IMG/VR virus record: IMGVR_UViG_3300044624_002824
Coordinates: 1 to 36,708 of that record
Direction: 5' to 3' (one strand)
Length of the DNA: 36,708 nucleotides
Source of the DNA: a virus
The notes under the pieces were generated by a model that was not told the DNA's origin, made no database searches, and saw only the letters and a program-made list of their open reading frames with translations. How positions within the stretch are numbered: the stretch's first letter is position 1; each line of letters starts with the position of its first letter. The translations under genes and the position numbers were made by a program. Positions 1 to 36,708 of this stretch are shown piece after piece.

Positions 1-2
1 AA

Positions 3-506
3 GCTTTGAGCAATTTAAGTGAATTTGATGCAATTGTTGTGTCGGATTACAATAAAGGAACTGTTATTCCGTCTCTTATTCAGACTTTGCTGAAGTCAGA
101 AAAGCTTGTTTTTGTCGACGTCAAGAAGCGAACAAACATGTTCGCAAACAAGGAAACGCTCAAATACTACAAAAATTTGATCGTAAAGTGAAATAACAAG
201 GAATATGAAGAGGAATTGAAGGACTTTTCCATTGCGTCTAAATGCAAGGCTCTCGTTGTTACGAATGGTGCAAAGCCATATTCGATTCATGTCGCAGATA
301 GTGAACATATTGCGGATCTATCAGAGACAAATTCTTCTGTTGTTGATGTTGTTGGAGCCGGAGATACATTTCTTGCTGGAATGGTTGCCGCTTATCTTTT
401 GAACACTGAAAATTTCAATGTCGGACTTTTAGCGAAGTTTGGAGACAGCATGAGTCGCAAGAAAGTAAATTATTTCGGCACAAAAATAGTAAAGGTGACT
501 GACTGA
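3..506 (+). pseudogene. PfkB-family sugar kinase (HldE/RfaE N-domain-like), 5' truncated, interrupted by in-frame TGA
   Basis: The C-terminal two thirds of a ribokinase/PfkB sugar kinase enters from the left edge of the window. The reading frame holds the substrate-side motif VVSDYNKGTV, typical of heptose-7-phosphate kinases (HldE domain I), and then the PfkB signature VVDVVGAGDTFLAGM, whose GAGD carries the catalytic base. Between them, at 189-191, a TGA interrupts the same frame (IVK-stop-NNKEYEEE), at about the place where HldE has its TPN segment. No base is gained or lost, so this is a single nonsense codon. Standard TGA stops end most neighbouring genes, so recoding is unlikely. If real, the gene is a recent pseudogene; a sequencing or assembly error is the main alternative. 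A restart at TTG 216 could make only a fragment lacking most of the fold. Family call is firm; substrate is inferred. Confidence 0.7.
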
Positions 507-931
507 TGAAAATTACAAAAATTTCAGACATGAAGACGATAAAGAAGGGTTGGGGCCGAGCGAGTGATGGAATAGCAGAAGTTTTTGTCTATCACGCTGG
601 GCAAGAAACACCCGAGACAACGATTCACATTGAGACCGTCAAGTTGCTCCATATGGCCAAGGGGAAGCGCCTCTCAAGGCATTTCCACATGGACAAGAGT
701 GAGTACTTCATCTGCGTCGCCGGAGCCTTCAGAATCGAACTGTGGGACTCGGACGCTCGCGATTTGAGTGACCCACCAGCCCGAACATTTACACTTCGCG
801 AAGGCGAGAGGATGTTTGTTCCTGCGACACTTCAACACAGAATGTCTGGTCTCAATCAGAAAAATACCCTACTCGAAGTGTCAACAAAGGATGCAGACGA
901 AGACTCCTACAGAATTGAAAAGGGAGACTGA
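506..931 (+). CDS. Cupin-domain protein, sugar-phosphate isomerase/epimerase-like
   Basis: A 141-residue single-domain cupin. Cupin motif 1 is visible around residues 58-75 (GKRLSRHFHMDKSEYFICVAG, with the HxH pair and the later E as metal ligands) and motif 2 around residues 96-112 (REGERMFVPATLQHRM, with the H ligand). The opening 'KKGWGRA' resembles type II mannose-6-phosphate isomerase-like cupins that often sit beside sugar-nucleotide genes. The start ATG overlaps the kinase stop (ATGA), so the two were probably co-translated and act on the same sugar pathway; that link is inferred from context. The gene is visibly richer in G+C than the phage genes that follow, which suggests recent acquisition. 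Substrate is unknown. Confidence 0.75.
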   Translation: MKITKISDMKTIKKGWGRASDGIAEVFVYHAGQETPETTIHIETVKLLHMAKGKRLSRHFHMDKSEYFICVAGAFRIELWDSDARDLSDPPARTFTLREGERMFVPATLQHRMSGLNQKNTLLEVSTKDADEDSYRIEKGD

Positions 932-1194
932 TGACTTTTCTTTGGAATCACGAGCCAGCAATCTCCTCTCCGCCCGAAGAGGTTTTGCATCACTTCTTTC
1001 ATGAAGAAGGTCAGTCAATCTTTGAAGCAGGAGTCTTCAGGCTTGAGAGTCAAAGTTTTCTGTTCATAAGATTTTCAACAGAAGACAAGAGCGATAAAAA
1101 TATTGGAATAACTGAACTGGAAGAATTTGACACTGAACAAGAAGCTGTTATAGTGTTCGATTCGTGCGTTAAGGAGAATACAGATGAAAAGTAA
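931..1194 (+). CDS. Hypothetical protein, acidic, 87 aa
   Basis: I do not recognise this protein. It is 87 residues long, soluble and acidic, with a beta-rich middle (VFRLESQSFLFIRFST) and a Glu/Asp-rich C-terminal half. It starts at an ATG overlapping the cupin stop by 4 bases and its end overlaps the following 57-codon gene by 11 bases. The tight packing argues that it is translated. No motif suggests a function. Confidence 0.6.
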   Translation: MTFLWNHEPAISSPPEEVLHHFFHEEGQSIFEAGVFRLESQSFLFIRFSTEDKSDKNIGITELEEFDTEQEAVIVFDSCVKENTDEK

Positions 1195-1357
1195 TAGTGA
1201 AGTGTTTGCGTCAATCAATGAAATTTATACGTTCCCTCAAGAGCAGCAAGGAAAGTTGCTTGCAAAGCTTGCGTTTTCAATCGCTCTCGATTGCAGGGAT
1301 CTATTATCTCAGATCGTAGAAAACCAGAAGACGGCTCTTCTGTCAAAGGGAGCCTGA
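1184..1357 (+). CDS. Hypothetical small protein, 57 aa
   Basis: A 57-codon frame starts at ATG 1184, inside the end of the preceding gene, behind an AAGGAG ribosome-binding site at 1171-1176 (7 bases upstream). It fills exactly the space up to the next gene, whose ATG is 2 bases after this TGA. The product starts MKSNSEVFASINEIYTF and looks helical, with a hydrophobic stretch LLAKLAFSIAL at residues 25-35 and no charged transmembrane flank. No family is recognised. The strong Shine-Dalgarno and perfect fit between neighbours are the reasons to call it. Confidence 0.6.
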   Translation: MKSNSEVFASINEIYTFPQEQQGKLLAKLAFSIALDCRDLLSQIVENQKTALLSKGA

Positions 1358-1358
1358 A

Positions 1359-1853
1359 ATGGGAGAGGGAATTGCGGTTGGAATTATCGGACTATTGCTA
1401 GTCACGCTAATTCTCTCTGGTCTTTGCTCTTGGTTCGTATTCCTTTCTAGAGTCTTGATAGTTGATACTATCATTAAGTCAAAGCCCGATAAGCAGCTAG
1501 AGAAATTGGAAGAATCAAACGCCGCTCTGATGCGAATGCTTGTCCAGATGGCAAAGGACGAAAAGGTAGTAACTGAATCTCTAGAATCTTCTTTGAGGCT
1601 TACTGCTCAGAATAACGAGTTCAATATTAGACAAAAGGAATACAAACAATTCTTTTCTCTAATTTTTGATGCCATCTCTGAGGACACGGTATTTCTCCGA
1701 TCTGAATTTTTTCGTAGATTTGGAAGTATCCCGGAATATCAGGAAGTGAATAGTCAAATTATTGCGTTTGAGACAAAGCTACAGCAACTAAAGATTCTTC
1801 TAAAAGAGCAGAAGATGATCGAGTCTCTGTGGGAGGATGACGATCGTGAGTGA
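1359..1853 (+). CDS. Membrane-anchored coiled-coil protein, 164 aa
   Basis: Residues about 3-35 form one long hydrophobic segment (GIIGLLLVTLILSGLCSWFVF) that should be a transmembrane helix or uncleaved signal anchor. The rest is charged, with heptad-like Leu/Met/Ile spacing at residues 47-85 (a likely coiled coil) and a second helical region at 125-160. The general plan (N-terminal anchor plus coiled coil) also occurs in i-spanins and other phage inner-membrane proteins, but there is no lysis gene beside it, so I do not assign that role. Its C-terminus overlaps the sigma-factor gene by 8 bases. Confidence 0.65.
   Translation: MGEGIAVGIIGLLLVTLILSGLCSWFVFLSRVLIVDTIIKSKPDKQLEKLEESNAALMRMLVQMAKDEKVVTESLESSLRLTAQNNEFNIRQKEYKQFFSLIFDAISEDTVFLRSEFFRRFGSIPEYQEVNSQIIAFETKLQQLKILLKEQKMIESLWEDDDRE
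1831..1836 (+). promoter_or_regulatory. Shine-Dalgarno GGGAGG deciding the GTG start of the sigma-factor gene
   Basis: GGGAGG directly abuts an ATG at 1837, which leaves no spacer. The in-frame GTG at 1846 lies 9 bases downstream, the usual distance. The GTG is therefore the more likely start of the gp55-like gene, shortening it by three residues. Confidence 0.6.
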
Positions 1854-2502
1854 TCTTTATTTTGGAAAGTCTGTAGATGATGCCATAGTTTTGTTTTGTG
1901 CGAACACTGATCCTGTCGAGAGATCTAAGATTTTCGAAAAGGATATTTACCCAGCCTTCAAGAAGCTTTGTACTTACCATTACAATAAATTTCCGATTGT
2001 TAAAAATCCGGAAGTTATTCATGAGTGTATTGCTTTTCTTTTTGAGCAGTTGCATAGGTTTAATCCTGAAAAGCAATCTCGTGGATTTCCTTATTTTAAC
2101 ATAATCGCAAAGCATTACTACATTCAGAAGTTGAAGAAAGAAAGTAGAATTAGAATGAATCATGATTTTGGCACAATCTCTTTAAACGAGGTAGCTGGCC
2201 ATATGGCTATTCAGGATGGCCCAGAGCCAGAAATGGAGGCTACTGAGTTTTACGACATTTTGCGAACTCAACTTCCTTTGTGGCGTGATAAATTTGTAAA
2301 AGAGCAAGAAAAACAGGTTGTAGATTGTCTGATTACTCTTTTTGACGAACCTGGAGAAATCGAAATTTTGAAGAAGAAAGCTCTTCTTTTGTACATCAAG
2401 GAGATGACTGGCCTGAATACCAAACAAGTCACAATCAATTTGAACAAAGTTAAGGAGAAATTTCTTCGTTTGAAATCTAAATATCAAAGAGGAGAAATCT
2501 AA
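1846..2502 (+). CDS. gp55: T4 gp55-like late-transcription sigma factor
   Basis: This 218-residue protein resembles the divergent sigma factor that directs RNA polymerase to late promoters in T4-type phages. Residues about 54-100 look like sigma-70 region 2: a helix with FLFEQLHRFNPEKQ, a proline-containing turn, then YFNIIAKHYYIQKLKKESR, matching the helix pair of gp55 (which reads '...LHNFDETKYKNPHAYITQ...'). The C-terminal 60 residues contain a possible helix-turn-helix (YIKEMTGLNTKQVTINLNKV) and end in a basic helix. T4 gp55 is about 185 residues and lacks a canonical region 4, so the extra C-terminal part is of interest. GTG 1846 is preferred over ATG 1837 because of Shine-Dalgarno spacing. 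The assignment rests on pattern similarity read by eye. Confidence 0.65.
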   Translation: MSDLYFGKSVDDAIVLFCANTDPVERSKIFEKDIYPAFKKLCTYHYNKFPIVKNPEVIHECIAFLFEQLHRFNPEKQSRGFPYFNIIAKHYYIQKLKKESRIRMNHDFGTISLNEVAGHMAIQDGPEPEMEATEFYDILRTQLPLWRDKFVKEQEKQVVDCLITLFDEPGEIEILKKKALLLYIKEMTGLNTKQVTINLNKVKEKFLRLKSKYQRGEI

Positions 2503-2503
2503 A

Positions 2504-2827
2504 TTGGCCAAAAAATTCGCTACATTTGATGATTTGCTTGATGAAGCAGTGTCAAACGCAAAACTTGATCGCAAGTTGGCTTTGGATGCATTCGCTAAAA
2601 TGAAGGGAATTTTCGATGTGGTAGATTTAACAGACCAGGCAACGTTGCAGTCTGTAATGCTGACAGGTCAGCAGGCCGTCAAACTTCTTGAGTCTTCATC
2701 TCGCTCTAATGAACAAATAATCAAAGCCGCATCACTAAAACAAAAAGATAAACCAAAAGTTGATGAGGATGATAGACCTTTCGATCCAGAGGCTTTAAAA
2801 AGAGAAGAGAAAGATATAGATGTTTGA
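2504..2827 (+). CDS. Hypothetical helical protein, 107 aa (possible small terminase subunit)
   Basis: The start is a TTG at 2504 with GGAG 9 bases upstream, just after the sigma-factor stop. The protein is helical: residues 10-32 (DLLDEAVSNAKLDRKLALD) and 45-80, followed by an acidic and lysine-rich tail. The segment 'LQSVMLTGQQAVKLLESSS..NEQIIKAA' loosely recalls the coiled-coil region of T4 gp16-type small terminases ('..LMGQMTTTNREIL..'), but the gene lies 26 kb from the large terminase subunit and the likeness is weak. It overlaps the next gene by 8 bases. Confidence 0.6.
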   Translation: MAKKFATFDDLLDEAVSNAKLDRKLALDAFAKMKGIFDVVDLTDQATLQSVMLTGQQAVKLLESSSRSNEQIIKAASLKQKDKPKVDEDDRPFDPEALKREEKDIDV

Positions 2828-3005
2828 ACATTGGACTGATGAAGAAATTGAAAGTAGGCTTGAGACTGTTTTTAAAAGCTATCAAGAGCTTGCCGAAGAT
2901 TTGCTTCCAAAGCTTTCTAAGCTACAAAATTTGGAGAAGGAATTGAACTCTCTGTCTCAAGAGAGTGTAAGGCGAGGATTGATCGTTGACACAGAGAAGG
3001 AATGA
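2820..3005 (+). CDS. Hypothetical small coiled-coil protein, 61 aa
   Basis: A 61-residue, acidic, almost wholly helical protein with heptad spacing of Leu over residues 20-50 (LAEDLLPKLSKLQNLEKEL). Its start overlaps the preceding gene by 8 bases and its end overlaps the hub gene by 20 bases, which indicates translational coupling in the same transcript. No family is recognised. The position directly before the baseplate hub would suit a small assembly factor, but that is a guess. Confidence 0.5.
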   Translation: MFEHWTDEEIESRLETVFKSYQELAEDLLPKLSKLQNLEKELNSLSQESVRRGLIVDTEKE

Positions 3006-4083
3006 CGGATATCTAAACACTGAAAGAATTTTCTTTGACATGATCAGAGATTATTCCACTGGTGAACTTAGCAATAAAACTGTATTTTTCCGTGCTCTTG
3101 TTGAAGGTGTAGATGTTCAGGGCGGAGTTTTTCAAACAGATCCTCCGTGCCCGCCAAGATCAATAAGAGCGAGAGTTTATACATCTGGTATGGATTCTTT
3201 CATTCCAGAAGATGCGCTTCCGATCTATTATCCACTGTTTCCTAACGTGTCTGTTGCCCCCGGAGAGCATGTTTTAGTCATGTTCGAAGACGAACAGAGA
3301 TCGTCAGGATTTTGGCTCAACACAGTTCCGGCCTTTGGTGCCGACCAAAACTATTCAAATCCAGATTTTCGGATGACAACTAGGACTAATTCGTCCTATG
3401 TTTTTGAGCAAGACCCCCAAGTTCAATCAACAATCAGGGCAGATGAGTACGGAGGCGTAACGACTTCTACTCAGGGAAGACAAGAAATGATCGATGAAGC
3501 AGAAACGCAGCAATCTGTAAATCCGTGGCAAGGAAAGAGAGTTCTGATCATTGGCGATTCTCAAATCGCAGGCCCCCCAGGAATTGTAATTGCCTCCAAA
3601 GTTAGAGATGCTGGTGGCATAGTCGTTCACAGAGAAGGTCGTGAGAGTTGGGGAGTAAGATCTTGGCTGGACAACAGATTGCGTCCACGCGATCCGGAGC
3701 GTGTTTCCTTGCGCCAACTCGTCTCCCAACATAATCCAGACATCTTGATCATCTCTCTTGGCGGAAACGATCATTCGTCATCAGGAAGGAATGATTATGC
3801 ACAGAAAGTCCGTGATCTGATGTCTCAAGCTTCAACAGTTTCAAAGATACTGTGGTCTGGGCCGCCAACCACAGTAAACAGAATAGGGTCAGCTATTCAA
3901 CCTGGCAGAGAAACGGCAGCTAGAAAGATTCAAGAAGTGGTTGGAAACAAATTTCTCAATGTGTTTGGCGTGACAAATACAACCGTTGGCAGAGATTCTG
4001 CTGGTCTTCATTTCTCTTCAAATTCACCAGCTCTTCAGCCTTGGGCTGATTTAATCATCGAAAAAGGAAGACAAATTTTTTGA
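2986..4083 (+). CDS. Baseplate hub protein: gp5-like OB domain fused to SGNH/GDSL hydrolase
   Basis: Residues about 30-118 match the N-terminal OB-fold of T4 gp5/VgrG-type hub proteins (PRSIRARVYTSGMDSF, then LPIYYPLFPNVSVAPGEHVLVMFEDE, ending in GFWL). In T4 the next domain is a lysozyme. Here residues 183-365 form an SGNH hydrolase: block I IIGDSQ with nucleophile Ser192, a block II glycine near REGRESWG, block III ISLGGND with Asn261, and block V GLHFS with His342. The Asp usually three residues before that His is Ala339, with Asp337 nearby as a possible substitute. Such enzymes remove acyl groups from polysaccharide or peptidoglycan; acting at the tail tip during envelope penetration is inferred. 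Start is TTG 2986, with GAGG 7 bases upstream; no better in-frame start exists. The next gene supplies the missing spike. Confidence 0.8.
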   Translation: MTQRRNDGYLNTERIFFDMIRDYSTGELSNKTVFFRALVEGVDVQGGVFQTDPPCPPRSIRARVYTSGMDSFIPEDALPIYYPLFPNVSVAPGEHVLVMFEDEQRSSGFWLNTVPAFGADQNYSNPDFRMTTRTNSSYVFEQDPQVQSTIRADEYGGVTTSTQGRQEMIDEAETQQSVNPWQGKRVLIIGDSQIAGPPGIVIASKVRDAGGIVVHREGRESWGVRSWLDNRLRPRDPERVSLRQLVSQHNPDILIISLGGNDHSSSGRNDYAQKVRDLMSQASTVSKILWSGPPTTVNRIGSAIQPGRETAARKIQEVVGNKFLNVFGVTNTTVGRDSAGLHFSSNSPALQPWADLIIEKGRQIF

Positions 4084-4700
4084 TAAGAGAAATATTCAAG
4101 TCATATCTTGCAAGAATTACTGACTATGTGATCGTTTCTAGAAACAGGTCACGTATTGTTCTTGGCACAGACAGAAAAGACACAATCGACAGTGGTTATG
4201 GTGACGGAGGTAGAAATGATCAAGATTCTTCCTCTATAGACATTGTTACCGGGTTTGATGGTGAATCTGACTCTCCTTCGTTTCTTAGAGATAAAAGCAG
4301 AATTTATCTGTCAGGAAAGTCTGATCCTGATTCATACATAGATAATGATGTTGGACCCATTGTGGAGGGGGAACCAGCCATTGTTTGTGTTTCTGATAAT
4401 GTCTACTTGAAAGCAAGAAGTAATACAAAGATTTTAGGAGAAAATTATTCTGTCGTTCTTGATAAAGATGGAAATATTGAAATTGTGGCATCTTCTAAGG
4501 TTTCAATCAAAGTTGGATCCAATATCGTAAAAATTGATTCTTCTGGAATAGAATTTGATTGTGCTCAAGGACTTTCTGGAAAAGTCATAACCGACAATGA
4601 TCTTTGCGTTGGTATTGATCCTGTGTCTGGTGGTCAAATTATTTCCAATTTTAAGCAAGCTGGATCGCTCGTGAACAATAGCAAGGTCACTATCAAATGA
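4080..4700 (+). CDS. Baseplate central spike protein (gp5 C-terminal/VgrG-like beta-helix)
   Basis: A 206-residue protein rich in short alternating beta strands. Residues about 115-165 read as repeated strands of the type found in gp5C and VgrG spikes (VYLKARSNTKILGENYSVVL, then IEIVASSKVSIKVGSN, then IVKIDSSGIEFD). The N-terminal part (YVIVSRNRSRIVLGTD..) may be the trimer-docking region that joins the hub. TTG 4080 is the start, overlapping the hub stop by 4 bases, with GGAAG 9 bases upstream. Together with the preceding gene it supplies the parts of T4 gp5 in order, except that the enzyme differs. Trimerisation and location at the tail tip are inferred from family knowledge. Confidence 0.7.
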   Translation: MIREIFKSYLARITDYVIVSRNRSRIVLGTDRKDTIDSGYGDGGRNDQDSSSIDIVTGFDGESDSPSFLRDKSRIYLSGKSDPDSYIDNDVGPIVEGEPAIVCVSDNVYLKARSNTKILGENYSVVLDKDGNIEIVASSKVSIKVGSNIVKIDSSGIEFDCAQGLSGKVITDNDLCVGIDPVSGGQIISNFKQAGSLVNNSKVTIK

Positions 4701-5092
4701 GTCTATCTACGAATTTGAGAATTTTCTTTCCAAATTCGCCAAACCCTCACTCTCAAGAGATCTTGAATATTTCAAACGCTCTTGGAGTGGCTATCGCAGC
4801 TACGATAACAACTTCTCTTGTCCCGGCCATAGGAACTATATTTCTCTCGTCTCTTCCATCGCCAACGCCTCTAATGACCTCTCTGGGTCTCTATCTTGAC
4901 ACAACGGTGTCTCCAGTCATCTCATCTGCTTTGAGTGTTCAGGCGTCGACTGGAGTGCCAAGTTTGGCAGCATGGCAGACCGTTTCTTCGACTCTTAATT
5001 TAATTCCAGCACCACCATTCTTTGCTGGAGTAGATGGATCAAATTTCTGGCAAGCAATCATTCAAACCTTGATGGTAGCCATACCTACCTGA
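4697..5092 (+). CDS. Hypothetical baseplate-region protein, hydrophobic and Ser/Thr-rich, 131 aa
   Basis: Not recognised. The protein is almost uncharged, rich in Ser, Thr, Pro and Ala, with two hydrophobic helices (about residues 28-52, LGVAIAATITTSLVPAIGTI; and 117-130) and a repeated 'SLPSPTPL / VSPVISS' composition. It overlaps the spike gene by 4 bases and lies 13 bases before gp25, so it is probably a baseplate or hub component. It could be a membrane-active tail-tip protein, but the sequence alone does not show this. Confidence 0.6.
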   Translation: MSLSTNLRIFFPNSPNPHSQEILNISNALGVAIAATITTSLVPAIGTIFLSSLPSPTPLMTSLGLYLDTTVSPVISSALSVQASTGVPSLAAWQTVSSTLNLIPAPPFFAGVDGSNFWQAIIQTLMVAIPT

Positions 5093-5105
5093 GAGGATTT
5101 AAGAA

Positions 5106-5543
5106 ATGAAGCGCCTTCTACCAAGATTTCTTTACGGATTTGCGTCTGCAAGCATTGAACCAATCAACATGTCGGTGCCGTGGGCACCTTCAGATTCGGA
5201 TGGATTGTTTCAAATGAATCGCTCACTACAGAGAGCAGAGCTTGCAAATTTGAGAAATTGGGCGCACACGAATAAAGGCGAGAGAGTTTATGATGCAGAA
5301 TTTGGTCTCGATGCATACAGGCATTTGTTTGATCCAGCCATTTTCACTCGTGATGTCCTTAGAACAAACGCAAGAGAGCAGCTTTCTAAGTATTTTTCGT
5401 ATTTGACAATCAAGGAGCTTGATTTTCTTACAAACGAAGAAGATCAAACGCTAGATGCAAATTCCATCAGAATGATACTTAAAGCTGAATTAAGCAGCGA
5501 TCCATCTATTTCTCTTGATATCAACGAGGTATTCCAGAAGTGA
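5106..5543 (+). CDS. gp25: Baseplate wedge protein, GPW/gp25 family
   Basis: A 145-residue protein close in length to T4 gp25 (132). The family core is clear at residues about 47-75: an arginine-containing helix, then NWAHTNKGERVYDAEFGL with the conserved 'T-x-x-GER-x-x-x-x-FG' pattern, followed by the L-F motif (YRHLFDPAIFTRDV). The C-terminal part has the expected beta strands with a D/N-rich loop. In contractile tails gp25 is the conserved wedge component that contacts the sheath and the gp6 dimer. The next gene is gp6-like, which supports the call. GAGAGGA lies 8 bases before ATG 5106. Confidence 0.88.
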   Translation: MKRLLPRFLYGFASASIEPINMSVPWAPSDSDGLFQMNRSLQRAELANLRNWAHTNKGERVYDAEFGLDAYRHLFDPAIFTRDVLRTNAREQLSKYFSYLTIKELDFLTNEEDQTLDANSIRMILKAELSSDPSISLDINEVFQK

Positions 5544-7354
5544 AGAACGAAAAACTGATCAACTACCTGAATGTTGATTTCAATTCTTTGGTAGAAAGTC
5601 AAAAGAAGTGGGCGCAAGTCTATTTCAAAGATTATTCTAAAGATCTAGACAAGAAAAGTTCTTCTGAAAAAATGATGGTAGAATTGAACGCTTATATTGG
5701 CGAAATTCTTCAATTCTATATCGAAGATAGATATAGAAACAGTAACTTGGTTACTGCGAACAATATCAATTCGATTATTGATATTGGAGAGAGCAGAGGC
5801 TACAAGTTTAAAGGCCCATCTTCTGCTACGGATGTGCAGCAATTCTATCTTGAGGTTCCTGCTATTACTGGTTCATCTGGAAATTATTTTCCAGACATGC
5901 GTTATGCAGTAAATTTCAAGAACGTACAACTTCAAAGTACGAATGGAGTTATTTTTGAAGCGCTTGATGATGTAAATTTTTCTTTGGTTAATTTTTCATC
6001 ATCATTAAATTCCAAAGTTTCAAAGCGAAGCTCTGATGGAACGCCTACTCACTTTGTCTTAAAAACTGAAGTGCCGGTTATGGCTGGTAAGACTATCACC
6101 GAAACTTTTGATATTGGTGATTATCAAGCATTAAGAAAAATAAATCTTGCAAATAAAAATGTTCTTCAAATTATTTCTTGTACAGATTCTTATGGAGATT
6201 CGTGGGAAGAAGTTGATTACCTTGTTCAAGATGTAATCTTTGAAGGCGTGAAAAACTTCAATGTTGACAGCGAAAATGTCCCATATCTTTTGAAAATTAA
6301 GTCTGTTCCAAAGAGATTCATAACGAAGGTTGACCCAACTAATGGAACTACGTCTCTTCAATTTGGAAACGGAAAAGCTGAAGATATTGGAGATGCAATA
6401 GTTCCAGATCCTTCGATGTACTCTCTGAATCTCAAAGGAAAACTGAGTTTCATTCCACCAATGGTGGATCCTCAAGATTTCATAAAGACCAGAAACCTTG
6501 GTTTGGCACCATACAATTTACGTCTAACGGTGCGGTGTAGAGTTGGTGGCGGAAAGATCACGAATGTATCAGCCAACACTCTAAACAGTATAGTTTCAAA
6601 AAACGTTGATTTCGCTTCGTCTGGACTTGATGTTGCTCAGGTGAACAACACTCTAACGTCATTCAGTTCTAGAAACTTGAAGCCGATCGAAGGTGGAGAT
6701 GACGCGCCAACTATTCCAGAATTAAAATCTCTAATTCTAGCAAGTTCAGCCGCTCAGGGCAGAGTTAATACGAGACCAGATTACATCTCTAGAGTTCTCT
6801 CAATGCCTAGTATTTTTGGTCAAATTTTCAGAGTTTCTCCAGTTGTTGCTGATGTAAATTCCGGAGTTCAATTGTATCTTCTTGCGAAGGACTCTCTTGG
6901 AAGAGTGTCTACTTGCTCGAATACGATGAAGAACAACATCAAAAATTATCTTTCATTGTTTACCAGAATGAATCAGGGAATAGATTTGTTGGATGGTGTC
7001 GTGATCAATATCGGCATAAACTATTCAATTGTTGTAAAGTCTGGTTTCAATAAATCAGAAGTCAAATTTAACACTTCTCTAAAAGTGAAAGAATACTTCC
7101 AAATTAATCGATGGCAGCTTCGTCAACCAATCAACCTTAGCGAGATTCGTTGTTTGATCCAAGACACTGAAGGGGTGTACTCTGTTTCGAGTATTTCTGT
7201 AGTCAACAAAGCAAATATAAATGATTCGTTGTCATACTCTTCAAAGGTTTATGACATCAAGGGCAACACTAGAAATGATATTATCTTTTGTCCAGCGAAT
7301 GCTATTTTTGAGGTTAGATATCCTGACATTGACATCAAAGTAGGAGCTATTTGA
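5540..7354 (+). CDS. gp6: Baseplate wedge protein, gp6/baseplate J-like
   Basis: At 604 residues it is close to T4 gp6 (660). The N-terminus (LVESQKKWAQVYFKDYSKDL, then 'MMVELNAYIGEILQFYIEDRYRNS') is the standard start of gp6/J proteins: a short helix, an acidic helix, and 'aYigD.L.yYqdr..nE' type residues. The segment at about residues 390-425 (ELKSLILASSAAQGRVNTRPD..) and the C-terminal 'NIGINYSIVV..' domain are also J-like. It forms the iris-like ring of dimers that holds the baseplate together. Start is GTG 5540, overlapping the gp25 stop by 4 bases. Confidence 0.85.
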   Translation: MKNEKLINYLNVDFNSLVESQKKWAQVYFKDYSKDLDKKSSSEKMMVELNAYIGEILQFYIEDRYRNSNLVTANNINSIIDIGESRGYKFKGPSSATDVQQFYLEVPAITGSSGNYFPDMRYAVNFKNVQLQSTNGVIFEALDDVNFSLVNFSSSLNSKVSKRSSDGTPTHFVLKTEVPVMAGKTITETFDIGDYQALRKINLANKNVLQIISCTDSYGDSWEEVDYLVQDVIFEGVKNFNVDSENVPYLLKIKSVPKRFITKVDPTNGTTSLQFGNGKAEDIGDAIVPDPSMYSLNLKGKLSFIPPMVDPQDFIKTRNLGLAPYNLRLTVRCRVGGGKITNVSANTLNSIVSKNVDFASSGLDVAQVNNTLTSFSSRNLKPIEGGDDAPTIPELKSLILASSAAQGRVNTRPDYISRVLSMPSIFGQIFRVSPVVADVNSGVQLYLLAKDSLGRVSTCSNTMKNNIKNYLSLFTRMNQGIDLLDGVVINIGINYSIVVKSGFNKSEVKFNTSLKVKEYFQINRWQLRQPINLSEIRCLIQDTEGVYSVSSISVVNKANINDSLSYSSKVYDIKGNTRNDIIFCPANAIFEVRYPDIDIKVGAI

Positions 7355-7355
7355 A

Positions 7356-8696
7356 ATGTTTATTAACAAATTTCCTACAAAAGACTGTACGATAACAGAC
7401 GTAATTCTTAGAGGCAGAGACAAAACTACTTCAAATTCTGGCGCCTCGGAAATTCTCGAATTATACAGTCTTACATCATCAACTGACTCTGTTGGCAAAA
7501 GCAGAATTTTGCTTCAATTTGATCTTTCGGAGATATCGTCATCAATCTCGTCTGGAGAGATACCAATCTCTTCGACTTTTAGACTGAAACTGAAACATGC
7601 TCCACACTCTGAGACTGTTCCAAATTCATTCGACCTTGAGATATGCCCGCTTAGCCAGTCATGGATCGAAGGAAGAGGTTTGAGCAATTACGACGAAGGC
7701 TTGAAAGATGTCGGAATCGCCAATTGGTCAAATCGTACCCTACTTGACAACTGGAGCATTTCCGGATCTTCGTATTTCTCATCCTCAAATTTGACATCAA
7801 GCCAATATTTCGAGAGTGGATTAGAAGATCTTGACTGCGATATTTCCAATATTGTCAGAAATTGGGTTCAAGGAGTTATTCCTAACAATGGATTAGTTAT
7901 CAAATTTCCTTTGGCGTACGAAAATTTGAATCAAGATTTGTATGTCAAGAAATTTTTCTCTAGAAATGCTCATGCAACAGAGAGAACTCCTAAACTGTTT
8001 GTTGGTTGGGACGACTCTCTTCTTGATGATCGTGCAAATATCAAGTATTCTATACCAGGAACACTGACGTATTACAGAAACATAAATGGTTCTCTACAAA
8101 ATTTCGGAAGTACGCTGTTCGTCAATGTTATGAATTCTTCGTCCCTGATTCAAGTGTTGACTGCGTCTCAGGTACAGACCGGAATATATTCCGTCTCTGG
8201 CGTTCTGGTGGCTCCCACAAACAGCTTGTCGACATTTAACGATGTTTGGTATTCGGGTGCTCAACAAGTCTTTACGGGTTCGTTTAAAGCCATTTACGAA
8301 ACTGGATCTTCAACGCTAGGATTTGATTCTATTACTTTGGATATTCCAAATTTGACAACTTTCACTTATGGTTCAAAAACAATCATTCGAGTTTTTTGCA
8401 GACAGAAGGATTACCGGCCAGCCCTTGCGAGCTACGCGTCAGAAAGCCCAGAACCAGTTCTTTTAAGGGATGCGTACTATCAAATTCAAGACGCAGAAAC
8501 AGAAGACGTAATTGTTGATTTTTCAACAGGAAGTGTTAAATACTCAAAACTTTCTTATGATAAAGATGGAAACTATTTTCTGTTAAAGACGGATAGTTTG
8601 CGTCCAGAGTACATTTACAAAATCAAGATCTTTGTAAATTGGTCAAATCAAATACAGATATTTGACAGAAATTTCTTGTTTAAGGTCGTGCAATGA
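7356..8696 (+). CDS. Virion structural protein with N-terminal DNRLRE-like beta domain
   Basis: Residues about 1-215 carry the pattern of DNRLRE/carbohydrate-binding beta-sandwich domains: 'SRILLQFDLSEI', 'RLKLKHA', a '..LSQSWIEGRG..NWSNRT' motif, 'DCDISNIVRNWVQG' and 'NNGLVIKF'. The second half (residues 220-446) is beta-rich and not recognised. It follows gp6 by one base and overlaps the next gene by 4 bases. In T4 this position is gp7; here a surface-type beta protein occupies it. A role in baseplate periphery or glycan contact is inferred. Confidence 0.65.
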   Translation: MFINKFPTKDCTITDVILRGRDKTTSNSGASEILELYSLTSSTDSVGKSRILLQFDLSEISSSISSGEIPISSTFRLKLKHAPHSETVPNSFDLEICPLSQSWIEGRGLSNYDEGLKDVGIANWSNRTLLDNWSISGSSYFSSSNLTSSQYFESGLEDLDCDISNIVRNWVQGVIPNNGLVIKFPLAYENLNQDLYVKKFFSRNAHATERTPKLFVGWDDSLLDDRANIKYSIPGTLTYYRNINGSLQNFGSTLFVNVMNSSSLIQVLTASQVQTGIYSVSGVLVAPTNSLSTFNDVWYSGAQQVFTGSFKAIYETGSSTLGFDSITLDIPNLTTFTYGSKTIIRVFCRQKDYRPALASYASESPEPVLLRDAYYQIQDAETEDVIVDFSTGSVKYSKLSYDKDGNYFLLKTDSLRPEYIYKIKIFVNWSNQIQIFDRNFLFKVVQ

Positions 8697-11600
8697 GTAA
8701 CAACTTTCCTGAATTGGAAGATCGAGTTCTTAAAACTTACAACTCTCAAGCTCTTGAGAGCTTGGATGATATTTCGCTAGATCTTGAAGAACAAGATAAA
8801 ATCATAACAAAAATTAGCTCATCAAAATCTTCCGAGCTTAATGTTGATTATTCTGATTTCAAAAATCATATTTTCTTCGACTCTGCTTATGCTTCTGTAA
8901 ATTTTGCAGCCTCAAGAATAATTGAAAGTTTTCCTCTTGACGGAGAGTATAAAGATAGAAATGCATGGTTTGAAACCAACTCAGGATTTGAAAATTGGTT
9001 TTATGAAAACTGGCCAAAGCAACAAGGCTATATTCACTTGTCCAGTGGCTCGAACTATCTTCATGCTAACGATTTTCAGAATGAGATCAATTACAACAGT
9101 GGCAGTCGTTTAGGAAATTTACTTGTTGAATCGATAATTTCGCCATATCCAAACATTCCGACGAATTCCACGTATCCAATCGTAAATTTCAGAGGAACTG
9201 GAAGCTCCGATAACGGATTCTCTTTCTATATCAAGAATGAGTCGTCCGAGAAGTTCTTGAAGTTCAAGTTGATAACTTCTACCGGCGAAACGACCGCGTC
9301 CGTCGCATACGACCAGTATATCAGTTCTTCAAATTACGTTGCGGCAAAGGTAGATCAGGCAAGAATTTCACTGTTCGTAAACGGAAGTGTAATATCAGAA
9401 ACGCCTATTGTGTTTTCTGGAACTTCTATTTTTACAAAAAGCGTAACTGTTGGTTATTCAAAAGATCTTGCTGTAGAAAATTTCTATTCTGGCTCAATCG
9501 ACGAAGTTCGCATTTGGTGCAGTGATAGGTCTAACGATTTAATCATCAAAAATTTCCAGAGAACAATTTTTGCAAATCACTCTGGAGGGTTAAAGCTGTA
9601 TTGGAAATTTAATCAATCTCAGGAATACGGAAATAAAATTGTTGATTATTCCGGAAATTCCTTGCATGGAACAATTGCCGGAACGCCAAATCTTTCCACC
9701 ACTCTTGTAAGCGGAACGCTAGGCTCGTGGTTTAAAGATTCTGGAGATGCAATTTTCAATCTTGAAAACGCTAGGGTTAATTCTTTTTTGTCAGAACAGA
9801 GGTTGTCTGCTTCGAATTATGATGATTCAAATTCAAACATGATTTTCAATCTTGTTCCTTCTTATTTTACAGAAGGTGACAACACAGAATATCAACAGTT
9901 GTTTCTTTTGCTTACTGCTAGACACTATGACAGATTGAAGCTTTACATTGATCATCTTTCGAATGTCGGAAAGCTCACTACTGAAAAGTTTAACGGCCCT
10001 CCAGCAAATTTATTAGATTTGGCCGCAGAAAATTACGGAATTGACATTGGTGGAGTCTTTTCGGACAGTAATCCTCTTCAATATTTCTATGGAGAGGATG
10101 TAAATTCTTCTGGCTCTCTGGACGTAACGATCAAATCGATTCGAGAGATACTGAAGAGAAACGTACTTTCAAATCTTGCATACATCATTAAAACAAAATC
10201 TACGCGCCAAGCTCTCAAAGCAGCAATTTCTTCTTTGGGTCTTGACGAGAATGTGATATCTGTTTCGGAATACACGGACTTTTCTGGCGGAATCAGAACG
10301 ACCTACACTCCACGAACTGTCGAGGCACGAGTTGCCAATTTTCTCACCTCCTCACTTGTTCATGTTAGTTCGTCAGCATATACACCAACCCAAGATGGAA
10401 CTATTCAGTTTAGAGTTCTGTTCAATACTGGTTCTAGTCACCTATCGCAATCTCTGTATTCTGTTTACGATACCTCTGGTAGCGTGATCTATGGTGCTCG
10501 TGTAGAAAGGGCCAATTCGTCTTCATCCTTTGCAAAATTTAGGTTGTTTTCTAGAGACGGAGTTTCTCCAGGACTTGTAGAAGCAACGTCTTCGATAGAA
10601 GCTTTCTCGAATAAGTGGATCAATTTTACTTTGATGAGACAACCAACGCTTGGCAGTATTTCTTACAAAATCACATCGGCTGATAGAGTCGGAATACTGT
10701 TTTCTTCAAGTAACTTTTTGTCTTTAAGCGTACCATCTGCTCCAATACAAAGAATTACTCTCGGAACATCTGGTTCTAATTTCTTTTCTGGCGCCATGCA
10801 AGAATTTAGAGCATGGAGGCAATTTGTTCCAAGTTCTTCGAATATTGACAGATGGGGTTTGGACTGGCAAAATACAGAAGTTAATGATCTAGAGCAAGAC
10901 ATAAACAAACTCGTTCTTCATTTGAAGCTTAATGATTTTACCTCTTCTGTAACTGGAGGAGGGCAGATTCATGACTACGTTAACGCATTGTCTGGAAATT
11001 CTTATTCAGGATTTCCGACAAGTTCTCAATATGCATTTCCGGGAAAATATATTGACAGGTTCGAGTCTTCGATTTCATACGATCTTAGTACTGACAATGA
11101 TAAAATTCGAATAAAAAATGATTCAGAATTTTATCATAGCGATAAAAACTTTGACATTCCGTTTGTTTCTATCAATTTTTCTCCAATTAACTCTCTAAAC
11201 AAAGAGATTTTCAAGTGGGTTGGAGATATTTCTAAACTTTCAAATATTCTCGGAGAGACGACTAACAGATACAGAGAGACTAACGCAAAACTCAATTCTC
11301 TAAAATCGATCTTTTTCAAAGAAAAAGTAGAATCAAAGATTGATTACGAAAAATTCTCTAATGTTATCAAATGGTTCGACAATAACTTTGCAAATCTTTT
11401 GAATCAACTGATTCCTTTGGATGTTGCATCAAGTATTTCGAGCTATGTTATCGAACCTCATATTCTCGAATTAAATTCTGTAAAAAAGAATATAGCCGCA
11501 TCTGATCTCAATAGAACATTTAACCTTCAAGCTACAATCGCCGTAACTCCTAGTTTGGAATTGTCCTCTGTTACGACAGAATTGTCTTTGGCTGATCCTG

Positions 11601-12757
11601 GAAGATTTGGCTCTTTCATAAGTGCGTCTGCTGAAATTTCTGAGGATGTCTATTTTACTTACGCCACTTCTAGCGAAGGAGTGAATTACTCAAATCGCAT
11701 CGGAAGAAAAATTATAGACACATCTCTTCAACAAAATTACGACAAAAACTCTCCTAATGGATACGGAAATGGATTCGTAACGACTATTATCACTGGCTCG
11801 AATTATCTAAAAAACACACTCAATGTTGTTCCGAATTTTATGATATCTGGCGTTTACTACGTTGGTGGTGGTGCCAAGGGAACGAACTATCTTTCTTCTT
11901 CACACGGCCAGCCTCGAAGCCCATACACAGCTTCTTTTGATGGTTATCAGGATGCTCGTTGGTTGTGGATGCAGACTTCTTTTTCTGGTGGTGTATCCGA
12001 GATTGTAGATGAAACCCGAGACCAGTGGAACTATGATGCTGGTATTGGCTATGGCGGCTTGTGGGGCCAGCTTAGGTATCGAAGCAACAAGTCTACGTTC
12101 GGGCGCCCAATGTATCCTAGCGGGTCCAAGGAGGCTTCGATACCTGGATACATCGGAGAGAATGTGTTTGTCACAAAACAGGAGTTCTCTCAATACATTA
12201 CTGTTTACAATTCTTCAAATCTTAAAACTGTTATGATTTGGCCTCTTTCGAATGCGTTTGATGGAGTTGAATTGTTTTTTGATGGAACTGACATAAAATT
12301 TAAGGATTACTCTCCCGCTGCATCATTTGGACAAAGTTTTGATATCGAAGGATACAATACTTTAAACATTGAAATTCTAGGAAGAACAAACAAAATTGGA
12401 GGATTCTCCAACCAGACAAATATTTTCTTCGAGTTGAAATTTCAATTCTTTTCAAAAGATACTCCTGGAACTTTCGGCTTTGAGAATGCGATGTCTTCCT
12501 CGATTTCCTCGGGAGCCTTTACTACAGATTTACTTGAAACCAAGTACGTTATGAAGGTCATGGATCTTCCAAAGGATTCTCTTTCGAACTTCAATCTAAC
12601 AATGGAGAGAAATCTTCCAAAACAGAAATTTATGAGAGTTTTCATTACTCCATACACAAACGAAACAGGAAATGAAGGATCGTTCTTTGTTTCTGCGAAG
12701 GGAATATTGTCTGATAAGCAGTCTTCCGGAGATAATATTCCAGCAGTTAGGAGATGA
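8693..12757 (+). CDS. Giant LamG-containing baseplate/tail protein, 1354 aa (gp7 position)
   Basis: This is the largest gene in the window. Two concanavalin-like LamG modules are visible: residues about 125-330 (with 'ISLFVNGSVI', 'YSGSIDEVRIW', 'LKLYWKFNQS..DYSGNSLHG') and about 545-780 (with 'GAMQEFRAWR', 'LVLHLKLND'). Between them, about 395-535, lies a helical wedge-like region (QLFLLLTARHYDRLKLYIDHL), and another helical stretch lies at about 860-935 (KEKVESKIDYEKFSNVIKWF). The C-terminus is beta-rich. The location after gp6 and the size fit the wedge initiator slot (T4 gp7, 1032 aa), with LamG domains added for glycan or receptor binding. Homology to gp7 is inferred from synteny only. 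Confidence 0.7.
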   Translation: MSNNFPELEDRVLKTYNSQALESLDDISLDLEEQDKIITKISSSKSSELNVDYSDFKNHIFFDSAYASVNFAASRIIESFPLDGEYKDRNAWFETNSGFENWFYENWPKQQGYIHLSSGSNYLHANDFQNEINYNSGSRLGNLLVESIISPYPNIPTNSTYPIVNFRGTGSSDNGFSFYIKNESSEKFLKFKLITSTGETTASVAYDQYISSSNYVAAKVDQARISLFVNGSVISETPIVFSGTSIFTKSVTVGYSKDLAVENFYSGSIDEVRIWCSDRSNDLIIKNFQRTIFANHSGGLKLYWKFNQSQEYGNKIVDYSGNSLHGTIAGTPNLSTTLVSGTLGSWFKDSGDAIFNLENARVNSFLSEQRLSASNYDDSNSNMIFNLVPSYFTEGDNTEYQQLFLLLTARHYDRLKLYIDHLSNVGKLTTEKFNGPPANLLDLAAENYGIDIGGVFSDSNPLQYFYGEDVNSSGSLDVTIKSIREILKRNVLSNLAYIIKTKSTRQALKAAISSLGLDENVISVSEYTDFSGGIRTTYTPRTVEARVANFLTSSLVHVSSSAYTPTQDGTIQFRVLFNTGSSHLSQSLYSVYDTSGSVIYGARVERANSSSSFAKFRLFSRDGVSPGLVEATSSIEAFSNKWINFTLMRQPTLGSISYKITSADRVGILFSSSNFLSLSVPSAPIQRITLGTSGSNFFSGAMQEFRAWRQFVPSSSNIDRWGLDWQNTEVNDLEQDINKLVLHLKLNDFTSSVTGGGQIHDYVNALSGNSYSGFPTSSQYAFPGKYIDRFESSISYDLSTDNDKIRIKNDSEFYHSDKNFDIPFVSINFSPINSLNKEIFKWVGDISKLSNILGETTNRYRETNAKLNSLKSIFFKEKVESKIDYEKFSNVIKWFDNNFANLLNQLIPLDVASSISSYVIEPHILELNSVKKNIAASDLNRTFNLQATIAVTPSLELSSVTTELSLADPGRFGSFISASAEISEDVYFTYATSSEGVNYSNRIGRKIIDTSLQQNYDKNSPNGYGNGFVTTIITGSNYLKNTLNVVPNFMISGVYYVGGGAKGTNYLSSSHGQPRSPYTASFDGYQDARWLWMQTSFSGGVSEIVDETRDQWNYDAGIGYGGLWGQLRYRSNKSTFGRPMYPSGSKEASIPGYIGENVFVTKQEFSQYITVYNSSNLKTVMIWPLSNAFDGVELFFDGTDIKFKDYSPAASFGQSFDIEGYNTLNIEILGRTNKIGGFSNQTNIFFELKFQFFSKDTPGTFGFENAMSSSISSGAFTTDLLETKYVMKVMDLPKDSLSNFNLTMERNLPKQKFMRVFITPYTNETGNEGSFFVSAKGILSDKQSSGDNIPAVRR

Positions 12758-12761
12758 TTAG

Positions 12762-13304
12762 ATGCCCGCAAATTACTTGACTGGTTCTCAGACGGAAAGA
12801 TTCGAGGAGATTAGCCAAAGATGGCTAGTATTCTCTGCGCCAACTACGGATAAATTTACGAATTATGCTCTATATGGAGTTCCTAGTGGTCAAACGTTTT
12901 CTACGACTATGCTTCTCGACACCGGAAGTGTTACTTTCGTCTCGGGCGCAGTTCAGATAGTAAAAGATATTCATCTTTTCGAAAGCGAGAATGAAGCATC
13001 AAAGTTTGTCAATGAGATCGGAACAGAGAATATTGCGTCTGTATCAGTCAGGTCGCGACCAGCAGTTGTGGATGGTGCATATGTACTGAAGACGGTAACA
13101 GAGATTCAATTAGCAAATGTACCAGAGATCAGTTTCGATCTTGATTTGTTGGACGGAGAGGTCAAAAGAGGTTTCAAGGTGGAAGTTTTCCACAGCGGAA
13201 GCAATGGATTGACTGAAGTCCAAAGATTGCCAGAGATAAATTTAAATGGAGTTTTGATTTCTGATACTTTTTTGAAATACTTTGAAATCGAGGAACAAGA
13301 TTAA
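12762..13304 (+). CDS. Hypothetical virion protein, 180 aa
   Basis: Not recognised. The protein is a mixed beta protein with 'FTNYALYGVPSGQTF', 'SVTFVSGAVQIVKDI' and a terminal 'LISDTFLKYFEIEE'. It has GGAG 8 bases before its ATG and overlaps the following gene by one base. Its place between the LamG and Fn3 genes and its lack of catalytic motifs suggest a structural or connector protein. Confidence 0.6.
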   Translation: MPANYLTGSQTERFEEISQRWLVFSAPTTDKFTNYALYGVPSGQTFSTTMLLDTGSVTFVSGAVQIVKDIHLFESENEASKFVNEIGTENIASVSVRSRPAVVDGAYVLKTVTEIQLANVPEISFDLDLLDGEVKRGFKVEVFHSGSNGLTEVQRLPEINLNGVLISDTFLKYFEIEEQD

Positions 13305-14764
13305 TGCCAGACGTTAGATCCTCAAAAGATGTTTTGGACCTTCTTCCAATCACTGACTTGAAGTATGAAGTAGAAATTAATGCTTCTTATGGATTTAGAG
13401 TAAATCTTAACTGGACTTATGGAAGCTTAAATCCAAAAGTTATCGGATTTAAGGTGTACAAAACAATCCTCTCAAAGAATCTTTTGAATAAAAGATTCTC
13501 AATTTCTCAAAAGACTCTTGAAGCTACTACATTTTCCCCTAATCCTAAAGCTACTGCGAATATTCTTTATGATAAATCTGCATTTTTGCAGACAGATAAG
13601 GTAAAAATTGAAAATTCGAACAGCGACAGCTACAACAAGGTAGAGTCTGAGAGCTTATTTCAATCAATCACGTTTGTGAACTACAATAAAAATTTCTCTG
13701 TGGTTGACTATTCTTTTGTCGACAAGAATGTAAAATTTGGCGAGAGCTATTCTTACTATGTTACTGCTGTTTCTGATTCACTGAAAGAAACTATTCCAGT
13801 TCCAATTAACGTAAACGTAGAATTTTTGAAACACCCACAACCTCCTGATCATCTTTCTTCCAGTGAGACTAATCAGGGTATACTTTTAGTGTTTGGAAAC
13901 AAGACCAAGGCCAATATTTCAGAGTATTTGATATTCAGAAAAATTTCTGGCGAAGAAAATTTTGTTCTTTTGGATGTTGTAGATTCAAATTTTCAATTCA
14001 CTTACTACACAGATTTGTCCATCGAACCAAAGGTTTTGTATGTTTACAGAGTATATTCAAAGGATATTTGGGGAAACGTTTCTTTGGATTCAAAGGAAAC
14101 TGAAAGAAGTTTTTCGTACACTCCGAGATTTACAAGCAAATTTAATGAGCCAGTAGTAAATTTTGAACCATACTCTGACGGAATGTCTATCAAGATAGAG
14201 ACTGATAATCCTAAAATTAAATCTGTAAGAATTGAAAGAAGAGATGATTGGAGATTCGAGAAAGGTTTTGAGATAAAATCTTTTGACGAAGTGCCTTGGC
14301 AAAACAATTATATGTTTGTTGGTTCAAGTCTCCAAAAAAGCGTATTGTTCGTAGACAAAGGATTTGAACTTAACAGAGTTTACTCTTACAAATTCACCTG
14401 TTTTGATTTGTTTGGCCATGCTCTCAACTACTTCATCAAACCTTACATTTCTAGGGATGATATGTTCGAAAAAAAATCGTTGAAGTCTTCCGTTTTGAGT
14501 AGATCAAAAATTTCTTTTTTTAAATTTGAGCCTGTCAATAGAAGCCAGAAAGAAGTTTTTGTCAAGTTTAGCTGGTCTGTTGTTGGAAATTGGTCTTATA
14601 TCTTGGTGAATAACGGAGAGAGAGAATTCAAAATAGAAAACATTCATTCAAAAGTTTTTCTAAACGGATTCTCTGCTGGTAAAAAATACCAAATTTCTGC
14701 TTCTTTGTTTGATGACAAGGGGAATAAAACAGACTCTATGGACAATATGGAGCTTAAACTATGA
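13304..14764 (+). CDS. Fibronectin type III-like virion protein, 486 aa
   Basis: Several Fn3-type beta sandwiches appear in series: residues about 20-170 (RVNLNWTYG .. VIGFKVYK .. YSYYVTAVSD), 175-265 (GILLVFGNKT .. SEYLIFRKI .. YVYRVYSKDIWGN), 270-380 (MSIKIETDNPKI .. YSYKFTCFDLFGH), and 395-486 (VFVKFSWSV .. KYQISASLFDDKGN). The repeating 'Y-x-Y-x-V-x-A/S-x-D-x-x-G-N' end of each module is the Fn3 G-strand hallmark. Fn3 arrays occur in tail fibres and baseplate proteins, where they act as spacers or glycan binders. The ATG overlaps the preceding stop by one base. Confidence 0.7.
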   Translation: MPDVRSSKDVLDLLPITDLKYEVEINASYGFRVNLNWTYGSLNPKVIGFKVYKTILSKNLLNKRFSISQKTLEATTFSPNPKATANILYDKSAFLQTDKVKIENSNSDSYNKVESESLFQSITFVNYNKNFSVVDYSFVDKNVKFGESYSYYVTAVSDSLKETIPVPINVNVEFLKHPQPPDHLSSSETNQGILLVFGNKTKANISEYLIFRKISGEENFVLLDVVDSNFQFTYYTDLSIEPKVLYVYRVYSKDIWGNVSLDSKETERSFSYTPRFTSKFNEPVVNFEPYSDGMSIKIETDNPKIKSVRIERRDDWRFEKGFEIKSFDEVPWQNNYMFVGSSLQKSVLFVDKGFELNRVYSYKFTCFDLFGHALNYFIKPYISRDDMFEKKSLKSSVLSRSKISFFKFEPVNRSQKEVFVKFSWSVVGNWSYILVNNGEREFKIENIHSKVFLNGFSAGKKYQISASLFDDKGNKTDSMDNMELKL

Positions 14765-15636
14765 AACCAATCACTGGAATGAAACCAATCAATTCGACCG
14801 CTGGATATACTGCCATCAATCCGAAATATGCTTTTTCTAACACTAAAGTTCTTTCGGCTGTTGCGCAAACAACCAAGGTGTCTCTTCCGGAAATTCGCAC
14901 AACAATCAAAGCCACACCAGCTACAGCTATACCAAGTACGCAAGCAAACAAGCCGACAGTTCCGAGATTGTCGCCTCTATCCACGGCTCCTGCAAGGCAA
15001 GACGTTTCTCCGCTGGTGATTCCCACGACCAGAGTTCAACCGTCGCTCTCAGGGTCGGCCGCACCCCCAAGAGTGATGTCTCTTCCGAGTGTTTCTAGCG
15101 GATTTCCTACTCCGCTTTCTTCGATTGCTTCCACGGATAGAAGAATTTTTGGTTCTGGCAGCTTTCTGACGGCTTTTGGTTCTACCCTTGGAGAATCTAC
15201 GATTGGTCAAATTCTTAGAGACGATTCTAAATGCAAAATTGTTGCCATTTTGTCTGAGAACATACTGGAAGGCTACCCCAAGTCTAATCTTTTAGTTATC
15301 AAAAAGTCCGAGTCTCCAACCGTACAACCACAGACTTACACAATTTTGAGAAAAAGTCTTTTTAGAGATACCGAGTATTCAAAGTTGGTAGAACTTAGAG
15401 CAAGTGACGTTTCTTTCAAGCAAGAATATGCATATATTTTAGAAGATTTGGGGTTTACTGATAAGCAAGTCTTTACAATCAGGGATAATCACATAGAAAA
15501 GGATATGAGTTATATTTACAAAGTGCAACTCTCATGGACCTTGAAATTTGATCTAAACAATTCTCAAAATGCACAAGCCGATACGACTGTTTCTACGACA
15601 ATCTCCAATGTTGTTGATACGATTCGAGCCAGATAA
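14761..15636 (+). CDS. Virion protein with disordered Pro/Ser/Thr N-region and Fn3-like C-domain, 291 aa
   Basis: Residues 1-130 are low-complexity (Pro, Ser, Thr, Ala; e.g. TTIKATPATAIPSTQ) and probably disordered; the first 20 residues contain two copies of 'MKPI' four codons apart. Residues 155-275 look like an Fn3-type fold (IVAILSENILEGYPKSNLLV .. TYTILRKSLFRDTEY .. MSYIYKVQLSW), matching its neighbours. It overlaps the upstream Fn3 gene by 4 bases and abuts the next gene. The disordered arm may wrap or tether other baseplate proteins; this is a guess. Confidence 0.6.
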   Translation: MKPITGMKPINSTAGYTAINPKYAFSNTKVLSAVAQTTKVSLPEIRTTIKATPATAIPSTQANKPTVPRLSPLSTAPARQDVSPLVIPTTRVQPSLSGSAAPPRVMSLPSVSSGFPTPLSSIASTDRRIFGSGSFLTAFGSTLGESTIGQILRDDSKCKIVAILSENILEGYPKSNLLVIKKSESPTVQPQTYTILRKSLFRDTEYSKLVELRASDVSFKQEYAYILEDLGFTDKQVFTIRDNHIEKDMSYIYKVQLSWTLKFDLNNSQNAQADTTVSTTISNVVDTIRAR

Positions 15637-17775
15637 ATGTCTTCAATTTCATTCAAAAATCAAAAATTAGATTCCTTGGTCGGGATTAGAGAACTTTCCG
15701 AGTCTGTCGAAACACTTAATTCGACAGATGTGTTGGTATTAAACAACGAATCTTCTTTTTTGTATTCGGCAGATGAAATAACAGTAGCATTGAATGAGAC
15801 TCTTCAGTTGGAGGCGCCCAGCACTGATGATGAAATTGACTTTATCGGCAGAATTGGAACCTTGTTTGGATCAGTCGGCCTATCTGAACCAGTAGAGACA
15901 GAGATTCTTCCATTCAGTTTTTCTCTTCCCTCGAACGTTACGGCTAGTAGTTTTTGGAATATTTCTTTTGGGGAGAATGCTCAAGATCCTTCAAACTATA
16001 GAAAATTTAATTGTCCAATAGAGATTATTGCGGCGACATCTACTGGAATTACCTTCAGGATACTTCCGGAAGATGAATATTTGGTAAATGAAACTTTCGA
16101 TTCTTTGAGTGTCAACAAACCAGATTATGGCTTGCTTCTAGTCTCTATCGAATTTCAAAGTAATTCTGGAACAAAAACAGAACGATCGTACTTGATGAAG
16201 TACACTCATAATCCGCTTTTTTCTTCTCCGATACTTTCCGTTCCTAGAGTTTTTGTTGATAAATTGGTTAATGTTTACACATCTCCTGGCTACTCTTCAG
16301 AAACTTTATTTGTTCCGACTTTAAGTTCTTCTTTTGTTTATAATTTTTACGAACTAGAAGAATCAGAATATGAAATATACAAATCAAGAAACTACAAAGG
16401 AATTCCTCGCGAAGATGTTCCAAAATTTGTAAGGCTTTCTTGGAATAAGCCTCCTCCTCCACAGAGAAGTCCTCTTAGGATTGACAGAGAAGCAGTTGTA
16501 GATCTTTTTGATCGGGGAGCCCTTGCAGATATTTCCTTTTCAACTCCACCCATTGCAGAACCTCCAGCAATTGAACGAGGGGCAATTCTTTACGCTGGCA
16601 GGATTGTTTCTATTCCCGGAATAACATCACAGATGGCTTCTGCTTTTGCCGGATCCCCTCGCTTATCTTTTTTGGCTGATAGTGCTTTTGCTAGTTCTTC
16701 TGGAAGTTTTACTCCGGAAGCTTTGTCAAACTTTAGAACTATAAACAGAGGAGAGATCGCTCACGATTTGCTAGCTGTCAAAACGAGTAGATATATTGGG
16801 TATGTCATTGAAAAATATAGAATTTCAGAAAATTTAACAGAATTAGAATTGGTTGATATTGTTTCTATTCCAGACATTGATACATTGGAATACATCGACT
16901 CAAAGATTGCTTATGGAGAAGTTTACAGATACGCAATAAGAACTGTTTTCAGATTTGTCAACAGCGAAAATCTTCCAATGTTTTTTGACTCTGATTCTTT
17001 GCTTAATCAAACGCAAACAAAAAAATACATTGATGGTTCTCAGACTGTAAATTTGAAAAAGACATATTACTATGATAGCGAAAGTTCTGTAGCAGTAGAA
17101 GAAACGATAGTAGAAAATCGGCGCCCGGACCCACCAACTTCAGTTAAAGGATTTGCAAATTCTAAGGATGGTAAGATTTTCTTGACGTGGAGTCAAAAGA
17201 ATAGTAACAGAGACGTTGTTGGGTTTAATGTATACAGAAAAAGGGAAAGTGATACAAACTTTACAAAAATGAACTCTGAACTATTAGGGGTTAGAGAAAA
17301 TTTTTATCCAGATTTCGAAATAGAGAAAGACGTTAAATATGTTTACGCAGTAGAGTCGGTTGATGTCCATGGAAATTTTTCCAAACTTTCAATCCAGCTT
17401 ATTCTTCAAATTAAGACAATCACAAATTATGATTTTCTAATTTCCGAGGAAAAACAAAGGGTGTTTGAAACCGAAGGCTTTGAATTAAACGAAACGAGGC
17501 AGAAGGAAGAGACTGAGTTGATTCTAGTCAGAAACAAATTGAAAATTAACGTCAATCCATTGTTCAAGACGTTTGATGATAACAACATTTTCGTTGTGAA
17601 AGTTACATCTTTGGACACTGGTGAGTCCAAACAAATTAAGTTGAACTTTACCTCAAGATCTATATATCACGTGGCGCCAGTTGAATCAGAGCCAGTGAAT
17701 GCTTGGTTAGAATTGGTCGGCAGTATCTCCAGAGATGGAGAATTTAGAAGAAGAATTGCGGAAGCTATCGATTAA
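15637..17775 (+). CDS. Large Fn3-containing virion protein, 712 aa
   Basis: A clear Fn3 module lies at residues about 494-590 (PPTSVKGFANSKDGKIFLTW, then VVGFNVYRKR, then YVYAVESVDVHGNFS). A second, divergent one spans roughly 255-430 (FVRLSWNKPPPP .. GYVIEKYRIS .. EVYRYAIRTV). The N-terminal 250 residues are acidic and beta-rich without a recognised family. Its start ATG immediately follows the preceding TAA. It is the third Fn3-type gene in a row and probably builds the same surface structure. Confidence 0.65.
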   Translation: MSSISFKNQKLDSLVGIRELSESVETLNSTDVLVLNNESSFLYSADEITVALNETLQLEAPSTDDEIDFIGRIGTLFGSVGLSEPVETEILPFSFSLPSNVTASSFWNISFGENAQDPSNYRKFNCPIEIIAATSTGITFRILPEDEYLVNETFDSLSVNKPDYGLLLVSIEFQSNSGTKTERSYLMKYTHNPLFSSPILSVPRVFVDKLVNVYTSPGYSSETLFVPTLSSSFVYNFYELEESEYEIYKSRNYKGIPREDVPKFVRLSWNKPPPPQRSPLRIDREAVVDLFDRGALADISFSTPPIAEPPAIERGAILYAGRIVSIPGITSQMASAFAGSPRLSFLADSAFASSSGSFTPEALSNFRTINRGEIAHDLLAVKTSRYIGYVIEKYRISENLTELELVDIVSIPDIDTLEYIDSKIAYGEVYRYAIRTVFRFVNSENLPMFFDSDSLLNQTQTKKYIDGSQTVNLKKTYYYDSESSVAVEETIVENRRPDPPTSVKGFANSKDGKIFLTWSQKNSNRDVVGFNVYRKRESDTNFTKMNSELLGVRENFYPDFEIEKDVKYVYAVESVDVHGNFSKLSIQLILQIKTITNYDFLISEEKQRVFETEGFELNETRQKEETELILVRNKLKINVNPLFKTFDDNNIFVVKVTSLDTGESKQIKLNFTSRSIYHVAPVESEPVNAWLELVGSISRDGEFRRRIAEAID

Positions 17776-17790
17776 CAGGAGTTCAAAAAT

Positions 17791-18501
17791 ATGGGTTTTA
17801 TTGCTAGAGATGGTGACATCATTGTTGACGCAGTCTTGACTGACATTGGGCGACAGAAATTGGCTCGTAACGATGGAAGCTTTAAGATTGTTGCATATTC
17901 TTTTTGCGATGATGAAATTGACTATTCTCTTTTTAATCCATCAACTGGCTCTTCGTTCGTTGATGAACAAATTTTGAATCTTCCAATTTTCGAAGCGAAC
18001 GTAAACGAGCGACTAAACGGAAACTATCCGCTTCTAACCATCACTAATCCAAATTTGAAATATCTTCCTGTTTTGGTGTCTGATACTTCGACAATTACAA
18101 TCGGAGAGCAGTCTGGGCAAAGTGCTGGTGTAACTGTTAGATTTTATCAAAGCACTAATCAAAACGCTAGAATTGTTCCTGTTGAAATTCAGGATTCTGG
18201 TTTTACAATTGAGATTCCTTCAAATCTTTTGTATATCGAAAACCAAAGTCCAACAGATACGACTCCTTACGGAACTGCTCTTTATGTAATCCAGAGAGAT
18301 GCTGCGTTGATTCAAGCGTCTCAAGGATCCCAGATTACTTTCAAAATTCGCCCTCAGAGTTTGACCAACACTGTTTGGAACACTCTTGGTAACGGAACTG
18401 CCCCCAATAGAACCATCTCAACAAAAATCAAAGCAAAAGGAATTAATTCAGGGCTGAACAACGTCATTGACGTTATAATTTCTGAAGAATTTACTCGCTG
18501 A
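17791..18501 (+). CDS. Conserved phage virion protein, 236 aa
   Basis: The N-terminus (DIIVDAVLTDIGRQKLARND, then FKIVAYSFCDDEIDY) is a pattern I recall from structural proteins of large marine myoviruses, in which 'LTD.GR..LA..DG.F.I..FA..DDEIDY' is conserved. The function is not known to me. The rest is beta-rich with no enzymatic motif. An AGGAG sits 10 bases before ATG 17791. It may be a tail-associated adaptor for the surface proteins that follow. Confidence 0.65.
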   Translation: MGFIARDGDIIVDAVLTDIGRQKLARNDGSFKIVAYSFCDDEIDYSLFNPSTGSSFVDEQILNLPIFEANVNERLNGNYPLLTITNPNLKYLPVLVSDTSTITIGEQSGQSAGVTVRFYQSTNQNARIVPVEIQDSGFTIEIPSNLLYIENQSPTDTTPYGTALYVIQRDAALIQASQGSQITFKIRPQSLTNTVWNTLGNGTAPNRTISTKIKAKGINSGLNNVIDVIISEEFTR

Positions 18502-18518
18502 TTGGAGCAAGCAATTAA

Positions 18519-19562
18519 ATGAACAAAGTATTCGATCCATCAAGAGATATTAAGACTCAAGTATCTTCAATTAATGAAGTTCTTGTCTTCAATGGAGCAA
18601 TTTTTACCGGATCGACGAATGATACAAACATTAAAAGATTCAATCACTGGACTTCTGGAAGTGCTTCTGGATCTTTGTATCAGGCAATTTACAACACTTC
18701 TCATACTTCATCTTCTGCTGTAGAATTGATGAATATTACTTACGGACAGAGTATTTCTTCCTCTTTGTATATTCATCCAAGTGGAACAAACAAAATTGAG
18801 AAGAATAAAGTCTACAGACTTCACGCAAAGATGCTGCTTGGAGATGAGGATTATCGATTCAATATTTCAGGAAGTAACGTTGACAATTTGATCTTCTTGC
18901 ACTTGAAGAGATCTCAAACAAAAGACGAACTCAAGCGTGGAGCGACATCAATTAGTTCCATATTCTCCGGATCGGTGAATGCGGCAGGCATTCAGGTAGT
19001 TTCTAGTTCTGTCACGTATACTGATGCTGGAGCAGATGGTAGATGGTTGCAAACAGATAGAGGAGATGTGGGTAGCCTCACGTCTGGATCTTCTGTGGCA
19101 GGCTTGATTTTCTATCAAGCTGGAATCATCGCCCTGATCCCAGAAGTTTTTTCTTGTACATCATCAGTAACGACGAATCCTGGAAATTTTTGGTCTGGAA
19201 CTTTTGACTACAATGCAATGGCTATTTCTGGCGGAAATGGGACTTACGAAAATCTTCTAACTTCTATTCGCGATAGATTCACCGGAATGACGACCATCAA
19301 TCAGACTAATTTGCAATCAACATATTATTTCTGTCGTGCGCAGAATGATGAATTCAATTACTCTTCGAATCCTACATTTTTGGATTCGTCTCAGAGAATT
19401 ATTCCTACTTCTGGTTCAAACAATCTTCAAACAAGAACCTATCCCACCAAGATTCTATTGCTTGGAGAGAACCAAGAAATTCTAGCATCTGCATGTATCG
19501 GCAGGCCAATTAAAAAGTCGCCAGATACAGAATTTTCATTGAAGGTTCGCTTGGATAATTAG
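18519..19562 (+). CDS. Virion surface protein, copy A of a three-gene paralogous family
   Basis: 347 residues. The middle (YRLHAKMLLGDEDYRF, then a 'LIFLHLKR.QTKDELK' helix) and the C-terminus (FCRAQNDEFNYSSNPTF, then KILLLGENQEIL, ending in KVRLDN) match the gene at 20562 almost motif for motif. The last ~75 residues also match the gene at 21578. The C-terminal block resembles a recurrent domain in large-phage structural proteins ('EFNYSNNPTF..GLYN..G.LLAVAK'). Rich in Ser, Gly and Thr. Probably an exposed tail or baseplate protein. The role is inferred from neighbours. Confidence 0.65.
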   Translation: MNKVFDPSRDIKTQVSSINEVLVFNGAIFTGSTNDTNIKRFNHWTSGSASGSLYQAIYNTSHTSSSAVELMNITYGQSISSSLYIHPSGTNKIEKNKVYRLHAKMLLGDEDYRFNISGSNVDNLIFLHLKRSQTKDELKRGATSISSIFSGSVNAAGIQVVSSSVTYTDAGADGRWLQTDRGDVGSLTSGSSVAGLIFYQAGIIALIPEVFSCTSSVTTNPGNFWSGTFDYNAMAISGGNGTYENLLTSIRDRFTGMTTINQTNLQSTYYFCRAQNDEFNYSSNPTFLDSSQRIIPTSGSNNLQTRTYPTKILLLGENQEILASACIGRPIKKSPDTEFSLKVRLDN

Positions 19563-19612
19563 GGATTGTTTGTTTTCTTGGACATTTTTCTTGATTGATA
19601 CTATTTTAGATT
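19563..19612 (+). promoter_or_regulatory. Leader of the endonuclease gene; weak sigma70-like promoter candidate
   Basis: This is one of the longest gaps in the window (50 bases). It contains TTGGAC at 19578-19583 and TATTTT at 19602-19607, 18 bases apart, a poor sigma70-like pair. It has no Shine-Dalgarno before ATG 19613. Homing endonuclease genes are commonly weakly translated and separately transcribed, so the layout is plausible, but the promoter is not established. Confidence 0.2.
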
Positions 19613-20584
19613 ATGTCCATAGGAAATTCTTGCAAGCTTTGCCTAAAGCAAATAGAAACAAATCAATACGGAGCTTTTTGCTCTTCTTCATGCAAGCAGA
19701 AATCTGCAAAAACAAACTCTAAAAACATTAAAAAAGAATGTCAAAAGTGTTTCAAAGAATTTTTCTGTATAAGCTCTTTATCTGAAGTCTCTCGTTTTTG
19801 TTCTTGGGAATGCAGAAAAATAGAAACTTCAAAAAAGTGCGAAGAATGTGGCTCGGATTTTTTGGTTAATAGTGTGAACCACATAAGGAAAAGATTTTGC
19901 TCCGCAGCATGTGCCCGAGGCGGCAGCAAGAGTCACTTCTATGGTCTTAAAGGTGAATTGAGTTACACCCGTGGACAGACTCCGTGGGCCAAAGGAAAAT
20001 CAGCCAAAACTGACGAAAAACTAGCCGCACTTGGAAAGAAGATTTCTTTCAAATTGAAAGATAAATTTAAAAATGGTGAACTGTCAAATGCGGGAGAAAA
20101 TAATCCTATGTTTGGCAAGCACTGGACCGAAGAACAAAAAGATCGCGCTTCGATAATGGTTACTGACAGAATGAAAAACGGAGATTGGAACACAAACAAT
20201 CCAAAATTCGTTTGCGGACACTACGAATCAAAAAAGATGGGCAAAAAGCTCTGGCATCGCTCCTCTTTAGAATTGCGTATCATGAAATGTTTTGATGCCG
20301 ATCCTAATGTTTCTTCGTACCATCCTGAGCCTTTTCCAATTCTGTACAGCAAGAACAAAAGATATGTTCCTGATTTTATGTGTGAATACTCAGATAAGAC
20401 GACATGTATACTTGAATGTAAGCCAAAATTTCAACTTGAGATAAAACAAGTTCAATTAAAATCCATTGCTGCAAAAGAAATGTGCGAAAAGAATGACTGG
20501 AAATATGAAATCTATACTTTGGAAGACATAGAAAAGTACGAAATCAGATTAGGATTAGATAATGTCTTACAAAAAATTCAATGA
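19613..20584 (+). CDS. Free-standing mobile endonuclease: three zinc ribbons, NUMOD3, TnsA-like PD-(D/E)XK nuclease
   Basis: Residues 7-100 hold three similar zinc-ribbon units, each CxxC followed 12-20 residues later by CxxxC (CKLC..CSSSC, CQKC..CSWEC, CEEC..CSAAC). Residues 155-185 contain a NUMOD3-type DNA-binding motif (GENNPMFGKHWTEEQKDRAS), typical of homing endonucleases. Residues 205-310 look like a TnsA-type restriction fold: HRSSLELRIM (Glu220), RYVPDF (Asp254) and ILECKPK (Glu268, Lys270), then a conserved helix and 'YEIYTLEDI'. It would cut DNA at a chosen site and spread its own gene. No Shine-Dalgarno is visible. The gene separates two paralogues and its end overlaps the second by 23 bases, so it looks like a recent insertion. 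An unrelated nuclease role is less likely. Confidence 0.8.
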   Translation: MSIGNSCKLCLKQIETNQYGAFCSSSCKQKSAKTNSKNIKKECQKCFKEFFCISSLSEVSRFCSWECRKIETSKKCEECGSDFLVNSVNHIRKRFCSAACARGGSKSHFYGLKGELSYTRGQTPWAKGKSAKTDEKLAALGKKISFKLKDKFKNGELSNAGENNPMFGKHWTEEQKDRASIMVTDRMKNGDWNTNNPKFVCGHYESKKMGKKLWHRSSLELRIMKCFDADPNVSSYHPEPFPILYSKNKRYVPDFMCEYSDKTTCILECKPKFQLEIKQVQLKSIAAKEMCEKNDWKYEIYTLEDIEKYEIRLGLDNVLQKIQ

Positions 20585-21581
20585 GCAAGATTTTTTCACA
20601 AACGAATTTTATATCCGAGAAGGTGTAAAGTTTTTCTATAGACAACTGTCTGGTTCTGCTGGAGACACAAATATCAAGCTTCCAGATCACTTCCCAAACG
20701 GGAATAGGTCTGGAAGTTTTTACTTGGATGTCTTTGACAGACCTCATGGAGATATTTCCGCCAATCGCCTGTTGAGCATCAGTTACGGCTTCACGACTTC
20801 GAGCGTTCATTTCTCTGGTGCATTCTCTGGTTCGAATCAGACTCCAAAGACGGTAATGTATCGTCTATTTGCTAAAAGATTGCTCGGCTCTGAAGATCGA
20901 AAGTTTTCTGTAGATGGAAGAATTATTGATGAAGCCATTTTTCTTTCTGTTGCTCGAAACCAATTCAAAGACGGGATAGTTCCAAACTCTACGTTGATGT
21001 GGTATTACCCTTCCGGATCGTCTCCTGGCAAAGAAAATCAAACAGGGACTTTCAACTATGGAATCGTATGGGACCAAAAATCTAAAATTCAAAATGAGTA
21101 TAGTGGGCCAGTGTCTTTCTTAAAAGATTTCAGATCAGACGCAACTCATGGTATAGTTTTTTCAAAAGCCGGAATCGTAGTAATAGACCCAAACATGCTT
21201 CCGCAAAATTTTCCATGGTCTGGTTCTTTGGATTACGAAAATTTGGCTCGTGGTTTATCTGGATCGAACAATAATGATCTTCTTTGGTCTATCAAAAACA
21301 GATTTTGGTATTGGGAATGTCAGAATTCTCAAAAAACGGTTTCTAGTTTTCATACCTGCACGGCAGAGCCAGACGAATTTAACTACTCTTCAAATCCTTC
21401 ATTTGTTGCAAAGTCTGGAGAGATATACACGAGCGTAAGCTCTTCGAATGCTAGCGTTTATATGACGCAAATTCTTCTTTTGGGTCAAAATGGAGAGGTT
21501 ATTGCTGTGGCAAAGACTCCCGGACCGATCAGGAAAAATCCAGACATTGGTGTAAAAATTGTTGCGAGGTTGAACACATGA
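20562..21581 (+). CDS. Virion surface protein, copy B of a three-gene paralogous family
   Basis: 339 residues, paralogous to the gene at 18519: shared 'YRLFAKRLLGSEDRKFSV', 'AIFLSVARNQFKDGI', 'GIVFSKAGIVVIDPN', 'WSGSLDYENL' and 'DEFNYSSNPSF', and the same C-terminal strand order (ILLLGQNGEVIAVAK). The start ATG lies within the endonuclease gene, 23 bases before its end, with AGGA 7 bases upstream at 20551-20554, so the endonuclease now supplies its ribosome-binding site. It overlaps copy C by 4 bases. Likely a surface or baseplate protein. Confidence 0.65.
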   Translation: MSYKKFNEQDFFTNEFYIREGVKFFYRQLSGSAGDTNIKLPDHFPNGNRSGSFYLDVFDRPHGDISANRLLSISYGFTTSSVHFSGAFSGSNQTPKTVMYRLFAKRLLGSEDRKFSVDGRIIDEAIFLSVARNQFKDGIVPNSTLMWYYPSGSSPGKENQTGTFNYGIVWDQKSKIQNEYSGPVSFLKDFRSDATHGIVFSKAGIVVIDPNMLPQNFPWSGSLDYENLARGLSGSNNNDLLWSIKNRFWYWECQNSQKTVSSFHTCTAEPDEFNYSSNPSFVAKSGEIYTSVSSSNASVYMTQILLLGQNGEVIAVAKTPGPIRKNPDIGVKIVARLNT

Positions 21582-22429
21582 CATTTTTCGATCTGAAGAG
21601 CCAAGATGTCATATCTGTCGTCTATACAGTTCATCCTACACGTTCTATCAGAATGGACGCAGAAGGCTCTGGGAACGGAGGCTCATATCCATACAATGGC
21701 TACCGAGCCGCGATAGAGATATTCGATTCTGGCTCGCTCCCAGGCTCCGGAAACAGGGTGTTCTTTGATGTCGACGGCGTAGAACTCAGTCAGTCCTATT
21801 ACGCCAAGAGTACAATCTCACTAAAATTCGATCACGTTCTATCCGGCACTGAGAGAGTGGTTCTAAATCAGCTTCTTTCGACATATAAATCCTCGTCGTT
21901 TTTTAAGCCTGAAAATTACGGATCTTCTTCTATTCTCCCACCAACAACTTGTCACATTTTGAATATTCCAAATACGATTGTTGGATCGGAGATAAAGAAG
22001 GGAAGTTTCAATCTTACAACCGGATCGACCGTACTGATCTCCGATGATGGATACGGAGGTCTTTATAGTGGTTCTGTCTTGGTTGGAAGCATTCTTTATG
22101 AGTATGGAGTTGCTTATTTCGGAAGAAATACAAATTTTTCAACATTTGGGTCTGGAAGCTCTGTTGTTTGTCATTTTTCTGCTACCAACAACATTCCGAT
22201 GAATGTTTACATTTGTCGCGCGTCGAAGAATTCTCTAAATTTTTCAAACAATCCATCTTTTACTTCCTTGACTGGAAGCAGAAATGAGATTACGACATCA
22301 GAGTCGAAAGTTTTCGTAACAGGAGTAGGTTTGTATGACGAGAATTTTGAGTTGGTTGGTGTTGCTAAATTGGCTAATCCAATTGTTCTTAATGAGTCGA
22401 TTGAATATCGTCTCAAGCTAAATTTTTGA
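21578..22429 (+). CDS. Virion surface protein, copy C (shorter) of the paralogous family
   Basis: 283 residues. The C-terminal block (YICRASKNSLNFSNNPSF, then VGLYDENFELVGVAKLANP, ending in YRLKLNF) matches copies A and B. The N-terminal 150 residues differ (Gly/Ser-rich; 'ISLKFDHVLSGTERVVLNQL'), so the common C-terminal domain is joined to a different front end. The 'GSILYEYGVAYF' segment corresponds to the 'G.IFYQAGIIALIP' motif of copy A. It starts at an ATG overlapping copy B. Confidence 0.65.
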   Translation: MTFFDLKSQDVISVVYTVHPTRSIRMDAEGSGNGGSYPYNGYRAAIEIFDSGSLPGSGNRVFFDVDGVELSQSYYAKSTISLKFDHVLSGTERVVLNQLLSTYKSSSFFKPENYGSSSILPPTTCHILNIPNTIVGSEIKKGSFNLTTGSTVLISDDGYGGLYSGSVLVGSILYEYGVAYFGRNTNFSTFGSGSSVVCHFSATNNIPMNVYICRASKNSLNFSNNPSFTSLTGSRNEITTSESKVFVTGVGLYDENFELVGVAKLANPIVLNESIEYRLKLNF

Positions 22430-22436
22430 GAAAGAA

Positions 22437-23003
22437 ATGCTTTTATCACTAGACATTAGTACGAGTTGCACTGGTTGGGCTGTTTTTGATAATTCCAAAC
22501 TTGTTAAAGCTGGAGCAATTGAAACTTCTAGCGATGATTTTGATTCATTTTTCTCGAAGATGACTCACGTCATCGACTCAATAAAGAAAATTTGCAAAGA
22601 TAACAACTTTGATATCAAGTTTATCGCAGTAGAATCTGCGTTGAAGAAGTTCACACCAGGAAGGTCTAGCTCTGACGTTATTGCGAAATTGGTTGGATTC
22701 AATTTTTGTTTAACCTATCATCTTACAACACATTTCGGAGCAAAGAATCTATATTTTGATGTAAAGAGTGCTAGGGCTTTCTGTGGAATAAAAGTTCCAA
22801 AAAAGAAGGATGCAAAGATCTTTGTCTACAACTATGTCAAAGCGAGATATCCTGAACTAGATTGGCAATTCAAGAAAGTTACGGCTAAAACCAATAAGGA
22901 CTTAGCTCCTGTCAAGTCTTGGTGTGTTGACATGTCTGATGCTATAGTAATTGGTCTAGCTGCTATTCCAAAGGTGGCGCAGAACCATTCAGACGTGCTA
23001 TAA
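22437..23003 (+). CDS. ruvC: RuvC-like Holliday junction resolvase
   Basis: 188 residues with an RNase H-like fold. The four acidic catalytic positions of RuvC can be matched: Asp6 in LSLDISTSCTGWAVFD, Glu66 in KFIAVESAL, and the Asp165-Asp168 pair in CVDMSDAIVIGLAA (the DxxDA motif). It would cut branched recombination or replication intermediates, preparing DNA for packaging. T4 uses the unrelated endonuclease VII (gp49) for this, so RuvC replacement is notable. It opens a replication and recombination block with primase and Mre11-Rad50 right behind. Shorter regulatory paralogues are unlikely because all catalytic residues are present. Confidence 0.82.
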   Translation: MLLSLDISTSCTGWAVFDNSKLVKAGAIETSSDDFDSFFSKMTHVIDSIKKICKDNNFDIKFIAVESALKKFTPGRSSSDVIAKLVGFNFCLTYHLTTHFGAKNLYFDVKSARAFCGIKVPKKKDAKIFVYNYVKARYPELDWQFKKVTAKTNKDLAPVKSWCVDMSDAIVIGLAAIPKVAQNHSDVL

Positions 23004-23009
23004 CGCTGC

Positions 23010-23951
23010 GTGCACGAAGAAAAAATTGGTATCCTGAGAGAGATGTTCCCCGATTCGGTCCTTCGCAAAGGCGGGACGGAATTTGTTTGTAGGTGCCCAT
23101 CTAAGTCATGCAAAGCTGATCCTAGATATTTCGCAAAGAAGAAGCTAGAGATCAACCTGTCTGGAGACTATTTCGCATGTTGGAGATGCCACTATAGAGG
23201 GCATATGATTCAGTTGTTGCGTGCACATGCAACGCCAGTACAGAAAGCTCGGTACTCAAAACTGATTGGATTGAAGGTTGATTCTACAGAAGAAGTTCAA
23301 GGTTTCGTGCTGCCAGATGAATACAAATTTGTTCTTGATGATTTCAGAACAAACAATACAGCAAAGAGAATCTACGAATGGCTTTCGGGACAGGGAATTT
23401 CTGATGATTCTATTCTTCAAAATAGAGTAGGATACGTAGAAGACGGTGAATTGTCCAACAGAGTTCTTTTTCCGTCTTACGACAAAGAATGCGAGCTGAA
23501 TTATTTTGTTACTAGACACATCTGGTTAAAGAATCAATACAGATGGTTGAAGTGTTCAAGGAGTTCGAAAGGAAATATTTGGAATGAACATTTAATTGAC
23601 TGGAATCGACCAATTATTTTGACAGAATCCGTTAAGACGTATTTGAAGTTTTTCGACCAAGATAAAAATATCGTAACAAACAATGGCTCTGGGTTGAATA
23701 AAAATTATAAACTCTTTGCCAGTATTCTTATGGAGTGCGATCAAGACATCATAATCGCTTTCGATCCCGACGCTAAAGGAGAAGCTCTCACTTTGAGTGA
23801 AGAACTTTCAAGATTTGGCTGCATTCCAAAGATTGCGACTTTTGATAAACAACCAGACGAACTGTCTTTCTGTGAATTCCAGGAAGCGATAAAATCAGCA
23901 AAACAGTTCAGCAAATTCGACAGTTTGAAGCACAGGATCTCACAAATATGA
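23010..23951 (+). CDS. DNA primase (zinc-binding plus Toprim, T4 gp61-like)
   Basis: 313 residues, close to T4 gp61 (342). An N-terminal zinc site is formed by Cys27/29, Cys34 and the pair C57-W-R-C60 (FACWRCHYRGHM). The Toprim catalytic parts are Glu206 in PIILTESVKTYL and Asp252/Asp254 in IIAFDPDAKG. The enzyme synthesises RNA primers on the lagging strand. Start is GTG 23010 with only a weak ribosome-binding site; an alternative ATG at 23043 has GAGAG just before it and would remove 11 residues without harming the zinc site. It overlaps the next gene by 4 bases. No helicase domain is present, so it would rely on a separate gp41-like helicase. Confidence 0.85.
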   Translation: MHEEKIGILREMFPDSVLRKGGTEFVCRCPSKSCKADPRYFAKKKLEINLSGDYFACWRCHYRGHMIQLLRAHATPVQKARYSKLIGLKVDSTEEVQGFVLPDEYKFVLDDFRTNNTAKRIYEWLSGQGISDDSILQNRVGYVEDGELSNRVLFPSYDKECELNYFVTRHIWLKNQYRWLKCSRSSKGNIWNEHLIDWNRPIILTESVKTYLKFFDQDKNIVTNNGSGLNKNYKLFASILMECDQDIIIAFDPDAKGEALTLSEELSRFGCIPKIATFDKQPDELSFCEFQEAIKSAKQFSKFDSLKHRISQI

Positions 23952-26900
23952 AAAAGATTAAGATTGCTCATTTGGCAGATGTTCACGTTCGTCCTCATCA
24001 ATATCTTGATGAGATGCAATTCACGTTCGATAAATTTTTTGAGTCAATTACGGCAGAGAACGTCGATCTTGTTGTTATTTGTGGAGATTTTTTCCACTCT
24101 AAGCTAACGGTTTCGTCTGAATACTTCGATGTTGCATATTCATTTTTCCGTAAACTTGGAGATAATTTCAGATCTATCATCATTCCAGGAAACCATGATT
24201 CCGCACTTACGAATCAAGGAAAGATGGACTCAATTAGTCCTATCGTGTCGGCTGTAAATCGTGATGCAAAATACACAATTCAATATCACAAGAAGAGCGG
24301 AACTTTCTCTGTCGAGAATTGTGATTTCATTAATTTCCACCACTTCTCAATTCTTGAAAATAAGACTGAATGGCCGAAGTCTAGTTCGCTCGATCAGAAC
24401 AAAATCAACATCGCTCTTTATCATGGAGCAATCAATAATTGCATTGTTGACAACGGCTGGACATCGAGAGGAAACAGAGACGACATTACCATCTTTAGTG
24501 GATTTGATTTTGGATTTCTCGGAGATATTCACAAAGCTCAATATCTGGACAAAGAGGAGACTATTGCTTATCCTGGCTCTTTGAGGCAAAATAATTTCGG
24601 AGAAGATATCAACAAGGGATATCTCGTTTGGGAAATTGAAGAATCTGGAGGCTTCTCTTCTAGAAGAGTTATCTTGGATCAGAAGAGATATTTCTTTACG
24701 TTCACAATTGATTCTGTTCAAGAACTCGGAAAGTTAATTTCTGAAAATGATAATCTTCCTAGTGGTTGCAGATGGAGAATCAAGTCAACAAAAAATCTTG
24801 ATATTACTGACGAGATCTTGATCAAAGAAGAAATAATCAAGAAGTATTCACCAACTGGAGATATCCAGTTCATGCCGCCAGAAGACGAGCCTCTTTCTAA
24901 CGCTTCAATCAAGGTTGGAAATTTGGATATTCTTCACGATAATATTCGAGATTCGGAAGTTCAAAAGCAACTTATTGAAGAATATTTCAACAAGAAAGAA
25001 CTCGATCAAGCATTAATCGACGAAATCGTAGCCTTGGACAAGGTCTATCATTCGCACGTTGATACAGATGTTTTACGAGACGTGATTTACAATCCGAAGA
25101 CTTTGAAGTGGGATAATTTTCTGTCATATGGAAAAGGAAACTCGATCAACTTTGATAAGCTGAATGGTTTAGTTGGTGTCTTCGGAGCGAATGGGACTGG
25201 AAAGAGTTCTATTTTTGACGTGCTTTTCTTTCCGCTGTTCAACTCGATCTATCGCGAGGGCGCCAACAAAAACGGTGACTATGTCAATCGCAAATGCAAG
25301 AGGTCATCAGTTTCGTTAGAGGTGGAATTGAATCAATCAAGATTCGTAGTCGAGCGAGAGATAAAGAAGACTTGGACAGACGGAAAACCAGAACCTAAAG
25401 TCGAAAATTTGGTTGATTTTTGCAAGCTTCCAAAGTCTGATGCGAATTCTCTCAATGGAGAAACTGGCCCAGACACAAACAAGTTCATTCGAGATATTTT
25501 TGGCTCAAAAGAGGATGCAGAAATGCTTTCTCATTGCAGCCAATTTGGATTGATGTCTTTCGTTGACGCAAAGGGTACGAAACGCAAAGAAGTTCTTTCT
25601 AAGTTTTTTGATCTAGGGGTGTTTGACACAAAGTTTGAATTGGCTTCCAAGGACTACAAAGAGATCAAGATGAAGCTGAAGGATTGCAACCGAGACACTC
25701 TTCTGGCCTCTAAAGCCAAGTACGAAGAGATTGTTTCTAAATCCTCTGATGACAAGAAGGTATTTGAAGAAGATATTGTTTACGCAAAGAAAGAATTGGC
25801 GGAACTTGATGATTGTATCCTATCGCTTACGAAAGACCTTGTAAAGATTCCCTCTTTTGGAAACTCTGATCATCAGAAAGACATTGAGAAGCTTCAATCA
25901 ACAGTTGATTCCCTGACTGCGAAGGTTGATTCTCTCAGAGAATTTTCTTTGCGCCACGAAGAGTTGGAGGAATTGAAAGAACTTGAAAGAATCATTTATG
26001 GTTACAAGCAAAGCCTTCCAATTCTTGAGAAGCAATCAAAGCTAATAGACGGAGTTCCAAACGTTCCAGAATGTCGAACTTGTCCTTTGGTTGGAAATTC
26101 CTATGCTGCATTGGAACAGGTTCGAACTTTGTCTAAACGAACCTCTGAGTCAGAAGAGGTTCTTTCGAGGCTTGCCAAAGCAAAAGAATTTGATCGTCTT
26201 TCTTTGGAACTTGACAAACAAAAAGCTTTTCTTCAAATCAAGCAAGCAAGCTTTGATGCTTATCTTCAGAACGTTTCGAAAATCAAGAAAAACGAAGAGA
26301 TAGAAGTTCTGTTAGGAGACCTGCAAGAGAGAAAGTCCAAAGTGAAAAAGAGACAAGAATTTTCCGAGTCTAAGTTCATTGCCTTAGTAGCAGAAGAGGC
26401 TGGAGCAAAGATGAAGCTAGAATTTGCTTCTGAGAAACTTCTCATGGAAGAAGGTTTGTCCGCCAAGGAAAAAATTTACTCTCTCTATCTTGACGCAATG
26501 AGCAAGAACGGAATTTCCTATTGGATCATTTCGAAGAAGCTAACATTGATCAACAAGTTGGTTAATCAAATTTTGTCCCAGGCAGTGTCGTTCAAGTTCT
26601 CTATCGAAGAAAACGAAGAAGAGAAAAGTCTCAAAGTTTTCATCATTGACACAGACAAAGGAAAGCGGCCGATCGAGTTGGCAAGCGGCGGAGAGAAGAC
26701 TTTGATTGCATTGTCGTTTCGTGCAGCTTTGTGGAAAGTGTGTCTCTTGCCGAAGATGCCCATACTTATTCTTGACGAAAGTCTGGTTTTCCTAGATGCA
26801 GAAAGGTATGATAGCGCAATCAAGTTGATCAAGTACCTTTTGACTGATTATTTCGACAAGATCTTCATCGTAACCCATAATGAAGAAATCAAGAGAGTCG

Positions 26901-26959
26901 TTGACGACTCGATCTATATCAGTAGACACAAAGACTTTTCTTACGTTGAGGTAAAGTAA
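23948..26959 (+). CDS. Single-chain Mre11-Rad50 (SbcD-SbcC, T4 gp47-gp46) fusion nuclease/ATPase
   Basis: One uninterrupted 1003-residue frame encodes both subunits. Residues 1-240 form the Mre11/SbcD phosphoesterase: Asp11-His13 (LADVHV), Asp47 (VICGDFF), Asn82-His83 (PGNHDS), His159 (LYHGAI) and Asp193/His195 (FGFLGDIHKAQ). Residues from about 385 form Rad50/SbcC: Walker A GANGTGKS at 413-420, two coiled-coil arms (about 560-700 and 720-850) joined by the zinc-hook Cys709-R-T-Cys712, the signature LASGGEKT at 911-918 and Walker B PILILDES at 938-945 with a D-loop. The summed length (about 340 plus 560) matches T4 gp47 and gp46, so nothing is missing. It would resect DNA ends for recombination-dependent replication. 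It overlaps the primase by 4 bases. Confidence 0.92.
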   Translation: MKKIKIAHLADVHVRPHQYLDEMQFTFDKFFESITAENVDLVVICGDFFHSKLTVSSEYFDVAYSFFRKLGDNFRSIIIPGNHDSALTNQGKMDSISPIVSAVNRDAKYTIQYHKKSGTFSVENCDFINFHHFSILENKTEWPKSSSLDQNKINIALYHGAINNCIVDNGWTSRGNRDDITIFSGFDFGFLGDIHKAQYLDKEETIAYPGSLRQNNFGEDINKGYLVWEIEESGGFSSRRVILDQKRYFFTFTIDSVQELGKLISENDNLPSGCRWRIKSTKNLDITDEILIKEEIIKKYSPTGDIQFMPPEDEPLSNASIKVGNLDILHDNIRDSEVQKQLIEEYFNKKELDQALIDEIVALDKVYHSHVDTDVLRDVIYNPKTLKWDNFLSYGKGNSINFDKLNGLVGVFGANGTGKSSIFDVLFFPLFNSIYREGANKNGDYVNRKCKRSSVSLEVELNQSRFVVEREIKKTWTDGKPEPKVENLVDFCKLPKSDANSLNGETGPDTNKFIRDIFGSKEDAEMLSHCSQFGLMSFVDAKGTKRKEVLSKFFDLGVFDTKFELASKDYKEIKMKLKDCNRDTLLASKAKYEEIVSKSSDDKKVFEEDIVYAKKELAELDDCILSLTKDLVKIPSFGNSDHQKDIEKLQSTVDSLTAKVDSLREFSLRHEELEELKELERIIYGYKQSLPILEKQSKLIDGVPNVPECRTCPLVGNSYAALEQVRTLSKRTSESEEVLSRLAKAKEFDRLSLELDKQKAFLQIKQASFDAYLQNVSKIKKNEEIEVLLGDLQERKSKVKKRQEFSESKFIALVAEEAGAKMKLEFASEKLLMEEGLSAKEKIYSLYLDAMSKNGISYWIISKKLTLINKLVNQILSQAVSFKFSIEENEEEKSLKVFIIDTDKGKRPIELASGGEKTLIALSFRAALWKVCLLPKMPILILDESLVFLDAERYDSAIKLIKYLLTDYFDKIFIVTHNEEIKRVVDDSIYISRHKDFSYVEVK

Positions 26960-26960
26960 A

Positions 26961-27809
26961 GTGATCGTTACTAAAGAGTTGATTTTTTCTTTTTTCAGAA
27001 AGCACTGGCCGGTGCTTGTGATAATTTTCTTGATTTTTGTTTCTGGAGTTCTTTGGTGGCGCATGGACAAAATCAGAGAGAATTATGAACAACAAGAATC
27101 CGCCCTACAGAACAGGATTGCAGAACTATCAAGTGTCGTAAGAGAGAATGATAGTACATGGAGCAGGCTAGCAAAGGTACAGACGACTGAATCTGTTCGG
27201 ATAATTGACGAACTCCGAGCTAGAAACTCGGAGTTGTCTTCGTTAGTAGAATCAAGAAATGAAAACATTTTGCAGCTAACAACGGTTGTTGGAAGATTGA
27301 GAAATGTCGCAATCCGGCCAACCCAAAATGAAATTACGCAAACAATTGAGCCACAAACAACAACGTCACAAGAAAGAATCAGAGTGGCCTTTGATTCTAC
27401 ACACATGGATTTCATGAGAGTGAGAGGATTCTCCCTTACCAATCCGGCAGAAGTTAGTTTAGATGTAGAATTTGTCAGGCCAATCAATTTTACGGTTGTG
27501 ACAACTCAATCCGAAGATAGAAGTTGGAGAACGTATATTCAATCTGACGTAGAAGGTCTTGAGATAGGAGAGATTCAAAGCACCGTAAACCCTCGATTGA
27601 TCGCTCCAAATGCCCACAGAATCGAACAGGATATAACAGTTGGATTATCTGCCATCGTTGGAGTCAGAGGCGATTCTGGAGCCGCCTCGTTAGATGTTGG
27701 ATATGACTTTGGTGCTTTAGAAATCAGTCTTGCCGGAGGAGTAATTTTCTCTGGTTCGGCTGATTTTGCCGTTGGTGGAAGAGTGGAAGTTTCTCCGTTT
27801 GATATTTGA
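26961..27809 (+). CDS. Membrane-anchored coiled-coil protein with beta-rich C-terminal domain, 282 aa
   Basis: Residues about 16-33 (WPVLVIIFLIFVSGVLWW) are a transmembrane helix close to the N-terminus, with a basic flank (FRKHW). A coiled coil spans roughly 36-112. Residues 130-282 are beta-rich and end in amphipathic strands (GALEISLAGGVIFSG, FAVGGRVEV) ending in Phe-Asp-Ile. The plan resembles i-spanins or unimolecular spanins and certain phage proteins of unknown function, but no lysis partner is nearby. Start is GTG 26961 with GAGG 9 bases upstream. The role is uncertain. Confidence 0.6.
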   Translation: MIVTKELIFSFFRKHWPVLVIIFLIFVSGVLWWRMDKIRENYEQQESALQNRIAELSSVVRENDSTWSRLAKVQTTESVRIIDELRARNSELSSLVESRNENILQLTTVVGRLRNVAIRPTQNEITQTIEPQTTTSQERIRVAFDSTHMDFMRVRGFSLTNPAEVSLDVEFVRPINFTVVTTQSEDRSWRTYIQSDVEGLEIGEIQSTVNPRLIAPNAHRIEQDITVGLSAIVGVRGDSGAASLDVGYDFGALEISLAGGVIFSGSADFAVGGRVEVSPFDI

Positions 27810-27817
27810 GAGGAAAA

Positions 27818-28135
27818 ATGAAAAAGCTACTTGAAACAAAAGAAAGAGATGATGGAATTTGGGATAAATTTGAATTTGAACCAAATGGTCCTCCGGTATG
27901 GATCAAGAGGGAGGAAGATTGGAAGCAAGCATTACGCATGCCGGTTTCTTGTCGGGCATGTGGAGCCCTTCATATGAACATTGACACTTCTTCTTTCTTC
28001 AGATATGGAGTATGCAAACAGTGCGAAGTGTTCTATTTGGAAGGCAGAGATATTTCCAATTTGAAGACAAATGAGGAAAGGGTTGAATTCTGCAAAGCTG
28101 GAATTGCCGAAAAAATGAACAGAAAGAGAGAATGA
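27818..28135 (+). CDS. Small zinc-binding protein, 105 aa
   Basis: ATG 27818 is chosen over an earlier in-frame TTG (27806) because GAGAGG lies 6 bases upstream. The protein contains two CxxC pairs (CRAC at 45-48, CKQC at 66-69, counted from this start), which form a four-cysteine zinc ribbon. The rest is charged, with a likely C-terminal helix. It lies three genes before the terminase and could be a DNA-binding accessory protein of packaging or replication; nothing in it proves that. Confidence 0.65.
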   Translation: MKKLLETKERDDGIWDKFEFEPNGPPVWIKREEDWKQALRMPVSCRACGALHMNIDTSSFFRYGVCKQCEVFYLEGRDISNLKTNEERVEFCKAGIAEKMNRKRE

Positions 28136-28164
28136 ATGTAGTTAGTTGAGGAGAATTTTAGCAG

Positions 28165-28650
28165 ATGAAACCCAAATTTACCGCAGGTAAAGAAAAAAAG
28201 CAGTCCAAAGCTGAGGCATCGTATGATTTTTACGCAGATGTTCAGACTGTAATCTATCAGATCGTTAGTGATTTGAAAGAGAAGAGTAATGATGAACTTC
28301 GCGTAAACACTCAAACGTCCTGGAAGGACTTGCAGTGGTGCAATGCTAAAATGTCTGGCAAGAAATTGATGATCTCTATTGAGAAGAAGGATGGTTCTTT
28401 GCGAATGCCTCGCAAGTCTGTTGTCGAGCTGCAAAAAGAACTTGCAAACACTCGCAAAGAACTGGACAGATTCGAGACTGCTCTTCGTAGCGAATTTCGG
28501 AAACGTACAGGAAAGGCTCTCACTTGGGTTAATCCAGAAACGAAGGGAGACTTTCAGATGATTGCTCATAATGGTTTGCATCTGTTTGTCGTAAAAAAGT
28601 TCGGAGATATCAAGACAACTCTTCCTGGACAAAAATTTGACGACGAATGA
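28165..28650 (+). CDS. Hypothetical basic helical protein upstream of terminase, 161 aa
   Basis: 161 residues, basic N-terminus (MKPKFTAGKEKKQSKAEAS), a middle with 'WKDLQWCNAKMSGKKLMISI' and a coiled-coil-like stretch at about 87-110 (VVELQKELANTRKELDRFE). It overlaps the terminase start by 4 bases, which is the classical position of a small terminase subunit. The predicted coiled coil is compatible, but I see no gp16 signature. GAGGAG at 28148-28153 precedes ATG 28165. Confidence 0.55.
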   Translation: MKPKFTAGKEKKQSKAEASYDFYADVQTVIYQIVSDLKEKSNDELRVNTQTSWKDLQWCNAKMSGKKLMISIEKKDGSLRMPRKSVVELQKELANTRKELDRFETALRSEFRKRTGKALTWVNPETKGDFQMIAHNGLHLFVVKKFGDIKTTLPGQKFDDE

Positions 28651-30281
28651 CTAAGCACCAACCGAGACTTCCGAAGTCCGAGATAATCAAAGAAATCATT
28701 GCTTGCTCAGATGATCCAATCTACTTCATTTCGAAGTATTGCAAAACCCAGCATCAAGTTAGGGGATTGGTTCCTTTTGCTCTTTATGATTATCAAAAAG
28801 AAGCAATAAAAGCATATCTGGCAAACAGATTCGTAATTTGCAATAAAGCCCGTCAGCTAGGGTATACCTCGCTTACGTCCGCTTTCGTTGCTTGGTTAAT
28901 TTTATTCCACAAAGATAAGAAAGTTCTTTGCGTATCAATTAACGCTGTCGTTTCGAAGGAAATCATTGAGAAAATTGGCGTCATTCTGAATAATATCCCA
29001 GAATGGATGTATCTTGCTGATTTCACGACAAATTCAAAACACAAGATAGCTCTGTCGAACGGAAGTGCGGTTGAGTCCGTTGCACGTTCAGATCATGCGG
29101 GTCGTGGTAGAGCTTTGTCTCTTTTGGTTATCGACGAAGCCGCCATCATCAGCAAAATGGATGAGCTATGGAAGTCACTGAAATCCACGGTTTCAACTGG
29201 TGGTAAAATCATTGCCATGTCAACTCCGAAAGGAATTGGTAACTGGTTTCATAAGACTTACAGCGAAGCTAGGATGGGGGTAAATAACTGGTTTCCAATT
29301 CTGACCAACTGGTGGGAATGTCCAGATTACGCAGAGGATATCGAAGACGATCCGAACACGCCTGGCGGAAAAACCTCTACATGGTTTAGAAACTTCGTGA
29401 AGGATATGACTCCTCTTCAGATTCGACAAGAGCTTCTCACGGAGTTCTTGGAGACTGGAGATACATACTTTGATTCTGCGACACTGAAGCATTGCGACTC
29501 TCAACAGAGAAAACCAATTAGAATTGAGGGCGCAAACAAAGAATTGTGGGTTTGGTCCGAGCCACAGCCAGGACATACATATTTGATCAGTGCAGACTGT
29601 GCAACTGGTGCTGGTGAAGATTTTTCTACGGCACACGTTATCGATCTTAGAACGCTAGAAGTTGCTGCTGAGTACAGAGCTAAAGTTTTCCCAGACTTAT
29701 TCGCAGATTATCTCATGGAGCTAGGAAAGAGATACAACGAGGCATGGCTGGCGCCCGAGTCTGCAAATATAGGCTCTGTTACTTGTTTCAACATAAAGAA
29801 TGCTGGATACAAGAATCTTGTATTCCTGGACAAAGATTTCAAATTGATAGATCGTTGGCAGGCAGAAAACAAAGGAGTGCTTCCTGGTATCCCTTCCGAT
29901 GTTAGAAATCGGAATGCGATGGTCGCCAAAGTAGAAGAAAATCTTCGAAAGCAGTTCATTAAAGTTTATTCTTCTCGCCTTCTTTTCGAGATGCACACTT
30001 TTGCGCTTATTAACGGAAAAGCTCAAGCTTCCAAGAATTGCCATGACGATTTGATTATGGCCTTAGCCATCGGATGCTGGTTGATAGATATCATCCCTCA
30101 ATTTGGCGCAAAGTATAATCAAGTTGACAATTTGTTTGCTCATATTAAAGTAAGCACTACAACTTACAACAATCAGAAAATGACTGCTGCTCAAAAAGCT
30201 CACGAATTGAGACAGAAGCTAGAAAGACAAGGTCACACATATGCAAGTTTTGACAAATTTCCTAGCATCTTCAGAAGGTAA
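28647..30281 (+). CDS. gp17: Terminase large subunit (gp17-like), displaced Walker A lysine
   Basis: 544 residues (T4 gp17 is 610). ATPase half: a Q-motif (LYDYQKEA), Walker A region CNKARQLGYTS with Lys67 five residues before Gly72 instead of at the usual place, Walker B LLVIDEAA (Asp163-Glu164) and motif III MSTPKG (191-196). Nuclease half with the RNase H acidic triad: Asp317 (LISADCATG), Glu371 (LAPESAN) and Asp467/468 (CHDDLIMALAI). It powers DNA packaging and cuts the concatemer. Most T4-type enzymes have RQxGK[ST]; here Tyr73 occupies the lysine slot, as in lambda gpA (KSARVGYS). It is followed 3 bases later by the portal. Confidence 0.93.
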   Translation: MTKHQPRLPKSEIIKEIIACSDDPIYFISKYCKTQHQVRGLVPFALYDYQKEAIKAYLANRFVICNKARQLGYTSLTSAFVAWLILFHKDKKVLCVSINAVVSKEIIEKIGVILNNIPEWMYLADFTTNSKHKIALSNGSAVESVARSDHAGRGRALSLLVIDEAAIISKMDELWKSLKSTVSTGGKIIAMSTPKGIGNWFHKTYSEARMGVNNWFPILTNWWECPDYAEDIEDDPNTPGGKTSTWFRNFVKDMTPLQIRQELLTEFLETGDTYFDSATLKHCDSQQRKPIRIEGANKELWVWSEPQPGHTYLISADCATGAGEDFSTAHVIDLRTLEVAAEYRAKVFPDLFADYLMELGKRYNEAWLAPESANIGSVTCFNIKNAGYKNLVFLDKDFKLIDRWQAENKGVLPGIPSDVRNRNAMVAKVEENLRKQFIKVYSSRLLFEMHTFALINGKAQASKNCHDDLIMALAIGCWLIDIIPQFGAKYNQVDNLFAHIKVSTTTYNNQKMTAAQKAHELRQKLERQGHTYASFDKFPSIFRR

Positions 30282-30284
30282 ACA

Positions 30285-33200
30285 ATGCCGCCAACAAACA
30301 AAGAATCCGCCATCGAAAAACAGCTTGGAGATGATTCTCCTTTAAAAAAGCTGATCAAGATTTTCAGAACGAATACTGTAGTCAAGCATCATTTTCAAGG
30401 AAACGGAAGCAAGAAGCCAGTTGGCGTTGCTTCTATGTTTTTCAAAGATACTCTGGCTTGGAATTCAAACGTTGTTCCTGGATATACAGCTTACGAGAGG
30501 TTTTCGAGATATTCAGACTATTGCCTAACGGGCGATACAAAGATCGCCAGTACAAACGAGTCTGGATGGATCTACCTGAAAGACATTGTTGAGAATTTCA
30601 ACAGTGGGAAAATTTTTCATGTATTCGCCATCGATCCAAAGACAAACAAAGTTGTAGTTTCTCCCGTTTCTGCTGCAAGGAAAACGAAAGATGCAGAGAT
30701 TTGGGAAGTTCTTTTGGATAACGGAGAAATCATCCGAGGAACCAACGATCATAGAATCATGATGAGAGACGGAAGCTACAAACAGATCGACCAGCTTGTC
30801 GAGTCGGATGCTTTGATGCCATTCGTCAGAAGGGAGTATGATCAACGAGGCGATGGAAAGACTCGTGGGTATTACAGAAAGATCAAAAATGTTGACGGTA
30901 CATCTAGGTCGGAACATGTTCTGGCTGCTGAAAATTACTTCAACACAAAGATTTCTGGAAATTATCATCAACTTGTTGTTCACCATAAAAATTTCAAAAG
31001 AAATGATAACGGAATCGAAAATCTTGAAATTATGACTTCTGAAAATCACAACAAGCTACATTGTGATTTGAATAATAGAAGATTCTCAATCCCAGAAAAC
31101 AGAGAAAAGCAGTCAAGTATAGCGAAATCTCGATGGAGTTCTGATGGAGATTTGAGACTGAATCTTTCTATTATGCTCAGGAAGAGAAAGAAAACTCAAG
31201 GTTGGAAAGATTCATGTCAAAGATTGGTTGACATGAACAAGAGCGATAATCATCCTGCAAAGAAATTTGACATTCAAAAAATGTATAATTCTTACAGAAA
31301 AGAAGATTCGATGGTTGGGCTCGCTTCAAAGATCAATCTGAGTCCGCAAACAATTACAAGAAATCTCAAAAAGAACGGATATTCTTCCTGGAAAGAGTTC
31401 AAGGAAAAATATACGAACCATAAGGTCGTCTCTGTAACTAAGACAAATATAATCGAGGCAGTTTACGATATTACAGTTGACAATCATCACAACTTCGCCA
31501 TTCATAATGCTTGCTTTGTTCATAATTGCGAAATGATCGCATATCCCGTTCTCGGAAAAGCTCTTCAGATCTATGCTGATGAGTCTACCCAAAAAGACGA
31601 AGACGGAAACATCGTAAAAGCTACATCTGAGTCAAAAATTGTAGAAGATCTTCTCCAAGATCTTTTCGATAATACGCTTCAATTGAACGGCAAGCGAATC
31701 TACAAGATTGCAAGAGATTTATGCAAGTACGGAGACAGAGTCGACTTGATCGATATTACGACAGATAATGGTGTCGTAAATCTGATCCAAATGCCTGTAA
31801 ACGAAGTAGAGAGAGAGGAAGGTTTCGACAAGAACGAACCTCAAGCCGTTCGCTACAAGTGGAATACTAGAAATTCAAATCAAGAAATTCCAAATGCGTT
31901 CGTTTGTCATTTTCGATTGGACGGAGATGATCTTTTTCACCCTTGGGGACAAAGCATTCTTGAAGCCGCCAGAAGACCCTGGAGACAACTAATTCTTCTT
32001 GAGGATGCGATGATGGTTTATCGCATTACTCGAAGCGCAGAGAGACGAGCCTACTATTTCGACGTTCAGGGCATTGCCCCCGACAACGTCGAAGAGGCAA
32101 TGAATAACGTCAATATTCAGTTGAAGAAAAAGAAGGTTGTGAATGAAGAGGGAAAGATTGATCTTCGTTATGGCGCAACTCTCGACATGTCCGAAGATTA
32201 TATTATCCCTGTTCGTGGAAATGATTCAGGGACGAGAATTGAAACTCTTCCTGGTGGACAAAATATTGGCGATATCGAAGATATCGAATTCATTCAAAAG
32301 AATCTTTTTGCAGCTCTTGGTATTCCAAAGGCTTTCTTGACGTACGATGAAGGAATTGGAGCCAAGCAGGTTCTAACGATGGAAGACGTCCGTTTCGCAA
32401 GAACGATTGCGAAAGTGCAAGAAGCAATCATTGCCGAACTTGTCAAGGTTGCAATGATCCATTTGTATATCAAAGGTATTCGTGGAAAGGATTTGATTTC
32501 TTTCAAGATCAAGATGACCAATCCTTCTACTGTTGCAGAGATGCAGAAGAATGAACTTTGGCGTGGCCGAATGGATTTGGTTCAAGCTGCTGGCCAAGGC
32601 GTTTTTGATACAACCTTCATTTACAAACATTTCTTGAAATTGTCTGATGATGCGATTGATACGATTCGCAAGGGACAAATTCAGGACAAGATCTTCCAGG
32701 CTAAACTTTTGGCTCTTGAGAATTCGGGCGGCGGTCTTGCTGGTGGCGCGATGGGCGGAATGGGCGGCGGAATGCCAGGAATGGGCGGAGGAATGCCCGG
32801 AATGGACGCAATGGGCGGCATGCCAGGAATGCCACCTCTTGGTGGAGCACCAGGCGGAGCGCCTCCCAATGTATCAGGAATGCCAACAATGCCAGAAGGA
32901 TTCAATCCAGAAGTCGCTTCGAACGGAATTACCGGAGGCGGAAAAGATCTTACTCGAAGAAGTGCGAACGAAAGAGTTTTGACTGCACGCGGTGGAGACG
33001 AATCAAACATCAACACTTTCGAAGATATTGGCTCTGATATTCAAAGTGATCTTGGACTTGATACAATGAAGCGAAACGTGACTTCTCCAATGGGCACGAA
33101 TGAAGCTCTTGATTATTTCTTGAAGTCTGTGTATGGAACTTCTAGAAAATTAAACGAAGATCAAAACTACACTGTTGGCGGCCCCCATAATATTGACCAC

Positions 33201-33329
33201 AAGAGGATGCTAAATTATCTTCAAGAGAATTTTGGCGACAAGGAGAAGACGATTATCCAGGAAGAGGTTCAAAGCTCTTTTGATGAAGAATTCTCGAAAT
33301 ATGAAGGAAAAATAAAGACCGTACTTTGA
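30285..33329 (+). CDS. gp20: Portal protein (gp20-like) containing an in-frame intein
   Basis: The 1014-residue frame is a 679-residue portal interrupted by a 335-residue intein. Extein residues 1-79 end with YTAYERFSRYSDY and continue after the intein with CEMIAYPVLGKALQIYADES, which is the conserved clip and stem-entry pattern of T4-like portals ('..Y.E...YPE...ALDIYADE'). Further portal motifs include 'LFDNTLQLNG', 'HFRLDGDDLFHPWGQSILEAARRPW' (in two parts) and the 'IQKNLFAALGIPKAFL' region. A Gly/Met/Pro-rich stretch (32723-32900) precedes an acidic, Gln/Glu-rich C-terminal extension. The portal forms the dodecameric channel through which DNA enters. Excision of the intein would be needed for assembly. 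Confidence 0.9.
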   Translation: MPPTNKESAIEKQLGDDSPLKKLIKIFRTNTVVKHHFQGNGSKKPVGVASMFFKDTLAWNSNVVPGYTAYERFSRYSDYCLTGDTKIASTNESGWIYLKDIVENFNSGKIFHVFAIDPKTNKVVVSPVSAARKTKDAEIWEVLLDNGEIIRGTNDHRIMMRDGSYKQIDQLVESDALMPFVRREYDQRGDGKTRGYYRKIKNVDGTSRSEHVLAAENYFNTKISGNYHQLVVHHKNFKRNDNGIENLEIMTSENHNKLHCDLNNRRFSIPENREKQSSIAKSRWSSDGDLRLNLSIMLRKRKKTQGWKDSCQRLVDMNKSDNHPAKKFDIQKMYNSYRKEDSMVGLASKINLSPQTITRNLKKNGYSSWKEFKEKYTNHKVVSVTKTNIIEAVYDITVDNHHNFAIHNACFVHNCEMIAYPVLGKALQIYADESTQKDEDGNIVKATSESKIVEDLLQDLFDNTLQLNGKRIYKIARDLCKYGDRVDLIDITTDNGVVNLIQMPVNEVEREEGFDKNEPQAVRYKWNTRNSNQEIPNAFVCHFRLDGDDLFHPWGQSILEAARRPWRQLILLEDAMMVYRITRSAERRAYYFDVQGIAPDNVEEAMNNVNIQLKKKKVVNEEGKIDLRYGATLDMSEDYIIPVRGNDSGTRIETLPGGQNIGDIEDIEFIQKNLFAALGIPKAFLTYDEGIGAKQVLTMEDVRFARTIAKVQEAIIAELVKVAMIHLYIKGIRGKDLISFKIKMTNPSTVAEMQKNELWRGRMDLVQAAGQGVFDTTFIYKHFLKLSDDAIDTIRKGQIQDKIFQAKLLALENSGGGLAGGAMGGMGGGMPGMGGGMPGMDAMGGMPGMPPLGGAPGGAPPNVSGMPTMPEGFNPEVASNGITGGGKDLTRRSANERVLTARGGDESNINTFEDIGSDIQSDLGLDTMKRNVTSPMGTNEALDYFLKSVYGTSRKLNEDQNYTVGGPHNIDHKRMLNYLQENFGDKEKTIIQEEVQSSFDEEFSKYEGKIKTVL
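30522..31526 (+). mobile_element. Intein with HNH homing endonuclease in the portal gene
   Basis: The insert starts with Cys1 (CLTGDTKIAS, block A) and ends HNACFVHN, followed by the +1 Cys of the C-extein; block F is YDITVDNHHNFAIH. Block B is RGTNDHRI (Thr74, His77). All splicing residues (Cys1, penultimate His334, Asn335, Cys+1) are present, so self-splicing is expected. The middle contains an HNH-type motif at residues about 151-180 (LVVHHKNFKRNDNGIENLE then SENHNKLH) and a helix-turn-helix at 262-296 (GLASKINLSPQTITRNL) typical of NUMOD/IENR DNA-binding tails. Length 335 aa, normal for an intein with an endonuclease. The element inserts at a conserved portal position, a common preference. 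Confidence 0.93.
32723..32900 (+). repeat. Gly/Met/Pro-rich low-complexity repeat in portal C-region
   Basis: About 60 codons encode a string of Gly, Met and Pro (two copies of GGGMPGM, then MGGMPGMPPLGGAPGGAPP). The DNA is locally G+C-rich (ggcggaatg units) against an AT-rich gene. The segment is likely flexible and sits between the portal core and the C-terminal extension. Reading-frame integrity is kept. Tandem nature makes it a likely place for length variation. Confidence 0.85.
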
Positions 33330-33376
33330 TCTGGAAATATATATCTTTGTCTTGTCGAAAAGAGGAACAATCCTAG

Positions 33377-34216
33377 ATGGCGCTTAAACATAATAAGAAG
33401 AAGAATTCTCTGATCGTTTACGAGCAGATGCTCACACTCGCCGCACGCTTGGCGGCGAACAAAAAGACTGATGAATTCGACTTCATACTAGAAGTCATCA
33501 AATCTTCTTTTGGGCCAAACAAAGCAATTGGCAAAGAGAAGCGAATCTTTCAAAGTATAACAGAATCTACACTACTGAAAGATTCGGATGCAGAAAACCT
33601 AATTGCCGAATGTCTAAAAGAGTATTCTCTTATTGATCAAGAAAAACTGGAACTTGAAAAGGTTTCACTAATCAACAGAATCTCTAAACAAATTGGTGAG
33701 GGTCTTTTTAGTATTCCGGTTAAGGATTACAAACTTTTTGCATCTACGCAGATTTTTTTCAATGAAAATATCAACGGATTCAAGAATTCTGAACCTCTGG
33801 AAAGACTAAAGCTAAAAAAGGTTTTGAAAGAAAACTTGGCATTTGTTGAGCCAAAAGAAGACAATACTAAAATCGACAATGTCACGTACAAGATTTTAGT
33901 GAACAGCTTCAATAAAAAGTATGGCCCATCGATCAACGAGAATCAGAGAGAGATTTTGAAGGCATGGACCAAATCTCTGATCACTGAAGATAAATCAGAA
34001 GTAAAGAATGTTCTTTCTGAAAAAATTGAGATTGTAAAACGAGAAGTTTCTCGGGCTCTCAATGTTAAATCAAAAAAAGTGACTGACTACTACGAACTTC
34101 TCGTCGAGGCAAAGCAAGTGCTAGGACAAAAAGTAGTCGAAGACAGTGTCATTACTGAAGATTTTGTTTACGAAGTGATGAGGTTTTGTGATCTTGTCGA
34201 GGATCTTAAAGAATGA
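33377..34216 (+). CDS. Hypothetical helical head-region protein, 279 aa
   Basis: Not recognised. All-helical, Lys/Glu-rich; N-terminus ALKHNKKKNSLIVYEQML, then 'LAARLAANKKTDEFDFILEVI', a middle of amphipathic helices and a 'SKKVTDYYELLVEAKQVLG' helix near the end. In T4 the genes after gp20 are the prohead core components gp67 and gp68, then protease and scaffold. The location and helical charged nature suit a core protein, but no motif shows it. AGAGGA lies 10 bases before ATG 33377; the stop overlaps the next gene by 4 bases (ATGA). Confidence 0.6.
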   Translation: MALKHNKKKNSLIVYEQMLTLAARLAANKKTDEFDFILEVIKSSFGPNKAIGKEKRIFQSITESTLLKDSDAENLIAECLKEYSLIDQEKLELEKVSLINRISKQIGEGLFSIPVKDYKLFASTQIFFNENINGFKNSEPLERLKLKKVLKENLAFVEPKEDNTKIDNVTYKILVNSFNKKYGPSINENQREILKAWTKSLITEDKSEVKNVLSEKIEIVKREVSRALNVKSKKVTDYYELLVEAKQVLGQKVVEDSVITEDFVYEVMRFCDLVEDLKE

Positions 34217-36708
34217 AAAGCAAGAAAATTGAAGAAGCTTCTGTTACCGCCGCCGTAACTGGATTTTTGGGTGATTTGAAGTCTGCCGCCAGCAAGAAAA
34301 ACTTGGACGAGAAGTTTAATATCTTCTTTTCTAACATCATCAAAGAAGCAAAGCTTCACGATGAATCGGATTCTAATGACAGAGAGTCCGTGGATTTTGA
34401 CACTCGAAATCCGAGACCGAAGTCTGATAAAGACGAAAACGAGACGGCCGGAGTTTCAGTTCGAAAGCCAGAGAAAGAGAAGCAGAGCCTTAATCGAGCG
34501 ATGGTTTCTACTGAGGAGATGAATGCAAAAATCAGAAGCTTGCTTCTTTCGAAGATGTCTTCTGATGATGCTTTCAAGACCGAGTACGAAGGGCTTCTTT
34601 CTCGTTTCAAGAAAGATCCAAACGATGAACAAGCAGAGGATGCTCTAAGAAAAATTCGACAAGACTTAGCTTCTGAAGTTAAAGCTCGTTCGAATGTTGT
34701 TGTTCCTCGTTCTGCTGCCTCTGCCGCTTCGTCGGAAGAGAAAGTTAAAACCTTGGTCTCGAAGATCTTCAATAAAGTTCTTCAGAGTGCGGCAGAAGGA
34801 AAAGCTCCATCTCAAGAGATGGTTTCTTTCGCACGAGACATTTTGAATATTGATCTTCGACCTTCGCAGAAAGTATTTCAAAGTTTTCAAAAACTTGCAA
34901 AATCTGGAGTCGCAACTGTTTCGGATGAAGATGTTTCTAAATTTGTCGAAAAAGCGATGGCAAATCCCAATTCCAAGCTTGAAGAGTTTGCAAAAACTCG
35001 TCTTGGCGGATATCCGTCCAAGATTGTCGACAAAGTCGAAGATGTTGCAAATAAAGAAAACGTGCCTGGTGAAGCAGATGGTGGCATCGGTGGCCAGATC
35101 AAGAAATTGATGATTGCCGATCCAGAGTATGTCAAGCAACGGCAGATTCTCCAGCGTTCCGCTGCATCGGGAGATCGCAAAGCTCAACATGAACTAACAA
35201 AGCTGAATGCAGACTTTGAGAAGAATCTAATTCCTCAACTGAAAGACGTAATCGTTGGTCGAGCCAATTCTTCTAACACAAGTGTTGGAAATGCAATTCA
35301 ACATCTTCCAGTTGAACTTGCTACTAAGCTTTACAATTATTTCTCGAAAAATCAGAAGGAAGTTGAGCGTGCACAAGACGAAGAGAGAAAGCCGCTACTT
35401 GGATCTCAAAGTAAGTTTGACGCTCCAGGAAGGCCGAACCTTTCCTTTGACCCCAACGCTGAAGAACGAGACGAAGAGGATGAAGACTCAATTTTGAACA
35501 AGCCTGAGAAGACGAGGATTTCTCGTGAATTCAAGGGAAGCAAAGACAAATTTGAGAGAGATGTAAGAACAAAAGTCAAGTCGAGAATGGGTTCGATGCT
35601 TTCTGACGATGACGATGAAGAAGAAGATCTTCCTGGCGGACCAGATTATCAGATAGATCCTGATTATCTTCCAAGAGCGAAGGACGTTTGGAAGAGATTT
35701 ATCGATCCAGATTCTACAGATAAGAAATCAATTTCGAGACAATTGATTGATACTCTTTCTAAGAATTTGTCGAAGGGTGACACAAACTTTGCGGCCATTC
35801 ACAGAAAAGCGGCTCAACAGGCCAGGGCAGCTTTGGATGATGCTGAATCTGATCATTATGATGTACTTCGCAAGTTGGGAGAAATCAAATCTTTTGAGGC
35901 ACAGAGGGGCGGCCTGCGCCCCGATCAGGCAAAACAAAAAGAGCAGTTGATCAGCAAAGCTAGAGAGCTTAATACGCAGCTATCAAAACTTCGAGAAGAA
36001 AGCAAGAAAGCTGAAATTGAATTGAAATTGGTTGCAAAGAATCCGATCACCAGAAATGTGCCAAATCCTCAGATTTCGAAGCCTCCAATGAGTCCTCAAG
36101 ATGTTTCGAGACTGCTCAGAAAGATGGTATCTAGAGATAAAACTGTTCTTCCTGGAACTCAAGGAGATGTGAACGGATTCAAGAGTCTAGAAGACATGCA
36201 AGATTTGTCTGATGAGGAAAGGTTAGCTGCGAGAAAAATCTTGTATATGATTGGGCCAGATCGTCTAAAATACGAAAAGCCAGGAACGAAAGCTCTAGCA
36301 GCATCCGATTTGTCAGCTTCTAGATTTTTAGAACCAGCTATTGACGACTACTCCAAAGAAAAAGCGGAAAACGAGCTTCTGAATACTCCAGAAGAGAAAC
36401 GAGAGTTCGAAGAACGTAGAAGAAGAAATAAAGAGCGTCTTGACGCACAAAGCAAATCCCCAAAATCTTCGATGTTTTCCCCAGAGGAAGCGGAGCGAGA
36501 AGAGGAAGAGTCTATCAAGAGGAAATCAGATCTTGCAGATAAGACAAAATCTCGACTTGCAGATTTGAAAGACGAAAAGAAAAAGCATGTCGATGCTATT
36601 GGTGGTAATCCGAAAGATTTGCTAGCAAAGAATCAAGAAGAGGTGGACTCTGTTGATGATTCAGACAAAAATGACGAACTTGCATCTTTCAAGAAACATG
36701 TAGCAAGA
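34213..36708 (+). CDS. Very large charged helical protein, open at the window end (832+ aa), possible scaffold/core
   Basis: An open frame runs from ATG 34213 to the last base with no stop: 832 codons visible, C-terminus beyond the window. The first residues are MKSKKIEEASVTAAVTGFLG. It is extremely rich in Lys, Glu, Asp, Ser and Arg, with long predicted helices and several acidic runs (EERDEEDEDS; SDDDDEEEDL) and few aromatic residues. No domain is recognised. The charge pattern and position behind portal and a small helical gene point to a prohead scaffold/core or a packaged internal protein. The other frames of this segment hold antisense frames that look like shadows. Start chosen by the ATGA overlap with the preceding stop. 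Confidence 0.75.
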   Translation, partial: MKSKKIEEASVTAAVTGFLGDLKSAASKKNLDEKFNIFFSNIIKEAKLHDESDSNDRESVDFDTRNPRPKSDKDENETAGVSVRKPEKEKQSLNRAMVSTEEMNAKIRSLLLSKMSSDDAFKTEYEGLLSRFKKDPNDEQAEDALRKIRQDLASEVKARSNVVVPRSAASAASSEEKVKTLVSKIFNKVLQSAAEGKAPSQEMVSFARDILNIDLRPSQKVFQSFQKLAKSGVATVSDEDVSKFVEKAMANPNSKLEEFAKTRLGGYPSKIVDKVEDVANKENVPGEADGGIGGQIKKLMIADPEYVKQRQILQRSAASGDRKAQHELTKLNADFEKNLIPQLKDVIVGRANSSNTSVGNAIQHLPVELATKLYNYFSKNQKEVERAQDEERKPLLGSQSKFDAPGRPNLSFDPNAEERDEEDEDSILNKPEKTRISREFKGSKDKFERDVRTKVKSRMGSMLSDDDDEEEDLPGGPDYQIDPDYLPRAKDVWKRFIDPDSTDKKSISRQLIDTLSKNLSKGDTNFAAIHRKAAQQARAALDDAESDHYDVLRKLGEIKSFEAQRGGLRPDQAKQKEQLISKARELNTQLSKLREESKKAEIELKLVAKNPITRNVPNPQISKPPMSPQDVSRLLRKMVSRDKTVLPGTQGDVNGFKSLEDMQDLSDEERLAARKILYMIGPDRLKYEKPGTKALAASDLSASRFLEPAIDDYSKEKAENELLNTPEEKREFEERRRRNKERLDAQSKSPKSSMFSPEEAEREEEESIKRKSDLADKTKSRLADLKDEKKKHVDAIGGNPKDLLAKNQEEVDSVDDSDKNDELASFKKHVAR

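Follow-up and report, generated by a model that had tools for sequence, protein, structure and literature searches.

A single reading frame for Mre11 and Rad50

The window analysed here, a stretch of viral DNA of 36,708 nucleotides, is a fragment of a tailed-phage genome with a T4-like portal gene and with genes for terminase and baseplate. On its plus strand, positions 23948-26959 encode a protein of 1003 residues in one open reading frame, with a single terminal stop and zero internal stops on translation. Pfam searches of this protein identified a calcineurin-like phosphoesterase domain (Metallophos, residues 4-170), a Rad50-type AAA_23 domain (386-622) and SMC_N (812-993). PHROG 77 (SbcC-like) spans residues 382-1001, and sequence matches in the PDB were to Rad50 for the C-terminal part and to Thermotoga Mre11 for residues 2-230. 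These data confirm that the phage gene encodes the Mre11 nuclease and the Rad50 ATPase (SbcD-SbcC), together a familiar machine for repairing DNA breaks, as one chain, a natural fusion with the nuclease first, as the initial annotation had proposed from the translation.

The domain boundaries were placed with the help of an AlphaFold model built on a 65-row alignment (mean pLDDT 84, pTM 0.56), a monomer model that is silent on dimerization and on docking between the two halves. Foldseek matched it to Rad50 heads and to nuclease-plus-cap structures of SbcD/Mre11. The nuclease domain (residues 1-243; 23948-24676) has the expected alpha/beta order, with pLDDT mostly above 85, and is followed by the capping domain at about residues 247-330 (24686-24937), assigned from the secondary structure of the model and a fold match to the nuclease and capping domain of SbcD (7dog). 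Residues 336-368 (24953-25051) form a helix-loop-helix (helices 336-348 and 354-368), likely the Rad50-binding part of Mre11 by homology to T. maritima Mre11 (PMC3175470). A linker of about 13 residues (369-381; 25052-25090), mostly without regular structure in the model, then leads from helix 354-368 to strand 382-389 and into lobe I of the Rad50 head (382-556; 25091-25615), which is supported by AAA_23, PHROG 77 and Rad50 fold matches. The coiled-coil arms (557-851; 25616-26500; model helices 557-578, 582-629, 642-700 and 713-851) carry the hook between them, and lobe II of the head (852-1003; 26501-26956) comprises the SMC_N match, the signature SGGE, Walker B ILILDE, the D-loop and the His switch. 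The order nuclease, cap, Rad50-binding helices, short linker and Rad50 head/coiled coil/hook/head is thus shown.

Conservation of the motifs was scored in non-redundant fused proteins, 70 or 71 of which were read at each position. In the nuclease half, motif I (D11-V-H13; 23978-23986) retains its Asp and His in 70/70 proteins, motif II (GDFFH, residues 46-50; 24083-24097) its GD in 70/70, motif III (GNHD, 81-84; 24188-24199) its GNH in 71/71 and motif IV (H159-G160; 24422-24427) its His in 71/71. Motif V (residues 192-195; 24521-24532) reads GDIH, Asp standing where GHxH has its first His. The protein had been credited with all Mre11 metal motifs; this holds for motifs I-IV, which are canonical, and fails at motif V. 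In the Rad50 half every motif named in the initial annotation can be read: Walker A (GANGTGKS, 413-420; 25184-25207; GK in 71/71), the zinc-hook-like C709-R-T-C712 (26072-26083), the signature S913-G-G-E916 and Walker B (ILILDE, 939-944). G914, E916, D943, E944 and the His-switch residue H977 are each present in 71/71 proteins. At the hook, C712 is likewise found in 71/71, but in most relatives the spacing of the first Cys differs; the hook region of the window (26050-26083) has CRTC, compared with PCGDxxPxC in most fused relatives. The ATPase-side hallmarks of Mre11-Rad50/SbcCD are present: a split ABC head that has Walker A, the Q-loop, the signature, Walker B and the His switch, together with a coiled coil and a Cys hook.

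Directly upstream, and also on the plus strand, lies a gene for a DnaG-like primase (23010-23951; PHROG 47, Toprim) that overlaps the start of the fused gene by 4 bases (ATGA); a RuvC-like resolvase gene precedes the primase, and the downstream gene starts one base after the stop codon of the fusion. A homologous primase gene is found upstream, on the same strand and within 6 kb, at 58 of the 59 fused loci with enough sequence. Elsewhere in the window, a free-standing endonuclease gene with TnsA-like and NUMOD3 domains (19613-20584) sits within the structural gene cluster, and the T4-like portal gene (30285-33329) contains an intein and also shows a weak, in-frame HNH endonuclease match. Positions 1837-2502 match T4-type late sigma factor weakly (PHROG 234), and at 216-931 a fragment of a PfkB sugar kinase, with a cupin-like protein after it, may represent sugar metabolism genes.

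Authenticity and distribution of the fusion

An assembly or sequencing error can join two adjacent genes into one apparent frame, and Listeria phage LMTA-57 served as a positive control for the look of such a false fusion. Its single 'recombination exonuclease' (L106, 2908-5937) differs from the split genes of phage LMSP-25 by one 1-base indel in 6001 bases (99.98% identity), to which alone it owes its 'fused' state, and its 'linker' is translated intergenic DNA; the indel probably reflects an error in sequencing or else a mutation of very recent date. The fusion in the window looks different. A contig from another sample (IMGVR_UViG_3300044640_001726) matches the window over 18,601 bases with 10 substitutions, none of them in the fused gene, and no indels, so that the frame is identical. 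Homologous viral loci are mostly full-length single frames as well (77/80), and throughout the family the junction consists of homologous sequence, the helix-loop-helix and linker, rather than of translated intergenic DNA. On these grounds an artefactual origin was rejected, and we give it a negligible chance. The possibility of a stop codon or frameshift between the halves, raised in the initial annotation, is answered in the same way, from contigs rather than reads: there is none in the window or in the second contig, and more than 70 diverse fused homologues occur on other viral contigs.

Those homologues come from one scan of viral contigs, which yielded at least 208 related loci; 80 were kept for analysis, 77 with single frames of about 1000-1100 residues and 3 that reach contig ends. 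Among annotated phages, fused genes are present in Microcystis phage Mel-JY01 and in pT24 and PTm1; the 190-kb genome of Mel-JY01 gave a single match, to the fused form, and none to a separate pair. The nearest viral fold matches of the model were single-chain 'DNA repair exonuclease' proteins of giant viruses (Tupanvirus, Harvfovirus, Catovirus) and proteins of phages LMTA-57, pT24 and PTm1; the best were kin of Mimivirus R555 in Tupanvirus and klosneuviruses. A scan of bacterial genomes returned 16 metagenome-assembled contigs with matches, some with the same upstream primase, or short and gap-joined. We read them as phage contigs in bacterial bins, a reading not proven for each, and set aside a chromosomal or host origin. 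Among plasmid records, none reached 80% coverage of the query, and the Clostridium kluyveri and Deferribacter fusions of PMC3175470 were not recovered at the sensitivity used. No clear Mre11-Rad50 match was present in Flavobacterium phage immuto, whose terminase and primase mark it as a close relative.

Single-chain Mre11-Rad50 proteins are not the rarity that the initial annotation implied, and environmental phages commonly carry them. Mre11/Rad50 fusions were described in Mimivirus (R555), Bacillus phage 0305phi8-36, plasmids, bacteria and eukaryotes (Yoshida, Claverie & Ogata, 2011; PMC3175470). The same study found the nuclease-first order and short linker compatible with the T. maritima complex, and reported relatives of R555 to be abundant in aquatic metagenomes and, by inference, mostly viral. 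No later papers on fused Mre11-Rad50 proteins were found in a literature search that included few subscription papers. The protein in the window is thus one more member of a group known since 2011 and not a new design, and as a fusion per se it leaves existing knowledge unchanged. The family of fused phage proteins, on the other hand, extends far beyond the handful of cases reported in 2011; as one large, mostly unannotated family with a primase upstream, it may be new.

Motif V and the putatively re-split relatives

Asp occupies motif V in 71/71 fused proteins (D193 in the window), and motif V was not used as a search pattern in the homologue scan. The fused set is a single clade, so this count represents one or a few evolutionary events rather than 71. 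Tenacibaculum phages pT24 and PTm1 also have Asp, and in Mimivirus R555 the residue equivalent to P. furiosus His206 is reported to be Asp (PMC3175470). Every two-protein relative that we read has GHxH instead: T4, E. coli, HTVC008M, Troll, LMSP-25 and a Moorella phage, and likewise Yersinia, Erwinia, Bacillus and Twort phages, a 595-kb phage, a Burkholderia plasmid protein and a further Listeria-associated contig. With a non-canonical motif V, nuclease activity is not to be assumed. The Asp probably still binds the second metal ion, but metal preference or rate may be altered, and activity could be changed or reduced.

A group of large phages among the relatives encodes the complex as two chains. 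On a Bacteroidales-binned contig (L101, L116) and on viral contigs (L118-L127, the longest 363 kb), a nuclease frame of 276-316 residues ends inside the cap; contigs that cover both parts also have a second frame, of about 790-808 residues, which runs from the cap remnant via the Rad50-binding helices into Rad50. The two genes are kilobases apart, often on opposite strands, and about 244 kb apart on the 363-kb contig. Examples are the nuclease and cap-Rad50 frames at L101 7971-8822 and L116 1450-3828, a pair on opposite strands in L119 (nuclease frame 9986-10822 on the plus strand, 808-residue frame on the minus strand) and a pair in L123 (9872-10819 and 17711-20131). Motif V in this group is GHIH. 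The re-split Rad50 frames (L101/L116, L119-L126) also have a two-residue insertion in Walker A, for example NGTPANQSGKST.

In a tree of the concatenated halves, a node with 100/100 support sets the fused and re-split proteins together apart from the two-protein set; within it, the re-split group falls among the fused proteins (nodes 97/99 and 98/94). Trees of the single halves each also need two changes, and an AU test did not reject the fused proteins as one clade without the re-split group (p 0.178). Nesting of the re-split group inside the fused set is therefore favoured by the tree but not proven; whichever the order of events, the C-terminal part of Mre11 had become joined to Rad50. One possible history, to which we give slightly less than even odds, is that the phage fusion arose once together with the His-to-Asp swap, and that one lineage of large phages later re-broke the chain inside the Mre11 cap rather than at the old junction, so that the cap remnant and Rad50-binding helices stayed attached to Rad50, with GHIH at motif V. 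Such a history would provide natural fused, canonical and re-split versions with which to probe the covalent link and the metal ligand. The re-split group itself, with the complex broken inside the Mre11 cap and a cap remnant on Rad50, may be new.

Another form of interruption is seen in the 484-kb phage LR756508 (L005, 2944-7169), where a gene for 305 residues with a TnsA-like endonuclease domain, the domain type also found in the free-standing endonuclease of the window, splits the fused gene just after motif V. Rfam gave no fitting match for a group I intron at this interruption at E up to 1.

Proposed role and comparison with known systems

Overall, the gene is best explained as coding for an Mre11-Rad50 (SbcD-SbcC) enzyme that a tailed phage makes as a single chain, with a probability of about 0.88. 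By homology to T. maritima Mre11-Rad50, two chains would pair via their Mre11 domains and ATP-bound Rad50 heads, with the helix-loop-helix of each chain docking on that chain's own coil root. Hydrolysis of ATP would then open the nuclease site to DNA ends or hairpins, and the resulting ends would feed phage recombination and recombination-dependent replication, as with T4 gp46/gp47. The T4 proteins act in recombination, recombination-dependent replication and host-DNA degradation (annotation; PMC3175470). By this analogy, DNA-end processing for phage recombination and replication is the most likely role, and the primase and resolvase neighbours fit it. As the window is a 36.7-kb fragment, a second, unfused pair is possible in the rest of the genome.

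Three other readings were weighed against an active single-chain enzyme. The nuclease half may be catalytically weak or dead and the protein limited to end binding or tethering, a suspicion raised by GDIH for GHxH in every fused member read and in R555, and by GHIH in the phages with a broken chain. Asp can bind metal, however, and a dead domain would have no need for the near-invariance seen at the other metal and catalytic residues; we consider this reading unlikely, though the least so of the three. That the main role is an attack on host or competitor DNA rather than phage replication would accord with the annotated activity of T4 gp46/gp47 in host-DNA degradation, but the conserved neighbour is a primase and no host-takeover genes were recognised adjoining the fusion, which makes it decidedly improbable. 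Less probable again is cleavage of the chain after translation into ordinary Mre11 and Rad50, with fusion a mere means of co-expression. In its favour, the model shows a short linker that lacks regular structure, and the existence of two-gene relatives indicates that one chain is not strictly needed; against cleavage, no protease site or protease gene was identified, and the relatives break inside the cap, not at the linker.

If the chain stays uncut, the fixed 1:1 stoichiometry that the initial annotation had stressed does follow from it, but it adds little because a related phage group encodes the complex as two chains again. Since the machine is difficult to assemble, a single-chain Mre11-Rad50 encoded by one gene would be convenient for studying it; natural comparisons are available in the re-split relatives and in the fixed change of metal ligand.

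Among known systems, R555-type fusions share with the window protein an Mre11-then-Rad50 chain with cap, helix-loop-helix and short linker kept, the motif V Asp and aquatic viral relatives. Here the cap and helices 336-368 are retained and about 13 linker residues precede Rad50, close to the 9-12 or so expected of this type (PMC3175470). R555, compared by its published description, is longer (1351 residues), with longer coiled coils and a eukaryotic host, in contrast to the 1003 residues and tailed-phage gene order in the window. Mel-JY01 (1066 residues), pT24, PTm1 and the 484-kb and 735-kb uncultured phages have the same domain order and GDIH, and in Mel-JY01 and the 484-kb phage a primase homologous to that of the window lies just upstream. 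The Mel-JY01 and 735-kb phage proteins nevertheless show only 23-29% identity to the window protein, the pT24 and PTm1 chains are much longer, and the 484-kb phage gene, unlike that in the window, is interrupted by the endonuclease gene. T4 gp47/gp46 and other two-protein phage SbcD/SbcC share the domains and probable role, and T4 also has a short coiled coil and CxxC hook; they differ in having two genes, GHxH at motif V and a place outside the fused clade in the tree. E. coli SbcCD has the fold and motifs of the window protein, but is encoded by two genes, with a much longer coiled coil and GHIH at motif V.
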